DNA of 64,000 nt from Zeimonas arvi (GTDB lineage: Bacteria > Pseudomonadota > Gammaproteobacteria > Burkholderiales > Burkholderiaceae_E): positions 310,001 to 374,000 of the forward strand of contig NZ_VDUY01000001.1 in assembly GCF_008039575.1 (NCBI RefSeq), written 5' to 3'. The translations under genes and the position numbers were made by a program. Each line of letters starts with the position of its first letter. The stretch's first letter is position 1. The notes under the pieces were generated by a model that was given only the letters and a program-made list of their open reading frames with translations, did not search any database and was not told the DNA's origin. Shown here piece by piece: positions 1-64,000 of this stretch.

Positions 1-1
1 C

Positions 2-1000
<999 letters not shown>

Positions 1001-1049
1001 AGCGCAGGCGCCCGGCGAGGCCGCCCGCGCGCCGCCGAAGGCCCGCCCC

Positions 1050-1478
1050 TTGACCCGCGTCGACTTCCACATCAACGTCCCGGACAAGCTGGCCTACGGT
1101 TGCCGGCTGGTCCGCAAGGCCTACCAGTCGGGCCGGCAGGTGCTCGTCTGGTGCGACGACCCGGTCATGCTGGCGGAATTCGACCGCCTGCTCTGGACCT
1201 TCTCGGCCGGCGACTTCATTCCGCACGTGGCGGCCTCCGATCCGCTCGCGGCCGACACCCCGGTGCTGCTGGCCGCCGACGCCCCCGAGGTCGCACACCA
1301 CGACGTGCTGGTGAATCTCGGCCAGCGCACGCCGCCCAACTTCTCGCGCTTCGACCGGCTGATCGAGCTGGTGTCGATCGACGACGAGGACAAGGGCCTG
1401 GCGCGCGAGCGCTTCCGCTTCTATCGCGACCGCGGCTACCCGATGCAGACGCACGACCGCGCGTCGGGCGCCGAGTAG
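1050..1478 (+). CDS. holC: DNA polymerase III chi subunit
   Basis: Chi subunit of the replicative polymerase clamp loader; in the family it binds psi and single-strand-binding protein. The 142-aa product is the usual length and begins [13 protein letters not shown], typical of chi, with the family pattern of 'VWCDD' and '[12 protein letters not shown]' in the first half. The start is a TTG at 1050, preceded by GAAGG about 8 nt upstream; no ATG or GTG fits better. It lies between pepA and valS, as in many proteobacteria, and is probably cotranscribed with pepA. Confidence 0.88.
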
Positions 1479-1498
1479 CGCCGCCACCAGGACCCACG

Positions 1499-1894
1499 AT
1501 GAACGACGACGAGATCCGAAGACTGGCCGAGCGCCTGCGCGGCCCGGGCGGCGGAGCCGAAGCCGCAGGCGAGCCGGACGAAGCCGACGACGCGATCCCG
1601 ATGCTGACCGAGGTCGTGGCCGGGCCGGCCCGCGGCGAAACCGCGCCGGCGCTGGATGCCGCAGCCGAGGACCGCATCGTCGAGCGCGCGATCGAGCGCC
1701 TGCTCGGCGATCCCGAGCTGCTGGGCGGGCCGCTGCGCGATGCGATCGCCGCCGCCACCGAGCGCTTCGCCGAGCAGCTGGCCGCCGAGCTGCGCGCCAC
1801 CCTCGTCTACGCGCTGCACGACGCGCTCGCGCCGGCGGTGCGCGAGGCGGTGCGCGAGGCGGCCCAGGGCGGCCCGGGGCAGCCGCCGCTGTAG
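1499..1894 (+). CDS. Small acidic DUF2486-like protein
   Basis: A 131-aa, strongly acidic and alanine-rich protein without signal peptide or membrane segment. Residues about 33-40 read IPMLTEVV, resembling the 'IPVLTDVL' patch of the DUF2486 family, which I recall lying next to holC in Burkholderiales. The second half (about 60-128) is a predicted long amphipathic helical region rich in Glu, Arg and Ala. AGGA lies 7 nt before the ATG. It sits 20 bp after holC and 68 bp before valS. Function unknown; family assignment is from memory of sequence and position, not a search. Confidence 0.65.
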
Positions 1895-1929
1895 GCACGC
1901 CATGCCCGCTGCACGCAGGCGGCGCCCTC

Positions 1930-1935
1930 TATAAT
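1930..1935 (+). promoter_or_regulatory. Perfect -10 hexamer upstream of valS
   Basis: A perfect TATAAT stands 28 bp before the valS ATG, which would place transcription start near 1942 and give a leader of about 20 nt. No good -35 box is present 16-18 bp upstream (the bases there read CGCTGC), so the promoter is either weak or activator-dependent. It suggests valS has its own promoter despite the tight pepA-holC neighbourhood. Confidence 0.45.
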
Positions 1936-1962
1936 CTCCCGTTCGATCAGACACTTGCGAAC

Positions 1963-4900
1963 ATGACCGCTGCAACTGCCGCGGGCGCCGACGCGCTCGC
2001 CAAGAGTTTCGAACCCGCCGACATCGAGGCCCGCTGGTACCCGCTGTGGGAATCCCGCGGCTACTTCGCCGCCGGCGAGACGCCCGACGCGCCGGCCTTC
2101 TGCATCCAGCTGCCGCCGCCCAACGTGACCGGCACGCTGCACATGGGCCACGCGTTCAACCAGACGGTCATGGACGCGCTGACCCGCTACTACCGGATGC
2201 GCGGCGCCAACACGCTGTGGCTGCCCGGCACCGACCACGCGGGCATTGCGACCCAGATCGTCGTCGAGCGCCAGCTCGACGCCAGGGGCATGTCGCGCCA
2301 CGACCTGGGCCGCGAGAAGTTCGTCGAGCGCGTCTGGGAGTGGAAGCAGGAGTCCGGCTCCACGATCACCCGACAGATGCGCCGGATGGGCGCGTCGACC
2401 GACTGGTCGCTCGAGTACTTCACGATGGACCCGAAGCTCTCGGAGGTCGTCAAGCAGGTCTTCGTGAAGCTCCATCGGCAAGGCCTGATCTACCGCGGCA
2501 AGCGGCTGGTCAACTGGGACCCGAAGCTGCTCACCGCGGTCTCCGACCTGGAAGTCGTCAGCGAGGAAGAGGACGGCCACCTGTGGCACATCCGCTATCC
2601 GCTGGCCGACGGCAGCGGCTTCGTGACCGTGGCCACGACGCGGCCCGAGACCATGCTGGGCGACACCGCGGTCATGGTGCATCCGGAGGACGAGCGCTAC
2701 GCGGCGCTGATCGGCCGCAGGGTCCTTCTGCCTGTCACCGGGGAGGGCGAGCCCTTCGACGGCCGCGCAATGGACGCCGCCGCGCTGGCCGCGGCCGGCC
2801 GCGCTGCGGGCTGGCGCGAGATCCCGGTGATCGCCGATGCCTACGTGGATCGCGAGTTCGGCACCGGCGTGGTCAAGGTGACGCCCGCGCACGACTTCAA
2901 CGACTATGCGGTGGGCCAGCGCCACGGGCTGCCGGTGATCCCGGTGCTCACGCTCGACGCGAAGATCAACGAGAACGGCCCGGCCCGCTACCAGGGCACG
3001 GACCGTTTCGACGCGCGCAAGCGCATCGTCGAGGACCTCGAAGCTCTCGGCCTGCTCGAGTCGGTCAAGCCGCACAAGCTGATGGTGCCGCGCGGCGACC
3101 GCACCAACGCGGTCATCGAGCCGATGCTCACCGACCAGTGGTTCGTGGCCATGAGCAAGCCCTCGCCGGCCGACTCGCTGCTCGGCGGCAAGAGCATCGC
3201 CGATCGCTCGCTCGAGGTGGTGGCCGACGGTTCGATCCGCTTCGTTCCCGAGAACTGGACCGCCACCTACAACCACTGGCTCACGAACATCCAGGACTGG
3301 TGCATTTCGCGCCAACTCTGGTGGGGCCACCAGATTCCGGCCTGGTACAAGGCCGGCGAGCACGGCGCGCCCATTCACGACGGCAGCGTGTTCGTTGCGC
3401 TCGACGAGACCGACGCGCGCGCGCAGGCGGCCGCCGCCGGCTGGACCGGCCCGCTGGTGCGCGACGCCGACGTGCTCGACACCTGGTTCTCGTCGGCGCT
3501 GGTGCCCTTCTCCACGCTGGTCGACCCGGAGCGGCCCTTCCGCGACGGCGCGCCGAACGTGCTGCCCAGGCTCGCGCAGTTCCTGCCCTCGTCGGTGCTG
3601 GTCACCGGCTTCGACATCATCTTCTTCTGGGTCGCGCGCATGGTCATGATGACCCTCGCGTTCACCGGCCAGGCGCCCTTCCGGCACGTCTACGTGCACG
3701 CGCTGGTGCGCGATGCCGAAGGCCAGAAGATGTCGAAGAGCAAGGGCAACACGCTCGACCCGATCGACCTGATCGACGGCATCGACATCGAGGCGCTGGT
3801 GGCCAAGCGCACCACCGGCCTGATGAACCCGAAGCAGGCCGCAAGCATCGAGAAGCGCACCCGCAAGGAGTACCCGGAGGGCATCCCGGCCTTCGGCGCC
3901 GACGCGCTGCGCTTCACCTTCGCGTCGCTGGCCAGCCCGGGACGCAACATCAATTTCGACCTCGGCCGCTGCGAGGGCTACCGCAACTTCTGCAACAAGC
4001 TGTGGAACGCCACCCGCTTCGTGCTGATGAACTGCGAAGGGCAGGACTGCGGGCTCGAACCGCACACCGCCGAGCAGTGCGCACCCGGCGGCTACCTCGA
4101 GTTCAGCCAGGCCGACCGCTGGATCACCTCGCAACTGCAGCGGGTCGAGGCCGAGGTCGAGAAGCACTTCGGCGACTACCGATTCGACCTGGCCGCGCGC
4201 GCGATCTACGAGTTCGTCTGGAACGAGTACTGCGACTGGTACCTCGAGCTGGCCAAGGTGCAGGTGCAAGGCGGCAACGAGGCCATCGCGCGCGCCACCC
4301 GGCGCACGCTGCTGCGCGTGCTCGAGGCGGTGCTGCGCCTGGCCCACCCGGTGGTCCCCTTCATCACCGAGGAACTGTGGCAGAAGGTCGCGCCGCTCGC
4401 GCAGCGCTACGGCGAGCGCGGCGAACAGACGCTGGCCGGCGAGGCGCTCGCGCAGGCCATGGCCGAGCGCCGGTTCTCGATCATGACCCAGCGCTACCCG
4501 CAATCCGAGCCCGGCAAGATCGACGAGGTCGCCGAGGCCTGGGTGTCGGAGCTCAAGTCGCAGATCGACGCCTGCCGCGCGCTGCGCGGCGAGATGGGCA
4601 TCTCGCCCGCGCAGAAGCTGCCGCTGGTCGCCTCCGGCGATCGCGGGCGGCTTGCCGGCTTCGCGCCCTACCTGAAGGCGCTGGCCAAGCTCGAAGCGGT
4701 CGAGATCGTCGACGCCCTGCCTGTCGACTCGGTCGCGCCGGTGCAGATCGTGGGCGACGCGCACCTGATGCTCAAGGTCGAGATCGACGTCGACGCCGAG
4801 CGCCAGCGCCTGGACAAGGAGATCGCGCGGATCGACGGCGAGATCGCGAAGGCGCAGGGCAAGCTGGGCAATGCCAGCTTCGTCGAGCGCGCGCCGGCGG

Positions 4901-4986
4901 CGGTGGTCGAGCAGGAGCGCGGGCGGCTGGCGGGGTTCAGCGAGACGGTGGCGAAACTGCGGGCGCAGCGGGCCCGCCTCGGCTGA
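1963..4986 (+). CDS. valS: Valyl-tRNA synthetase
   Basis: Class I aminoacyl-tRNA synthetase that charges tRNA-Val and edits misactivated threonine. The 1007-aa protein is full length. The HIGH motif appears as HMGH near residue 60 (within '[10 protein letters not shown]') and the KMSKS motif as KMSKSKGN near residue 589. The CP1 editing domain lies between them ([20 protein letters not shown]). The C-terminal coiled-coil arm characteristic of ValS is seen in the last 80 residues, where Lys/Glu/Arg heptads dominate. Start at the ATG after a -10 box. Its stop is only 12 bp before the left arm of a structured repeat. Confidence 0.98.
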
Positions 4987-4998
4987 CCGCTCGCGCGG

Positions 4999-5282
4999 CG
5001 CGTCACCCTGGCCGCGTGCTCGCTGTGAGGAGTGCGCCGGGCGTGGGGCGGGGGCCGCGAGTGCGGGGGCGGTGCTGCGCCCCGCTTCGCGGGGTTCGCT
5101 CGCCTTCCTCGTCCGCGGCGGCTCGGGCGCAACTCGCGAGCCCTTTGGGCTCGCTCGGACAGCGCCCTCGCTGATCGCCGCTCCCTTCGGAAGCGCTCGC
5201 CGCGCACAAGCCCCCGCACTCGCGGCCCCCGCCCCACGCCCTCGCCATCTCGAAATGCGACGCACGCGGCCAGGGTGACGCG
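4999..5282 (-). repeat. Structured inverted-repeat element, divergent copy C
   Basis: Gene-free element between convergent genes. Arms 4999-5070 and 5210-5282 are inverted copies: 21 bp outer (4999-5019 with 5262-5282) and 32 bp inner (5039-5070 with 5210-5241) are perfect, while the stretch between them has diverged. The central 139 nt contain a hairpin CCCCGCTTCGCGGGG, a stem GGGCGC/GCGCCC (5125-5130, 5162-5167) and an apical 8-bp hairpin (5136-5143 with 5147-5154). The apical hairpin is preceded by AACTC and followed by TCGGACAGCG, the signature shared with the other three copies. The strand given is relative to copy A. No ORF or transposase lies inside. Bases 5283-5406, between this copy and copy A, hold nothing I recognise. 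Confidence 0.8.
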
Positions 5283-5434
5283 CTGCGCTCGCTCATGCCT
5301 GGCAAAGCGAACGCCGCGGTCAAAGTCATGCGCGACCGAACGATTGTCGCGACGACATCGCGCGCCACTTTCGAGTCCTTCGGGCTTCCAGCACCGAGCC
5401 CGAATCGGCACGCCCGCGCGCCGCAACGTATCGA

Positions 5435-5649
5435 GCGCGCGGAGGGGGATGGGGATGCGCACCCGTGTGCGCTGGCGCGGGAGCGCAGTGAAGACCCGGC
5501 GAGCGAAGCGAGAGCGGAACGCTGTCTGAAGCCCGCCAAAGGCGGGCTGAGTTGCGTTCCGCGACGGGGCTGAACGTCCGCGCGACCAAGCGTTTCCGCG
5601 AAGCGGGCAGCGCACCCGGGTGCGCATCCCCACCTCCCCCTCCGCGCGC
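5435..5649 (+). repeat. Structured inverted-repeat element, copy A
   Basis: Arms 5435-5465 and 5617-5649 are inverted copies (31 versus 33 nt, differing by a 2-nt indel). Weaker complementarity continues outward to about 5407 and 5680. The 142-nt core (5471-5612) matches the core of copy B1 with about 11 differences by hand count. Inside it, GCGGAACGC (5514-5522) pairs with GCGTTCCGC (5554-5562), enclosing an apical hairpin (5530-5537 with 5541-5548). The conserved strand GACGGGGCTGAACGTCCGCG follows. The arm sequence is unrelated to the arms of the other copies. No coding potential is convincing; open frames across it are products of high GC. Confidence 0.85.
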
Positions 5650-5689
5650 CCGCCCCAACGTCCCGACGCGCGGGCGAGCCGAAACGGGA

Positions 5690-6427
5690 TCAGCCCACCG
5701 TGCAGTAGCCGCCGTCCACCAGCATCACCGTGCCCGTCATGTACCGCGCCGCATCCGAGCACAGGAACAGGATCGGGTCGGCGATCTCGGACGGGTCGGC
5801 CCAGCGGCCCATCGGAATGCGCGACATGATCTGGGCGTGGCGATCGGGGTTGTCGCGCGCGCCCTTCGACAGGTTGGTCACGATCCAGCCGGGCGCGACC
5901 GCGTTCACGCGGATGCCGTCGGCCGCGTAGGCGGCGGCCAGCGACATGGTCAGGTTGCGCACCGCGCCTTTCGAGGCCGAGTAGGCGGGCTGCTTCGGGC
6001 CGCCGAACACGGTCATCACCGAGGCGATGAACACGATGGCGCCCTTGCTCCTGGCGAGCAGCGGCCGCGCGGCGGTGGACACGCGCATGCCGCCCGACAC
6101 GTTGACGTCGAGCACCTTGTCGAACATCACCGGATCGTGCTCGGCGTCGCGCATGATCATGCCCGCGCTGTTGACGACCACATCAAGCGCGTCGAGCCCG
6201 CCGACCAGAGCATCGACCGCGGCCTTGTCGGACACGTCGAGCGCGCGCACGTCGATGCCGGCGAAATCGGGGTTGGTCCGCGCCGCGGCGATCTCCTCGG
6301 GCGTGAAGCCGCAGGCGACGACGCGCGCGCCGGCTCGCTTGAAGGCCAGGCTGGTCGCGGCGCCGATGCCCGAGGTGCCGCCGGTGACCAGCACCGTCTT
6401 GCCCGAATAGTCGAAGGAGACGTTCAT
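5690..6427 (-). CDS. SDR-family oxidoreductase
   Basis: Classical short-chain dehydrogenase/reductase of 245 aa, an NAD(P)-dependent enzyme of unknown substrate. The Rossmann glycine motif TGGTSGIG lies near residue 14, NSAG near residue 87, the catalytic serine in 'IVFIASVMT', and the YSASK catalytic Tyr-Lys pair near residue 150. The C-terminal VDGGYCTVG is typical of 3-oxoacyl-ACP reductase-like SDRs. The ATG at 6427 lies one base after the stop of the tusA-like gene, so the two are almost certainly translated from one message. Specificity cannot be read from the sequence. Confidence 0.9.
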   Translation of the reverse strand: MNVSFDYSGKTVLVTGGTSGIGAATSLAFKRAGARVVACGFTPEEIAAARTNPDFAGIDVRALDVSDKAAVDALVGGLDALDVVVNSAGMIMRDAEHDPVMFDKVLDVNVSGGMRVSTAARPLLARSKGAIVFIASVMTVFGGPKQPAYSASKGAVRNLTMSLAAAYAADGIRVNAVAPGWIVTNLSKGARDNPDRHAQIMSRIPMGRWADPSEIADPILFLCSDAARYMTGTVMLVDGGYCTVG

Positions 6428-6428
6428 G

Positions 6429-6671
6429 TCAGCGGCGCTTGAGGAAGAAGGTCCACTCGCGGTCGCCGGCGTCGGTGCGCAGCAGCTCGTGGCCGGTCTG
6501 GCGGGAGAAGGCCTGGAAGTCGCGCTGCGATCCGGGGTCGGTGGACATGACCTTGAGCACCTGCCCGCTCTGCAGCTCGGCAAGCGCCTTCTTTGCGCGG
6601 AGGATGGGTAGCGGGCAGTTGAGCCCGCGCGCGTCGACCTCGCGGTCGAACGAGATGGCGGTGTCTGTCAT
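6429..6671 (-). CDS. TusA-like sulfur-carrier/sulfurtransferase protein
   Basis: An 80-aa TusA/SirA/YeeD fold protein. Residues 12-20 read DARGLNCPLP, with the conserved Cys-Pro-x-Pro motif whose cysteine carries persulfide in the family. The rest (KKALAELQSGQVLKVMSTDPGS...FFLKRR) follows the two-helix, four-strand TusA pattern. Length is normal. In this family roles range from tRNA 2-thiouridine synthesis to sulfur oxidation and molybdoenzyme assembly. No tus, dsr or mo genes are nearby, so the exact role is open. It is followed directly by an SDR gene on the same strand. A 109-bp gap upstream may hold its promoter. Confidence 0.85.
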   Translation of the reverse strand: MTDTAISFDREVDARGLNCPLPILRAKKALAELQSGQVLKVMSTDPGSQRDFQAFSRQTGHELLRTDAGDREWTFFLKRR

Positions 6672-6780
6672 GGCTGGTCGCTGTTCGTTGTCGTTGATGG
6701 CCGGACGGAAACTGACAAAAATCAAGTCTAGCAGCAGCCGCGCGACCCGGATCGATCGGCCGGCAAGGGGGCCGGCGTTC

Positions 6781-7308
6781 TCAGACGACGCCCAGCGCGC
6801 CGGCCAGGGCACCGGTCGCGATCAGCCACAGCGGGTTGCGCCGGCTGAAGAGGAAGAAGCCGAAGGCGGCCACGGAGAGCGCCCAGAGCTTCCAGTCGAC
6901 GTTGTTGGCCACCGAAATGATCCAGCCGGCCGCGAGGGTGAGGCCGATCGCGATCGGCGACAGGCCGCGCCGGATCGACCGGACGAGCCGGCCGCTCGCG
7001 TTCGCGGCGCGCCAGCGGTTCCCGAAGAAGCAAAGCACGCTGGACGGCAACAGGATGCCCGCGGTCGCAGCGAGCGCGCCAGGGGCGCCCGCGGCCTGCC
7101 AGCCCAGCAGGGTCACGAACAGGATGTTGGGGCCCGGCGCGGCGTGGGCCAGCGCGATCGCGTCGGTGAACTGCGCGTCGGTCATCCAGCCACGCTGGTC
7201 GACCAGGTAGCGGTTCATTTCGGGCGAAGTGCCGAGCGCGCCGCCGATCGCCAGCAGCGACAGCGACAGGAAGTGCAGGAAGAGCTGCAGGAGGTCGGTG
7301 CCGCTCAC
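6781..7308 (-). CDS. Chromate transporter family protein, second half (short-chain CHR)
   Basis: Inner-membrane protein of 175 aa with about five hydrophobic segments. It carries the CHR-family pattern: N-terminal 'FLSLSLLAIGGA', then 'IALAHAAPGPNILFVTLLGW' with the conserved PGP turn. The GTG start at 7308 overlaps the stop of the upstream half (GTGA), so the pair is translationally coupled. Together the two halves correspond to the N- and C-terminal repeats of single-chain ChrA. Family members export chromate, but many CHR pairs have no tested substrate; no chrB regulator is visible here. Confidence 0.85.
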   Translation of the reverse strand: MSGTDLLQLFLHFLSLSLLAIGGALGTSPEMNRYLVDQRGWMTDAQFTDAIALAHAAPGPNILFVTLLGWQAAGAPGALAATAGILLPSSVLCFFGNRWRAANASGRLVRSIRRGLSPIAIGLTLAAGWIISVANNVDWKLWALSVAAFGFFLFSRRNPLWLIATGALAGALGVV

Positions 7309-7895
7309 CGGCCGCTCCCGCCCGTGTCCGCGCCGGGAACGTCATTCGCCGCATCGCGCGGGCGCTCGGCGATCCAGGCCAGGCCGATCGCGACCGGCGC
7401 GACCGCCGCCAGCACCCAGGCCATCGGCAGGCGCAGCACCGCGATGCCGGCGAAGGCGGCAGCGCCGAAGGCCAGCCAGCGCCAGCGGCCGGCAAAGCCC
7501 TGCCCGAGCCGCACCGCAGTGGCCAGCAGGAGTCCGGCCGCCACCGCGGCCATCGCGCTGACCGCGCGCTGCAGCCAGGCGATCTCGGCAAAGCGATCGT
7601 AGGCGACCGCGATCGACAGCACGATGACCGCCGGGAAGGTCAGCATGCCGGCCAGCGCCACCACCGCCCCGCGCCAGCCGAACCAGCGGTCGCCGGCCAT
7701 CAGCGCCAGGTTGCAGACGTTCGGCCCGGGCATCAGCTGCCCGAAGGCCAGCAGCTCCACGAAGTCCTCGCGGCTCAGCCAGCGCCGCTCGTCGACCAGC
7801 ACCCGCTGCGCCCAGGGCAGCACTCCGCCGAAGCCGTGCAAGGCCAGGCGGCTGAACACGAGGAAGAGCTCGAGCAGCGAGGCGGGGCGGTTCAA
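7305..7895 (-). CDS. Chromate transporter family protein, first half (short-chain CHR)
   Basis: Inner-membrane protein of 196 aa, partner of the gene that follows. CHR hallmarks are the amphipathic N-terminus 'FSRLALHGFGGVLPWAQR', 'FVELLAFGQLMPGPNVCNLA' with the PGPN turn, and four to five membrane segments. The start is a TTG at 7895 with GGAG 5 nt upstream; it overlaps the stop of the MFS gene by 4 bp. The three genes MFS-chr-chr therefore form one coupled reverse-strand unit. Transport of chromate or another oxyanion is the family expectation, unproven here. Confidence 0.85.
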   Translation of the reverse strand: MNRPASLLELFLVFSRLALHGFGGVLPWAQRVLVDERRWLSREDFVELLAFGQLMPGPNVCNLALMAGDRWFGWRGAVVALAGMLTFPAVIVLSIAVAYDRFAEIAWLQRAVSAMAAVAAGLLLATAVRLGQGFAGRWRWLAFGAAAFAGIAVLRLPMAWVLAAVAPVAIGLAWIAERPRDAANDVPGADTGGSGR

Positions 7896-9061
7896 TCCCG
7901 CTCCTCCTGCCGCAGCCCGCGCCAGACATGCGCGCCGCCGCCGGCGATCAGCAGCGCCATGCCCCAGAAGATCGCCGACAGGCCGAAGGCCGCGCCGAAG
8001 GCGCCGAAGGCGGTGGGCAGGAAGGTCTGCGTGCCGTTGATCAGGGTCATCCGCAGGCCGGCCGCCTCGCCGATGCGGTCGTGGGGCGACGCCCGGTACA
8101 GCACCGCCATCATCATCGGTTGCGCCACGCCCAGCCCCAGGCCCAGCAGGAAGGACAGCGCCAGCATCGTGGAGAGCACCGGGAACACCGGATAGGCCAG
8201 GTAGACCAGCGCAGCCACGGCCATGGCGCCGAGCACCGGCGGCCAGTCGCCGACCCGTCCGGCCAGCCAGGGAATCGTCAGCCGCACGATGAAGGTGGCG
8301 ACCGAGAAGGCCCCGAGCACCAGGCCGATCTTCGAGGCCGAGATTCCGAGCGATGCGCCGTACAGCGGCACCAGGAACTGGTGCACGTCCCAGGCCGACG
8401 AGAGCACCACCACCGACAGGTACAGGCGCCTGAGTTCCGGCGTGCCGAGCAGATCCATGAGCCGCGTCGGCGGCGCCGGGGGGCCCGCCACCTGCGGCCC
8501 GGGCGCCGGCAACTCGCGCGTCAGCGATGCGCGCAGCAGCACGGCCAGGGTCGCCAACGCCGCCGCCGCCAGCAGCGCGAAGGTCCAGCGATGGCCGATC
8601 AGGTCGATCGCCACGCCGGCGCTCGTCGGCCCGAGGAATCCGGACATCGAGAAGCCGAGCGCCATCAGGCTGAAGTTGGCGGTGCGGGACGCGTCGCCGC
8701 CGATCATGCCGGCCGCCTTCTGGACCGCCAGGTAGTAGCCCATCATGCCCAGCCCGATCGTGACGCTGGCCAGGTACATCGCGCCGATGTCCCAGGTGAG
8801 GAAGGGAACGGCCACGCCGAAAGCCAGCAGGCCGGTGCCCGCGAGCATCGGCAGGCGCATGCCGACCCGGTCGATCCAGCGACCGGCCGGCACCGCCAGG
8901 AACATCGGAAGCAGCCCGTAGAAGGACAGCAGCAGCCCGATCGCGAAGGGCGACGCGCCGAGTTCCAGCGCGCCGAGCGGAATCGCGACCCGGCTGCCGG
9001 CGAAGGCCGTGTGGTTCAGGACAGTCAGCGCGACCAGCAGCCGGATGGGCGTCAGCCTCAT
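7892..9061 (-). CDS. MFS transporter
   Basis: Inner-membrane secondary transporter of 389 aa with about 12 hydrophobic segments. The major-facilitator motif A appears between TM2 and TM3 as 'GRWIDRVGMRLPM' near residue 60, and a degenerate repeat of it in the second half as 'LAGRVGDWPPV'. No periplasmic domain. It is the first gene of the unit shared with the two CHR genes. The substrate cannot be inferred; efflux of small molecules is the commonest role for MFS proteins of this length. Confidence 0.85.
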   Translation of the reverse strand: MRLTPIRLLVALTVLNHTAFAGSRVAIPLGALELGASPFAIGLLLSFYGLLPMFLAVPAGRWIDRVGMRLPMLAGTGLLAFGVAVPFLTWDIGAMYLASVTIGLGMMGYYLAVQKAAGMIGGDASRTANFSLMALGFSMSGFLGPTSAGVAIDLIGHRWTFALLAAAALATLAVLLRASLTRELPAPGPQVAGPPAPPTRLMDLLGTPELRRLYLSVVVLSSAWDVHQFLVPLYGASLGISASKIGLVLGAFSVATFIVRLTIPWLAGRVGDWPPVLGAMAVAALVYLAYPVFPVLSTMLALSFLLGLGLGVAQPMMMAVLYRASPHDRIGEAAGLRMTLINGTQTFLPTAFGAFGAAFGLSAIFWGMALLIAGGGAHVWRGLRQEERD

Positions 9062-9130
9062 GGGCGGGCGTGCCTCATCGGCATGGGGCGCCCCGGCGAC
9101 CGGCCGTTCGCACCGGGGACGCCGTCTCCG

Positions 9131-11767
<2,637 letters not shown>

Positions 11768-11818
11768 CTAGGTGGGAACTGAGGGGGGAACTCAAGAGGA
11801 AATTCTGGGCAACCTGTG

Positions 11819-11824
11819 ATTCTA
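11819..11824 (-). promoter_or_regulatory. Candidate -10 box for alaS
   Basis: On the minus strand these bases read TAGAAT, five of six matches to the sigma-70 -10 consensus, 70 bp before the alaS ATG. No convincing -35 hexamer lies 16-18 bp upstream. It stands just after the terminator of the preceding gene, where a separate alaS promoter would be expected. Confidence 0.4.
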
Positions 11825-11860
11825 CCCAATCATGGCGAACCAATGACGCCAAAAAGAGAC

Positions 11861-11889
11861 GCCAAAAAGAAGGGCGCCCAGAGGCGCCC
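11861..11889 (-). terminator. Rho-independent terminator of the Gly/Pro-rich gene
   Basis: On the minus strand a 7-bp GC stem (11883-11889 with 11872-11878, GGGCGCC/GGCGCCC) with a 4-nt loop is followed by TTCTTTTT. It is about 70 bp downstream of the stop at 11962 and insulates alaS from that gene. Confidence 0.8.
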
Positions 11890-11961
11890 GAAAGGGGGAG
11901 GAGGGGGCAGAGAGCATCTGGCTCCCTGAAGGTGGTCTGCCGTGGCGTCGATTCCTGACGC

Positions 11962-12387
11962 TCAGCGGCCGCGGCCGCCGGCCACGCCGCCGCCGGTGCC
12001 GCCGCGCATGCCCTGGCCGCCACCGGTGCCGTCCTGACGGCGCTGCATCGGGTGCTCGCGCTCGCGGATCCGCTTGCGTTCCTGAAGTCGGGCTGGATCG
12101 CCCTGCCGCATGCCCTGGCCCGCGCCGGGATTGGCGTTCGGACCGGGGCCGAACTGCTGCCCGGCGCCCTGGCCCGGCCCGGGACCGAATTGCTGACCGG
12201 CGCCCTGGCCCGGACCGCGGCCGAAGGCCTGACCGGCAGACGGGGTGGCCGGCGTGGCCGGAACCGCGGCAGTGCCGGCGGCCGGATTGGCGGGCGTTGC
12301 CGGGACGGCCGGCGTGGCAGGGGTCTGGGCCCACGCCGAGATCGCTGCACTGGAAAGCAGGCCGGCAATCAGGATCCTGGTACGCAT
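11962..12387 (-). CDS. Secreted Gly/Pro/Ala-rich low-complexity protein
   Basis: A 141-aa protein of unknown function. Residues 1-21 form a Sec signal peptide (MRTRILIAGLLSSAAISAWA, cleavage likely before QTPATP). The mature part is low complexity: an Ala-Thr-Pro stretch with VPATPA repeats (22-55), two tandem copies of GPGQGAGQQF (about 58-80), a basic patch 'RLQERKRIREREHPMQRR' (about 100-117), and a Gly-rich tail of GGTGGG type. AAGGAG stands 6 nt before the ATG, so translation is probably efficient. Has its own terminator, so it is a real transcription unit. Likely periplasmic or surface-exposed; nothing more can be said. Confidence 0.7.
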   Translation of the reverse strand: MRTRILIAGLLSSAAISAWAQTPATPAVPATPANPAAGTAAVPATPATPSAGQAFGRGPGQGAGQQFGPGPGQGAGQQFGPGPNANPGAGQGMRQGDPARLQERKRIREREHPMQRRQDGTGGGQGMRGGTGGGVAGGRGR

Positions 12388-12600
12388 CGCGTGCTCCTTC
12401 GGTTCGTGAACTCGATCCGGCGCGTCGTCCGCGCCGCGTCGAGGACATCTTGTCGCGGCAGCGCTGCCCGAGGGGTGTCGAAATCAAGAATCCTGTAACT
12501 TTCCGTAATTGCGCCCTCGCCATTGCTGACAAATGTTCGATTCCAGCCCCGTCTGCTCCAACGACTGCAGCGCGTTGCGCGCTTGAGGCCCCTCCCGGGC

Positions 12601-14613
12601 ATGGACAGGCGCACCCGAATCCTCGCTGCGCTGGCCGCGCTGATGGTCGGCGCCGTGCTGGCTGCCGCAGTGATGCTCTCGATCCGCTACGAGCGCAGCG
12701 AGCGGCAAGAGGCGGTGCTGCGCGCCACCGAGGACGCGGTCGCCGCCATCCGGGCGCGCATGGCCGACACCGAACGCCGCCTGGGCCTGCTGGCCGCCGA
12801 GCTGCAGCGAAGCGATGCGGCCCAGCACTTCGCGCGGATGGCGCACGAACTGCTCGCCGAGGAAAACGCGCTGCTGCGCGTCGAGTGGCGTGACGACTCC
12901 GGCGCGCTGCTGCACGGCGCGGGGGCGCCCGCGCCCCGCCCGAAGCTGGACTCATCGCTGCGCGGCAAGCTGGGCTTCGAGGCGATGCTGGCGCTGCGCT
13001 CGGCGATCGAGTTCGACCGCCCGCTGTACTCGCGCCCCTACTACGTGAGTTTCGGCGACAGCAGCGGCTTCGAGGTCACCGAGCTGGCGGTCCCGGTCGA
13101 AGGCAGCGCGAACGAGGCGCTGGTCGCCGTGTACTCGATGCCGCTGCTGATCGACGGCACGCTGCCGGCCTCGCTGCTGCGCTCCCACCAGGTCTACCTC
13201 ACCGAGACCGACGGCACCTTCGTCGCCCGCTCGTCCGTGCGCCTTCACGGCGCCGGCATCTACACCGCGTCGGTGCCGCTGGAGCTGCCGGGGATGTCGC
13301 TGCAGCTGCGCACCAACAGCGCGCAGGGCTCCCCCAAGCTGATCCCCAACCTGCTGACCGCGCTGCTGATCGCGGTCACGCTGGGCCTGCTGGCCAGCGG
13401 CGCGCTGCTGTGGCGCGACAGCCGGCTGCGCGCCCGCGCCGAGCGCGAGTTGCGCGACCAGCACGCCTTCCGCAAGGCGATGGAGGACTCGCTGTTCACC
13501 GGCCTGCGCGCCCGCGACCTCGACGGCCGGATCACCTACGTCAACCCGGCTTTCTGCCGGATGACCGGTTACACCGCCGAGGAACTGGTGGGCCGGGCCC
13601 CGCCCATGCCTTACTGGCTGCCCGATCTGGTGCAGGACGGCCGGCCGCGGCTCGACCGGATGCGCGGCTCCGACGCGATGCGCCTGGGCTACGAGACCGA
13701 GTTCGTGCGACGCGACGGCGAGCGCTTCCCGGTGCTGATCTTCGAGGCGCCGCTGATCGACGAGCGCGGGCGGCAGACCGGCTGGATGGGCTCGATCCTG
13801 GACGTCAGCGAGCAGCGTCGGGTCGAGACGCTCGCCCGCGTCCAGCAGGAAAAACTGCAGGTGAACGCGCGGATGGCCCTGCTCGGCGAGGTGGCCTCCG
13901 CGCTGTCGCACGAGCTCAACCAGCCGCTCGCCGCGATCGCGAGCTACGCCACCGCCGGCGAGAACCTGCTGGCAGCCGGCAGGCCTGGCGAATCCGAGGA
14001 TCCCGCGCAACCGACGCGCGCCGGGGACGGCGGCAGCGTCGGCGCATTGCGCACCGCGCTGTCACGGATCCGCGACCAATCCGAGCGGGCCGGCCAGGTC
14101 ATCCGCAGCGTCCAGGCCTTCATGCGACGGCGGCACGTCGATCGCGCGCCGATCCGCTTCGACGCGCTGCTGGCCTCGATCGAGCCGCTGATCCAGCTCC
14201 AGGCGCGGCGATCGGCCTGCACACTGAACTGGCGCGCCGACCCCGACACGATCGTGCTCGGCGACCGCACGATGCTCGAGCAGGTCATGCTGAACCTGAC
14301 CCGAAACGCCATCGAGGCGATGGAGCAGTCGAAGGCGGATCGGCGCGTGCTCGAGGTCGAAGCGCGACGAGAGCCACCGGGCGGTGGCGCCGTGGCGGTC
14401 GAGGTGCGCGACCGCGGCGCAGGCGTGGCGCCCGAGGTCGCGCCGCAGCTCTTCAGCGCCTTCGTGACGACCAAGCCCGAGGGCCTGGGCATCGGCCTGA
14501 GCCTGTGCCGCTCGGTGATCGAGGCCCACGGCGGCAGGCTGCGCTACCTGCCCCGGGAAGGCGGCGGGGCGGTGTTCCGCTTCGAGCTGCCCGCCGCGGA
14601 GGCCCGCTCGTGA
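12601..14613 (+). CDS. PAS-domain membrane sensor histidine kinase (DctS-like)
   Basis: Sensor kinase of 670 aa. TM1 lies at about 7-27 and TM2 at about 248-270, enclosing a periplasmic sensor region of about 220 residues. A PAS domain follows (about 290-410, 'GRITYVNPAFCRMTGYTAEE'), then the dimerisation/phosphoacceptor helix with SHELNQP (His near residue 436), and the HATPase domain with N-box 'NLTRNAIEAM' and G-box 'GLGIGLSLC'. I chose the ATG at 12601, which puts a basic N-terminus right before TM1. The stop overlaps the start of the response regulator (GTGA). The tctCBA operon next to it suggests that the pair senses a carboxylate and controls its uptake. Confidence 0.9.
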   Translation: MDRRTRILAALAALMVGAVLAAAVMLSIRYERSERQEAVLRATEDAVAAIRARMADTERRLGLLAAELQRSDAAQHFARMAHELLAEENALLRVEWRDDSGALLHGAGAPAPRPKLDSSLRGKLGFEAMLALRSAIEFDRPLYSRPYYVSFGDSSGFEVTELAVPVEGSANEALVAVYSMPLLIDGTLPASLLRSHQVYLTETDGTFVARSSVRLHGAGIYTASVPLELPGMSLQLRTNSAQGSPKLIPNLLTALLIAVTLGLLASGALLWRDSRLRARAERELRDQHAFRKAMEDSLFTGLRARDLDGRITYVNPAFCRMTGYTAEELVGRAPPMPYWLPDLVQDGRPRLDRMRGSDAMRLGYETEFVRRDGERFPVLIFEAPLIDERGRQTGWMGSILDVSEQRRVETLARVQQEKLQVNARMALLGEVASALSHELNQPLAAIASYATAGENLLAAGRPGESEDPAQPTRAGDGGSVGALRTALSRIRDQSERAGQVIRSVQAFMRRRHVDRAPIRFDALLASIEPLIQLQARRSACTLNWRADPDTIVLGDRTMLEQVMLNLTRNAIEAMEQSKADRRVLEVEARREPPGGGAVAVEVRDRGAGVAPEVAPQLFSAFVTTKPEGLGIGLSLCRSVIEAHGGRLRYLPREGGGAVFRFELPAAEARS

Positions 14614-15236
14614 GCGCCGGCACCGTGTTCGTCGTCGAGGACGACGACGCGCTGGCCGACGCGCTCGCCTTCCTGCTGGCGTCGCGAGGGCTCGCGGTGA
14701 AGCGCCACGACTCCGCCGAGGCCTTCCTCCGGCAGCTGCGGGACAACCCGGGCTGGCCGGAGCAGCCCGCCTGCCTGCTGCTCGACGTCCGGATGCGCGG
14801 CATGTCCGGGCTCGAGCTCTTCGACCTTCTGCAGCGCGAGCGCCCGGGGCTCGCGGCACCGGTCGTGTTCCTGAGCGGACACGGCGACATCCGGATGGCG
14901 GTCGACGCGGTCAAGCGCGGCGCCTTCGACTTCTTCGAAAAGCCGTTCAGCGACAACCGGCTGGCCGATCGGCTGATCGAGGCGCTCGGCGAATCCGCCC
15001 GGCGCATCGCCGCCGCCCGCGGCGCGGCCAGCGTGGAGTCCCGCCTTGCGCGGCTCAGCGCCCGCGAGCGCGAGGTCATGGACCGGGTGCTCGAAGGCCG
15101 CTCCAACAAGCTGATCGCGCAGGACCTAGGCATCAGCATGCGCACGGTGGAAGTGCACCGATCGAACGTCTTCGCCAAGATGGAAGTGCGCAGCGCGGTG
15201 GAGCTCGCCCGCCTGCTCGCGCCGGGCGAAGGCTGA
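14610..15236 (+). CDS. FixJ/NarL-family response regulator
   Basis: Response regulator of 208 aa, coupled to the kinase by a GTGA overlap. The receiver domain (1-125) has the acidic pair in 'VEDDDAL', the phosphorylated aspartate in 'LLLDVRMRG' and the conserved lysine in 'FFEKPF'. A LuxR-type helix-turn-helix follows (about 145-208, 'LSAREREVMDRVLEGRSNKL', 'TVEVHRSNVFAKM'). The layout is that of FixJ, DctR and TtrR. The GTG at 14610 is the only start consistent with the receiver N-terminus. Only 48 bp separate it from tctC, which carries a TATCAT (15246-15251) -10-like box, so it probably controls that operon. Confidence 0.92.
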   Translation: MSAGTVFVVEDDDALADALAFLLASRGLAVKRHDSAEAFLRQLRDNPGWPEQPACLLLDVRMRGMSGLELFDLLQRERPGLAAPVVFLSGHGDIRMAVDAVKRGAFDFFEKPFSDNRLADRLIEALGESARRIAAARGAASVESRLARLSAREREVMDRVLEGRSNKLIAQDLGISMRTVEVHRSNVFAKMEVRSAVELARLLAPGEG

Positions 15237-15284
15237 GCGCGCGGTTATCATCCGCGCAACCGACAACCGACCGAGGACCGAGCC

Positions 15285-16331
15285 ATGAAAGACAGGATCG
15301 CCCGCGCTTCGCGGCCTGCGAGCGCACTCGCCCGCCGTTCAGCGACCCGCGTGCTGGCCGCCGGCGCGCTGATGCTGGCGAGCGCCATCCCGTTCACGAT
15401 CGCGCCCGCCGCGGCGCAGGCCTGGCCTTCCAAGCCCATCCGCTTCGTGGTGCCCTACCCGCCGGGCGGACCGCTGGACTCGGTCGCCCGCGCGCTCGCC
15501 GAATCGCTTCGCGATCCGCTCGGCCAGACGGTGGTCGTCGAGAATCGGCCGGGGGCGGGCGGCAACCTGGGGGCCGACAACGTGGCCAAGTCGGCGCCCG
15601 ACGGCTATTCGATCGTGATGGGCGCGGTGGCCACCCATGCGATCAACCCGTACCTGTACGCGAAGATGCCCTACGACGCGAACCGCGATTTCGCGCCGGT
15701 CACCCGCGTGGCCACGGTACCCAACGTGCTGGTGATGAACCCCGAGACCGCGAAGGAGCTGGGCATCGGCTCGGTCGAGGACCTGGTCGCCTACGCGCGC
15801 AGCCACCCCGGCAAGCTGAACTACGCTTCGGGCGGCAACGGCAGCGCGGGCCACCTGGCGGGCGAGCTGTTCAAGGCGCAGGCGAAGGTCAGCATGGTCC
15901 ACATCCCCTACAAGGGCGCGGCGCCGGCCCAGCTGGGCCTGCTGGGCGCGCAGACCGACCTGATGTTCGACAACCTCGCCTCGGCCGCCCCGCAGATCCG
16001 CGCCGGCAAGCTGAAGGCCTTCGCGGTGACCACCTCGCAGCGCTCGGGCTTCTTCCCCGAGCTGCCGACGGTGGCAGAGAGCGGGCTGCCCGGCTTCGAC
16101 ATCAGCACCTGGTTCGGCGTGTTCGCACCGGCCGGCACGCCGCCGGCGATCGTCGACCGCCTGAACGCCGAGTTCGGCAAGGCCCTGGCCTCGCCCGCGA
16201 TACGCGAGCTGCTGGCCAAGCTGGGCGCCGAGCCGTCGCCGTTGAGCCCGGCGGACTTCGCGGCCTTCGTGCGCACGGAGCAGGCCAAGTACGAGAAAGT
16301 GGTCAAGGCATCGGGGGCGCGGGTCGACTGA
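15285..16331 (+). CDS. tctC: Bug-family (TctC) tripartite tricarboxylate transporter substrate-binding protein
   Basis: Periplasmic solute receptor of 348 aa. A long signal sequence ends near residue 46 (...IAPAAAQ | AWPSKP). The mature protein opens with the family signature WPSKPIRFVVPYPPGG and continues with 'VVVENRPGAGGNLGADNVAK' and 'PDGYSI', the ligand-binding loops of Bug proteins. Bug receptors bind small carboxylates or amino acids without high-energy coupling. It is the first gene of a complete tctC-tctB-tctA set, downstream of the two-component pair, so it is likely the cognate receptor of this transporter. The ligand is unknown. Confidence 0.93.
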   Translation: MKDRIARASRPASALARRSATRVLAAGALMLASAIPFTIAPAAAQAWPSKPIRFVVPYPPGGPLDSVARALAESLRDPLGQTVVVENRPGAGGNLGADNVAKSAPDGYSIVMGAVATHAINPYLYAKMPYDANRDFAPVTRVATVPNVLVMNPETAKELGIGSVEDLVAYARSHPGKLNYASGGNGSAGHLAGELFKAQAKVSMVHIPYKGAAPAQLGLLGAQTDLMFDNLASAAPQIRAGKLKAFAVTTSQRSGFFPELPTVAESGLPGFDISTWFGVFAPAGTPPAIVDRLNAEFGKALASPAIRELLAKLGAEPSPLSPADFAAFVRTEQAKYEKVVKASGARVD

Positions 16332-16546
16332 CGGAAGACCGGCGGAGGGCGGTCCGGCCCTTGCGGGCATTGTGGATTTCCCGCATGGCCGGTCCCGGAA
16401 CCGCGGATTAAGATCGCGAGTTGCCGCGGCGGCGAGAAGCCGCCGGGGCCGCGCGCAGGGCGGCCAGAAAGAGCGGCCAGAGGGCGGCAGACAAAAGGCG
16501 CGCCAGGCCTTCGCCCGCAGGCATTTCGAACAACAGGGGGAGTTTC

Positions 16547-17008
16547 ATGCGTTTGAGGAACCAGCAGGATTTCTGGGCCGGGGTGATGTTCACCCTCATC
16601 GGCGTGCTGTTCGCCTTCTTCTCCACCTCCTACGAGGTGGGCACCGCCGCCCGGATGGGTCCCGGTTACTTCCCGCTGCTCCTCGGCATCCTGCTGGCGC
16701 TGCTGGGCCTGATCATCGGCTGGCGCTCCTTTGCCGCCTCGCATCCGAAATCCACGCTCGCCCGGACGGGCTGGCGCGAGATCCTGCTGATCCTCGGCTC
16801 GGTGGCCCTGTTCGGCGCCACGCTGTCCACCCTGGGCATGGTGATCGCGATCGTGCTGCTGATCCTGGTCGCGTCCATCGCCAGCCACGAGTTCACCTGG
16901 AAAGGAACGATCCTGTCCATCGTCGTGCTGCTGATCATGTCCGAACTCGTGTTCGTCAAGGGACTGGAACTGCAATTCCCGGTCTGGCCGACGTTCCTGA
17001 CCAACTGA
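16547..17008 (+). CDS. tctB: Tripartite tricarboxylate transporter small membrane subunit
   Basis: Small integral membrane subunit of the TTT system, 153 aa with four hydrophobic segments. The N-terminal 'RNQQDFWAGVMFTLIGVLFA' and the following 'RMGPGYFPLLLG' are the TctB signatures. I start at the ATG at 16547, with GGGGGA 9 nt upstream; an open frame continues further 5' but without family similarity. It lies 215 bp after tctC, a gap in which I see nothing but GC-rich sequence, and 16 bp before tctA. Confidence 0.9.
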   Translation: MRLRNQQDFWAGVMFTLIGVLFAFFSTSYEVGTAARMGPGYFPLLLGILLALLGLIIGWRSFAASHPKSTLARTGWREILLILGSVALFGATLSTLGMVIAIVLLILVASIASHEFTWKGTILSIVVLLIMSELVFVKGLELQFPVWPTFLTN

Positions 17009-17024
17009 AGCCGAGGCCTTGCAC

Positions 17025-18536
17025 ATGGAAATCCTTGCCAATCTCGGTCTGGGCTTCGCCACGGCGCTGAGCTTCGACAATCTCTTCTACTGCTTCGTGG
17101 GGGTGCTGCTCGGCACGCTGATCGGCGTGCTGCCCGGCCTCGGCCCGCTCGCGACCATCGCGATGCTGCTGCCGATCACCTACAAGATGACCGACCCGAC
17201 GACCGCGCTGATCATGCTCGCCGGCATCTACTACGGCGCGCAGTACGGCGGCTCGACCACGGCCATCCTGGTCAACCTTCCGGGCGAGACCTCGTCGGTG
17301 GTGACCACCCTCGACGGCTATCAGATGGCCCGCAACGGGCGTCCCGGCCCGGCGCTGGCCATCGCGGCGATCGGCTCCTTCTTCGCTGGCTCGGTCGCCA
17401 CGATCATGATCGCGGCCTTCGCGCCGCCGATGGCCGAGATCGCCTTCAAGTTCGGCCCGGCCGAGTACTTCTCGCTCATGGTCATGGGCCTGATCGCGGC
17501 GGTGGTGCTGGCGCACGGTTCGATCATCAAGGCGCTGGCCATGGTCGTGTTCGGCCTGCTGCTCGGCATGGTGGGCACCGACGTGAACTCGGGCGTGGCC
17601 CGCTTTTCCTTCGACATCCCGGAACTGACCGACGGCCTGAGCTTCACCGCGGTGGCCATGGGCATCTTCGGCTTCGGCGAGATCATCGCCAACCTGGAGC
17701 AGCGCGAGAACCGCGAGGTGTTCACCAAGAAGGTCGGGCGCCTGCTGCCGAGCTGGGAAGAGTTCAAGCGATCGATCGCGCCGATCATCCGGGGCACCGC
17801 GCTCGGCTCCTTCCTGGGCGTGCTGCCGGGCGGGGGCGCCGTGCTGTCCTCGTTCACCTCCTACGCCATCGAGAAGAAGATGTCGAAGACGCCGGAGAAA
17901 TTCGGCACCGGCATGATCGAAGGCGTGGCCGGCCCCGAGGCCGCGAACAACGCCGGCGCCCAGACCTCGTTCATCCCGATGCTCACGCTGGGCATCCCGA
18001 CCAACGCGGTCATGGCGCTGATGGTGGCGGGCATGATGATCCACAACATCCAGCCGGGGCCGCAGGTCATGACCAGCAACCCCACGCTGTTCTGGGGCCT
18101 GATCGCCTCGATGTGGATCGGCAACGCGATGCTGGTCATCCTGAACCTGCCGCTGATCGGCATCTGGATCCGCCTGCTCACCGTGCCCTACCGGATCCTG
18201 TACCCGGCGATCCTGCTGTTCTGCTGCGTGGGCGTCTACTCTGTCAACAACAACGTCTTCGACGTGTTCATGACGATCCCCTTCGCGATCCTCGGCTACC
18301 TGTTCCGCAAGTTCGGCTGCGAGCCGGCGCCGCTGCTGCTCGGCCTGGTGCTGGGCCAGCTCATGGAGGAGTACCTGCGGCGCGCGATGACCATCTCGCG
18401 CGGCGACTGGTCGATCTTCGTGACCCGGCCGCTGTCGCTCACGCTGCTGATCATCGCCGCGGTGCTGCTGGTGATCGTGTTCCTGCCGGCCATCGCGAAG
18501 AAGCGCGAGGAGGCCTTCGCCGAGGAACAGGACTGA
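17025..18536 (+). CDS. tctA: Tripartite tricarboxylate transporter large permease
   Basis: Large inner-membrane permease, 503 aa with about 11-12 membrane segments. The hallmark 'GVLLGTLIGVLPGLGPLATI' near residue 30 is the TctA signature, and 'YYGAQYGGSTTAILVNLPGE' and the mirrored 'GVLPGGGAVLSSF' in the second half are also diagnostic. The ATG at 17025 is preferred over an in-frame TTG six bases earlier. Two strong tandem terminators follow the stop, so the operon ends here. Confidence 0.95.
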   Translation: MEILANLGLGFATALSFDNLFYCFVGVLLGTLIGVLPGLGPLATIAMLLPITYKMTDPTTALIMLAGIYYGAQYGGSTTAILVNLPGETSSVVTTLDGYQMARNGRPGPALAIAAIGSFFAGSVATIMIAAFAPPMAEIAFKFGPAEYFSLMVMGLIAAVVLAHGSIIKALAMVVFGLLLGMVGTDVNSGVARFSFDIPELTDGLSFTAVAMGIFGFGEIIANLEQRENREVFTKKVGRLLPSWEEFKRSIAPIIRGTALGSFLGVLPGGGAVLSSFTSYAIEKKMSKTPEKFGTGMIEGVAGPEAANNAGAQTSFIPMLTLGIPTNAVMALMVAGMMIHNIQPGPQVMTSNPTLFWGLIASMWIGNAMLVILNLPLIGIWIRLLTVPYRILYPAILLFCCVGVYSVNNNVFDVFMTIPFAILGYLFRKFGCEPAPLLLGLVLGQLMEEYLRRAMTISRGDWSIFVTRPLSLTLLIIAAVLLVIVFLPAIAKKREEAFAEEQD

Positions 18537-18561
18537 CGGGGCTTCGGCTTTCGCGCTCCCG

Positions 18562-18612
18562 AAGGGCCCCGAGAGGGGCCCTTTCCGCTGAAGGGCCCCG
18601 CTCGGGGCCCTT
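18562..18612 (+). terminator. Two tandem GC hairpins ending the tct operon
   Basis: Hairpin one pairs 18562-18570 with 18575-18583 (AAGGGCCCC/GGGGCCCTT). Hairpin two pairs 18591-18600 with 18603-18612 (AAGGGCCCCG/CGGGGCCCTT) and is followed by TTCCTTTCT. The two stems are almost identical, so one is probably a duplicate of the other. Confidence 0.8.
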
Positions 18613-18741
18613 TCCTTTCTCCGACCCGGGTTTTGCTATCCTCGCCGGTCTGGTTCCTGCCCGGCGACAGTCTCCGCGCGGGCGGCCCGAAACCCGGGCC
18701 GGGCATTCCGGCCCGCTCATCCTTTCTCTGGCACTTCGATC

Positions 18742-19713
18742 ATGAAGAAGCTTCTCGCCCTCGTCGCGGCCGCCATGATGGCCGTTGCCACAGCCCCCGC
18801 CTCCGCGCAGTCCTGGCCCTCGCGCCCGATCAAGCTGGTGATCCCCTTCCCTGCCGGCGGCGCCACCGACATCGTGGGCCGCACGATCGCGCAGAAGCTG
18901 TCGGCCGCGCTGGGCCAGAACGTGGTGGTCGAGAACCGGCCGGGCGCCGGCGGCACGATCGGCGCGGATCAGGTCGCGAAGGCCGCGCCCGACGGCTACA
19001 CGATCCTGATGGCCACCAGCTCCACCCACTCGATCGGCCCGCTGATCAACCCGAAGATCCCCTACGACCCGTTCAAGGACTTCGCGCCGGTGGCCCACGT
19101 GGCCAGCGCCCCGAGCGTGCTGGTGGTGGGCGGCAGCTCGCCGGTCAAGTCGGCCACCGAGCTGATCGACCTGCTGAAGAAGAATCCCGGCAAGTACAAC
19201 TTCGGCTCGAGCGGCATCGGCACCTATCCGCACCTGGCGGCCGAGATGTTCAAGTGGCGGGCGGGCAACCTGTTCGTCGTCCACATTCCCTACCGCGGCA
19301 CCGGCCTGGTGATTCCCGACCTGGTCTCGGGGCAGATCACCTTCCTGATGGACAGCATCGTCTCGGCGCAGAGCCACATCCAGGACGGCCGGATCAAGCC
19401 GCTCGCGGTCAGCGGCGCGGTGCGTTCCAAGTCCCTGCCCGACGTGCCCACCTTCAAGGAGATCGGCGTGACCGGCATGGAGATCTCGAACTGGTTCGGC
19501 GTGTTCGCGCCGGCCGGCACGCCGGCCGACGTGGTGCAGCGCCTGAACCGCGAGCTGAACACGATCGTCAGGCAGCCCGACGTGGTCGAGCGCTTCGACC
19601 GGGTGGGCGCCGAGCCGGCCACCGGCTCGCCGGAGCAGTTCGCCAAGCTCTATCGCACCGAGAGCGAGAACTGGCAGGCGGTGATCAAGCGGGCCAACAT
19701 CAAGCTCGATTGA
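18742..19713 (+). CDS. Bug-family (TctC-like) solute-binding protein
   Basis: Periplasmic receptor of 323 aa with signal peptide MKKLLALVAAAMMAVATAPA and cleavage near SAQ | SWPSRP. The Bug signatures are intact: WPSRPIKLVIPFPAGGATD, 'VVVENRPGAGGTIGADQVAK', 'PDGYTI' and 'NWFGVFAPAGTPADVV'. No permease genes accompany it, so it either serves the tctBA just upstream or feeds signalling. A TATCCT box lies at 18637-18642. The HAD dehalogenase gene begins 5 bp after its stop, so it probably heads an operon with the next three enzymes and delivers their substrate. Confidence 0.92.
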   Translation: MKKLLALVAAAMMAVATAPASAQSWPSRPIKLVIPFPAGGATDIVGRTIAQKLSAALGQNVVVENRPGAGGTIGADQVAKAAPDGYTILMATSSTHSIGPLINPKIPYDPFKDFAPVAHVASAPSVLVVGGSSPVKSATELIDLLKKNPGKYNFGSSGIGTYPHLAAEMFKWRAGNLFVVHIPYRGTGLVIPDLVSGQITFLMDSIVSAQSHIQDGRIKPLAVSGAVRSKSLPDVPTFKEIGVTGMEISNWFGVFAPAGTPADVVQRLNRELNTIVRQPDVVERFDRVGAEPATGSPEQFAKLYRTESENWQAVIKRANIKLD

Positions 19714-19718
19714 AGCGC

Positions 19719-20462
19719 ATGGCGGCGATGATGAGCGAAACCGATACGTCGCGGCCGGCCTCGGCGCCGGCCCTGCCCAAGGTCCTGGCCTTCGACGTGT
19801 TCGGCACGGTGGTCGACTGGCACGGCTCGATCGTGCGCGAAGTGTCGGCGCTGCGCCTGCCGGTGGACCCCGGCCAGTTCGCGATCGCGTGGCGAGCCGG
19901 CTACCGGCCGGCGATGGCGCGGGTGCGCGGCGGCGAGCTGGGCTGGACGAAGATCGACGACCTGCACCGGATGATCCTCGACGACATCCTGGTGAAGTTC
20001 GGCCTCGAGGACATGGACGAGGCCATGCGCCGGCACCTGAACCTCGTCTGGCACCGGCTCGATCCCTGGCCCGACGCGGTCGAGGGCCTGCGCCGGCTGA
20101 AGTCGAAGTTCACCCTCTGCACGCTGTCCAACGGCAATCTCGGCCTGCTCGCCGACATGGCCAAGCGCGCCGGCCTGCCCTGGGACCTGATCCTGTCGGC
20201 CGAAGTGTTCCGGCACTACAAGCCCGACCCCGAGGCCTACCTGGGCGTGTGCGAAGTCTTCGATGTGGCGCCCGCCGAGATGATGCTGGTGGCGGCGCAC
20301 CAGGATGACCTGGCCGCGGCGCGCGCCTGCGGCTGCCGCGCGGCCTACGTGGAGCGCCGCTTCGAGTTCGGCCCCACGCTGCCCAAGGACGTGAGCCCGG
20401 ACCCGGCCAACGACTGGCACGCCACCGATTTCCTGGATCTCGCCCGGCAGCTCGGCTGCTGA
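19719..20462 (+). CDS. Haloacid dehalogenase type II
   Basis: HAD-superfamily hydrolase of about 247 aa. Motif I is FDVFGTVVDW near residue 25, whose FD(V)FGT form with a nucleophilic aspartate is typical of L-2-haloacid dehalogenases rather than phosphatases. Motif II serine is in 'LCTLSNGN', motif III lysine in 'HYKPDPEAY', and the C-terminal acidic motif in 'VAAHQDDLAAAR'. The start is uncertain among ATGs at 19719, 19728 and 19731. It follows the Bug gene by 5 bp and precedes the gamma-glutamyltransferase-like gene by 21 bp. Family members open 2-haloacids or act on phosphate esters; the substrate here is not known. Confidence 0.85.
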   Translation: MAAMMSETDTSRPASAPALPKVLAFDVFGTVVDWHGSIVREVSALRLPVDPGQFAIAWRAGYRPAMARVRGGELGWTKIDDLHRMILDDILVKFGLEDMDEAMRRHLNLVWHRLDPWPDAVEGLRRLKSKFTLCTLSNGNLGLLADMAKRAGLPWDLILSAEVFRHYKPDPEAYLGVCEVFDVAPAEMMLVAAHQDDLAAARACGCRAAYVERRFEFGPTLPKDVSPDPANDWHATDFLDLARQLGC

Positions 20463-20483
20463 GCATTCATAGGACCCCCGACG

Positions 20484-22097
20484 ATGACCTATCCCTTCAA
20501 CTGGGCCAAGAACTATCCCACCGTCCGCACCCCGGTGTTCGCCCGCAACGTGGTGTCGACCTCGCAGCCGCTGGCCGCGCAGGCCGGTCTCCGGATGCTG
20601 CTGGCCGGCGGCAATGCGGTCGACGCGGCGATCGCCGCCGCGGCCGCGATCACCATCGTCGAGCCGGTCTCCTGCGGCCTGGGCAGCGACGCCTTCGCGA
20701 TCGTCTGGGACGGCCGCGAGCTGCACGGCCTGAACGCCTCGGGCACCGCGCCGGCGGCCTGGGACCTCGACTACTTCAAGCGCAAGCACGGCGAGAAGAT
20801 GCCGGCCCGCGGCTGGGACACCGTCACCATTCCCGGCGTGATCGCCGGCTGGGTTGCGCTGCACGAGAAGTTCGGCAAGCTGCCCTTCGCCGACCTGATG
20901 CAGCCGGCGATCGAGCTGGCCGAGCGCGGCTACGGCATGACGCCCATCGTCCAGCGCAAGTGGGCCGCCCAGGTGCCGATCCTGAAGGACCAGCCGGGCT
21001 TCGCCGAGGTCTTCATGCCGAACGGGCGCGCGCCGGCGATCGGCGAGCGCTTCGTGCTCAAGGGCGCGGCCGCCACGCTGCGGCGCATCGCCGAGAGCAA
21101 GGGCCGCGACTACTACGAGGGCGAGACCGCCGAGAAGCTGGTGGCCTGGTCGAACCAGCACGGCGGCGCGATGACGCTGGCCGACCTCCGCGGCTACGCG
21201 CCCGACTGGTGCGGCACCATCGCCAAGGACTACCGCGGCTACACGCTGCACGAGATCCCGCCCAACGGCCAGGGCATCGCCGCGCTGATGGCGCTGGGCA
21301 TGCTGTCGCACTTCGACCTGCCGAACATGGACCCGGACTCGGCCGAATGCCGGCACCTGCAGATCGAGGCGATGAAGCTGGCCTTCGCCGACGTGTACCG
21401 CTGGGTGGCCGACATCCGCCACATGACCGAAGTCACGCCCGAACACCTGCTCGACGACGGCTACCTGAAGCACCGCGCCTCGCTGATCTCGCGCGAGCGC
21501 GCCACCGACTTCAAGCACGGCATGCCGCCGTCGGGCGGCACGATCTACCTGAGCGCCGCCGACGAGAGCGGGATGATGATCTCGTTCATCCAGTCCAACT
21601 ACATGGGCTTCGGCTCCGGCGTGGTGGTGCCCGAGATCGGCGTGTCGCTGCAGAACCGTGGCCACGGTTTCGTGCTCGACCCCAGGCATCCGAACTGCGT
21701 GGCGCCCGGCAAGCGGCCCTTCCAGACCATCATCCCCGCCTTCCTGATGAAGGACGGCAAGCCGCAGATGAGCTACGGCGTGATGGGCGGCAACATGCAG
21801 CCGCAGGGCCACATGCAGACGCTGTCGCGCATGCTCGACGCGAAGCAGCATCCGCAGGCCGCCTGCGACGCGCCGCGCTGGAAGGTCCACACCGGGCTCA
21901 CCGTCGACGTCGAGGACACGATGGAGCCCGAGGTCGTCGAGGCGCTGCAGGCGCGCGGCCACTCGGTCAAGAAGATCAACGACCCGTACATGGACTTCGG
22001 CTCGGGCCAGTTCATCTGGCGCCTGACCGACGACATGGAAGACGGCTACGTGGCGGCCAGCGACAGCCGGCGCGACGGCTCGGCGGTGGGTTACTGA
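20484..22097 (+). CDS. Gamma-glutamyltransferase family protein
   Basis: Ntn-hydrolase of 537 aa, single-chain precursor that in the family self-cleaves. N-terminal 'VVSTSQPLAAQAGLRMLLAGGNAVDAA' corresponds to the usual 'A.AG..IL..GGNAvDAAvA' opening. The expected autocleavage threonine is in 'SGGTIYLSAADESG' near residue 353, and 'GFGSGVVVPEIG' follows, resembling the oxyanion loop. No signal peptide is visible, so it is probably cytosolic, unlike classical periplasmic GGT. Such cytosolic members often act on other amides or acylated amines. Context: between a haloacid dehalogenase and a beta-hydroxyacid dehydrogenase. Confidence 0.88.
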   Translation: MTYPFNWAKNYPTVRTPVFARNVVSTSQPLAAQAGLRMLLAGGNAVDAAIAAAAAITIVEPVSCGLGSDAFAIVWDGRELHGLNASGTAPAAWDLDYFKRKHGEKMPARGWDTVTIPGVIAGWVALHEKFGKLPFADLMQPAIELAERGYGMTPIVQRKWAAQVPILKDQPGFAEVFMPNGRAPAIGERFVLKGAAATLRRIAESKGRDYYEGETAEKLVAWSNQHGGAMTLADLRGYAPDWCGTIAKDYRGYTLHEIPPNGQGIAALMALGMLSHFDLPNMDPDSAECRHLQIEAMKLAFADVYRWVADIRHMTEVTPEHLLDDGYLKHRASLISRERATDFKHGMPPSGGTIYLSAADESGMMISFIQSNYMGFGSGVVVPEIGVSLQNRGHGFVLDPRHPNCVAPGKRPFQTIIPAFLMKDGKPQMSYGVMGGNMQPQGHMQTLSRMLDAKQHPQAACDAPRWKVHTGLTVDVEDTMEPEVVEALQARGHSVKKINDPYMDFGSGQFIWRLTDDMEDGYVAASDSRRDGSAVGY

Positions 22098-22172
22098 TCG
22101 CCCGCCGGACCCAATACGGCGCGCCGTCCTGCAGCGGCGCGCGCAGCGACCCGCGACAGAGGAGAAAAGAAG

Positions 22173-23075
22173 ATGAGCGAACGCAGCTACGACCCGGTCA
22201 CCCCGCACAAGGTCGCCTTCCTGGGGCTGGGCGTGATGGGCTACCCGATGGCCGGCCACCTGAAGAGGGCTGGCCACGACGTGACCGTCTATAACCGCAC
22301 CTCGGCCAAGGCCGACCAGTGGGCCGCCGAGTACGGCGGCAAGTCGGCCCCCACGCCGCGGCAGGCGGCGCACGGCGCCGACATCGTGTTCTGCTGCGTG
22401 GGCAACGACGACGACCTGCGCTCGGTGGTGCTGGGCGAGCACGGCGCCTTCGCCGGCATGAAGGCGGGCGCGGTGTTCGTGGATCACACCACTGCCTCGG
22501 CCGAAGTGGCGCGCGAACTGTTCGAGACCGCCAGGCACAAGAGTCTGGCCTTCGTGGACGCGCCAGTGTCCGGCGGCCAGGCCGGCGCGGTCAACGGCAT
22601 GCTCACCGTCATGTGCGGCGGCGAGCAGGCGGACTTCGCCCGGGTCAAGCCGGTGGGCGTGGCCTACTCGCGCGCGTTCACGCTGGTGGGCGCGCCGGGC
22701 GCCGGGCAACTGGCCAAGATGGTCAACCAGATCTGCATCGCCGGCCTGGTGCAAGGCCTGTCCGAGGGCATCAACTTCGGCCTGGCCGCCGGCCTGGACA
22801 TGAAGCTGGTGCTGGACGTGATCAACAAGGGCGCGGCCGGCTCCTGGCAGATGGACAACCGCGGCAGCACGATGGTCGACGACAAGTTCGACTTCGGCTT
22901 CGCGGTGGACTGGATGCGCAAGGACCTCGGCATGTGCCTGGACGAAGCCAAGCGCAACGGCGCGCCGCTGCCGGCCACCGCCCTGATCGACCAGTTCTAC
23001 GGCGACGTGCAGCGCATGGGCGGCGGCCGCTGGGACACCTCCAGCCTGATCAAGCGGCTGCGCAAGGCGAAGTGA
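22173..23075 (+). CDS. NAD(P)-dependent beta-hydroxyacid dehydrogenase (GarR/MmsB type)
   Basis: 3-hydroxyisobutyrate / tartronate-semialdehyde reductase family, 300 aa. The Rossmann motif is GLGVMGYPMAGHL near residue 18, substrate-binding 'DAPVSGGQAGAVNG' near residue 130, and the catalytic lysine in 'GAGQLAKMVNQ'. All are intact. A GAGGA box lies 9 nt before the ATG. It is last in the run Bug receptor, HAD, GGT-like, dehydrogenase. The exact hydroxyacid cannot be told apart by sequence reading among glycerate, hydroxyisobutyrate and related compounds. Confidence 0.9.
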   Translation: MSERSYDPVTPHKVAFLGLGVMGYPMAGHLKRAGHDVTVYNRTSAKADQWAAEYGGKSAPTPRQAAHGADIVFCCVGNDDDLRSVVLGEHGAFAGMKAGAVFVDHTTASAEVARELFETARHKSLAFVDAPVSGGQAGAVNGMLTVMCGGEQADFARVKPVGVAYSRAFTLVGAPGAGQLAKMVNQICIAGLVQGLSEGINFGLAAGLDMKLVLDVINKGAAGSWQMDNRGSTMVDDKFDFGFAVDWMRKDLGMCLDEAKRNGAPLPATALIDQFYGDVQRMGGGRWDTSSLIKRLRKAK

Positions 23076-23085
23076 CCGAGGGCCG

Positions 23086-23931
23086 ATGCGCCGTCGTCGT
23101 CTCCTCGCCTCGCTCGCGCTCCTGGCCGCCGCCTCGGTTCTCGCCACCCGGATGGGCCTGCTCTCCGGAAAGCGCCCCGCCGGCCTCGGCCCTGTCGACG
23201 GCCGGCTGGCGCCGGTGCGCGAGCAACTCTGGAACTCGGTCAGCAGCTTCGCCAGCAGTGACTACCACCGGATCGCGCCGTTGGCCGCGGGGCCGGCACC
23301 GCGTGCGGCCTTCGCCCGGCTCGAAGCGCTCGTGACTGCCGATCCGGCCGCGGCCATCGTCGAGCGCCGGCCCGGCTACCTGTACGCCGAGTACACCAGC
23401 CGCTGGCTGCGCTTCGTGGACGACGTCGAATTCTTGCTCGACGAGGGAGCAGGCGTCATCCATGTACGATCGGCCTCCCGGCTCGGCCGCAAGGACTTCG
23501 GCGTGAATCGCGCCCGGATCGAGACGATTCGCGCAAGGCTCCAATCCGAACTCAGCAAACCACAAGGAATCGACACGATGAGCTACACCACCACCCCCTC
23601 CGGCCTGCAGTTCAACGACACCGTGGTCGGCAGCGGCGATGAGGCCCGCGCCGGCGACCGCGTCAGCGTCCACTACACCGGCTGGCTCTACGAGAACGGC
23701 CAGGCTGGCGCCAAGTTCGACTCCAGCAAGGACCGCGGTCAGCCCTTCGTGTTCCCGCTGGGCGCCGGCCATGTGATCCGCGGCTGGGACGAAGGCGTGC
23801 AGGGCATGAAGGTGGGCGGCACCCGGATGCTGGTGATCCCGGCCGACCTGGGCTATGGCGCGCGCGGCGCGGGCGGGGTGATTCCGCCGAACGCCACCTT
23901 GTTGTTCGAGGTGGAGCTGCTGGGGGTCTGA
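23086..23931 (+). CDS. DUF1499 domain fused to FKBP-type peptidyl-prolyl isomerase
   Basis: A 281-aa two-domain protein. Residues 1-20 (MRRRRLLASLALLAAASVLA) are a signal peptide or anchor. About 45-155 match the DUF1499 pattern, ending in 'RFVDDVEFLLD', 'VRSASRLGRKDFGVNRARIE'. From residue 165, MSYTTTPSGLQFNDTVVG begins a complete FKBP domain (VHYTGWLYENG, AGHVIRGWDEGVQGMKVGG, LGYGARGAGGVIPPNATLLF). The FKBP part starts with an ATG at 23578 preceded by AAGGA 9 nt upstream, so a 117-aa stand-alone FKBP could also be made from the same message. Linked domains in one frame are unusual; in relatives FKBP of this type is normally a separate cytosolic protein. Confidence 0.85.
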   Translation: MRRRRLLASLALLAAASVLATRMGLLSGKRPAGLGPVDGRLAPVREQLWNSVSSFASSDYHRIAPLAAGPAPRAAFARLEALVTADPAAAIVERRPGYLYAEYTSRWLRFVDDVEFLLDEGAGVIHVRSASRLGRKDFGVNRARIETIRARLQSELSKPQGIDTMSYTTTPSGLQFNDTVVGSGDEARAGDRVSVHYTGWLYENGQAGAKFDSSKDRGQPFVFPLGAGHVIRGWDEGVQGMKVGGTRMLVIPADLGYGARGAGGVIPPNATLLFEVELLGV

Positions 23932-23938
23932 GGGCGGG

Positions 23939-25333
23939 TCAGAAGCTGTACCGATACTCGGCCCACAGTCGGTCGCTGTTGTCGAAGCGGCCGAACAGCC
24001 CCAGCGGGTTGCCGGCGAAGACGTCCACGCCAGCCCGGATCCGGCGATTCGCGTCAGGCTTCCAGGTGAGCATCGCGCGCAGCAGGCGATCGCTGCGATT
24101 CAGACTGGTGATGCCGAGGAACTCGGCATCGAGCCGACCGGTGAGGGCATGCGCGACCAGGAGGCTCATGCCGTTCTCGCGTCGATCCGTCCCCGTGGCC
24201 GCATCGTGGTCGAGGAAGGCCCGCTGGTAGAACTGCGCGTTGACGCGCCAGTCGTCGGCGGGCGTGAAGTCCAGGCTGGCCGCCCAGTCGATCGTGTCGA
24301 GCTCGGCCAGCCCGCTGCCGGCATCGAGCGGGAGCAGCCCGAACTTGCGGCCGCTGGTGTGGACGATCTCGGCCTTGGCCACGATGCCGTCGAAATCCTT
24401 GGACACCGTGCCACCGATCCGCGTGACCTTGTCGTAGCGGGCCTGGTAGACCACGGACTGCGGATCGGCCGGCGTGGCGCCGGGCACCAGCGAGCGATTG
24501 AAGGCCGCCTGGGTGTCGGGCGCCCGATAGACGAACGCGGTCAGGTCCCAGCCGCTGACCAGGGTGGACACCCGCGCGCCGATGCCCGAGTTCGACAGTC
24601 GGCGCGACGGCCGCTCATCGCCCAGGATGCTGTAGCCGTAACCCTGGTACTGCGGCGGCCATGGAAAGAACTCGGCACCGGGCTCTCCGATGCGATCCAC
24701 CTCGGGGGCCGGCAGCCAGACAAGCTCCAGGTGCGTGTCGTCGCCGAACCACTCGGCGCGCGCCGCCCATTGAGGAATCCGGATCTGCTCGAACTCGGGC
24801 AACACGAAACTGCGCAGGTCCTTTGCCGACACCACGTCGGCGAAGAAGAGCCCGACCATCTCGCCCCACACGATGTTCTGCTTGCCCAGCCGGAACTCCC
24901 AGCTGCCGGCGCCGAAGTCCACGTAAGCCTCGCGCAGGCGCAGTTCGGCCCGCTGGTCGCGGCGCACGCCGGGCAGGTAGTGGTCCGAGATGCCGTAGGC
25001 GGCATCGAGGCTCGCCTGCGCGGAGAGCTTCCATTTGGCGCCGTTCTCCCAGGCGCCACGGCCCGCGAGTTCGGCCATGGTGCGCAGGTTCTGGAAATGA
25101 CCGGGAGACTGCCAGCCATAGGCTGCGTCGACCTGCAACCAGCCGTTCCAGCGGGTGGGCTCGGCAGGCTTGAAGCCGAGGCCGGCCGGGCTCGCGGTCG
25201 AGACGCCGGTTTTCGTTGCGGTCTGCGCCTGTACGGATGGTAAGACGAAGGCCGACGGGATCGCGGTAGCCATCGCCCATGCCAGCATGAGTATCGCGCC
25301 GCGGGCAGTCCTCGGAGTGCGTTCGGGAATCAT
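23939..25333 (-). CDS. DUF1302-like outer-membrane beta-barrel protein
   Basis: Protein of 464 aa with a signal peptide ending near residue 36 (...FVLPSVQA | QTATKT). The mature part is built of alternating amphipathic strands, for example 'WNGWLQVDAAYGW', 'AELRLREAYVDF', 'SWEFRLGKQNIVWGE', and ends in 'LWAEYRYSF', an outer-membrane barrel signature with C-terminal phenylalanine. The 'GKQNIVWGE' patch is typical of DUF1302 proteins. Its ATG overlaps the stop of the ABC ATPase by 4 bp, so the two are coupled. It probably forms the outer-membrane end of the exporter. Family assignment is moderate, barrel nature is strong. Confidence 0.75.
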   Translation of the reverse strand: MIPERTPRTARGAILMLAWAMATAIPSAFVLPSVQAQTATKTGVSTASPAGLGFKPAEPTRWNGWLQVDAAYGWQSPGHFQNLRTMAELAGRGAWENGAKWKLSAQASLDAAYGISDHYLPGVRRDQRAELRLREAYVDFGAGSWEFRLGKQNIVWGEMVGLFFADVVSAKDLRSFVLPEFEQIRIPQWAARAEWFGDDTHLELVWLPAPEVDRIGEPGAEFFPWPPQYQGYGYSILGDERPSRRLSNSGIGARVSTLVSGWDLTAFVYRAPDTQAAFNRSLVPGATPADPQSVVYQARYDKVTRIGGTVSKDFDGIVAKAEIVHTSGRKFGLLPLDAGSGLAELDTIDWAASLDFTPADDWRVNAQFYQRAFLDHDAATGTDRRENGMSLLVAHALTGRLDAEFLGITSLNRSDRLLRAMLTWKPDANRRIRAGVDVFAGNPLGLFGRFDNSDRLWAEYRYSF

Positions 25334-26079
25334 CGTTCCAGGGCTTCCATGGATGCGTCTGCATCGGCCTTGACCATCACCCAGCGGGATTGCTGCCTGA
25401 CGCCCAGCCCGATGATGCGGCCGTCCTCGATGCGAACCAGGCGATCGGCGGCCGCCATCACGCTCTCGTCGTGCGTAGAGAACACGAAGGTGGTCCGGTA
25501 CTTCTGGTTGATGGCCTTCATCAGTCGAAGGATCTCGCCGCCGGTCTGATGATCGAGATTCGCGGTCGGTTCGTCGGCCAGCACGATGCGCGGCTTGACC
25601 GCGAGCGCTCGCGCGATCGCCACCCGCTGGCGCTGGCCGCCCGACAGCTGGTTGGGGCGGTGGCCGGCGAACTTCGAGAGCCCCACCAGGTCCAGGAAGC
25701 GGGCGACGCGCTCCCGCCGCTCCTTCTTTCCCAGCTCGGGAAACTGCAGCAACGGATACTCGACGTTCTCCCAGGCAGTCAACACCGGGAACAGGTTGAA
25801 GGTCTGGAAGATGAAGCCGACCGTGCGCGCGCGATAGTCGGCGAGCTGGTCTGGCGTCCGGCCGCTGACGTCCCGGCCGTCGATGACGATGCGACCCGAG
25901 TCCGCGGTATCGATGCAGCCGATCAGGTTCAGCAAGGTAGACTTGCCGCTTCCAGAGGGGCCGGCAATCGCGAGAAACACGCCCTCGTCGATGCGCAGGC
26001 TGACGTCGCGCAGCGCGTGCACCGTCTGACCGCCGAGCCGGTATTGCCTCGAGACGTTTTCGAGCATGACGAGAGCCAT
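25330..26079 (-). CDS. ABC transporter ATP-binding protein (LolD/MacB-type)
   Basis: ATPase of about 249 aa of the MacB/LolD/FtsE class. Walker A is GPSGSGKST (about 40-48), the Q-loop 'FIFQTFNLFPVLTAWENV', the ABC signature LSGGQRQRVAIARAL, Walker B 'RIVLADEPT' and the H-loop in 'FVFSTHDESV'. All catalytic residues are intact. An ATG at 26067 (MLENVS) is an alternative start. It needs FtsX-type permeases; the only candidates are the two genes at 32999-35481 on the same strand, about 7 kb upstream and separated by opposite-strand genes. It is followed directly by the barrel gene (ATGA overlap). Confidence 0.93.
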   Translation of the reverse strand: MALVMLENVSRQYRLGGQTVHALRDVSLRIDEGVFLAIAGPSGSGKSTLLNLIGCIDTADSGRIVIDGRDVSGRTPDQLADYRARTVGFIFQTFNLFPVLTAWENVEYPLLQFPELGKKERRERVARFLDLVGLSKFAGHRPNQLSGGQRQRVAIARALAVKPRIVLADEPTANLDHQTGGEILRLMKAINQKYRTTFVFSTHDESVMAAADRLVRIEDGRIIGLGVRQQSRWVMVKADADASMEALER

Positions 26080-26113
26080 GCCTGAATGTAACCGATCAGA
26101 ACCGGGTGCCGCC

Positions 26114-26983
26114 ATGGCCAGACCCTTCGTTCCCCTCCGACTGTTCGTTCCCGTCGGGCCCTTCGCGCCTCGCCGCCTGCCCGTTCGCCACCGAGCCTGC
26201 GTTGCGCTGCTGCTGGCCGCGGCGCTCGCGCTGCCGTCGACGCCAAGCGCGCAGGATGTCGGGCAGACCGCAGACAGCGCGGCTCCGGCGGCTGCCGAGG
26301 ACGCCGACACGCAACGCGCCCGCGAGATCGTGGCCCGCGCCGACGAAGTCCGCTTTCCGAAGGGCGGATTCCAGGTCGACATCCGCGTGAGCTCGACGAC
26401 CGGCGGCGAAGCCCAGGAGCCGCGCCTGTACCGGGTGCTCTCCAAGGGCAACGAGAACACGATCATCCAGACCGTGGAGCCCGTCGTGGAACGGGGCCAG
26501 AACCTGCTGATGCGCGGGCGCGAGCTCTGGATCTACATGCCCACCGTGTCGCAACCGGTGCGCCTGTCGCTGTCGCAGCGGCTCACCGGCCAGGTGGCGA
26601 ACGGGGACCTGGCGCGGGCCAATTTCTCGGGCGACTACACGCCTACGATCCTGCGCACCGAGAAGATCGGCGGCCACGATCATCACGTGCTGGAACTGAA
26701 GGCCGCCGAGCGCGGCGTGACCTATCCGAAGGTCCTCTACTGGGTGAGGGCCGACAACGGACATCCACACAAGGCGGAGTTTTACGCACTCTCAGGCAGG
26801 CTGCTGAAGACCTGCGTATACGAGGACTTCCGGGAGCTGGGCGGTCAGGTCCGGCCCACCAGGCTGGTGATGACCGACGCGCTGAAACCCGGCGACGTGT
26901 CAGTACTCGAGTATTCCGACCTCGAACGACGGAACTTGCCCGATCGCATGTTCACGAAGGACTACATGAAGCGGTTGGAGTAG
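26114..26983 (+). CDS. Periplasmic LolA-like (outer-membrane lipoprotein-sorting) protein
   Basis: Periplasmic protein of 289 aa. A long basic N-terminus precedes a hydrophobic signal stretch (VALLLAAALALPSTPSAQ, cleavage near residue 48). The mature region has the LolA/LolB-like half-barrel pattern of the outer-membrane lipoprotein-sorting family: 'VDIRVSSTTGG', 'NLLMRGRELWIYMPTVSQPV', 'GDYTPTILRTEKIGGHDHHV', 'VTYPKVLYWV', 'RPTRLVMTDAL'. Such proteins shuttle lipidated cargo across the periplasm for MacB/RND-type transporters. It is divergent from the ABC ATPase with only 34 bp between starts, so the two promoters must overlap the coding ends. It is the first forward gene of the cassette. 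Confidence 0.82.
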   Translation: MARPFVPLRLFVPVGPFAPRRLPVRHRACVALLLAAALALPSTPSAQDVGQTADSAAPAAAEDADTQRAREIVARADEVRFPKGGFQVDIRVSSTTGGEAQEPRLYRVLSKGNENTIIQTVEPVVERGQNLLMRGRELWIYMPTVSQPVRLSLSQRLTGQVANGDLARANFSGDYTPTILRTEKIGGHDHHVLELKAAERGVTYPKVLYWVRADNGHPHKAEFYALSGRLLKTCVYEDFRELGGQVRPTRLVMTDALKPGDVSVLEYSDLERRNLPDRMFTKDYMKRLE

Positions 26984-27184
26984 GGCAAGCCCGGACCGAC
27001 ACGCGGATTCCAGCGCACGCGAGCAGGGGACGTTCCGATTCTTCAGGAATTGCCATCGAATTGCCCGAATATATCCCGCCGCCCGTCACAGACGGCGGAG
27101 GCATCGCGGCTAGACTTCGGCAACTGGGGAATTTCGCAACAACGTGTTCCCTTCTCGCTTGACATTTTTAGAAGAAGCAGAGCC

Positions 27185-28030
27185 TTGTATCAAGCAGCAC
27201 CCCTCTCTGCGTTCCTGTCGGCGACCTGCCAGGAAAAGCACCCCCCCCCGGCTCTCGACCCCCAGTTCAATTGTCCCCGCCACGCCGCGAACGACGCCGA
27301 CGGCCAGTCGCTCGCCGCCCGCTCCTTGCTGACGGCATCGCTGCTGCGGGACGTCTCCCCATCCAGGCTGAGCATCCGCGTCGCCGACACCGTCGGCCAG
27401 CGCCGCGAGGCCAGTGTTCTGGTCAGCAAGATGTATGGCTGGCGGGGTTACAGGACCGAGGGCGCGGAAACCACTGCCCGCCCTGAAGTGAGGAGCGCAC
27501 GCAACGATGCGTCGCCCACGGGCGTGACCCTGATCGCTTTCCTCGGTCAGCGGCTGGTCGGCACCTTGACCGTCGGCGTCGATTCGCCGGCTGGCCTTGC
27601 GTGCAGCGAGCTCTACCCGGACGAAGTGGCGCGCCTGCGGGCTGAGGGCGCGCGCATTTGCGAATTCACCCGGCTGGCGGTGGACGGCGCCGAGCACTCC
27701 ACGCAACTGCTCGCCATGATGTTCCATGTGGCGTTCATCTATGCTCGGCAGTTGCGCGGCGGCACGGACCTGCTGGTCGAAGTGAACCCGAGGCACGCCG
27801 CCTTCTACAGGCGAATGCTCGACTTTTCGCAGCTGGGGCCGGAACGAGTCTGCTCGCGCGTGAATGCGCCGGCGGTGCTGCTCGGGCTGAAGCTCGAGCA
27901 CGCGGAGCAGCAAATTGCCCGGTTCGGCGGGCACGACGAGATCGCCCGGGGCGTGCGTTCGCTCTACCCGCTGGGGTTCCGCCCAGAAGAAATCGCGCGG
28001 ATAGCCAGCCGTCTGGGCGCGGCGGCCTGA
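27185..28030 (+). CDS. FeeM-like N-acyl amino acid synthase, paralog 1
   Basis: Putative N-acyltransferase of the FeeM / PEP-CTERM-associated acyl amino acid synthase family (GNAT/autoinducer-synthase fold), which joins an acyl-ACP acyl chain to an amino acid. Shared motifs: SKMYGWRGY (about residue 80), LYPDEVARLRAEGARICEF (about 140-160), MMFHVAFIYARQ, LLVEVNPRHAAFY (about 197-209), RVNAPAVLLGL and RSLYPLGF. The start is uncertain: TTG at 27185 gives 281 aa with an AGAAG upstream; the frame is open to 27050. It has a 24-residue insertion after the YGWRGY motif (RTEGAETT...) absent from its two neighbours. Acyl donor and amino acid are unknown. Confidence 0.78.
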   Translation: MYQAAPLSAFLSATCQEKHPPPALDPQFNCPRHAANDADGQSLAARSLLTASLLRDVSPSRLSIRVADTVGQRREASVLVSKMYGWRGYRTEGAETTARPEVRSARNDASPTGVTLIAFLGQRLVGTLTVGVDSPAGLACSELYPDEVARLRAEGARICEFTRLAVDGAEHSTQLLAMMFHVAFIYARQLRGGTDLLVEVNPRHAAFYRRMLDFSQLGPERVCSRVNAPAVLLGLKLEHAEQQIARFGGHDEIARGVRSLYPLGFRPEEIARIASRLGAAA

Positions 28031-28217
28031 CAGCTCGGGCCGGCGGCCATCCGTGCCGCCGAAGCGCCCATCCATCCGGATCCGCGTGTCCTGCCCGGGC
28101 GTCCTGCGTAACTTCACCTTGCACCCCGCCTGCGACGGATTTGCGCAGGGGTTCCTTGACGCAAGGTCTAGCGAAGTGAGCGATCTGTCAATGTTGACTG
28201 CCGAAGGAGCCTTGCCC

Positions 28218-28988
28218 ATGTTGGCGCAGGCTGCCGAGGATCCTTGGCCTGACACCATCGTGAACGTGCGCGAGGATGAAGGCGTCCTTCGGGCATCTCT
28301 TCCGGAATCCGTGCTCGCAGAAGATTTCTCGGCAATGCGGAAGTTCGTGGACACGCCGGGTCGCTTCCGCATCCGGCTCGCGAACGACGAAGGGCGCCGC
28401 AGCCTGGCCAGCTACCTGGTCAGCAAGCGCTACGGCTGGCGCGGCTACACGGCCGGCCCGATCCGTATGACGCCGGACCAGATCACGCTGATCGCCTCGG
28501 ACGACGAGCGCGCGCTGGCAACGATTTCCGTCGGCTTCGACCGCGACGCCGGTCTTCTTGCGGACTCGCTCTATCCCGACGAAGTGGCCGGACTCCGCGC
28601 CCAGGGCGCGAGGCTGTGCGAGTTCACGAAGCTTGCGGTCGAGCCCGGCAAGCATTCGCAGGAAGTCCTGGCGATGCTGTTTCACATCGCCTACATCTAC
28701 GCGCGACGGATAAACCGGTGCACCGAGCTCCTCATCGAGGTCAACCCCCGCCATGTGCGCTTCTACGAGTCTGCCCTGGGTTTCGAGCGGCTAGGCCCGC
28801 AGAGGATCTGCCCTCGCGTCGACGCACCTGCGGTGCTGCTCAGGCTGGACCTGTCCCATTGCGAGCAAGAACTGGCCCGGGTCGGGGGTCACCGCAAGAT
28901 GGCGGGTCGAATCCGTTCCCTGTACCCGCTGGGGTTCTCCCCGCGGGAAGAGGAAGGCATCCATGCGCGGCTCTTCCAGCTAGGCTGA
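28218..28988 (+). CDS. FeeM-like N-acyl amino acid synthase, paralog 2
   Basis: Second of three tandem paralogs, 256 aa. The ATG at 28218 is chosen because GAAGGAG precedes it by 8 nt and because the length then equals that of paralog 3. Motifs match the other copies: SKRYGWRGY (about 68), LYPDEVAGLRAQGARLCEF (about 118-136), MLFHIAYIYARR, LLIEVNPRHVRFY (about 171-183), RVDAPAVLLRL and RSLYPLGF. The first 45 residues are unlike those of the others. A 187-bp gap before it contains no recognisable gene. Predicted cytosolic. Sequence spread among copies suggests different substrates rather than recent duplication. Confidence 0.82.
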   Translation: MLAQAAEDPWPDTIVNVREDEGVLRASLPESVLAEDFSAMRKFVDTPGRFRIRLANDEGRRSLASYLVSKRYGWRGYTAGPIRMTPDQITLIASDDERALATISVGFDRDAGLLADSLYPDEVAGLRAQGARLCEFTKLAVEPGKHSQEVLAMLFHIAYIYARRINRCTELLIEVNPRHVRFYESALGFERLGPQRICPRVDAPAVLLRLDLSHCEQELARVGGHRKMAGRIRSLYPLGFSPREEEGIHARLFQLG

Positions 28989-29133
28989 CGCAAGGCCAGT
29001 ATCGCCCCTGAGTTCATCTTATCGTTGGCAGATTCAAGCATTGAAGTCAACGGCAAAAGTGCGATAGCCTGCTGACTTCGCCGCAAACACGTCCGTTCGG
29101 TTTCGGCATTGTTGTATTTAGGGAACGAAACCA

Positions 29134-29907
29134 TTGGACAACGACAGCCTGGCGCCCGTTCTTTCCGGAAGCCGCGACAGCGGCCGCCCGCTCCGGCGCG
29201 ACCCGGGCTCTTCCGAACGCGTGCTCGCAGATTCGGGTGCTGAGCCTTTGGTCGAAATCCCGGCAAAGGACGACTCTCGCCTCACCATCAGGCTGGCCGA
29301 CGACAACGGCCGGCGTAATCAGGCGAGCTATTTGCTGCACAAGCGGTACGGGTGGCGCGGCTATACGACCGCGCAGCTTCCTGACGATCCGAACTGCGTC
29401 ACGCTGGTCGCGCTCGATGACGCCGCGGCGGTGGCAACCCTGACGATCGGGTTCGACTCGCCGGCCGGGATGAGCGCATGCGAGTTGTACCCCGACGAGG
29501 TCTCCAGGCTGCGCGAAACAGGCGCCCGTCTGTGCGAATTCACGCGCTTCGCGGTCGATCGATCGGACCGGTCGCTCGAGTTGCTCGCGATGATGTTCCA
29601 CGTTGCCTATTTGCTGGCGCGGCGGCAACGCGGCGCCACACATGTCCTTGCCGAAGTGAACCCGCGCCATCTGCACTTCTACACTCGGATGCTCGATTTC
29701 CAGCAGATCGGCCCGGAACGGACCTGCCCCAGGGTGAACGCGCCGGCGGTACTCTTGTCACTATCGCTGGAATTCGGTGAGCGGCAGATCGCTCGATATG
29801 GGGGCAAACGAGAGCTGGCGCGAAAGATTCGCTCGTTGTATCCGCTCTCGTTCTCCACGGCCGAGGAAGCCGGCATCGCCGAGCGGCTGCTACGCGCCCG
29901 TCCCTGA
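29134..29907 (+). CDS. FeeM-like N-acyl amino acid synthase, paralog 3
   Basis: Third tandem paralog, 257 aa, starting at a TTG (29134) with AGGGAA 9 nt upstream. Motifs: HKRYGWRGY (about 69), LYPDEVSRLRETGARLCEF (about 118-136), MMFHVAYLLARR, VLAEVNPRHLHFY (about 172-184), RVNAPAVLLSL and RSLYPLSF. The 145-bp gap before it is noticeably A/T-rich for this window and may hold a promoter. Its stop lies 50 bp before the E1-like gene, so those two are probably cotranscribed. As for its siblings, the family role is N-acylation of an amino acid; the substrate is not known. Confidence 0.82.
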   Translation: MDNDSLAPVLSGSRDSGRPLRRDPGSSERVLADSGAEPLVEIPAKDDSRLTIRLADDNGRRNQASYLLHKRYGWRGYTTAQLPDDPNCVTLVALDDAAAVATLTIGFDSPAGMSACELYPDEVSRLRETGARLCEFTRFAVDRSDRSLELLAMMFHVAYLLARRQRGATHVLAEVNPRHLHFYTRMLDFQQIGPERTCPRVNAPAVLLSLSLEFGERQIARYGGKRELARKIRSLYPLSFSTAEEAGIAERLLRARP

Positions 29908-29957
29908 GGCCGCGACCCCCGCACAGGGCCCCCGATTTCCGCTTTTCGATGTAGAGA

Positions 29958-30824
29958 ATGTTCGACTACCAAGGCGCCTTCGCGCGCAATATCGGCTGGC
30001 TGCGCGAAGACGAGCAGCAGGTCCTGCGCAGCAAGCGCGTGGCCATCGCCGGCATGGGCGGCGTAGGCGGCGTGCATCTTCTGACCCTGGCCCGGCTCGG
30101 CATCGGCCGGTTCAACATCGCCGATCTGGACAACTTCGAGCTGGCCAACTTCAACCGACAGGCGGGGGCATCCATGTCCACGCTCGGGCGCCCCAAGGTG
30201 GAGGTCATGGCGGAAGCAGCGCGGGAGATCAACCCCGAGCTGGAGCTGGGGATCTTCCGGGACGGCGTCAACGAGTCGAATCTCGACGCCTTTTTCGACG
30301 GCGTCGACGTCTACGTGGACGGGCTGGATTTCTTCTCCTTCGACATTCGCGAGCGCGTGTTCGCCTACTGCGCCGAAAAGGGCATTCCCGCAGTCACGGT
30401 GGCGCCGTTGGGCATGAGCGCAGCCCTGTTGAACTTCCTGCCGGGAGAAATGACTTTCGAGGAGTATTTTCAGGTCGCGGGCCGGCCCGACCTGGAGAAG
30501 GCAGTGCGCTTTCTGGTCGGCCTGGCGCCGGCATTGCAGCACCGGCACTACTTGGCCGACAAGACCCGGGTGAGCCTCGAAAGCGGCGCGGGGCCCTCCA
30601 CGGTGATGGCCTGCCAGCTCTGCGCCGGGGTCGCCGGCATCGAAGTGCTCAAGCTTCTGCTGGGCCGCGGAAAAGTCTGGGCCGCGCCGCACGGCATCCA
30701 GTACGACGGCTATCGCAACAAACTGGCCCACACCTGGCGGCCGGGCGGCAACCGGAATCCGCTCAATCGGCTGGCGATCGCGATTGCGATGCGGCAGCTG
30801 GGGCTCGGGCACCGCCGCGGGTGA
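29958..30824 (+). CDS. ThiF/E1-like adenylyltransferase
   Basis: E1-superfamily protein of 288 aa. The nucleotide-binding GMGGVGG is at about 32-38, followed by the family signature 'DLDNFELANFNRQ' (about 56-68) with the arginine finger, 'GRPKVEVMAE', and the acidic pair in 'VDVYVDGLDFF'. E1-like enzymes adenylate a C-terminal or free carboxylate using ATP. Only one CxxC (CQLC, about 218-221) is present, so the four-cysteine zinc site of MoeB/ThiF is incomplete. No ubiquitin-like or ThiS/MoaD partner is encoded nearby, which suggests a small-molecule or peptide carboxylate as substrate. Followed 7 bp later by the nitroreductase. Confidence 0.85.
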   Translation: MFDYQGAFARNIGWLREDEQQVLRSKRVAIAGMGGVGGVHLLTLARLGIGRFNIADLDNFELANFNRQAGASMSTLGRPKVEVMAEAAREINPELELGIFRDGVNESNLDAFFDGVDVYVDGLDFFSFDIRERVFAYCAEKGIPAVTVAPLGMSAALLNFLPGEMTFEEYFQVAGRPDLEKAVRFLVGLAPALQHRHYLADKTRVSLESGAGPSTVMACQLCAGVAGIEVLKLLLGRGKVWAAPHGIQYDGYRNKLAHTWRPGGNRNPLNRLAIAIAMRQLGLGHRRG

Positions 30825-30831
30825 AGGCACG

Positions 30832-31893
30832 ATGGGCCGACTGACCAACGAGCAACTCGAGTTCGTCCTGCAGAGCGCGATTCTTGCGCCTTCGGCCGAC
30901 AATCTACACCGTTTGCGGTTCAAGTGCGAGGGCGACGCACTGTCGATCCTGTCGAGCGAGCAGGGGCTGCCCCGCCAAGTTAGCTACCGTCTCGTCCTCG
31001 ACCTGCTTTCGCTCGGCGCGGTCGTGGAGAACATTGCGACCGCCGCAGGTCGCTTCGGATTTGGAGCAGCGGCGTCCTTGCTGCCCGAACCGTCCAGTCC
31101 GCGTTTGCTCACACGAATCCGTTTCGAACAACAGGATTCCGCCCGGAATTCCACGCCACTCTGGCCGGCAATCGCCCTGCGGCATACGAACCGCAGTCTG
31201 CGCTTCCGAGGTCCTGCCTTGTCCGGCGACGAGCGCGCGCGCCTGGATCGTGCGATAGAGTGCTTTCCAGACTGCAGCCTTGAATGGCTCGACCAGCCCC
31301 AGCGCCGACGCTCGGTCCTGGACCTGATACACCGCGCGGAGTCCGAACGATTCCGGAACCGCTTACTGCACCAGGAGATGTTCTCGTCGATCCGCTTCGA
31401 GGCGGGGTGGCGATCCAGCACCACCGAAGGTCTTCCCCCAGGAGCCCTCGGCATAGAGCCCCCGTTGCGGCCCTTCTTCAGGATGCTTCGGCACTGGCCA
31501 ATCCTCCGGGCGGCGAACGCCTTGGGCGCGCACCGCATGCTCGGCTTTCGCGCCGCCGCACTCCCGAGCCGGATAGCGCCGGATCTGGCCCTGCTCGCTG
31601 TCAAGTCGCTCGACAACGGGCCGCTCTTCGACGCCGGGAGAGTATTGCAGCGTACTTGGCTCGGCCTGACACAGATGGGACGCGTCGCGCAGCCACTGCC
31701 CGCCGCTGCCCTCTACGCCCTCCCAAGCGCTTCCCACGACGGAATTCCGCATCACCTGCAGTTGCACTTGGCCAACCGCTGGAAGCACGAGCTTCCGAAT
31801 GCTATTCCAGTGATGGCGCTACGAATCGGGCGGGCCAGGACGCCTCGCGTCGTCGCGGGGCGCCCTCCTGTCGACCACTTCCGCATCGACTGA
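30832..31893 (+). CDS. Acg-type nitroreductase-family flavoprotein
   Basis: Protein of 353 aa with nitroreductase-like halves. 'QSAILAPSADNLHRLRF' near residue 15 matches the FMN-binding 'APS..N.Qpw' entry of the fold, 'LRHTNRSLRFRGPAL' near 120 matches the Acg subgroup's RhTnR segment, and 'WLGLTQMGRVAQPL' near 285 resembles its C-terminal FMN-contact region. The ATG at 30832 has GAAGG 6 nt upstream and follows the E1-like stop by 7 bp, so the pair is coupled. In peptide-modifying systems flavoproteins of this fold act as dehydrogenases after an E1-like partner; here that is only an analogy. Confidence 0.75.
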   Translation: MGRLTNEQLEFVLQSAILAPSADNLHRLRFKCEGDALSILSSEQGLPRQVSYRLVLDLLSLGAVVENIATAAGRFGFGAAASLLPEPSSPRLLTRIRFEQQDSARNSTPLWPAIALRHTNRSLRFRGPALSGDERARLDRAIECFPDCSLEWLDQPQRRRSVLDLIHRAESERFRNRLLHQEMFSSIRFEAGWRSSTTEGLPPGALGIEPPLRPFFRMLRHWPILRAANALGAHRMLGFRAAALPSRIAPDLALLAVKSLDNGPLFDAGRVLQRTWLGLTQMGRVAQPLPAAALYALPSASHDGIPHHLQLHLANRWKHELPNAIPVMALRIGRARTPRVVAGRPPVDHFRID

Positions 31894-32002
31894 CGTCGTG
31901 CGTCGCGGCACGGCACTTCGCGCTGTCGAATTTCTTTACACTGAGATTCTTGGCCTTTCCGGCGGACAAAAAATTCTCTTTTAAAACAGAGCTTTGCTCA
32001 TC

Positions 32003-32018
32003 TGGCATGTCAATTGCT
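32003..32018 (+). promoter_or_regulatory. Sigma-54 (RpoN) promoter for the PEP-CTERM gene
   Basis: The bases TGGCATGTCAATTGCT match the sigma-54 consensus TGGCACGNNNNTTGCT at all but one fixed position, with the obligatory 10 nt between the GG and GC elements. Transcription would begin near 32029, giving a leader of about 40 nt before the ATG at 32071. In other bacteria PEP-CTERM genes are known to depend on RpoN with the PrsK/PrsR pair, which supports the call. The 177-bp gap (31894-32070) is also far more A/T-rich than its surroundings. Confidence 0.7.
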
Positions 32019-32070
32019 TATACCCGAGCGCTACATGGCATTGTGGCCTCATGAAAACAAGGAGTATCAG

Positions 32071-32883
32071 ATGAAGCTCAAAGCATTGGTTGCGGCCTTG
32101 GGGCTGAGCACGGTTGCCGTGGCAGCACAAGGGGCCGTGCTGCAGCAGTTCACGGTGGAGGAAAGCGCCATTTCTGGCACTCCTTCGAATCAGGTCACTG
32201 CGGATCAGATCACCATCCGTTACGAGGCCTCGATCGTCCAGGTGCTGGATGCCGGTACGGGAGTCACCTCCTTCACGGAAACGGGCTGGTTTGACGCCAC
32301 CGGGCTGGTTCTGGGAAATACTGCCCAGTCTAGTTACCTGAACTCCCCCGAAGCCAGCGGCTACGGGATGTATGGCCTCTTTTCGGTGAGCGGCACGATC
32401 AGTTTCGTCGGCACCACCGCGCTGGCCACGTTCACAAGCGGCAGCGTTGCCCTCTATGCAGACCCCACGCAGGACACTGTGCTCTCTGTGGTCGCAGGCG
32501 GCACGCCGAGTGTTAACGACGTTTCGGGCAATGACGGCATCCTTGCTTCGTCCAGCCAAGTGCTCGGGGGCTCGCAAGCCAACGTGCCTCTCGTTGGCAA
32601 CCAGGCAGCGTCCGGCGGATCGTATGTGATCAACTACGGTGATCTGCTGCTCTCCGCCCTCGGTGAGAGCTACTTCATCGATCCGATCAACTTCTACCTC
32701 AACGTCGTTGTGACTGGCGAGAACGAGAGTTTTACGCCCGTGCTCACCGCCGGCAACTACACCGGCCTTGCGCAAGGCGATGGCTCCGCTGGTTTCTACA
32801 GCGTGCCTGAACCTGCCAGCATGACCCTTCTGGGGCTTGGCCTTCTGGGCCTCGGCGCCACGGTGCGGCGCCGGCGCGGTTAA
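32071..32883 (+). CDS. PEP-CTERM sorting-domain protein
   Basis: Exported protein of 270 aa. Signal peptide MKLKALVAALGLSTVAVAAQG, then a Ser/Thr/Gly/Ala-rich beta-type region with few charges, and at the C-terminus VPEPASMTLLGLGLLGLG followed by ATVRRRRG. That is a textbook PEP-CTERM tripartite signal: VPEP, hydrophobic helix, Arg cluster. An exosortase would cleave it and pass it to the surface. No exosortase gene is in the window. AAGGAG stands 5 nt before the ATG, so translation should be strong. Composition is clearly less GC-rich than that of flanking genes. Function of the mature region is unknown. Confidence 0.93.
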   Translation: MKLKALVAALGLSTVAVAAQGAVLQQFTVEESAISGTPSNQVTADQITIRYEASIVQVLDAGTGVTSFTETGWFDATGLVLGNTAQSSYLNSPEASGYGMYGLFSVSGTISFVGTTALATFTSGSVALYADPTQDTVLSVVAGGTPSVNDVSGNDGILASSSQVLGGSQANVPLVGNQAASGGSYVINYGDLLLSALGESYFIDPINFYLNVVVTGENESFTPVLTAGNYTGLAQGDGSAGFYSVPEPASMTLLGLGLLGLGATVRRRRG

Positions 32884-32942
32884 GACGCGCTACGGCCGCC
32901 TGTCGGCGATCACGCAACGGCAGGCGGCTCGCCTGACGAAAG

Positions 32943-32968
32943 AAGCTCCCTCGGGAGCTTTTTTTGTT
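32943..32968 (+). terminator. Rho-independent terminator after the PEP-CTERM gene
   Basis: An 8-bp stem (AAGCTCCC at 32943-32950 with GGGAGCTT at 32953-32960) is followed by a T-run through 32965. On the minus strand the same hairpin is followed by a shorter TTCTTT, so it may also end the permease transcript arriving from the other side. Confidence 0.88.
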
Positions 32969-32998
32969 TCCAGGACCTACATTTCGGAATCTCAAACC

Positions 32999-34225
32999 TC
33001 AAACCCGTTTGCCCAATGCATAAACAATGGGTAATCGTGCCGCCCGGAACGAAGGTAGGCATCCCCCGATCACCGAGGAAGCGACACCCACTCCCGCCGC
33101 ACCGAGCAACGCTACAGGCGACAAGAGCACTCTCGCCGTGAATCCCGCCTCAGCATTCGGCGGCGGCGGCATCGGGATGCCTATCCAGGAGATCAGCATT
33201 CCGGCAACGATGGCTACGGCCACCCCGAGCAAGGCGCCCGCGAACCCAAGAGCGGCGGACTCGAGTGCGAGCAGCTTCACCACGGTGCGCGATTCCGCGC
33301 CGAGCGCGCGCATCGTGCCGAACTCGGCAGTGCGCTCGAACACCGTGATGTTGGTGCTCGTCAGTACGCTCATCGCGATGAGCACCAGGGCAATGAGCCG
33401 GAGGATCCCGAACTGGCGGGCATACAGCTCCCGAGTGCTTGCGTAGAAGTCGGACAGGATGTACCAGGGCTGCAGGTCGAGGCCCCGGAGCTGCGAGCGT
33501 CCGACCAGATCGGCCAGCACCGCGCCGGTATCGTCGGTTCGGCGCAGGTGGATCACGATTGTGTTGACGCCGGCTACCTGGACCAACTCCTGCGCGTCGG
33601 CGAGCGGAATCCTGATGGTGCGATCGTCGAATTCCTTCGAGAAGGTCCGGAAGACGCCCGCCACCTCGAGTTCCACCGCGTTCATCGACCCGTCGACCGT
33701 GGCGCTGGTCAGCGTGACGTAGTCGCCGCGGCGCACGCCCAGGTGTCGGGCAACTCCTTCGCCGAGCAGGGCGGCATGCGCTCCGCCTCGATCCAGGCCG
33801 ACACCGTCCAGCAGCGTCAAGTAGGTGCCGTCGACCGCTTCGGGCGTCGGCTCGACGCCTTCCACCTCGACCGGCAACTCGCGGTTCTCGACATTGATCA
33901 CGCCCGAAACCTGAAGCCTCCCGGCCACCGACTCGATGCGGGAATCGCCTCGCAATGCGCTGCGTATCGCCTCGGTTCGCTCGATGACGAACGCTTCCGG
34001 CCGGCCAGCTCCGCTCTCCCTGAATCCCGGCCGGGCGACCTGGAGGTGGCCGAGCTGCCCCCTGACAGTCGCCTCGCCGAGTTGGAAGAAGACGTCGCGG
34101 ATGAAGCCATCCGCCAGGGCAAGCCCGGCAACCCCGAACACGATGGCCGCCAGCGCGAAGGCGCTGTGCCGCACCTGGCGCATGAGGTTCCGCAAGGCGA
34201 TCCGTAGGAGTGCGTTGAAAGGCAT
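32999..34225 (-). CDS. ABC transporter permease, FtsX/MacB type (second permease)
   Basis: Inner-membrane permease of 408 aa: TM1 near the N-terminus (HSAFALAAIVFGVAGLALA), a large periplasmic domain (about 50-265), then three C-terminal membrane segments with the FtsX pattern 'ITVFERTAEFGTMRALGAESRTVV'. A proline-rich loop WIGIPMPPPP lies between TM2-3 and TM4 and is shared with the neighbouring permease. It starts 41 bp after that gene and is thus cotranscribed. It requires an ATPase, most likely the gene at 25330-26079. Confidence 0.9.
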   Translation of the reverse strand: MPFNALLRIALRNLMRQVRHSAFALAAIVFGVAGLALADGFIRDVFFQLGEATVRGQLGHLQVARPGFRESGAGRPEAFVIERTEAIRSALRGDSRIESVAGRLQVSGVINVENRELPVEVEGVEPTPEAVDGTYLTLLDGVGLDRGGAHAALLGEGVARHLGVRRGDYVTLTSATVDGSMNAVELEVAGVFRTFSKEFDDRTIRIPLADAQELVQVAGVNTIVIHLRRTDDTGAVLADLVGRSQLRGLDLQPWYILSDFYASTRELYARQFGILRLIALVLIAMSVLTSTNITVFERTAEFGTMRALGAESRTVVKLLALESAALGFAGALLGVAVAIVAGMLISWIGIPMPPPPNAEAGFTARVLLSPVALLGAAGVGVASSVIGGCLPSFRAARLPIVYALGKRV

Positions 34226-34266
34226 CTGGGCAGGTTTGCGGTAGCGGGGACCGACGGGGAAGGGAT

Positions 34267-35481
34267 TCAGCGATCGGCGCGCAATGCGTCGACGATATTC
34301 GCCCGCGACGCACGCAGCGCCGGCAACAGTGCCGCGATCACGCAGATCGCCACGATGGACAGGAATGCCAACGAAGCGGTAGCGAGCGAGAAGCTGACCC
34401 CCCCGACGAAACCGTGCGCGTTGCCGGGTGGCGGCGGCATCGGAATGCCGATCCAGGTCACCGCTCGGGCAATCGCCCCACCGACGACGACACCGACAAG
34501 GCCACCGACCACGCCCATCGCCAGTGCCTCGGCGACGAACTTTCCGGCGACGGTCGCGCGCCGCGCCCCCAGTGCCATCATGGTCCCGATCTCGCGCTGC
34601 TGCTCGAGCACGTTTCGCGCCATGGCGTTGGAGGCCGCGAGCAGCACGATCGCGAGGATCACCGTGCGCACGAAGCTCAACTGGCGGCTGAAAAGGTCGA
34701 CCGTCTTGTTGTAGAAGTCAGCGAGTTCGCTCCAGACCTTGACCTGCACGCCCTCGCCCGTCAGTACCTCGCGCAGGCGCAGCGCAGTCGCGGCAGCGGC
34801 GTCGGTATCGGAGAGCAGGATCATCAGCCTGGAGACTCCGCTGCTGCGAGTGAGTTGCTGCGCGGCTGCGATCGACAATCGCAGCGCCCGATCGTCATAG
34901 GCCTTCGTCGCGGTGTGAAACAAACCGACGACGACAGCTTCGATGGCATTGACGCCTCCACCGCGAACGTTCGTCAACAGCGTAATACGATCGCCGACGC
35001 TCGCGCCGATGCTGCGGGCGAGCCCCTCGCCAAGCAAAACTTCGTTCCCGCTTCCTGTTATCTGCGAACCGGAACTGAGCCTGACGGCCTTCGAGAGCGC
35101 CACCTCCTTGTCCGGCTCGACGCCCTCGCCGACAAATCCGACGGTACGTTCACCGAAGGACACCAGGCCGGCAAAGGACAGGCGTGCGGCCACGACCGCG
35201 CCCGGATCAGACGCGAGTTCCCGCTCCAACAAGCTCCTGGTGTCGCCACCGCGCGCCTCCGTGCCGATTCGCCCGTCGGCCTCCGCGGGTAGCACTTGAA
35301 TATGCGCGAAGTGCGCACGAATGATGTCCTCGCGGAAGACGAACATCGTCCGGTCTATGAAACCGTCGGCGAGGATCAGCGCAATCGTTCCCAAGGCCAC
35401 GGTCAGGCATACCATCAGCACACGCTGAGGCTCGCGCAGGAAGGCCAAGGCCATCCGGAGTCTCGTGAGGTATCGATCCAT
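34267..35481 (-). CDS. ABC transporter permease, FtsX/MacB type (first permease)
   Basis: Inner-membrane permease of 404 aa, paralogous to the next gene: TM1 'VLMVCLTVALGTIALILA', periplasmic domain about 45-260, then C-terminal segments with 'NVLEQQREIGTMMALGARRATV', the FtsX-family cytoplasmic loop, and the WIGIPMPPPP loop. Two different permeases plus one ATPase match the LolCDE layout. First gene of the reverse-strand exporter; its start lies 128 bp from the divergent glnS start, so the shared gap should hold both promoters. Confidence 0.9.
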   Translation of the reverse strand: MDRYLTRLRMALAFLREPQRVLMVCLTVALGTIALILADGFIDRTMFVFREDIIRAHFAHIQVLPAEADGRIGTEARGGDTRSLLERELASDPGAVVAARLSFAGLVSFGERTVGFVGEGVEPDKEVALSKAVRLSSGSQITGSGNEVLLGEGLARSIGASVGDRITLLTNVRGGGVNAIEAVVVGLFHTATKAYDDRALRLSIAAAQQLTRSSGVSRLMILLSDTDAAAATALRLREVLTGEGVQVKVWSELADFYNKTVDLFSRQLSFVRTVILAIVLLAASNAMARNVLEQQREIGTMMALGARRATVAGKFVAEALAMGVVGGLVGVVVGGAIARAVTWIGIPMPPPPGNAHGFVGGVSFSLATASLAFLSIVAICVIAALLPALRASRANIVDALRADR

Positions 35482-35609
35482 GACCTTCGTCGGTTGTCCG
35501 GTCGAAGGTTACTCCAGCCGGATTGCAAGAGGTGCACGCGCGCTCCCGATGCGGCATTTCGTACAATGCAAGGTTCGCGACCAAACCGATCCGCCCGCCG
35601 ACCTCCACG

Positions 35610-37387
<1,778 letters not shown>

Positions 37388-37391
<4 letters not shown>

Positions 37392-38038
37392 CGGCGCCCC
37401 AGCACCGCATCCCCCACGAACGGATTCCCCGCCCGCTCGTCTCCGAAGGTCGACATCGGCCCGTGCCCAGGAACGAAGGACACGTCGTTCCCCAGCGGCC
37501 AGAGCTTGGTGGTGATCGAGCGGATCAGCGTGGCATGGTCGCCGCGCGGAAAGTCGGTGCGGCCGATGGATCCCTGGAACAGCACGTCGCCCACGATGGC
37601 CAGCCGAGCGGCCTCGTGGAAGAAGACCACGTGGCCGGGCGTGTGGCCCGGGCAATGGAACACCTTCAGCGTCTGCGCGCCGAACTCGACGGTGTCGCCG
37701 TCCTCGAGCCAGCGATCCGGCGTGAACGCGTCGAGCCGGGCGAAGCCGAAGCGCTTGCCTTGCTCGGGCAACTGGTCGATCCAGAACGCGTCCTCGCGCT
37801 GCGGGCCTTCGAGCGGCACGCCGTGGCGCTTCGCGAACTCGGCCGACTGGCCGCAGTGGTCGATGTGGCCGTGGGTGAGGAACACCTTCTCGAGCGTGGC
37901 GCCGGTGCCCTTCAGCGCCTCGTCGATCCGGTCGAGGTCGCCGCCCGGGTCGAAGGCGGCGGCGCGATTCGTTTCCTCGCAGACCAGCAGCGAGCAGTTC
38001 TGCATGAAGGGGGTGACGGGGACGATCAGCAGTTTCAT
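37388..38038 (-). CDS. MBL-fold metallo-hydrolase (glyoxalase II-like)
   Basis: Metallo-beta-lactamase fold hydrolase of 216 aa. The metal-binding THGHIDHCG motif is near residue 56, with further ligands in 'HCPGHTPGH', 'IVGDVLF' and 'VPGHGPMSTF'. This compact form resembles YcbL-type thioester hydrolases that cleave hydroxyacylglutathione. Short length without the C-terminal helical domain separates it from classical GloB. Its ATG overlaps the DUF2237 stop, so the two are coupled. Confidence 0.9.
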
Positions 38039-38421
38039 CGGACGGGGCCGGTCTGGCCGGCGGCGAGCAGCAGGTCCTTCGGGATGATTTCCAGGGCCGC
38101 CTCGTGGGTGGCCTCGAGCACCACCGGCGGTGCCACGCCTGACCGGTGGGCCTCCAGCCAGCGCGCGGCGCACAGGCACCAGCGGTCACCCGGCTTCAGC
38201 CCGCGAAAACGCCATTCCGGGCGCGGCGTGGACAGGTCGTTGCCGCGCGACATCGAGAACGCCAGGAATTCGGCGGTGACCCGCGCGCAGACCACGTGCC
38301 GGCCGGCATCGTCGGGACCGGTCTCGCAGCAGCCGCTGCGGGTGAAGCCGGTCAGCGGGTCGTAGGAGCAGGCCAGCAGCGGGCCGCCGAGCACGTTTCG
38401 GGCCGTCGAGGGAGTGTCCAT
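38035..38421 (-). CDS. DUF2237 family protein
   Basis: Protein of 128 aa, matching the DUF2237 pattern along its whole length: 'NVLGGPLLACSYDPLTGFTR', 'GCCETGPDDAGRH', 'CARVTAEFLAFS', 'GNDLSTPRPEWRFRGLKPGD' and 'WCLCAARWLEA'. Several conserved cysteines (GCC, CLC) suggest redox or metal binding, but no biochemical role is known for the family. First gene of a pair with the MBL hydrolase, overlapping by 4 bp. Family call is firm, function unknown. Confidence 0.88.
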   Translation of the reverse strand: MDTPSTARNVLGGPLLACSYDPLTGFTRSGCCETGPDDAGRHVVCARVTAEFLAFSMSRGNDLSTPRPEWRFRGLKPGDRWCLCAARWLEAHRSGVAPPVVLEATHEAALEIIPKDLLLAAGQTGPVR

Positions 38422-38600
38422 GCGTGTCTGGGATTGTCGACGCAGCTCTTATACCATCGGCCTGCGGACACGATCCGAGTGACCGATTTCCTGTCGGATT
38501 TCTTGACGCCGGTCCGGCGGCGCCATCCCCGAGGTTTCGCAAACCATTGATGCGCATGACACCCAGTTCCCGGGCCCGAATGTTGCTTCGATGCCCGTCG

Positions 38601-38990
38601 ATGAAGATAAGAATTCATTCGATATGGCGGGTGGTGCCGGTCCCGGTCATCGTGGTGCGCCGGCTGCCCGGGCGCGTGGTCGGCATCAGCCTGGGACCGC
38701 TGGTGCTGGTGCGCCACGGCTATCACGACGACTGGCCCACGCTGGTCCACGAGCTCGAGCATTGCAAGCAGTTCTGGCGAGGCGGCGCGGTGATCCATCT
38801 GGTGCGCTACCTGGCCGATCCGAAATATCGGCTGCGTACCGAAATCGAGGCCTACCGCGCCGAACTCGCGGCCTGCCCGCCCGCGGAGCGCAAGGGCCGT
38901 CTGTATGATTCGGCCGACGCCCTGGCCTTCGGATACGGGCTGGGCGTCGACGCGAGGGCCTGCCGCAGGCTGCTGCGCGTTCCCGGCTGA
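38601..38990 (+). CDS. Small protein with HExxH motif, putative zinc peptidase-like
   Basis: A protein of about 129 aa. Residues near 50-54 read HELEH (in 'LVHELEHCKQFW'), an HExxH zinc-binding signature, followed by 'YLADPKYRLRTEIEAYR', whose glutamates could supply a third ligand as in minimal gluzincin-type peptidases. No signal peptide, though the first 30 residues are hydrophobic-basic. Starts upstream at 38549 or 38555 are possible. It lies 49 bp before an amidase gene. I do not recognise a named family with certainty; the peptidase activity is inferred from the motif alone. Confidence 0.65.
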   Translation: MKIRIHSIWRVVPVPVIVVRRLPGRVVGISLGPLVLVRHGYHDDWPTLVHELEHCKQFWRGGAVIHLVRYLADPKYRLRTEIEAYRAELAACPPAERKGRLYDSADALAFGYGLGVDARACRRLLRVPG

Positions 38991-39039
38991 CCCGGGCACG
39001 GCGGCCCCGCGTCGATCCCCATCGACCACGGACCGCTCC

Positions 39040-40479
39040 ATGACCCAGCCCAAGCCGCTTCCCCCGGTCGCCGACCTGCTGCGCGACTTCCACGCCGGCG
39101 CGCGCACGCCCGAAGGCCTGATGCGCGACTGCTTCGACACGATCGACCGGCTCGACGGCCAGATCAACGCGCTGCCCACCCGGGTGCCGCGCGAGCGCGC
39201 GCTCGAAGCCGCCGAGCGGGCGGGCCGCGCGATCCGCGCCGGCGAGCCGGTGGGCGCGCTGGCCGGGCTGCCCTACGCGGCCAAGGACATGCACCGCACG
39301 GCCGGCATCCGCACCACCTTCGGCTCGCCGATCTTCGCCGACCACGTGCCCGATCGGAACGACGCGATCGTGCAGCGGGTGCTCGACGCCGGCGCGATCC
39401 TGATCGCCAAGTCGAACACGCCCGAGTTCGCTGCGGGCGGCCAGACCTTCAACCCGGTGCTGGGCACCACCTGCAATCCGCACGATCCGCGCCGTACCTC
39501 CGGCGGTTCCTCGGGCGGCGGGGCCGCGGCAGTCGCCTCCGGCATGGCCGTGGTGGCCGACGGCTCGGACCTGGGCGCCAGCCTGCGCAACCCGGCGGCC
39601 TTCTGCGGGGTGGTCGGGCTGCGCCCGTCGACGATCTCGAACCCGGCGCTGATGCCCGACGCCAACGGCTTCAACACGATGAACACCGTGGGCTCGATGG
39701 CGCCGCGGGTGGCCGACCTGCGCTGGATCAACCGCGCGATCCACGCGCCGATGCCCGCCCGCCCGATGGCCGACTGGCTGGCAGCGATCGACGCCGAGGC
39801 TGCCGCGCGCAGGCGCGCCGCAGCCGATCGCCCGCTGCGCCTGGCCTACTCGATCGACGCCGGCGGCGCGATGCCGGTGGCTGCCCCGGTGCGCCGCGCC
39901 CTGCAGCGCGCGATCGACACGCTGCGCACCCGGGCCGGCGCCAGGGGCATCGAGCTGGTCGAAGCCTTTCCCGACATGGCCGACGCCGACGACTGCTTCC
40001 AGGTGTTGCGCGCCCAGTACTTCGTGGAAAACCTGGGCGAGCTGTACCGCACCGACCGCGCGAAGATGAAGGACACGGTCGCCTGGAACATCGAACAAGG
40101 GCTGGCGCTCACGCCCGAGCGGCTCGCCGCGGCCGCCGTCACCCGCACACGGATCTTCGCGCGCGTGGCCGCGTTCCTGGGCGGCTTCGACGCCTGGCTG
40201 CTGCCCACGGTGCAGGTGCTGCCCTTCGCGCACGAGATTCCCTTCCCCACCGAGATCGACGGCAAGCCGCTCGCCACCTACATCGACTGGGTCAAGAGCT
40301 GCTACTGGATCACGGTGAGCGGGCACCCCGGCCTGTCGCTCCCGGCCGGTTTCGAACCCGACCCGGCCGATCCGCTCGGCGTGCCGCTGCCGGTCGGTCT
40401 GCAGTTGGTCGGTCACTACGGGCGCGACGAAGCGCTGCTCGATGTGGGCGAGCGGATCGAAGCGCTGCTGGCGGGCTGA
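39040..40479 (+). CDS. Amidase (amidase-signature family)
   Basis: Amidase-signature hydrolase of 479 aa with the Ser-cisSer-Lys triad: lysine in 'GLPYAAKDMHRT' (about 84), the cis-serine in the Gly/Ser-rich 'RRTSGGSSGGGAAAVASG' (about 160), and the nucleophile in 'GSDLGASLRNPAAFCG'. Cleaves carboxylic amides of unknown identity. Normal length, cytosolic. The ATG at 39040 is preferred over longer frames because similarity begins shortly after it. Convergent with the TPM gene, and its stop lies within a 21-bp repeat array. Confidence 0.93.
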   Translation: MTQPKPLPPVADLLRDFHAGARTPEGLMRDCFDTIDRLDGQINALPTRVPRERALEAAERAGRAIRAGEPVGALAGLPYAAKDMHRTAGIRTTFGSPIFADHVPDRNDAIVQRVLDAGAILIAKSNTPEFAAGGQTFNPVLGTTCNPHDPRRTSGGSSGGGAAAVASGMAVVADGSDLGASLRNPAAFCGVVGLRPSTISNPALMPDANGFNTMNTVGSMAPRVADLRWINRAIHAPMPARPMADWLAAIDAEAAARRRAAADRPLRLAYSIDAGGAMPVAAPVRRALQRAIDTLRTRAGARGIELVEAFPDMADADDCFQVLRAQYFVENLGELYRTDRAKMKDTVAWNIEQGLALTPERLAAAAVTRTRIFARVAAFLGGFDAWLLPTVQVLPFAHEIPFPTEIDGKPLATYIDWVKSCYWITVSGHPGLSLPAGFEPDPADPLGVPLPVGLQLVGHYGRDEALLDVGERIEALLAG

Positions 40480-40543
40480 TCAGAGGATCGCGGGGCCTTC
40501 CCGGAGAATCGCCGGCGGTTCTCAGAGAATCGCCGGCCTATTC
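40480..40543. repeat. Three imperfect tandem copies of a 21-bp unit
   Basis: The unit recurs at 40480, 40501 and 40522 with the shared core GAGAATCGCCGGC perfect in copies two and three and altered in copy one (GAGGATCGCGGGG). Copy three encodes the last residues and stop of the reverse-strand TPM protein, and copy one abuts the amidase stop. It looks like duplication of a gene end between convergent genes. Confidence 0.7.
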
Positions 40544-41031
40544 GGCAACTCGTTCTCGTCCGTCTCCGGGGACACCAGGGGGAAGGCCTCGGCCAGGTCC
40601 TGGTTGAGGCGAGCGATCGCGTCCAGCAGGCCCTGCTCGCCGCGGCCGGCGCCAAGCCCCTCGCCCAGCCGGTCGCAGACCTGCTGCAGCTCGGGCGCGC
40701 CGAGCGCCGCGAGCGCAGCCCGATCGGCCACGATCTCGATTGCTTGGTCCGCCACCATCAGGTAGACCAGCACGCCGTTGTTGGCCTCGGTGTCCCAGAC
40801 ACGCAGTTCGGAAAAGACCTCCAGCGCACGCTCGCGCGGCATGACACCGCGTGCCACCCGGTGCCAGGGCAGCGAGGCCTCGATCGCGATGCGGATCTCG
40901 GCGCAATGGCCGCGCTCGCCCTCGCTCACCGCTTGCTCGATCCGACGCAGGCTCTCGTCGGGAAAAAGCCGGCGCACGTCCCGCGCGTCGCAGGCGAGGT
41001 GCGCCCAGATCCTGGCGAGCCCGCGCTTCAT
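40522..41031 (-). CDS. TPM-domain protein (small, no membrane segment)
   Basis: TPM (TLP18.3/Psb32/MOLO-1) domain protein of 169 aa. The pattern 'DESLRRIEQAVSEGERGH', 'AEIRIAIEASLPW', 'RERALEVFSELRVWDTEANN', 'GVLVYLMVADQAIEIVAD' fits the domain, whose members have acid-phosphatase or assembly-factor roles. No signal peptide. I choose the ATG at 41031, whose A overlaps the stop of the larger TPM gene (TGATG), so translation is coupled. Third gene of lemA-tpm-tpm. Confidence 0.82.
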   Translation of the reverse strand: MKRGLARIWAHLACDARDVRRLFPDESLRRIEQAVSEGERGHCAEIRIAIEASLPWHRVARGVMPRERALEVFSELRVWDTEANNGVLVYLMVADQAIEIVADRAALAALGAPELQQVCDRLGEGLGAGRGEQGLLDAIARLNQDLAEAFPLVSPETDENELPNRPAIL

Positions 41032-42008
41032 CACCACCCCCCCGAGGCGCCGCCGCCGCCGAAGCCGCCGCCGCCCCCGCGAAAGCCTCCGCCACCGAAG
41101 CCGCCACCGCCGCGCGGGAAGCCGCCTCCGCCCCCGATGCCCCCCGGAAAGCCGCCGGGACCGGAACGCCAGGTGTGCGGACCCACCCTGCCCATGCCGG
41201 CGCCCACGCCCATCACGAGCAGCACGAGAAACATCAGCAAGCCGGCGCCGATCGCCAACGGCAGTCCGGCCCCGAACACCCAGGCGCTGGCGCCACCGAA
41301 CAGCGCGCCGGCCGAGGAGCCGAGCACCCGGCCGAAGATCTGCCGCAGGATGAGTCCCGCGAAGAAGGCCAACAGCAGCACGCTCACCCAGTCCACGCCC
41401 GAGTCGCCCGCGCCAGCCGCCGGCGCCTGACCGCGCGCAGGCGCGGGGAGTTCCTCGCCGTCGATGAGCTTCATCAGCGCATCGACGCCGGCCTCGACGC
41501 CGCCCGCGAAGTCGCCCTGGCGGAAGCGCGGCGTGATGATGTTCTCGATCACCTGCCTGGCCCGGGCATCGGGGATCGCGCCCTCGAGCCCGTAGCCGAC
41601 CTCGATCCTCAGGCGCCGATCGTCCTTGGCCACCACCAGCAGCACGCCGTCGTCGACCCGCTGCCCGTCGACCCGGCCGCGGCCGATCTTCCAGGCCTCG
41701 GCGACCCGGATCGAGAAATCCTCGATCGGCTCGGGCGCCGTGCTGCCCACCATCAGTACCGCCAGCTGGCTGCCCTTGCGCTGCTCGAAAGCCTGCAGGC
41801 GCGACTCGATCCGCGCGCGGGCGGCGGCGTCGAGCGTGCCGGTCAGGTCGGTGACACGGGTTTGCAGCGGTGGCACCGGCTGCAGGCCGGACTGCGCGGC
41901 GCCGGTGAGCGGCGCCAGCAGCAGCGCAAGGACGAGCGAGAACAGCGCCGCAAAGGCGGCCCAGGACCGCGCTGCGGCCCTCGATCCGGTCCTTGCGTCG
42001 GGCTTCAC
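41031..42008 (-). CDS. TPM-domain membrane protein with Gly-rich tail (YgcG family)
   Basis: Protein of 325 aa with a signal peptide (about 1-38), a periplasmic TPM domain (about 45-180: 'RVTDLTGTLDAAARARIESR', 'LAVLMVGSTAPEPIEDFSIR', 'DDGVLLVVAKDDRRLRIEVG'), two hydrophobic segments around 215-275, and a C-terminal tail of about 45 residues made almost only of Gly with Phe, Arg and Pro. This is the usual YgcG layout next to LemA. The GTG start at 42008 overlaps the lemA stop (GTGA). Likely membrane-anchored with a partner LemA; the function of the family is unsettled. Confidence 0.88.
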   Translation of the reverse strand: MKPDARTGSRAAARSWAAFAALFSLVLALLLAPLTGAAQSGLQPVPPLQTRVTDLTGTLDAAARARIESRLQAFEQRKGSQLAVLMVGSTAPEPIEDFSIRVAEAWKIGRGRVDGQRVDDGVLLVVAKDDRRLRIEVGYGLEGAIPDARARQVIENIITPRFRQGDFAGGVEAGVDALMKLIDGEELPAPARGQAPAAGAGDSGVDWVSVLLLAFFAGLILRQIFGRVLGSSAGALFGGASAWVFGAGLPLAIGAGLLMFLVLLVMGVGAGMGRVGPHTWRSGPGGFPGGIGGGGGFPRGGGGFGGGGFRGGGGGFGGGGASGGW

Positions 42009-42616
42009 TTCGCTCCGGCAGGCGCCGGCGTGCCGCGGCCGAAGTCCACCGTGGGCGGCTTCGAGAGCTCGCGCTCGTTCTCGACCGCGAACTGCGGCTT
42101 CGGCTTGTAGCCGAAGACCATCGCGGTCAGGTTCACCGGGAACTGGCGCACCAGCACGTTGAACTGCTCGACCGACTCGATGTAGCGGCGCCGCGCGACG
42201 GTGATCCGGTTCTCGGTGCCCTCGAGCTGGGTCTGAAGATCGCGGAAGTTGGCGTCGGACTTCAGCTGCGGATAGTTCTCGGCCACCACCAGCAGGCGGG
42301 ACAGCGCGCTGCCCATGTCGCGCTGGGCCGCCTCGAACTGCTGCAGCGAGGCCGGATCGCCCGGGTCGACGCGCACCTGGCCCACCCGCGAGCGCGCCTC
42401 GGTGACCGCGATCAGCACCTCGCGCTCCTGCTCGGCGAAGCCCTTGACCGTGTTCACCAGGTTGGGGATCAGGTCGGCCCGGCGCTGGTACTGGTTGAGC
42501 ACCTCGGACCAGGCCGACTTGGTGGCTTCCTCGGCCTGCTGGATCGAGTTGTAGCCGCAGCCGCTCAGCGTTGCCGCGGCGACGACGGCCAGCAGCCATT
42601 TCGCGATTCGGTTCAT
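42005..42616 (-). CDS. lemA: LemA family lipoprotein
   Basis: Protein of 203 aa. The N-terminus MNRIAKWLLAVVAAATLSGC ends in a lipobox (LSGC), so the mature form is probably lipid-anchored at Cys20. The rest is the LemA helical bundle: 'NSIQQAEEATKSAWSEVLNQ', 'YQRRADLIPNLVNTVKGFAE', 'RFPVNLTAMVFGYKPKPQF' type C-terminus. AAGGAG precedes the ATG by 7 nt. First gene of a coupled three-gene unit with two TPM proteins. Confidence 0.92.
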   Translation of the reverse strand: MNRIAKWLLAVVAAATLSGCGYNSIQQAEEATKSAWSEVLNQYQRRADLIPNLVNTVKGFAEQEREVLIAVTEARSRVGQVRVDPGDPASLQQFEAAQRDMGSALSRLLVVAENYPQLKSDANFRDLQTQLEGTENRITVARRRYIESVEQFNVLVRQFPVNLTAMVFGYKPKPQFAVENERELSKPPTVDFGRGTPAPAGAK

Positions 42617-42739
42617 GTGCCAGCTCCTTGGTTTCGGTCCAGTCTAGCGCAGCCGTGCTGAAGTACTGCTGAAGTACCATGCTTCGTCTCCCAGGCATGT
42701 CTTCCGCCCAGTGCGCCTTCCGGATACCCGCGCCCAACG

Positions 42740-43741
42740 ATGAACACCCAAGCCTCCCGTCGCCGCGCGCTGGCCGGCCTCGCCGCCGCTGTCCTGCCCG
42801 CCACCCTGTCCCTGTCGCCCGCGCGCGCGTTCGCGCAGGCCTGGCCCAGCCGGCCGATCCGCCTCGTGGTCCCCACGCCGCCCGGCAGCTCGGTCGACGT
42901 GGCCGCGCGGCTGATCGCCGAGGGCCTGCGCGGCAAGCTCGGCGGCGCCACCGTGCTGGTCGAGAACAAACCGGGGGCCGGGGGCACCATCGCCGCGGCC
43001 GACGTGGCCCGCTCCGCCCCCGACGGGCACAGTTTGTTCGTGGGCTTCAATGGCCCGCTGGCCACCGCCGAGCACGTCTTCCCCAGGCTGCCCTACAAGC
43101 CGCTGGAGAGCTTCGCGCCGATCATCGCCACCGTGTCGCAGCCCCACGTGCTGGTCGTCAATGCCGCCCATCCGGCCCGCACGCTGCGCGAATTCGTGGC
43201 CGGCGTGAAGGCCGCGCCCGGCAAGGCCAACTACGCGTCGGTGGGCAATGCCAGCGCCTCGCACCTGACCATGGAGCTGTTCAAGAGCGCAGCGGGGCTG
43301 TTCATCGTCCACATTCCCTACAACGGCGGGCCGGCGGCCACGCAGGGCCTGATCGCCGGTGACGTCGACGCGCTGTTCACCGCCTACGTGAACGTGCAGG
43401 GTCCGGTGTCGGCCGGCCGCCTGCGGGTGCTCGCGCTCGCCGAGAAGAAGCGCTCGCCGCGCCTGCCCGAGGTGCCGACCTTCGCCGAGCAGGGCGTGCC
43501 CCAGGTCGACGCGCCGCTGTGGAACGCGATCGTGGCGCCGGCCGGCACGCCCGCCGAGATCGTCGGGAAGCTCAATGCGGCGATCGACGCGGTGCTCGCC
43601 GAGCCCGCGGTGCGCGAGAAGCTCGCCGGCGGCGGCATGGACGTCATCGGCGGCCGGCCCGAGCTGCTGGCCGAGATGATGCGCACCGAGTCGGCCAAGT
43701 GGCTGCCGGTGGTCCGTCGGCTGGGGATCAAGCCGGACTGA
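42740..43741 (+). CDS. Bug-family (TctC-like) solute-binding protein
   Basis: Periplasmic receptor of 333 aa. The N-terminus MNTQASRRRALAGLAAAVLP includes an Arg-Arg pair and a hydrophobic stretch, so export may be by Tat or Sec; cleavage is likely after AFAQ. Mature signatures are WPSRPIRLVVPTPPGSSVDV, 'VLVENKPGAGGTIAAADVA' and 'PDGHSLFVGF'. No permease is nearby, as for most Bug proteins in Burkholderiales. Ligand unknown. It lies between lemA (divergent) and msrA (convergent), as a single-gene unit. Confidence 0.92.
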   Translation: MNTQASRRRALAGLAAAVLPATLSLSPARAFAQAWPSRPIRLVVPTPPGSSVDVAARLIAEGLRGKLGGATVLVENKPGAGGTIAAADVARSAPDGHSLFVGFNGPLATAEHVFPRLPYKPLESFAPIIATVSQPHVLVVNAAHPARTLREFVAGVKAAPGKANYASVGNASASHLTMELFKSAAGLFIVHIPYNGGPAATQGLIAGDVDALFTAYVNVQGPVSAGRLRVLALAEKKRSPRLPEVPTFAEQGVPQVDAPLWNAIVAPAGTPAEIVGKLNAAIDAVLAEPAVREKLAGGGMDVIGGRPELLAEMMRTESAKWLPVVRRLGIKPD

Positions 43742-43760
43742 AGAAGACTCGCGCCCGCGC

Positions 43761-44300
43761 TCAGCGCTTCCTGAGACGCGCCGCGAAGGCGCGCCGGAAC
43801 TTGGCCACCTTCGGCGCCACCACCGCCATGCAGTAGCCCTGCCAGGGATTGCGCTCGAAGAAGCGCTGGTGGTAGGCCTCGGCGGCGTACCAGGTGCCGG
43901 GCGGCTCGATCGTGGTCACGATCGGCGCGTCGAACACGCGGTCGGCCTGGAGCTTCGCGACGAAGACCTCGGCCTGCGCGCGCTGGGCCTCGTCGAGCGG
44001 GAAGATCGCCGAGCGGTACTGGGTGCCCACGTCGTTGCCCTGCCAGTTCAGGGTCGTCGGATCGTGGGTGCCGAAGAAGATGCCAAGCAGGTCCTGGTAG
44101 CCGATCCGGTCGGCGTCGAACTCGATGCGCACCGCCTCGGCGTGGCCGGTACGCCCGCCGCAGACCTCTTCGTAGCCGGGGTCGGAGGTCTGGCCGCCGC
44201 AATACCCCGATTCGACGGACAGCACGCCGTCGACCTCGAGGAACACCGCCTCGGTGCACCAGAAGCATCCGCCTGCCAGGATCGCAACCTGCCGGTTCAT
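43761..44300 (-). CDS. msrA: Peptide-methionine (S)-S-oxide reductase
   Basis: Repairs oxidised methionine in proteins, S-epimer. The 179-aa protein carries the catalytic [11 protein letters not shown] motif near residue 10 and the downstream '[14 protein letters not shown]', '[23 protein letters not shown]' and '[15 protein letters not shown]' segments, including the recycling cysteine near the end of the last one. Cytosolic, normal length. Its ATG overlaps the stop of the DUF1992 gene by 4 bp, so the two form one unit. Confidence 0.96.
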
Positions 44301-44677
44301 GCCTTCTCCCTGTCGAAACGTTCGAGGAGCGCCCGCCGATATTCGAGCGCCGCGCCGGTGGTCAGCGCCGCCCCGCGCGCCTCGAGCGCAATGGACAGCG
44401 CGAGCAGCCTGCGGCCCGCCCGCTTCGCCTCCGGCGAATCCTCGGGCGCGTCGACCGCCACCCGCAGCATCGAATCGAGATCGAGCAGCGCCTCGACCTC
44501 GGGCGGCACGTAGCCTGCGTTCTTCAGGATGCGGAAGGCCACCCGCAACTCCTCCGGCACCAGCCGGTCGTCGTCGAGGTCCATCGGCTTGCCCGCGCCC
44601 GGCAGGTCGTCGAAGGCGCCCTGGCGGCGCGCCTCGTCGATGCGTCGTTCGATGAGTTCGTTGAATGCGGCGAACAT
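44297..44677 (-). CDS. DUF1992 (DnaJ-homologue-like) protein
   Basis: Protein of 126 aa. The N-terminal '[20 protein letters not shown]' and '[20 protein letters not shown]' segments match the DUF1992 domain found alone in bacteria and in a eukaryotic DnaJ homologue. Predicted helical and cytosolic, function not known. First gene of a unit with msrA; the divergent SDR starts 96 bp away. Confidence 0.85.
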
Positions 44678-44733
44678 CCGATGAACTTACCAGAGATGGC
44701 CGTCAGACCAGCGCACCTCCATGCGGCAAGCCC

Positions 44734-44739
44734 TAGAAT
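44734..44739 (+). promoter_or_regulatory. Candidate -10 box for the SDR-dehydrogenase-BKACE operon
   Basis: TAGAAT, five of six matches to the sigma-70 -10 consensus, 35 bp before the SDR ATG. No clear -35 hexamer is present, so an activator may be needed; the LysR gene at the far end of the operon is one candidate. Confidence 0.35.
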
Positions 44740-44773
44740 GGCCGACTGTCGAACGAACGAGACCGGGGAGGCC

Positions 44774-45550
44774 ATGGACACATCGATGAACGGCAAGCGG
44801 GTGCTGGTGACCGCCGGCGCGCAGGGAATCGGGCTCGCGATCGCGGAAACCTTCGCCAGCGCCGGCGCGCAGGTGCACGTCTGCGACGTCGCCGCAGCCG
44901 CGCTCGATGCCACCGTCAAGAGTCTGCCCGGCGTCACCGCCTCGCTGACCGACGTCGCCGACGACGCGCAGGTCGAGGCAATGTTCGCCGACCTGCGCCA
45001 ACGCTGGCGCACGCTCGACGTGCTGGTGAACAACGCCGGCATCGCAGGCCCGACCGCGGCGGTGGAGGACATCTCGCTGGCCGACTGGAACCGGACGCTG
45101 GCAGTGAACCTGACTGGCATGTTCCTGTGCACGCGCGCCGCGGTGCCGATGCTCAGGAAGGCCGGCGGCGGCTCGATCGTGAACCTGTCCTCGGTCGCCG
45201 GCCGGCTCGGCTTCCCGCTGCGAACGCCCTACTCCGCCACCAAGTTCGGCGTGATCGGCCTGACCGAGACCTGGGCGATGGAGCTCGGCCCCGCGAAGAT
45301 CCGCGTCAACGCGATCCTCCCGGGCGCGGTGTCGGGCGACCGCATCGAGCGGGTCATCTCGGCCAAGGCCGAGGCGCTGGGCATCGACAGGGACGCGATG
45401 CGCGAACGGCTGGTCTCCAAGGTCTCGCTTCGCACGATGGTGAGCCCCTACGACATCGCCAACCAGATCCTCTTCATCTGTTCGCCGGCCGGACAGCACA
45501 TCAGCGGGCAGAGCCTCTCGGTCTGCGGCAACGTGGAGCATCTCGGATGA
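44774..45550 (+). CDS. SDR-family oxidoreductase
   Basis: Classical SDR of 258 aa. Glycine motif TAGAQGIGLAIA near residue 13, NNAG near 87, catalytic serine in 'IVNLSSVAG', Tyr-Lys pair in 'YSATK' near 155, and 'RVNAILPGAV' thereafter. The C-terminal 'ISGQSLSVCGNVEHLG' replaces the usual VDGG. GAGG lies 6 nt before the ATG. It overlaps the next dehydrogenase by ATGA, so it belongs to a catabolic operon acting on a hydroxyacid, with BKACE as the cleaving enzyme. Substrate not deducible. Confidence 0.9.
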   Translation: MDTSMNGKRVLVTAGAQGIGLAIAETFASAGAQVHVCDVAAAALDATVKSLPGVTASLTDVADDAQVEAMFADLRQRWRTLDVLVNNAGIAGPTAAVEDISLADWNRTLAVNLTGMFLCTRAAVPMLRKAGGGSIVNLSSVAGRLGFPLRTPYSATKFGVIGLTETWAMELGPAKIRVNAILPGAVSGDRIERVISAKAEALGIDRDAMRERLVSKVSLRTMVSPYDIANQILFICSPAGQHISGQSLSVCGNVEHLG

Positions 45551-46506
45551 GCAAGCAAGCACCTGTCATGAAAGATGAAACCGTCGGAATCGTCGGCGCC
45601 GGCCTGATCGGCCGCGCCTGGGCCATCGTCTTCGCGCGCAGCGGCTTCCAGGTGCGGCTGCACGACCAGGTGCCGGCCGCGCTGGACAATTGCCTGGGCA
45701 TCATCGGCGAGCGCCTGCGCGACCTGGCCGAGTTCGGACTGATCGCCGAGCCGCCCGAGACCATCCTGGCGCGGATCCGTCCCTCGCCTTCGCTGGCCGA
45801 GGCCGTCGGCGAGGCGGTGCTGGTGCAGGAGAACGTGGCCGAGAAGCTGGAAGTCAAGCGCGAGATCTTCGCCGAGCTCGACCGCCTGGCGCCGCCCCAC
45901 GCAGTCCTCGCCAGTTCCACGTCCTGGCTGCCCGCGTCGAGCTTCACCGAGCACGTGCCGGGTCGCGCGCGCTGCCTGGTCGGTCATCCGGTGAACCCGC
46001 CCTACCTGGTGCCCCTGGTCGAGATCGCGCCGGCGCCGTGGACCTCGCCCGAGGCGGTCGCGCGCGCCCGCGAGATCTACGCGAAGGCCGGCCAGACGCC
46101 GGTCACCCTGAAGAAGGAGATCACCGGTTTCCTGCTCAACCGCGTGCAGAGCGCGGTGCTGAGCGAGGTCTTCGCGTTGTATCGCGAGGGCTACGCCGAC
46201 GCCGAGGATCTCGACCGCGTGCTCAAGGACGGCCTGGCGCTGCGCTGGTCCTTCATGGGCCCCTTCGAGACGATCGACCTCAACGCGCCCGCGGGGCTGG
46301 CCGACTACGCGGCCCGATTCGGCGGCACCTATCGCGACGTGGCCGCCAGCGCGGTCGCCTTTGACTGGGACGCCGAAACCGTCGCGAAGGCCGATGCCGA
46401 ACGCCGGAAGCAGTTGCCGCTCGAGGACATCGAGAAGCGCTCGGCCTGGCGCGACCGCCGGCTGATGGCGCTGCTCGCGCACAAACGCAGTCAACCCGAA
46501 TCCTGA
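45547..46506 (+). CDS. 3-hydroxyacyl-CoA dehydrogenase-family protein (CRYL1 / carnitine dehydrogenase type)
   Basis: NAD-dependent beta-hydroxyacid dehydrogenase of 319 aa. The Rossmann GAGLIGRAWA is near residue 17, the catalytic histidine is in 'RCLVGHPVNPPYLVPLVE' near residue 145, and 'GFLLNRVQSAVLSEVF' opens the C-terminal helical domain. This single-domain layout is that of L-gulonate 3-dehydrogenase (lambda-crystallin) and L-carnitine dehydrogenase, acting on free acids rather than CoA esters. It would make a beta-keto acid, the substrate class of the BKACE enzyme encoded 12 bp downstream. Confidence 0.88.
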   Translation: MSKQAPVMKDETVGIVGAGLIGRAWAIVFARSGFQVRLHDQVPAALDNCLGIIGERLRDLAEFGLIAEPPETILARIRPSPSLAEAVGEAVLVQENVAEKLEVKREIFAELDRLAPPHAVLASSTSWLPASSFTEHVPGRARCLVGHPVNPPYLVPLVEIAPAPWTSPEAVARAREIYAKAGQTPVTLKKEITGFLLNRVQSAVLSEVFALYREGYADAEDLDRVLKDGLALRWSFMGPFETIDLNAPAGLADYAARFGGTYRDVAASAVAFDWDAETVAKADAERRKQLPLEDIEKRSAWRDRRLMALLAHKRSQPES

Positions 46507-46518
46507 GAGAGACCCATC

Positions 46519-47448
46519 ATGGCCAAGCAGAAAGTCATCATCACCTGCGCCGTCACCGGCGCGATCCACACGCCCTCGATGTCGCCCTACCTGCCGGTGA
46601 CCGCCGACGAGATCGCCGACGCGGCGATCGGCGCGGCCGAGGCCGGCGCAGCGATCGTCCACCTGCACGCCCGCAAACCCGAAGACGGCAGCCCCTCGCA
46701 GGACCCGGACCTGTTCCGCGCCTTCCTGCCGAAGATCAAGGCGGCGTCCAAGGTCGTGATCAACCTCACCACCGGCGGCGCGCCGACGATGGGTGTGGAG
46801 GAGCGGCTGCAGCCCGCGCTGCAACTGAAGCCCGAGGTCGCCTCGCTGAACATGGGCTCGATGAACTTCGGCCTGTACGAGATGCTGAACCGCTACAAGG
46901 AGTTCAAGCACGACTGGGAACGACCCTACCTGGCGGGGTCCGACGACCGGATCTTCCGCAACACCTTCAAGGACATCGCCTACATCCTCGAGTCGTGCAG
47001 CGACAACGGCACGCGCTTCGAGATCGAGTGCTACGACATCGGCCACCTGTATACCGCGTCGCACTTCTTCGATCGCGGCCTGATCAAGGCGCCCTTCTTC
47101 ATCCAGTCGGTGTTCGGACTGCGCGGCGGCATCGGCTCGCACATCGAGGACGTCATGCAGATGAAGCGCACCGCCGACCGCCTCTTCGGCAACGACTACC
47201 TGTGGTCGGTGCTCGGCGCGGGCCGCTCGCAGATCCCGATCGCCACCGTGTCGGCGGCCATAGGCGGCAACGTGCGGGTGGGCCTCGAGGACTCGCTCTG
47301 GGACGGCCCCGGCAATCTGGCGAAGTCGAACGCCGACCAGGTGAAACGGATCCGCACCGTCATCGAGGCCTTGTCGCTCGAAGTGGCCACGCCCGACGAG
47401 GCGCGGGCGATGCTGCAACTGAAGGGCGGGAACAACGTGGGCTTCTGA
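46519..47448 (+). CDS. BKACE (beta-keto acid cleavage enzyme, DUF849)
   Basis: Protein of 309 aa of the 3-keto-5-aminohexanoate cleavage family, which reacts a beta-keto acid with acetyl-CoA to give acetoacetate and a new CoA ester. The metal-binding 'VHLHARKPEDGSPSQDPDLF' (HxH, about 48-67), 'VINLTTGGAP', 'IECYDIGHL' and 'ATVSAAIGGNVRVGLEDSLW' segments are all family signatures. In Burkholderiales these genes often sit with dehydrogenases that make their substrate, as here. Candidate substrates include dehydrocarnitine-like compounds, unproven. Confidence 0.93.
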   Translation: MAKQKVIITCAVTGAIHTPSMSPYLPVTADEIADAAIGAAEAGAAIVHLHARKPEDGSPSQDPDLFRAFLPKIKAASKVVINLTTGGAPTMGVEERLQPALQLKPEVASLNMGSMNFGLYEMLNRYKEFKHDWERPYLAGSDDRIFRNTFKDIAYILESCSDNGTRFEIECYDIGHLYTASHFFDRGLIKAPFFIQSVFGLRGGIGSHIEDVMQMKRTADRLFGNDYLWSVLGAGRSQIPIATVSAAIGGNVRVGLEDSLWDGPGNLAKSNADQVKRIRTVIEALSLEVATPDEARAMLQLKGGNNVGF

Positions 47449-47454
47449 TCGGCC

Positions 47455-48363
47455 TCAGCTGGCCGCCGCCGCGACCAGCCAGTCGGCGAACCGCGCCAGC
47501 GCCGGGTTCCCTGCCCGCCGCTCCGGCACCACCAGGTGGTACGAGCGGCCGCCGTGCAAGGGCCGGTCGCAAGGCACGACCAGCTCTCCGCGGGCGAGCT
47601 CGGCCTCGACCAGCATCGTGGGCATCAGCGCCGCGCCCATCCCGCGCGCGGCCGCCACCGCGAGCATCGAGAACAGGTCGAAGCGCGGGCCGTTCAGGTC
47701 CGGGGCTCCGGCGACACCATTGGCTTCGAACCACTGCCGCCAGGCATAGGGCCGCGTCGACTGCTGGAGCAGCGGCACTTCGGCCAGCTGCGCCGGCGTG
47801 AGCCGCTTGCGCGGCGCGATCAGCGCCGGCGCGCAGACCGGCACCACGATCTCCGGCATCAGCGCGGTCGCGATCGTGCCCGGCCAGTTCGCCAGGTCGG
47901 CCGGTGTCCCGGCGTAGATCGCGGCGTCGAAATCGGTGTCGGCGAACAGGAAAGGCCGGGTGCTGGTTTCCATGTTCACCACGATGGCCGGGTGCCGGGC
48001 GCGAAAGTCCGGCAGGCGCGGCAGCAGCCAGCGCGTTGCGAAGGTCGGCACCACGGCCAGGTCGATCGCGCCCGAAGCCTCGCCGCGCCCGATGACCGCC
48101 AGCGCATCGCGCTCGACCGCGTCGAGCCGCCTGGCCACCAGCCGGCTGTAGTTCTGCCCCGCCTCGGTCAGCACGATGCCGTGCCGCGAGCGGCGGAACA
48201 GCTTCACGCCCAGGAAGTCCTCCAGCCCCGCCACCTGCCGGTAGACCGCGCTCTGGGTCAGCGCGAGCTCGTGCGCGGCCTTGGTGAAGCTCTCGTGGCG
48301 CGCCGAGGCCTCGAAGCAGACGAGCGCCTGCGTGCTGGGCAGCTTTCTTCTCATGTCAGTCAT
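47455..48363 (-). CDS. LysR-type transcriptional regulator (GcvA/GcdR-like)
   Basis: LTTR of 302 aa. N-terminal winged helix-turn-helix (about 8-65: 'LVCFEASARHESFTKAAHEL', 'LTQSAVYRQVAGLEDFLGVK') and a periplasmic-binding-fold effector domain (about 95-300). Opening MRRKLPST is typical of GcvA-like members, and the ATG at 48354 giving that start is a real alternative. It diverges from glutaryl-CoA dehydrogenase, the arrangement known for GcdR-gcdH. It is also convergent with BKACE, ending 6 bp after it. Confidence 0.9.
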   Translation of the reverse strand: MTDMRRKLPSTQALVCFEASARHESFTKAAHELALTQSAVYRQVAGLEDFLGVKLFRRSRHGIVLTEAGQNYSRLVARRLDAVERDALAVIGRGEASGAIDLAVVPTFATRWLLPRLPDFRARHPAIVVNMETSTRPFLFADTDFDAAIYAGTPADLANWPGTIATALMPEIVVPVCAPALIAPRKRLTPAQLAEVPLLQQSTRPYAWRQWFEANGVAGAPDLNGPRFDLFSMLAVAAARGMGAALMPTMLVEAELARGELVVPCDRPLHGGRSYHLVVPERRAGNPALARFADWLVAAAAS

Positions 48364-48381
48364 GAGTTTATGGCATGACTG
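48357..48381. promoter_or_regulatory. Interrupted dyad, probable LysR operator
   Basis: CAGTCATG (48357-48364) and CATGACTG (48374-48381) form a perfect inverted repeat with a 9-nt spacer. It sits in the LysR-gcdH intergenic region and overlaps the proposed LysR start, as expected of an autoregulatory LTTR box. If the operator must stay free of ribosomes, the LysR start may be the ATG at 48354. Confidence 0.6.
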
Positions 48382-48397
48382 GCTTCGGAATACGCGT

Positions 48398-48427
48398 TTG
48401 TCCGGGCATTGGCCGGCGCGTTAACAT
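48398..48427 (+). promoter_or_regulatory. Candidate sigma-70 promoter for gcdH
   Basis: TTGTCC (48398-48403), 18-nt spacer, then TAACAT (48422-48427), four of six matches each. It lies just downstream of the LysR dyad and 27 bp before the gcdH ATG, a sensible position for an LTTR-activated promoter. Weak on sequence alone. Confidence 0.35.
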
Positions 48428-48453
48428 CGAGGGCTGCACATCAGGAGATCACG

Positions 48454-49662
48454 ATGAACGCCCCCGACTCCCGCATCAAGGCCGCCTTCAAGTGGGACGA
48501 CCCGCTTCTGCTCGACGCGCAGCTCACCGAGGAAGAGCGCATGGTCCGCGACGCGGCCGCCTCGTACTGCCAGGACAAGCTGCTGCCGCGCGTGGTCGAG
48601 TCCTTCCGCAACGAGAAGACCGATGCCGAGATCTTCCGTGAGATGGGCGCGCTGGGCCTGCTCGGCCCGACCATCCCCGAGCAGTACGGCGGCCCGGGCC
48701 TGAACTACGTCAGCTACGGCCTGATCGCCCGTGAGGTCGAGCGGGTCGATTCCGGTTACCGGTCGATGATGAGCGTGCAGAGCTCGCTGGTCATGGTGCC
48801 GATCTTCGAGTTCGGCTCCGAAGCACAGAAGCAGAAGTACCTGCCCAAGCTGGCCACCGGCGAGTGGATCGGCTGCTTCGGCCTCACCGAGCCGAACCAC
48901 GGCTCCGACCCGGGCAGCATGGAAACCCGCGCGAGGAAGATCGATGGCGGCTACGCGCTCACCGGCAACAAGATGTGGATCAGCAACTCGCCGATCGCCG
49001 ACGTCTTCGTCGTCTGGGCCAAGTGCGTGGGCGGCGACTTCGACGGCCGCATCAAGGGTTTCGTCCTCGAGAAGGGCATGAAGGGGCTGTCGGCGCCGAA
49101 GATCATGGGCAAGGTCGGCCTGCGCACCTCGATCACCGGCGAAATCGTGATGGACAACGTCGAGGTCTCCGACGCCCAGCTGATGCCCGGCGTCGAGGGC
49201 CTGAAGGGCCCCTTCACCTGCCTGAACAGCGCCCGCTACGGCATCGCCTGGGGCGCGCTGGGCGCTGCCGAGGACTGCTGGCACCGCGCCCGCCAGTACG
49301 TGCTGGACCGCAAGCAGTTCGGCCGCCCGCTGGCCGCCAACCAGCTGATCCAGAAGAAGCTGGCCGACATGCAGACCGAGATCACGCTGGGCCTGCAGGG
49401 CTGCCTGCGCCTGGGCCGCATGAAGGACGAGGGCACGGCCGCGGTCGAGATCACCTCGATCATGAAGCGCAACTCCTGCGGCAAGTCGCTCGACATCGCG
49501 CGCCTGGCGCGCGACATGATGGGCGGCAACGGCATCTCCGACGAGTTCGGCGTGGCCCGCCACCTGGTCAACCTCGAGGTGGTCAACACCTACGAAGGCA
49601 CGCACGACATCCACGCGCTGATCCTGGGCCGCGCGCAGACCGGCATCCAGGCCTTCTCGTGA
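48454..49662 (+). CDS. gcdH: Glutaryl-CoA dehydrogenase
   Basis: FAD-dependent acyl-CoA dehydrogenase of 402 aa that converts glutaryl-CoA to crotonyl-CoA in lysine/tryptophan breakdown. FAD and substrate segments: '[20 protein letters not shown]', '[20 protein letters not shown]', '[17 protein letters not shown]'. The catalytic glutamate is in '[19 protein letters not shown]' near residue 384, exactly the GCDH form. The start ATG at 48454 has AGGAG 9 nt upstream. The divergent LysR is the probable regulator. Downstream is a drug-efflux MFS gene. Confidence 0.95.
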
Positions 49663-49714
49663 TTCGGTGGTTCGGTGATCTGCTGACCGCATACCGCACA
49701 GGGCCCATCCGGAC

Positions 49715-51199
49715 TTGACCGAAGGCGACACAGGCCGGCCCGCGCCGCTCACCGAAGCGGAGGTCACGCGGGTCGTCCTCGGCCTGCTGCTGGCCCTGTT
49801 CCTGGCCGCGATCGACCAGACCATCGTCTCGGTCGCACTGGTCTCGATCGCGCGCGACATCGGCGGCTTCGAGCTGGTGCCCTGGGTCGTCTCGGGCTAC
49901 CTGGTCGCCTCCACCGTCTCCACGCCGATCTACGGCAAGCTGTCCGATCTCTATGGCCGGCGGCCGCTGCTGTCGGTGGCCATCGCGATCTACATGCTCG
50001 CGGCGCTGCTGTGCGCGCTGGCCCAGTCGATGCCGCAGCTGGTCGCCTTCCGAATCCTGCAGGGCCTGGGCGGCGGCGGCCTGATCGCGCTGTCGCAGGC
50101 CACGATCGCCGACATCGTGCCGGGCGCCCAGCGCGGCCGTTACCAGGGCTACCTGTCGGGCGTGTTCGCGGTGGCTGCGGTGGCGGGCCCGGTGCTGGGC
50201 GGCTACCTGACCTTCTACCTCTCCTGGCGCGCGATCTTCTGGCAGGCCGTGCCGCTGGCGATCGCGGCCTTCCTGATCTCGCGCCGCGCGATGCTGCGGC
50301 TGTCGGCGCGCGGCGAGCGCCGACCGATCGACTGGCTCGGCGCCCTGCTGCTGGCCGCGGGTCTCAGCGCGCTGATGATCGCGCTCACCCGGATCGGCCA
50401 GGGCCACGGCTGGGACTCGCCCTCCACGCTTCTGCTCGCCGGCCTGTCGGCGCTGTCGCTCATTGCCTGCGCGCTGCGCGAACAGGTCGCACCCGAACCG
50501 ATCCTGCCGCCTGACCTGTTCACCAGTCGCACGGTGATCCTCTGCTACCTGCTGGCCGGCCTGGCCTTCTTCGTGCTTGTGGGCAACTCGGTGCTACTGC
50601 CGATCTGGATGCAGTCGCTCGGCGGCGCCGGCGCCGACGAGGTCGCGCTGCGGATGCTGCCGCTCACCCTGGCGGTGCCGGCCGGTGCCTTCGTGTCGGG
50701 ACGCACGATGATGCGCACCGCCGGCTACCGCCCGCTGATGCTCTGGGGAAGCGTCCTGTCGCTGGCTGCCGCCGCCGCGCTGCCGTTCATCCCGGTGGCC
50801 GCGGACCTGCCCGCCGCGCTCGCGATGACGCTGCTGGGCCTCGGCCTGGGGCTGCAGATGCCCGCCTCGCTGGTGGCGGTGCAGTCTGCCGTGGCGCCGC
50901 GCCAGATGGGCATCGCCACCGCGGTGAGCGCGCTGTTCCGCACGCTGGGCGGCGCGGTGGGCATCGCGATCCTGACCGCGGTGCTGTTCGCGCAGGTGCG
51001 CGCCGCGCGCGGGCTGTCCGCTGGTGAAGCCACCGGTCCGCTCGCCGACGTGGCGGCAGAGACGCTGCAGGCGGGCTTCCGCGGAGCTTTCGGGGTCACC
51101 TTGGGGGTCGCGGTGCTGTCGCTGATCGTTGCCTGGGCGATACCGGCGCGCACGCTGCTGGCGGCGCCGGAGTCCTCGTCGACCGGGCCTCGCGGCTAG
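49715..51199 (+). CDS. EmrB/QacA-type 14-TM MFS efflux transporter
   Basis: Inner-membrane proton-drug antiporter family protein, 494 aa with 14 hydrophobic segments. Motif D1 is 'LFLAAIDQTIVSVALVSIAR' near residue 32, motif A is 'GKLSDLYGRRPLL' near 75, and motif C 'GVFAVAAVAGPVLGGYL' near 150 is the antiporter signature. No MFP or TolC partner is nearby, so it acts alone or with distant partners. The start is a TTG at 49715 without a good ribosome site; it is the only one before TM1 in frame. Substrate unknown. Confidence 0.9.
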   Translation: MTEGDTGRPAPLTEAEVTRVVLGLLLALFLAAIDQTIVSVALVSIARDIGGFELVPWVVSGYLVASTVSTPIYGKLSDLYGRRPLLSVAIAIYMLAALLCALAQSMPQLVAFRILQGLGGGGLIALSQATIADIVPGAQRGRYQGYLSGVFAVAAVAGPVLGGYLTFYLSWRAIFWQAVPLAIAAFLISRRAMLRLSARGERRPIDWLGALLLAAGLSALMIALTRIGQGHGWDSPSTLLLAGLSALSLIACALREQVAPEPILPPDLFTSRTVILCYLLAGLAFFVLVGNSVLLPIWMQSLGGAGADEVALRMLPLTLAVPAGAFVSGRTMMRTAGYRPLMLWGSVLSLAAAAALPFIPVAADLPAALAMTLLGLGLGLQMPASLVAVQSAVAPRQMGIATAVSALFRTLGGAVGIAILTAVLFAQVRAARGLSAGEATGPLADVAAETLQAGFRGAFGVTLGVAVLSLIVAWAIPARTLLAAPESSSTGPRG

Positions 51200-51232
51200 A
51201 AGACCGTCGCCGGCGGACGGGCGCTCGGGATC

Positions 51233-52249
51233 TCAGTTGGCCCGCGCCGCGAAGGCCTCGGCGAGCGGCGCGCCCGACTGGCCCGCACGCAGGAGCAGCA
51301 TCAGCAGGACTCTCGCCTTCAAGCCGCCGAGGGCGCCGCCCGGGATCAGGCCGCGGCCAAGCAGGTCGATCTCCGAGCCCGGATAGCCGTAGGTGCGCGT
51401 GAAGGCCGGTCCGGCATGGGCACGGGTAGCGAGCACCACCGGCACCGAGGCCGCCAACGCGTCGAACAGCGGCGCCACGTCCTGGGGAACGTGGCCAGCG
51501 CCCATGCCTTCCACGACCACGCCACGGTAGCCGAGTGCCGGCAGCGCCCTCAGCAGCCGGCCGTCGTCGCCCAGCGCCATCCGCAGCAGCGCGACCGGCG
51601 CCTCGGGTCGCTCGCGCCAGTGGGCAGGCATCGCGATCGGCTCGGTACGCGGCGGCCGAAGGAACACCGACAGCCGCCCCTCGGCCACCAGTCCCACCGG
51701 GCCGGCAAGCGGCGACGCGAAGGCCGAGGGCAGCGCGGTATGCGCCTTGCGCACGTAGCGCGCCGCGTGCACCTGGTCGTTCAGCACGACGGTCACGCCC
51801 AGTCCGACCGCAGCCGGGGATGCGGCGACGATCGCCGCCGACAGCAGGTTGGCCGGCCCGTCGGCGCCGGGGGCTTGCGGCCCGCGCATCGCGCCGGTGA
51901 CCACCACCGGCTTGTCGCCGCCCACGAGCAGGTCGAGCAGCCAGGCGGTCTCCTCGATCGTGTCGGTGCCCTGGATCACCACCGCGCCGTCCACCGTGCC
52001 GGGCTCGCTTGCGCCAGCCACCAGCCGCTCACGCAACATCGCAGCCAGCGCGATCAGCTCGTCGACCGGCAGCGACGCGCTGGCCAGCCGCATCGGCGAG
52101 ATCGCCTCGAATTCCGCCACCTTCTCGATGCCGGGCACCGAACGGATCAGGTCGGCGGCAGTCAGCGTGGGCACGATGCCCGCGGAGCCGCCCTGGGTCA
52201 TCGTGATGGTGCCGCCCAGCGACACGACCAGCACTCGCGCCATCGCCAT
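51233..52249 (-). CDS. L-asparaginase
   Basis: Asparaginase/glutaminase family hydrolase of 338 aa. The first active-site threonine is in 'LVVSLGGTITMTQGG' (about 8-22) and the second in 'VVIQGTDTIEETAWLLDLLV' (about 92-111), with the Thr-Asp pair of the catalytic dyad; the distal lysine is in 'VVTGAMRGPQAPGADG' position by family layout, though an arginine stands there. No signal peptide, so it is a cytosolic form. ATGs at 52249 and 52243 are both possible. It follows the GhrA-like gene by 4 bp, hence cotranscribed. Confidence 0.88.
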   Translation of the reverse strand: MAMARVLVVSLGGTITMTQGGSAGIVPTLTAADLIRSVPGIEKVAEFEAISPMRLASASLPVDELIALAAMLRERLVAGASEPGTVDGAVVIQGTDTIEETAWLLDLLVGGDKPVVVTGAMRGPQAPGADGPANLLSAAIVAASPAAVGLGVTVVLNDQVHAARYVRKAHTALPSAFASPLAGPVGLVAEGRLSVFLRPPRTEPIAMPAHWRERPEAPVALLRMALGDDGRLLRALPALGYRGVVVEGMGAGHVPQDVAPLFDALAASVPVVLATRAHAGPAFTRTYGYPGSEIDLLGRGLIPGGALGGLKARVLLMLLLRAGQSGAPLAEAFAARAN

Positions 52250-52253
52250 CTGC

Positions 52254-53174
52254 TCAATACCCCCGCGCCCGATCCACCCGCCGCGGAATCGGCTCGCCGC
52301 GCTGCACCGCCCGGTAGGCCTCGACGAACTGGCTGGCGACGATCTCGAGCCGCGTCTGGCCCGCGATATGCGGCGTGATCGAGATCCCCTCGACCGACCA
52401 CAGCGGATCGTCGGGCGGCATCGGCTCGTTGCGCTGCACGTCGAGCGCGGCGCCGGCCATGTGCCCCGAGCGGACGGCCTCGATCAGGTCGGGCTCCACG
52501 ACATGCTCGCCGCGGGCCACGTTGATGAAGTAGGCGCCGCGAGGCAGCCTGGCCAGCATCGCCGCATCGACGATGCCGGCGGTTGCCGGGGTCAGCGGCA
52601 GGGCGCAGACCAGGATCTCGGACTCCGCGAGGAAGGCGTCGAGCTCGTCGGCGCCGAAACTCGGGAACGGAAGCTCGGGCCGACGGCGCGTGCTCCAGCC
52701 GCGCGGCGCGAATCCGAGCCCCGCCAGGGTCTGCGCGATCGTGGCGCCTACCGCGCCCACCCCCAGGATGCCGACGCGCCGCGTGGCGACCTCCACCGGA
52801 AATCGGGTCCACGCCCGCTCGGCCTGCTGGCGGGCGTAGCGGCCGAAATCGCGCGCATGCCAGAGCGCCATCGTGACCACGTGCTGGGCGATGCCCAGGT
52901 TGACCAGCGGGTCGACGATCCGGGTCACCGGCACCTGCGCAGGCAGGTCCGGCGTCATCAGCTTCTCGACGCCCGCCGCGTTGGCGCAGACCAGCTTCAG
53001 GTTCGGCAGCGTGGCGGCGTAGCCGGGCCGGATCCGCCAGCCGAGGATCGCGTCGATCTCGGCCGGGTCGGCGTCCTCGCGGCGCTCGATGCAGCGGATG
53101 TCGGGGGCGATCTCGCGGATCTTGTTCGCCACCGCCTGGGGGGGCGTGGGCTTGGTCAGCAACAGGACGGCCAT
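52254..53174 (-). CDS. D-2-hydroxyacid dehydrogenase (glyoxylate/hydroxypyruvate reductase A type)
   Basis: NAD(P)-dependent reductase of 306 aa. Nucleotide-binding 'VGILGVGAVGATIAQTLAG' near residue 133, the catalytic arginine in 'FINVARGEHVVEPDLIEAV', glutamate in 'DVQRNEPMPPDDPLW' and histidine in 'ITPHIAGQT' complete the triad. The short N-terminal domain is that of GhrA rather than SerA. I chose the ATG at 53174 because family similarity starts at 'VLLLTKPTP'. Probably reduces glyoxylate or hydroxypyruvate, which suits the tetronate operon that diverges from it. Confidence 0.9.
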   Translation of the reverse strand: MAVLLLTKPTPPQAVANKIREIAPDIRCIERREDADPAEIDAILGWRIRPGYAATLPNLKLVCANAAGVEKLMTPDLPAQVPVTRIVDPLVNLGIAQHVVTMALWHARDFGRYARQQAERAWTRFPVEVATRRVGILGVGAVGATIAQTLAGLGFAPRGWSTRRRPELPFPSFGADELDAFLAESEILVCALPLTPATAGIVDAAMLARLPRGAYFINVARGEHVVEPDLIEAVRSGHMAGAALDVQRNEPMPPDDPLWSVEGISITPHIAGQTRLEIVASQFVEAYRAVQRGEPIPRRVDRARGY

Positions 53175-53305
53175 CGGGCGGTGCGGGTCGGTTCGTATCG
53201 GTGCGATCATAGCGGCTCGCCGCGCCACCGCCGGCCGCCAGGGTCCGTTTCGGGCGCCCCCGGCGCCCGCGAGCGCCTCACGCAAGGCACAACACGGGAG
53301 TCGGA

Positions 53306-54217
53306 ATGAAGGTATCGAAGATCGGCGTCGTCGGCCTCGGCGCCATGGGAATCGGTGTGGCCCGTTCGCTGCTGCGCAAGGGCTTCGAGGTGCACGCCTG
53401 CGACGTGCGCCCGCAGGTGCTCGAGCAGATCGCGGCCGAGGGCGCGCACGCCCACGCCACGCCCGCTTCGCTCGCGGCCAGGGTCGATGCGCTGATCGTG
53501 CTGGTGGTCAACGCCGACCAGACCGAGGCGGTGCTGTTCGGCGAGAACGGCGCCGCAGGCACGCTCAAGCCCGGCGGCATCGTGATGGCCTCGAGCACCG
53601 TGCCGCCGCACTACGGCGAGGCGCTCGGCGCCCGGCTCGCCAAGGCCGGCTTCGCGATGCTCGACGCGCCGGTGTCCGGCGGCGCGGCCCGCGCAGCCGC
53701 GGGCGAGATGACCGTGATGGCCTCGGGCGCGCCCGAGGTCTTCGAAGCGATGGCCGGCGTGCTCGACGCGATCGCGGCCAAGGTCTACCGCCTGGGCGAC
53801 GCGCCCGGCATGGGCTCGAAAGTCAAGATGATCAACCAGCTGCTGGCCGGCGTGCACATCGCCGCGGCGACCGAGGCGATGGCGCTGGGCATTCGCGCCG
53901 GCATCGACCCCGACACGCTCTACGAGGTGATCTCGAACAGCGCGGGCAACAGCTGGATGTTCAGCAATCGCGTGCCGCACATCCTGGCCGGCGACTACAC
54001 GCCGCTGTCGGCGGTCGACATCTTCGTGAAGGACCTCGGCATCGTGCTCGATTCCGCGCGCAAGATGACCTTCCCGCTGCCCCTCACCTCGTCGGCCCTG
54101 CAGATGTTCATCGCGACCAGCGCCTCGGGCCTCGGCGGCGAGGACGACTCCGCCGTCATCAAGATGTTCCAGCGGCTCACCGGCATCGACCTGCCGGAGC
54201 CGAAGAAGGAAGGTTGA
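53306..54217 (+). CDS. ltnD: L-threonate-type dehydrogenase (beta-hydroxyacid dehydrogenase family)
   Basis: 303-aa NAD-dependent oxidoreductase that in the tetronate pathways oxidises L-threonate or D-erythronate at C2 or C3. Rossmann 'GVVGLGAMGIGVARSLLRKG' near residue 8, 'DAPVSGGAARAAAGEMTVMA' near 125, and the catalytic lysine in 'GMGSKVKMINQLLAGVHIAA' near 172. The symbol rests on its place as first gene before an OtnK-like kinase and OtnC-like decarboxylase, 2 bp between the first two. Substrate stereochemistry is not decided by the sequence. Confidence 0.85.
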   Translation: MKVSKIGVVGLGAMGIGVARSLLRKGFEVHACDVRPQVLEQIAAEGAHAHATPASLAARVDALIVLVVNADQTEAVLFGENGAAGTLKPGGIVMASSTVPPHYGEALGARLAKAGFAMLDAPVSGGAARAAAGEMTVMASGAPEVFEAMAGVLDAIAAKVYRLGDAPGMGSKVKMINQLLAGVHIAAATEAMALGIRAGIDPDTLYEVISNSAGNSWMFSNRVPHILAGDYTPLSAVDIFVKDLGIVLDSARKMTFPLPLTSSALQMFIATSASGLGGEDDSAVIKMFQRLTGIDLPEPKKEG

Positions 54218-54219
54218 CC

Positions 54220-55485
54220 ATGCTCCTGGGCTGCATCGCCGACGACTTCACCGGCGCGACCGATCTCGCCAACAACCTGGTGCGCGCGGGCATGCGCACC
54301 GTGCAGACCATCGGCGTGCCCGACGCCTCGCTTGCCATCGACGCGGACGCGGTGGTGGTGGCGCTGAAGTCGCGCACGATCGCCCCCGCCGACGCGGTGG
54401 CGCAATCGCTGGCCGCACTGGCCTGGCTGCGCGCGGCAGGCTGCCGGCAGTTCTACTTCAAGTACTGCTCGACCTTCGACTCCACCGAGCTCGGCAACAT
54501 CGGCCCGGTCACCGATGCGCTGATGGACGCACTGGGCTGCGACTTCACGATCGCCTGCCCGGCCTTCCCCGCGGCCGGCCGAACGATCTTCCGCGGCCAC
54601 CTGTTCGTGGGCGACCTGCTGCTGTCGGATTCGGGCATGCGCGACCACCCGCTCACCCCGATGACCGACGCGAACCTGGTTCGCGTGCTGCAGCGGCAAA
54701 GCGCGAAGAAGGTCGGCCTGCTGCGCTACGACACGCTTGCGCAGGGGGTCGAGGCCAGCCAGGCCGCCATCGCGACGCTGCGCGCCGACGGCGTGGGCGT
54801 CGCGATCGTGGACGCCACCAGCGACGCCGACCTGATGACCATGGGCGAGGCCTTCGCCGACCTGCCGCTGGTCACCGCCGGCTCCGGCGTGGCGATCGGC
54901 CTGCCGCAGAACTTCCGCCGCGCGGGGCTGTTGCCGGCCGAGCCGGTGGCGCCCGCGCTGCCGAAGATCGCCGGACCCGCGGTGGTGCTGTCCGGAAGCT
55001 GCTCGCAGGCCACGCTCGCCCAGGTGGCTGCATGGCGCGCCTCGCGGCCCGCCTGCCAGGTCGACGCGATGCGGGTGGCGCGCGGCGAGCCGGTCGCCGC
55101 CGAAGCCGCCGCCTTCGCGCGCGAGGCGCAGGCCCGCGGCGAGACTGCCCTGGTCTACGCCAGCGCCTCGCCCGACGAGGTGCGCGCGGTCCAGCAGCAG
55201 CTCGGCCGCGACGAGGCCGGCGCGATGATCGAGCGCACTCTCGCCGAGGTCGCGCGTGCGATGCGCGCGGCCGGCACTCGCCGCTTCGTGGTCGCCGGCG
55301 GCGAGACCTCGGGCGCGGTGGTGCAGGCGCTCGACGTGCGCGCCCTGCGGATCGGCCCGCAGATCGACCCCGGCGTGCCGTGGACCGAGACCGTGGAGCG
55401 CGAGCCGGTCGCGCTCGCGCTGAAGTCGGGCAACTTCGGCGCGGTCGATTTCTTCGCGAAGTCGCTCGCGCTGCTGGACGCCTGA
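54220..55485 (+). CDS. otnK: Four-carbon acid sugar kinase (3-oxo-tetronate kinase, DUF1537)
   Basis: ATP-dependent kinase of 421 aa that phosphorylates the 3-oxo-tetronate formed by the dehydrogenase. N-terminal 'GCIADDFTGATDLANNLVRA' is the DUF1537 sugar-binding signature. The C-terminal nucleotide-binding domain has 'VLSGSCSQATLAQVAAW' and 'RRFVVAGGETSGAVVQAL'. It is full length. It follows ltnD by 2 bp and precedes otnC by 1 bp, a tight operon. Confidence 0.93.
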   Translation: MLLGCIADDFTGATDLANNLVRAGMRTVQTIGVPDASLAIDADAVVVALKSRTIAPADAVAQSLAALAWLRAAGCRQFYFKYCSTFDSTELGNIGPVTDALMDALGCDFTIACPAFPAAGRTIFRGHLFVGDLLLSDSGMRDHPLTPMTDANLVRVLQRQSAKKVGLLRYDTLAQGVEASQAAIATLRADGVGVAIVDATSDADLMTMGEAFADLPLVTAGSGVAIGLPQNFRRAGLLPAEPVAPALPKIAGPAVVLSGSCSQATLAQVAAWRASRPACQVDAMRVARGEPVAAEAAAFAREAQARGETALVYASASPDEVRAVQQQLGRDEAGAMIERTLAEVARAMRAAGTRRFVVAGGETSGAVVQALDVRALRIGPQIDPGVPWTETVEREPVALALKSGNFGAVDFFAKSLALLDA

Positions 55486-55486
55486 G

Positions 55487-56134
55487 ATGAGCGCCGAAGA
55501 ATCCCGCCTGCGCGAGGACCTCTGCCGCCTCGGCCGCTCGATGTTCTCGCGCGGCCTCACCCACGGTTCGACCGGGAACCTGAGCGTGCGCCTGCCCGAC
55601 GGCGGCTACCTGATGACGCCCACCGGATCGAAGCTCGGCGAGCTCGACCCGGCCCGGCTGTCCAAGCTCGACGCGACGGGCACGCACCTGGACGGCGACA
55701 AGCCGACCAAGGAGAGCTTCCTGCACATCGCGATGTACGAGGAGCGCGCGCGCAGCGCGGCGGTGGTCCACCTGCATTCCACGTACTCGACCGCCGTGTC
55801 GGTGCTGGAAGGCGTGGACCCGGAAGACGTGCTGCCGCCGCTCACCGCCTACTACGTGATGCGGATCGGCACGCTGCCGCTGGTGCCCTATTTCGCGCCC
55901 GGCGACATGAACCTCGCGCACGCGGTGCGCCGTTTCGCCGGCCGCCACCACGCGGTGCTGCTGGCCAACCACGGCCCGGTGGTGGCCGGCAGCAGCCTGT
56001 CGGCCGCCGCCGACGCGATCGAGGAGCTCGAGGCCACCGCGAAGCTGCACCTGACGCTGCACGGGCGCGCCTGCCGCTGCCTGACGCCCGGGCAGGTGGC
56101 GGAGCTGAAGGCGAAGTTCCCGGCCCAGGCCTGA
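55487..56134 (+). CDS. otnC: 3-oxo-tetronate 4-phosphate decarboxylase (class II aldolase family)
   Basis: Class II aldolase/adducin-fold enzyme of 215 aa that decarboxylates 3-oxo-tetronate 4-phosphate to dihydroxyacetone phosphate. The glycine-rich 'GLTHGSTGNLSVRLPDGGYL' near residue 25, zinc ligands in 'VVHLHSTYSTAVSVL' (HLH) and the third histidine in 'AVLLANHGPVVAGSSLSAA' are present. One base after the otnK stop. The isomerase otnI that completes the D-threonate branch is not adjacent, but a related gene begins at the window's end. Confidence 0.92.
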   Translation: MSAEESRLREDLCRLGRSMFSRGLTHGSTGNLSVRLPDGGYLMTPTGSKLGELDPARLSKLDATGTHLDGDKPTKESFLHIAMYEERARSAAVVHLHSTYSTAVSVLEGVDPEDVLPPLTAYYVMRIGTLPLVPYFAPGDMNLAHAVRRFAGRHHAVLLANHGPVVAGSSLSAAADAIEELEATAKLHLTLHGRACRCLTPGQVAELKAKFPAQA

Positions 56135-56174
56135 GGCCCCGCGGGCGGTTCAGGCCTGGCGCGCGCCGGGCGCC

Positions 56175-56630
56175 TCACGCATAGCGACGCGAGATCGTCT
56201 CGGCCACGCAGGCCGGCTTGTCCGAGCCCTTGCGTTCGATCGTGACCTCGGTGGTCATCTGCACGCCGCCGTCGGGGAGCTCATCGAAGGCCTTCAGGCG
56301 GATGCGCGCGCGCAGCTCGCTGCCCACCGGCACCGGCGAGGTGAAGCGCACGCGATTCAAACCGTAGTTCACGCCCATCTTCACGTCGCGGATGTCCACC
56401 GAGGACTCGAGGAACAGCGGCAGCATCGACAGTGTGAGGAAGCCGTGCGCGATCGTCTTGCCGAAGGGCCCCTTCGCCGCGCGCTCCGGGTCCACGTGGA
56501 TCCACTGGTGATCGCCGGTGGCCTCGGCGAAGGTGTCGATCCGCTCCTGCGTGATCGGGAACCAGTCGCTGGTGGCCAGCTCCTCGCCGACCAGCGCCTT
56601 CAGATCGGCCAGCTTCTCGAAGACTCGCAT
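56175..56630 (-). CDS. MaoC-family (R)-hydratase-like protein
   Basis: Hotdog-fold protein of 151 aa. The hydratase 2 motif appears as 'DHQWIHVDPERAAKGPFG' near residue 42, with catalytic Asp and His in their usual places, and 'TIAHGFLTLSMLPLFLE' follows as in NodN/MaoC-like enoyl-CoA hydratases. Cytosolic. GGGGGAAG precedes the ATG. The gene is transcribed towards otnC (convergent) and follows upp by 43 bp on the same strand. Substrate chain length unknown. Confidence 0.9.
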   Translation of the reverse strand: MRVFEKLADLKALVGEELATSDWFPITQERIDTFAEATGDHQWIHVDPERAAKGPFGKTIAHGFLTLSMLPLFLESSVDIRDVKMGVNYGLNRVRFTSPVPVGSELRARIRLKAFDELPDGGVQMTTEVTIERKGSDKPACVAETISRRYA

Positions 56631-56673
56631 TCTTCCCCCTGTGTCGATGTTCGTCGGGGCGCGTCGTCACGCC

Positions 56674-57324
56674 CTAGTTCTTGGTGCCGAAGATCCGGTC
56701 GCCCGCGTCGCCCAGCCCCGGCACGATGTAGGCATCGTCGTTGAGCCGCGCGTCGAGCGCGGCCACGTAGACTGGCACCTGCGGATGCGCGTCCTGGAAG
56801 ACCTGCACGCCCTCGGGCGCGGCCACCAGGGCCAGGTAGCGGATGGCGTCGGGCGCCACGCCCCGATCGATCAGCATCTGCACTGCGTGCAAGGCCGAAT
56901 AGCCGGTGGCCAGCATCGGGTCGCAGACGATGAACAGCCGCCGCTCGGGCTCGGGCAGACGCACGTAGTACTCCACCGGCCGGTTGTCCTCGCCGCGGTA
57001 CAGCCCGATGTGACCCTCGCGCGCCGACGGGATCAGCTCGAGCAGGCCGTCGGCCATGCCCAGGCCCGCGCGCAGCACCGGCACGATCGCGACCTTCTTG
57101 CCCGCGATCACCGGCGCATCCATCGGCTCGAGCGGCGTATCGATGGCCCGGGTGGTCAGCGGCAGGTCGCGCGTGATCTCGTAGCCCATGAGCAGCGTGA
57201 TCTCGCGCAGCAGTTCGCGGAAGGTGCGCGTGGACGTGGTCCGGTCGCGCATGTGCGACAGCTTGTGCTGGATCAGCGGGTGATCGATGATGAAAAGTTT
57301 CGGAAAACGTGGATCCTGGCGCAT
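56674..57324 (-). CDS. upp: Uracil phosphoribosyltransferase
   Basis: Salvage enzyme making UMP from uracil and PRPP, 216 aa. The PRPP-binding loop '[20 protein letters not shown]' near residue 130 and C-terminal uracil-binding '[16 protein letters not shown]' are diagnostic, as are '[11 protein letters not shown]' and '[20 protein letters not shown]'. The ATG at 57324 gives the normal length with '[16 protein letters not shown]' near the start. A 132-bp gap separates it from the divergent SDR. Confidence 0.97.
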
Positions 57325-57456
57325 CGCGGTGTCGCTCGTGGCGTGATCGGGGCGGCGCGCGCGCATCGCGCGGCGCTTCGAAACGGAAGGCCGCTGCCGC
57401 CCGGAGGGCGACGTTACCATGATGCCCCCGCTCACACACGGACAAGGAAAAGACGA

Positions 57457-58218
57457 ATGGACGACATCAAGGGCAAGGTCGCGCTGGTCACCGGCGGTTC
57501 CACCGGCATCGGCGCCGCGGTCGCGCGCGAGTTCGGCCGCCTTGGCGCGAAGATCGGCGTGCACTACAACAGCAGCCGCGACGCCGCCGAGAAGGTGGCC
57601 GACGAGATCCGCGCCGCCGGCGGCGAGGCCTTCACCGTGAAGGCGGACGGGCTCGACACCGCGCAGATGAAGGCGGCGGTCGAGGCCACGGTCGCCAGGT
57701 TCGGACGCATCGACGTGCTGGTCAACAACGCCGGCGCGTTGGTCAAGCGCGTGCCGGTCGAGGCCACCGACGACGCCTTCTTCGACGAAGTGCTGCACCT
57801 GAACGGCCGATCCGCCTGGATGGCCACCGCCGCGGCCGTGCCCCACATGCGCAAGCAGGGCGGCGGCAACGTGATCTTCGTGACCTCGGTCGCGGCCCGC
57901 CACGGCGGCGGCCCCGGCGCGGTGCTCTACGCGGCCTCGAAGGGCTTCGTCAGCACCGCCACCCGGGGACTGGCCAAGGAGCTCGCCAAGGACCAGATCC
58001 GCGTGAACGCGGTCGCGCCGGGCGTGATCACCACGCCCTTCCACGAGAAGTTCAGCACGCCGCAGCAGCTCGAGGGTTTCAAGGCCACGATCCCGATGGG
58101 GCGCCTGGGCAGCGCCGACGAATGCGTGGGGGCCTTCGTGTTCCTCGCGTCGGATCGACTGTCCGGTTACGTGACCGGGCAGATCCTGGAGGTCAACGGC
58201 GGTCAGTACATGCCCTGA
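57457..58218 (+). CDS. SDR-family oxidoreductase (FabG-like)
   Basis: Classical SDR of 253 aa. Glycine motif [12 protein letters not shown] near residue 13, HYNSS at strand two suggesting NADP preference, NNAG near 88, serine in '[12 protein letters not shown]', Tyr-Lys in 'YAASK' near 155, and C-terminal '[15 protein letters not shown]'. AAGGAAA lies 8 nt before the ATG. Stands alone; the next 630 bp hold only repeats. Substrate unknown. Confidence 0.9.
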
Positions 58219-58236
58219 CGTGCCGTGCGCCGTGCG

Positions 58237-58453
58237 CGGAGCGCGGGCCGGTTCCCTTTCGCCGGCGCGGAGACGCTGTCCGCTTCGCGGAAACGCTTGG
58301 TCGCGCGGACGCTCAGCCCCGTCGCGGAACGCAACTCGGCCCGCCTGCGGCGGACCTCGGACAGCGTTCCGCTCGCGCTTCGCGCGCCGGGTCTTCGCTG
58401 CGCTCCCGCGCCAGCGTCCACGCGCCGGCGAAAGGGAACCGGCCCGCGCTCCG
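58237..58453 (-). repeat. Structured inverted-repeat element, copy B1
   Basis: Arms 58237-58267 and 58423-58453 are a perfect 31-bp inverted repeat, continuing inward with one or two mismatches. The 142-nt core (58274-58415) is the reverse complement of copy A's core with about 11 differences. Its inner stem GCGGAACGC/GCGTTCCGC and the flanking AACTC and TCGGACAG are retained, and the apical hairpin is changed but still pairs. The arm sequence is entirely different from that of copies A, B2 and C. No ORF of its own is convincing. Bases 58454-58551, between B1 and B2, show no recognisable feature. Confidence 0.85.
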
Positions 58454-58551
58454 GGATGCGCCGCGACACATGTGCTCGCGCACGCTCCCAGCGGTCGGGA
58501 CTGGCGAGCGCGGCTCTGCTTGGCGCTGACCTGTCGGCTCGCTCATGATGG

Positions 58552-58775
58552 GAGGCCAGGGGCGTGAGCCGGGCGCCATCCCCGGTCCCTTGGCGCTGGC
58601 GCGGGAGCGCAGCGAAGACCCGGCGAGCGAAGCGAGAGCCGGCCCACTGTCCGAGGGAGCGAAGCGACCGAGTTCGGGCCGGCGACGGGGCTGAGCGTCC
58701 GCGCGACCAAGCGTTTCGCCGAAGGCGACAGCGCCTCGGGACCGGGAAAGGCGCCCGGCTCACGCCCCTGGCCTC
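58552..58775 (+). repeat. Structured inverted-repeat element, copy B2
   Basis: Arms 58552-58589 and 58738-58775 are inverted copies with 36 of 38 matches. The core (58595-58733, 139 nt) has the same order of conserved blocks as copy A, in the same orientation. At the inner stem, however, the pair GCGGAACGC/GCGTTCCGC is replaced on both sides by GCCGGCCC (58638-58645) and GGGCCGGC (58676-58683), a full compensatory change. The conserved strand GACGGGGCTGAGCGTCCGCG follows. The usp gene starts 73 bp after the right arm, with a TACACT -10-like box at 58784. Confidence 0.85.
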
Positions 58776-58848
58776 ACCGCCGCTACACTTGACTCGTATC
58801 GCGGGGCTCGAGTCCCCTGCGCCGCCGAGTCGACACGAGGAACGGGCA

Positions 58849-60198
58849 ATGCGAATTACCTGTGGCACGGATTTCAGCGAACGCGGGCGCGAGGCTGCCG
58901 AGGTCGCGGCCTTGCTCGCCGCTCGCTCTGGGGGGCGGCTCGAGCTGGTCCACGCGCTGGACACGCGCGGGGCGGTGTTCGGCGCGGCGCACGTGCTGCA
59001 GACGCTCGAGGAGGCCGCGCGCGAGCGGCTCGACGCCGAGATCGAGCGGCTGCGCGGGCTGGGCGCCGCGGTCGAGGGGGCGATGCCCGACGGCTGGCCC
59101 GACGAGGCGCTGCTGGGCGAGGCCGAGCGGCACGACTCGACGCTGATCGTGCTGGCCGCCACCGGCTCGCGGGACGGAGCCGGGGTGTCGGTGGGCAAGA
59201 CCTGCGAGCGAACCTTGTCGCGCACCCGGCTGCCGATGCTGGTGGTTCGCGACCCGGCGCCGCTGCTCGCCTGGCTGCGCGGCGAGCGGGCCTTGCAGAT
59301 CCTGGTGGCCTTCGATTTCTCGACGCAGGCCGGCTCGGCACTGACCTTCGCGGCGCGCCTGGCCCGGCTGGGCAACTGCCGGATCGTGGCCGCCTTCACC
59401 GACGATCCAAAGCGCGAAGCCCGCAGGATGGGCCTGTCCGACACGCCCGACGAGGCGCAAGCGCGCCTGCAGGAGGCGCTGGCGAACCGGGTCGCGGAGC
59501 TGGAGCCGGAACTGCCGGCCGACGTCGTGGTATCGGCCCATCTGGGCGACCCGGCCGCGCGACTCGCCCATCTGGCCGAGCGCGAGAACGCCGACCTGGT
59601 CATCGCCGGCACCCAGCAGCGCGGGCCGCTGCTGCGGCTTATCGCGGGCTCGGTTTCGCTGCAGCTGCTGCGCGACGCGGCCACCAACCTGATCGTGGTG
59701 CCCACCACCGATGCCGCTGCTGCCGCGCTCGCCGCGACGCCGCACGAGGTACGTCGCGTGCTGGTGGCCACCGACCTGTCCGAGACCGGCAACCGGGCGG
59801 TCGCGCACGCGCTGGCGCTCGCCCCCGCCGGCGCCGAGGTCCGGATCATCCACGTGATGAGCCCGAACCAGATGCTCGAGGGCGCCTACGGCCGTCCCTC
59901 GTATCGCCAGTTCGAGGCCGAGCACGCCGCCGAGCGCGCCAACCGCCAGCAGGCACTCGAGGGACTGGTGCCCAGGGACGCGCAGGCCGGCTCGCGCACC
60001 GTGGTCTGCGAAGTGGTCGAGCACGATCTGCCGGCCAAGGCGATCGCCGAGCAGGCCGAGCACTACGACGCCGACCTGGTCTGCGTGGGTACGCTGGGCC
60101 GTTCAGGGCTGTCCGCCGCGCTGCTCGGTTCGACCGCGCAGGACGTGCTGAAGCAGCTGCGCCGGCCGCTGCTGCTGGTGCCACCCGCGGAGCGCTGA
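58849..60198 (+). CDS. Universal stress protein with three tandem Usp domains
   Basis: A 449-aa protein with three UspA-like domains: about 1-138, 146-290 and 297-449. The third keeps a full ATP-binding pattern G-2x-G-9x-G-S ('GTLGRSGLSAALLGST'), the second a partial one ('GTQQRGPLLRLIAGSV') and the first a decayed one ('ATGSRDGAGVSVGKT'). One or two Usp domains are common; three in one chain is less so. Cytosolic stress protein by family; exact role unknown. Start ATG at 58849, no strong ribosome site. Confidence 0.85.
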   Translation: MRITCGTDFSERGREAAEVAALLAARSGGRLELVHALDTRGAVFGAAHVLQTLEEAARERLDAEIERLRGLGAAVEGAMPDGWPDEALLGEAERHDSTLIVLAATGSRDGAGVSVGKTCERTLSRTRLPMLVVRDPAPLLAWLRGERALQILVAFDFSTQAGSALTFAARLARLGNCRIVAAFTDDPKREARRMGLSDTPDEAQARLQEALANRVAELEPELPADVVVSAHLGDPAARLAHLAERENADLVIAGTQQRGPLLRLIAGSVSLQLLRDAATNLIVVPTTDAAAAALAATPHEVRRVLVATDLSETGNRAVAHALALAPAGAEVRIIHVMSPNQMLEGAYGRPSYRQFEAEHAAERANRQQALEGLVPRDAQAGSRTVVCEVVEHDLPAKAIAEQAEHYDADLVCVGTLGRSGLSAALLGSTAQDVLKQLRRPLLLVPPAER

Positions 60199-60257
60199 GC
60201 GCGCATTCGGGAGCGCCCCTGCTGCGCTTCGGACCGGGGACCGGCTCCGCCGGCGAG

Positions 60258-61247
60258 TCAGTCCAGCGCAGGCGCGCCCACCGCGGCGCGATGCAACCGG
60301 TCGGCGGCCGCCGCCCATTCCCCGGTTTCCGGCGGCCGCTCGATCAGGATCCGGTCGAAGCCGGCCCGGTCGAGCCGGCGAAGCGTGTCGTAGAGCGCGC
60401 GCGCATACGCCTCGGGCTCGGCCGCCGCAGGCTCCCAGCCGCCCTCGCCCCGGTCCGGCCGCTGCCGCGACCAGGCCACCGTCTTCACGCCTCGTGCAGC
60501 GAGCACGCGCACCCGCTGCCCGATCGCGCCCGCGTCGAGGAGTTCGAGCGGGGTGCGCGGCGCATAGTGGGCCGCCAGCGTGCCCGATGCGCGTGGCGCC
60601 GCCGCATCGGGCGACGCGAGCGGCTGGCCCAGCACCGCCTCGATCCGCGCGGCGGGCAGACCGCCCGGTCGGAGCAGCACCGGCCGGCCGCGCGACAAGT
60701 CGACGATCGTGGACTCCAGGCCCACCTCGCAGGCGCCGCCGTCGAGCACCAGCGGCGCGTCGGCGCCGAGATCGTCGATCACATGGGCAGCCCGGGTCGG
60801 ACTGACCCGGCCGAAACGGTTGGCCGAGGGCGCCGCCACCCCCATCCCGCCGAGGCGCTCGAAGGCCTGCAGCAGCGCGCGCGCCACCGGATGCGCGGGC
60901 GAACGCAGGCCGATCGAGGGCTGTCCGCCGCAGGCCCAGGCGGGCGCGCCAGGCAGGCGTTCGAGGATCAGGGTGAGCGGCCCCGGCCAGAATGCGTCGG
61001 CCAGTCGCTGCGCCGCATCGCGCCAGTGCGCCCATCGGCGCGCCTGGTCGGCGCCGGTCACGTGCACGATCAGCGGATGGTCGGGCGGCCGACCCTTTAG
61101 CCGGTAGATCGCGCCGACCGCCTCGGCCGAGGCGGCGTCCGCGCCCAGACCGTAGACGGTCTCGGTCGGGAAGGCCACCAGCCGGCCGGCGGCCAGTTCC
61201 GCCGCCGCCGCCTCGATCGCGGCAGCGTCCGCGGGCCGCGGGTTCAT
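60258..61247 (-). CDS. L-threonylcarbamoyladenylate synthase (Sua5 type)
   Basis: Makes threonylcarbamoyl-AMP for the t6A modification of tRNA. The YrdC domain (about 8-200) has '[20 protein letters not shown]', '[17 protein letters not shown]', '[10 protein letters not shown]' and '[20 protein letters not shown]'. A linker '[18 protein letters not shown]' and a C-terminal Sua5 domain follow, so it is the long Sua5 form (329 aa), not the short TsaC. The ATG at 61247 overlaps the purK stop by 4 bp. Last gene of purC-purE-purK-sua5. Confidence 0.93.
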
Positions 61248-62449
61248 CGCGCGGCGCCGACCACCCGGGCGACCTGGCCGGCCACATGCACCGCATGGGC
61301 CAGCGAGTCGGCCACCACGGTCACGTGACCCATCTTGCGCCCCGCCCGTGCCTCGGTCTTGCCGTAGAGATGCAGCTTCGCCTCCGGGAAGGCGAGCACC
61401 TCGGCCCAGGGCGGTTCGCCACCGGCCGCGACCCAGCAGTCCCCGAGCAGGTTGAGCATCACCGCGTGCTGGTGCTGGCGGGTCGAGCCCAGGGGCAGCC
61501 CCGCCATCGCGCGGGCCTGCTGCTCGAACTGGCTGGTGACGCAGGCGTCGATCGTGTAGTGGCCGGAGTTGTGCGGCCGCGGCGCCATCTCGTTGACCAG
61601 CAAGGCGCCGTCGGCCAGCACGAAGAACTCCACGCAGAGCACGCCCACGTAGTCCAGCGCCTGCGCGATCTTGCGGGTGGCCGCCTCGGCGCGCGCCGCG
61701 ACGTCCTGCGACACGCGCGCCGGCACCGTGGAGGTGGCCAGGATGCCGCCCACGTGCACGTTCTCGGACACCGGGTAGGCGACCGCCTTGCCGTCGAAGC
61801 CGCGCGCGACGATCACCGAGACCTCGAGCTCGAGCGCGAGGCGCTTCTCGAGCACGCAGGGCACGCTGCCGAAGGACTCGAAGGCCGCGACCGCCTCGTC
61901 GACCGAGGCGACCGTGGCCTGGCCCTTGCCGTCGTAGCCCAGGCGGGCCGCCTTCAGGATGCCGGGAAACAGCTTCGGATCGGCCGCGCGCAGATCGCCG
62001 GCAGAGCGGATGGGGGCATAGGGCGCTGTCTCGATGCCGCATTCGCGCACGAAGCCCTTCTCGACGATCCGGTCCTGCGCGACCGCCACCGAAGGACCGG
62101 CGGGACTCACCACGCAGCGCTGCGCCAGGAAGTCCAGCGCCTGCGCCGGCACGTTCTCGAACTCGGTGGTGACCGCGCCACAGAGGCGGCCGAGCTCGTC
62201 GAGCGCGGTTTCGTCGAGGTAGCCGGCCTTCAGGTGGCGATCGGCCACGCTCCCGGCCGGGCTGTCGTCGGCCGGATCGAGCACGCAGACCCGGTAGCCG
62301 AGCGACTGCGCCGCCATGCAGAACATGCGGCCGAGCTGCCCGCCGCCGAGCATGCCGAGCCAGGAGCCGGGCGGCAGCGCCGGAACCGGGACCCTGCGGG
62401 CACCGCCCGAGCTTCGTTCGCCGGCCATCGTCCCTTCGCCCGCCATCAT
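61244..62449 (-). CDS. purK: 5-(carboxyamino)imidazole ribonucleotide synthase
   Basis: ATP-grasp enzyme of purine synthesis converting AIR, bicarbonate and ATP to N5-CAIR. The 401-aa protein has '[20 protein letters not shown]' near residue 30, '[18 protein letters not shown]', the ATP-grasp '[16 protein letters not shown]', and '[18 protein letters not shown]' with 'QFEQQARAM'. About 28 residues precede the usual start, so an internal start is possible. ATGA overlaps with purE and sua5 on both sides. Confidence 0.96.
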
Positions 62450-62940
62450 TCGCTCGCCGGCAGCGTCATCGCGCGGGCCGCGGCGCTCTGCCTGGCCCGG
62501 AAGGTCTCCAGCCGCTCGGCCAGCGCCGGATCGGTGCCGGCCAGCATCGCCACCGCGTACAGGCCGGCGTTGGCCGCGCCGGCCTCGCCGATCGCGAAGG
62601 TGGCCACCGGGATGCCGCGCGGCATCTGCACGATCGACAGCAGGGAATCCTCGCCGCGCAGGTACTTCGACGGCACCGGCACGCCCAGCACCGGCACCGT
62701 GGTCTTGGACGCGATCATGCCAGGCAGGTGGGCCGCGCCGCCGGCGCCGGCAACGATCGCGCGCAGCCCGCGGCCGCGCGCCTGCTCGGCGTAGGCGAAC
62801 ATGTCGTCGGGCATCCGGTGGGCCGACACGACGCGCGCCTCGTGCGGCACGCCGAACTCCCTGAGCACCGCGACCGCGTGCTGCATCACGTCCCAGTCGC
62901 TGCTCGATCCCATCACCACGCCTACCAGCGGAGCGTCCAT
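62446..62940 (-). CDS. purE: N5-carboxyaminoimidazole ribonucleotide mutase
   Basis: Class I PurE, 164 aa, converts N5-CAIR to CAIR. Signatures: '[18 protein letters not shown]' near residue 7, '[20 protein letters not shown]' with the catalytic histidine near 45, and '[20 protein letters not shown]' near 72. One base after the purC stop and overlapping purK by 4 bp. Confidence 0.97.
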
Positions 62941-62941
62941 C

Positions 62942-63841
62942 TCAGTCTTCCAGTTCGATGCCGGTGAGCCTGCGCAGCGCTTCGCGGTACTTGGCCGCGG
63001 TGCGCGCGATCACGTCGGCGGGCAGGCTGGGCGGCGGCGGGCGCTTGTTCCACCCGGGCACCGTTTCGAGCCAGTCGCGGACGAACTGCTTGTCGAAGGA
63101 CGGCGGCGAGACGCCGGGCCGCCATTCGTCCGCCGGCCAGAAGCGCGAGGAATCAGCGGTGAGCACCTCGTCCATCAGGTGCAGCGTGCCCCGGTCGTCG
63201 AGGCCGAACTCGAACTTGGTGTCGGCGATGATGATGCCGCGGGTGGCCGCATGCCCCGACGCCCGGCGATAGAGCTCGAGGCTGATCGCGCGGATCCGCT
63301 CGGCCAGCTCGCCGCCGATGCGCGCGGCCATGTCGTCGAAGCCGATGTTCTCGTCGTGCTCGCCCAGCTCGGCCTTGGCCGCCGGGGTGAAGATCGGCTC
63401 GGGAAGCTTGTCGGCCATCTGCAAGCCGGGCGGAAGCGCGATGCCGCACACCGCGCCGGTGGCCTGGTAGTCCTTCCAGCCCGAGCCGATGATGTAGCCG
63501 CGCACCACCGCCTCGACGAGGATCGGCTTCAGGCGCTTGACCACCATGGAACGGTCGCGGACCTGCTCGCGCTCGTCGGGCGCCACCACGGAGTCGGGAT
63601 CGACGCCGGTCAGGTGGTTGGGCACCACGTCGGCCAGGCGATCGAACCAGAACAGCGCCATCCTGTTGAGCACCCGCCCCTTGTCGGGAATCGGCTCGGA
63701 CATGATCACGTCGAAGGCCGACAGGCGATCGGTGGTCACGATCAGCAGCCGGTCGTTGCCGACCGCGTAGTTGTCGCGGACCTTGCCGCGCGAGAGCAGC
63801 GGCAGCGAATGAAGCGAAGACTGGTGGACGACGGCCGCCAT
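62942..63841 (-). CDS. purC: SAICAR synthetase
   Basis: Phosphoribosylaminoimidazole-succinocarboxamide synthase, 299 aa, the long bacterial form common in Burkholderiales. Signatures '[20 protein letters not shown]', '[19 protein letters not shown]', '[18 protein letters not shown]' and '[20 protein letters not shown]'. I place the start at the ATG at 63841, which has GGAG 8 nt upstream and matches the family N-terminus. A longer frame to 63868 begins inside a likely promoter (CAAAAT box). First gene of the pur operon. Confidence 0.96.
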
Positions 63842-63920
63842 CGGTACGGCTCCGGCAAAAACCGCCATTTTGCCTGATCGCCCCGCGGCGGCCTCGAACC
63901 GGCGGCGCTCGCCCGCCCGG

Positions 63921-64000
63921 TCAGCGCAGCCCCTTCAGCCAGCCGAGCCCCTCGCTGGTGCCGGCCCGCGGCCGGTACTCGCATCCGATCCAGCCCTCGT
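63921..64000 (-). CDS. C-terminus of a hydroxypyruvate isomerase/OtnI-like protein, truncated by window edge
   Basis: Only the last 26 codons are in the window. They read [12 protein letters not shown] followed by [12 protein letters not shown] and stop. The GxxGCEYxPxxxTxxGLxW pattern is the C-terminal signature of the Hyi/OtnI TIM-barrel isomerase family. Members interconvert hydroxypyruvate and tartronate semialdehyde, or 2-oxo- and 3-oxo-tetronate 4-phosphate precursors. The tetronate operon in this window lacks an isomerase, so OtnI is a tempting role, but a glyoxylate-pathway Hyi is equally possible. Confidence 0.7.

What the first reader, a model, noticed from the sequence alone, without database searches (positions are those of the whole stretch)
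23939..35481. Possible new system: acyl-amino-acid biosynthesis cassette nested in a split Lol-like exporter
Seen: on the minus strand two FtsX-type permeases, then (7 kb on) an ABC ATPase and an outer-membrane barrel. Between them, all on the plus strand, are a LolA-like carrier, three FeeM-like acyltransferases, an E1-like protein, an Acg-type flavoprotein and a PEP-CTERM protein. Known: FeeM-like enzymes make N-acyl amino acids; FtsX permease pairs with one ATPase and LolA-like proteins move lipidated cargo. Inference: the set makes an N-acyl amino acid or acyl-peptide, activates and oxidises it, then carries it through the envelope, perhaps to a surface matrix containing the PEP-CTERM protein. 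I recall no described system with this gene set.
Basis: partly seen in the sequence, partly recalled or inferred. Interest (0 to 1): 0.9.

Follow-up and report, generated by a model that had tools for sequence, protein, structure and literature searches.

The report
Exporter for bacterial N-acyl amino-acid lipids
An 11.6-kb gene island makes a fatty-acid-tagged amino acid (probably an oxazolone or dehydro form) and appears to carry its own Lol-like machine to ship that lipid towards the cell surface, which would address the open question of where such lipids go.

Summary
The genes are as described: OM barrel, ATPase, LolA-like carrier, three FeeM synthases, ThiF/E1-like protein, Acg-type flavoprotein, PepA-type PEP-CTERM protein and two FtsX permeases, 23939-35481.

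The biosynthetic trio is NOT new. NAS+ThiF+nitroreductase make acyl-oxazolones (oxzAB, tyzABC, trzAS) and are assigned to thalassotalic, kyonggic and stieleriacine lipids.

What I found in none of my literature searches is the exporter link. Exporter-type LolA occurs in 13 of 121 genomes (own plus 120 relatives) and in 13 more of a class sample of 369: 26 genomes, 17 genera. A synthase and/or ThiF lies in the same locus in 25 of 26. None of 19 other LolA-like hits has a FeeM-family gene nearby, and none of 20 arbitrary control regions holds any component. Some loci use the exosortase-associated acyltransferase TIGR03694 instead of FeeM. In 10 of 18 genomes of the genus the flanking FKBP and glnS genes lie together without the island.

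Best reading: a Lol-like (Type VII ABC-LolA-barrel) route carrying N-acyl amino acid lipids to the outer membrane or matrix, tied to PEP-CTERM proteins. Cargo and direction are inferred.

The parts
23939..25333 (-). outer-membrane beta-barrel (DUF1302-like), proposed OM end of the exporter
   Evidence: PF06980 39 bits; AlphaFold2 model pLDDT 75, mostly beta, best Foldseek match AlgE, TM 0.54; orthologues beside the same ATPase in related loci
25330..26079 (-). LolD/MacB-type ABC ATPase
   Evidence: PF00005 E=4e-35; nearest NCBIfam models MacB, LolD, DarD, all below their cut-offs
26114..26983 (+). LolA-like periplasmic carrier; N-terminus reads like a signal peptide (by eye)
   Evidence: PF17131 E=5e-48; 55-70% identical orthologues; model matches crystal structure 3buu (NE2245, Nitrosomonas europaea), 59% identity, TM 0.70/0.89
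27050..28030 (+). FeeM-type N-acyl amino acid synthase 1 (true start probably downstream of the ORF start)
   Evidence: PF21926 E=6e-52
28053..28988 (+). FeeM-type N-acyl amino acid synthase 2
   Evidence: PF21926 E=5e-51
29134..29907 (+). [quoted passage not shown]
   Evidence: PF21926 E=2e-51; matches solved FeeM 2g0b, E=9e-7
29958..30824 (+). ThiF/E1-like ATP-dependent cyclase (OxzB/TyzB-type)
   Evidence: NF006077 450 bits over cut-off; Gly-rich loop, R67, K80, D121/D124 conserved in at least 95% of 39 sequences, no Cys at that level
30832..31893 (+). Acg/Rv3131-type flavin-dependent oxidase (nitroreductase superfamily), predicted desaturase
   Evidence: NF047509 E=1e-28 and PRK14851 C-terminal half E=6e-31, both below cut-off; no Pfam match
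32014..32883 (+). PepA-type PEP-CTERM surface protein
   Evidence: NF033554 185 bits, PF07589 tail; PepA over cut-off also near ThiF in G017 and G042 and in L050, L051, L061
32999..34225 (-). FtsX-type permease b (MacB_PCD + FtsX)
   Evidence: PF02687 E=1.5e-16, PF12704 E=1e-13; LolC/E model 70 bits, below cut-off
34267..35481 (-). FtsX-type permease a (LolC/E-like)
   Evidence: TIGR02212 83 bits, below cut-off; aligned with 21 other family members
23932..35522 (.). island between FKBP (23086-23931) and glnS (35523-37391); GC 0.652 (23939-35481) against 0.694 and 0.702 in the 10 kb on either side
   Evidence: FKBP and glnS lie together, without the island, in 10 congeners; GC

Best explanation
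A make-and-export island for N-acyl aromatic amino acid lipids. Steps: (1) FeeM-type synthases couple an activated fatty acid to an amino acid, probably Tyr/Phe (enzyme class supported by sequence; substrate inferred from homologues). (2) The ThiF-like protein adenylates and cyclises the carboxylate to an oxazolone, and the Acg-type flavoprotein desaturates it, giving an acyl-oxazolone or, after hydrolysis, an N-acyl 2,3-dehydro-amino acid (inferred from the biochemically studied OxzAB, TyzABC and TrzAS). (3) The two FtsX permeases with one LolD-like ATPase form a Type VII ABC complex that lifts the lipid out of the inner membrane; the LolA-like protein carries it across the periplasm; the barrel receives or releases it at the outer membrane (inferred from families, fold and conserved co-location). 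(4) The product reaches the surface or matrix, where the exosortase-processed PepA is also sent (inferred from linkage only). Across relatives the exporter is the constant part and the synthase varies (FeeM or the exosortase-associated TIGR03694), so the cargo class is N-acyl amino acids in general, not oxazolones only.
For: Exporter-type LolA: 13 of 121 genomes (own plus 120 relatives), with a wide score gap (347 bits or more against 183 or less). All 13 have a FeeM-family gene over cut-off on the same contig within about 12.5 kb; of the 19 other LolA-like hits, 0 do (Fisher p=3e-9; relatedness ignored). Class sample: 13 further exporter genomes among 369 searched. Together: NAS and/or ThiF in the fetched locus in 25 of 26, NAS in 20, ThiF in 17, complete exporter in 23 (curated-model checks). 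0 of 20 arbitrary 20-kb control regions from 14 of these genomes hold any component over threshold. Where ThiF is missing in relatives the neighbour is FeeM (G001, G016) or TIGR03694 over cut-off (L113, L114, L115, L116). The set sits as one island, absent from this site in 10 of 18 genomes of the genus. More distant ATPase-FtsX-LolA_like sets lie among or near polyketide/fatty-acid-like genes (3 plasmid records looked at of 30 with a hit). YbbAP-TesA: data suggest that a Type VII ABC transporter extracts hydrophobic molecules (PMC12646458, abstract).
Against: No transport or product has been measured here. Of the 15 genomes with ThiF over cut-off in the set of 121, 8 lack the exporter, so the lipid can be made without it. 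In 6 of the 13 exporter genomes of that set ThiF is not over cut-off (one genome is 65% complete), so oxazolone is not the obligatory cargo. In 6 of 26 exporter genomes no synthase lies in the fetched region (5 of them have ThiF there); G396 has neither. Neighbourhood cannot tell export of a small lipid from export of a lipidated protein. Tyrazolone in M. tuberculosis was found in cell pellets rather than supernatants (PMC10404671, passage); tryptazolones were more abundant inside cells while acyl-tryptophan accumulated in the medium (PMC12856293, abstract). No oxazolone has been seen in thalassotalic, kyonggic or stieleriacine producers (PMC12479983, section 6). The unnamed proteins next to the three distant plasmid LolA genes do not match the barrel profile or Pfam, and those sets have one FtsX gene, not two.
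Confidence: 0.66

Rival explanations
1. The Lol-like machine carries a lipidated protein (PepA or another exosortase-processed PEP-CTERM protein) to the outer membrane, and the N-acyl amino acid is its lipid anchor or a by-product; the system is a second lipoprotein-sorting route.
For: Lol machines carry lipoproteins; a PEP-CTERM gene (home-made motif rule) lies in 19 of 26 exporter regions against 2 of 20 control regions; all 13 exporter genomes of the set of 121 are among the 59 with PEP-CTERM/PepA matches.
Against: No PEP-CTERM gene was seen in 7 of 26 regions (two of them short contigs). The synthase/ThiF is the tighter partner (25 of 26). On the three plasmid records looked at, distant relatives of the exporter sit near ketosynthase-type or P450/phosphopantetheinyl transferase genes, with no PEP-CTERM gene among the annotated neighbours. 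I tested neither a lipobox nor any lipid attachment of PepA.
Confidence: 0.13
2. The exporter works in reverse or as housekeeping (taking lipids in from the outer membrane, or keeping membrane asymmetry), and the synthases ride along because the island is mobile.
For: Lower GC and a clean empty site suggest a moving island; LolA/LolB-fold proteins serve varied tasks (recalled).
Against: The same partnership recurs in 17 genera in different orders; a hitchhiker would not be replaced so consistently by another enzyme of the same presumed function (TIGR03694). LolCDE extracts from the inner membrane (abstracts listed).
Confidence: 0.1
3. The ThiF protein acts as a true E1 on a ubiquitin-like or peptide substrate, so that an acyl-peptide or protein conjugate is the product.
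For: The E1/ThiF fold is shared with MoeB, ThiF and UBA enzymes.
Against: No Cys conserved in at least 95% of 39 sequences; no ThiS/ubiquitin-like gene was noticed beside it (not searched for systematically); its best named models are PRK08223 and the ThiF-nitroreductase proteins PRK14851/14852, the architecture of OxzB and TrzS.
Confidence: 0.04

Closest known systems
Acyl-oxazolone pathways oxzAB (Pseudoalteromonas rubra), tyzABC and trzAS (mycobacteria)
   Same: N-acyl amino acid synthase + ThiF-like cyclase + flavin-dependent oxidase, encoded together (PMC10404671: abstract, section 5, passages; PMC12856293: abstract, section 7)
   Different: Here three synthases, separate ThiF and flavoprotein genes, a Lol-like exporter and PepA in the same island; for tyz only mmpL9 is named as a nearby transporter gene and the fate of the lipid is said to be undetermined
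Thalassotalic / kyonggic / stieleriacine gene clusters (NasY + ThiF + nitroreductase)
   Same: Same three enzyme families; Pseudomonadota producers; one, three or four NAS genes in a region
   Different: The paper (PMC12479983; sections 4 and 6 read; main text searched for LolA, FtsX, ABC transporter, export, lipoprotein, PEP-CTERM: 0 hits) mentions no exporter or PEP-CTERM gene
PEP-CTERM/exosortase-associated N-acyl amino acid synthase (TIGR03694; Craig, Cherry and Brady 2011, title seen only in reference lists; paper not held)
   Same: [quoted passage not shown] TIGR03694 sits next to orthologues of this exporter
   Different: The window's FeeM proteins do not match TIGR03694; I have not seen the exporter described for either
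LolCDE-LolA lipoprotein sorting, and YbbAP-TesA (Type VII ABC)
   Same: FtsX-fold permeases with a LolD-like ATPase, and (Lol) a LolA-fold carrier
   Different: ATPase and both permeases score below the LolD and LolC/E cut-offs; a DUF1302-like barrel is present and no LolB was noticed; the carrier is of the PF17131 branch
AmeABCD (Castellaniella monoterpene efflux; PMC6394551, abstract listing and passages)
   Same: LolA-superfamily periplasmic protein + DUF1302 outer-membrane protein for hydrophobic small molecules
   Different: Energised by an RND pump, not by an FtsX-type ABC complex

Membership tests
acyl-oxazolone / N-acyl dehydro-amino acid pathway (oxz, tyz, trz, NasY clusters) | FeeM/OxzA/TyzA-type N-acyl amino acid synthase | tested here: met
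   three proteins over the PF21926 cut-off; the third matches solved FeeM (the other two were not searched)
acyl-oxazolone / N-acyl dehydro-amino acid pathway (oxz, tyz, trz, NasY clusters) | ThiF-fold cyclase with intact ATP site | tested here: met
   NF006077 over cut-off; Gly-rich loop, R67, K80, D124 conserved in at least 95% of 39; that these are ATP-site residues is recalled from MoeB/ThiF
acyl-oxazolone / N-acyl dehydro-amino acid pathway (oxz, tyz, trz, NasY clusters) | flavin-dependent oxidase of the nitroreductase superfamily | tested here: inconclusive
   E=1e-28 to the Acg family and E=6e-31 to PRK14851, both below curated cut-offs; no Pfam or PDB-sequence match
acyl-oxazolone / N-acyl dehydro-amino acid pathway (oxz, tyz, trz, NasY clusters) | genes together in one operon-like run | tested here: met
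   same strand; the likely flavoprotein start lies 7 bases past the ThiF stop; the run recurs in many of 44 ThiF loci
acyl-oxazolone / N-acyl dehydro-amino acid pathway (oxz, tyz, trz, NasY clusters) | product is an acyl-oxazolone or N-acyl dehydro-Tyr/Phe | not testable with these tools
   needs metabolite analysis
Lol lipoprotein-sorting system | LolD / LolC-LolE equivalogs | tested here: not met
   206 of 307.75 bits for LolD; 83 and 70 of 362.45 bits for LolC/E
Lol lipoprotein-sorting system | LolA-fold periplasmic carrier | tested here: met
   PF17131 and model match to 3buu; the fold is met, the branch is not classical LolA
Lol lipoprotein-sorting system | cargo is outer-membrane lipoproteins | not testable with these tools
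   needs binding or localisation experiments
exosortase-associated N-acyl amino acid synthase TIGR03694 | match over the model's cut-off | tested here: not met
   no match up to E=0.1 for the three window proteins
PepA flocculation-associated PEP-CTERM protein | match over the NF033554 cut-off, PEP-CTERM tail, exosortase in the genome | tested here: met
   185 bits and PF07589; one exosortase, with XrtA-type neighbours, on contig C3

The most novel reading that the evidence does not exclude
The exported oxazolone is an activated acyl donor: after the Lol-like machine delivers it, the electrophilic azlactone acylates amines of PepA/PEP-CTERM proteins or amino sugars of the matrix, lipid-anchoring them at the surface. 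That would be a lipid-anchoring chemistry and a lipoprotein-like sorting route separate from Lgt/Lsp/Lnt, and would explain why N-acyl amino acid synthases, exosortase/PEP-CTERM proteins and a LolA-type carrier keep company.
Probability: 0.07. Interest if true: 0.93.

Novelty: new variant of a known kind. Interest (0 to 1): 0.68.

Why it matters
N-acyl amino acids, acyl-oxazolones and their exosortase link have been known for years, but the authors of the tyrazolone work say that the fate of the lipid in the cell is still to be determined (passage). A conserved Type VII ABC-LolA-barrel set beside the synthases gives a concrete, deletable exporter, suggests a role for the solved LolA-superfamily structure 3buu, and suggests that Lol-type machines are a wider class of lipid-metabolite exporters. 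It also links these lipids to PEP-CTERM proteins such as PepA, which matter for flocculation in water treatment.

Tried and rejected
Rejected: that the biosynthetic set is undescribed (papers describe it). Rejected: that the FtsX/LolA genes are only the cell's ordinary Lol system (scores below the LolD and LolC/E cut-offs; exporter-type LolA absent from 108 of 121 genomes). Rejected: chance clustering (0 of 19 other LolA-like hits; 0 of 20 control regions). Considered: plasmid mobility; all 30 plasmid records with a LolA hit are below 60% identity, the 15 listed at most 33.6%, and none covers 80% of the query. RNA families and tRNAs: none in the window. Promoter and terminator scans: no more hits than in shuffles. 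PDB sequence search with the flavoprotein: nothing. Phylum sample: 2 of 398 positive, both genomes already counted, so I cannot say that the exporter occurs outside the class. The chance value of 8.6e-42 printed rests on an assumed 2% background and is not used.

Counting notes. The set of 121 is the window's own genome plus 120 relatives. The 26 exporter genomes are 13 plus 13 other than G000 (337 bits or more; two searches listed only hits with E up to 1e-60). L059 and L145 look like the same contig (same length) and are counted once, as G422. Regions scanned were 6.5-20 kb (window region 31.5 kb); L112 and L114 are cut by contig ends and lack some exporter genes; in G433 no barrel was recognised. 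A synthase in all 26 genomes rests. FeeM in G211 was seen by the Pfam model (81 bits), only weakly by my own profile. PEP-CTERM genes were counted by a home-made motif rule. My profiles were built from these same loci. The 20 control regions were chosen by hand, not drawn at random, and come from 14 of the 26 genomes; one (L158) adjoins its exporter region. The negative test on the 19 other LolA-like hits used PF21926 only; short contigs may hide neighbours. Of 44 ThiF loci, 14 also hold a strongly matching exporter gene by my reading (L036, L037, L040, L041, L046, L052, L058, L059, L067, L070-L073, L075), several on short contigs; L061 and L079 have weaker matches and are not counted. Empty-site test, 18 genomes of the genus: island at this site in 5 (G000, G001, G009, G016, G017; only G000 and G016 show both flanks; G009 shows FKBP-FeeM-barrel up to the contig end and gave no exporter-type LolA), empty in 10 (FKBP and glnS matches overlapping or up to 215 bases apart in 8, about 1.1 and 2.4 kb apart in two), G007 and G012 cut by contig ends, G015 without an FKBP match.


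Full report
Observation. Window 23939-35481 holds eleven genes. Minus strand: a DUF1302-like barrel, a LolD/MacB-type ATPase and, on the far side, two FtsX-type permeases. Plus strand, between them: a LolA-like carrier, three FeeM-type N-acyl amino acid synthases (NAS), a ThiF-like protein, an Acg-type flavoprotein and a PepA-type PEP-CTERM protein. The labels are solid except for the flavoprotein, which matches its NCBIfam models below their cut-offs and matches no Pfam model. The genome has no other FeeM or LolA_like match at E up to 0.001, one exosortase, and XrtA-type PEP-CTERM genes around it.

The biosynthetic part is known. Papers found describe the same enzyme trio. In M. tuberculosis, TyzA acylates Tyr/Phe, TyzB (ThiF) cyclises with ATP, and TyzC (nitroreductase superfamily, Acg-like) desaturates with O2, giving acyl-tyrazolone; OxzA/OxzB of Pseudoalteromonas do likewise (PMC10404671: abstract, section 5 and passages). 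TrzA/TrzS make tryptazolones (PMC12856293: abstract and section 7). Comparative genomics assigned NAS+ThiF+nitroreductase to thalassotalic, kyonggic and stieleriacine lipids, though no oxazolone was seen there (PMC12479983: abstract, sections 4 and 6). The window's ThiF keeps the glycine loop, R67, K80 and D121/D124 in at least 95% of 39 sequences and has no Cys conserved at that level, as expected for an adenylating cyclase; that these are the ATP-site residues is recalled from MoeB/ThiF.

The exporter part. I built a profile from nine exporter-type LolA proteins. In 121 genomes (own plus 120 relatives) it finds 13 at 347 bits or more; the next hit is at 183 bits. In the same 121 genomes FeeM (PF21926) is over cut-off in 48, ThiF NF006077 in 15, and PepA (NF033554) in 6, with PepA/PEP-CTERM matches at E up to 0.001 in 59. 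All 13 exporter genomes have a FeeM-family gene over cut-off on the same contig within about 12.5 kb; of the 19 other LolA-like hits, none has one nearby (Fisher p=3e-9). ThiF is over cut-off in 7 of 13 exporter genomes against 8 of 108 others (p=1e-4); FeeM 13 of 13 against 35 of 108 (p=2e-6); PepA/PEP-CTERM matches 13 of 13 against 46 of 108 (p=4e-5). These tests ignore relatedness; the 13 genomes fall in 8 genera.

A class-wide sample of 369 genomes gave 14 positives, 13 of them new, in 9 further genera. Over all 26 exporter genomes, a NAS and/or ThiF lies in the fetched region in 25, a NAS in 20, ThiF in 17, the complete exporter in 23. The 10 ThiF proteins of the class sample were each checked and are over the NF006077 cut-off, and the TIGR03694 labels in L138, L140, L142, L146 and L147 were confirmed over cut-off (243-259 bits). 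The exception, G396, has its TIGR03694 gene on another contig, while its congener G141 has one in the locus. All 26 genomes encode a NAS. Twenty hand-picked 20-kb control regions from 14 of these genomes contain none of the components over threshold, and 2 contain a PEP-CTERM gene, against 19 of 26 exporter regions. A phylum sample of 398 gave only two genomes already counted.

Where ThiF is absent, the neighbour is telling. In L113, L114, L115 and L116 the gene beside the exporter is TIGR03694, the PEP-CTERM/exosortase-associated acyltransferase, at 199-239 bits (cut-off 112), and three of the four loci carry a PEP-CTERM protein of the THxN family over its cut-off. Craig, Cherry and Brady (2011; title seen only in reference lists; paper not held) linked long-chain NAS to PEP-CTERM/exosortase. 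So two kinds of NAS share one exporter. The converse does not hold: 8 of the 15 genomes with ThiF over cut-off have no exporter-type LolA. The exporter seems to need the synthase, not the reverse.

Layout. In many loci the exporter is one block in the order FtsX-FtsX-LolA(opposite strand)-ATPase-barrel with the cassette beside it (L059, L067, L072, L136, L138, L140, L142, L143, L147; L037 is contiguous in another order). In the window, L070, L071, L073 and L111 some or all of the cassette lies between the LolA and FtsX genes: the same block, opened at one place. This bears on which ATPase serves the permeases: the neighbouring one is the only candidate in the block.

The unit is an island. In 10 of 18 genomes of the genus the flanking FKBP and glnS genes lie together without it; in the nearest, G003 (flanking proteins 86-96% identical), 215 bases separate the two matches, where the window has 11.6 kb. 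Five genomes, the window's own included, carry the island at this site; in G016 it holds the exporter and two FeeM genes but no ThiF, flavoprotein or PepA. Island GC is 0.652 against 0.694 and 0.702 on the two sides. So exporter and synthase appear to be gained or lost together.

Structure. The LolA-like model (pLDDT 76) matches 3buu, 'LolA superfamily protein NE2245' of Nitrosomonas europaea, at 59% identity; a 2018 paper notes that for most of such structures, 3buu among its examples, the periplasmic function remains unknown (PMC6394551, passage). The barrel model (pLDDT 75) is mostly beta and closest to AlgE, TM about 0.54. More distant ATPase-FtsX-LolA_like sets on three plasmids (3 looked at of 30 records) lie among or near ketosynthase, malonyltransferase, P450 or phosphopantetheinyl transferase genes, which hints at a wider class of Lol-like exporters for lipid metabolites; those sets have one FtsX gene and their following unnamed protein does not match the barrel profile or Pfam. 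YbbAP-TesA is precedent: its data suggest that a Type VII ABC transporter extracts hydrophobic molecules (PMC12646458, abstract).

Function. In Methylomonas LW13, disrupting an exosortase-associated NAS (like two other genes tested) abolished the usual polysaccharide band and net growth in a gradient system, while planktonic growth was slightly faster (PMC11072679, section 20). A PepA PEP-CTERM protein, when overexpressed in an Aquincola rpoN1 mutant, increased bound exopolysaccharide and rescued floc formation, but not biofilm or swarming (PMC9850573, abstract and passages; I did not compare its sequence with the window's PepA). These agree with a surface or matrix role of product and protein but do not test the exporter.

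Is it in print? Searches of the held library for NAS/exosortase/PEP-CTERM, DUF1302/DUF1329/LolA, oxazolone/export, exosortase/LolA/PEP-CTERM/FtsX, NAS/LolA/lipoprotein-sorting/FeeM and NE2245/TIGR03694/PRK08223/PRK14851 listed no paper that I recognised as linking a Lol-like exporter with NAS. For some searches only the top 20-25 of 39, 66 and 34 papers were listed, and subscription papers are mostly not held.

Verdict. A real, conserved make-and-export island. Biosynthesis: a member of a known kind. Exporter: a Lol-like machine used, I think, for N-acyl amino acid lipids; it works like Lol but is not a member of LolCDE by score. Cargo, direction and the role of PepA remain inferred.

Noticed in passing
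L205, L206, L207 (plasmids of Enterobacter bugandensis, Paraburkholderia ginsengisoli, Aliiroseovarius crassostreae): Distant ATPase-FtsX-LolA_like sets followed by an unnamed protein of 404-480 aa sit in or near fatty-acid/polyketide-like genes, hinting at a wider class of Lol-like exporters for lipid metabolites.
   Followed up: partly
window 23932-35522 against L195-L200, L202-L204, L208, L209: The FKBP-glnS junction is a variable site in this genus: empty in 10 of 18 genomes, filled with differing NAS/exporter islands in 5.
   Followed up: yes
3buu (Nitrosomonas europaea NE2245): A solved LolA-superfamily structure is 59% identical to the carrier.
   Followed up: partly
L050, L051, L061: PepA genes over the NF033554 cut-off lie next to ThiF in Azohydromonas, Pseudoduganella and Massilia without exporter-type LolA in the fetched stretch; the Rheinheimera protein at the same place (L063) is below the cut-off.
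   Followed up: partly
L049 (Kitasatospora sp. MBT63, 9.7-kb contig): A ThiF protein 63% identical to the window's on a short contig of an actinomycete record; contamination or transfer.
   Followed up: no
AP029178.1 (Bdellovibrio sp. HAGR004, 48-kb record) and Nitratidesulfovibrio vulgaris plasmids: ThiF relatives at about 47% identity in plasmid records.
   Followed up: no
G000:C3:55001-75000 (L080): XrtA/PEP-CTERM exopolysaccharide genes (glycosyltransferase, amidotransferase, polysaccharide deacetylase, O-glycosylation ligase) in the window's own genome.
   Followed up: partly
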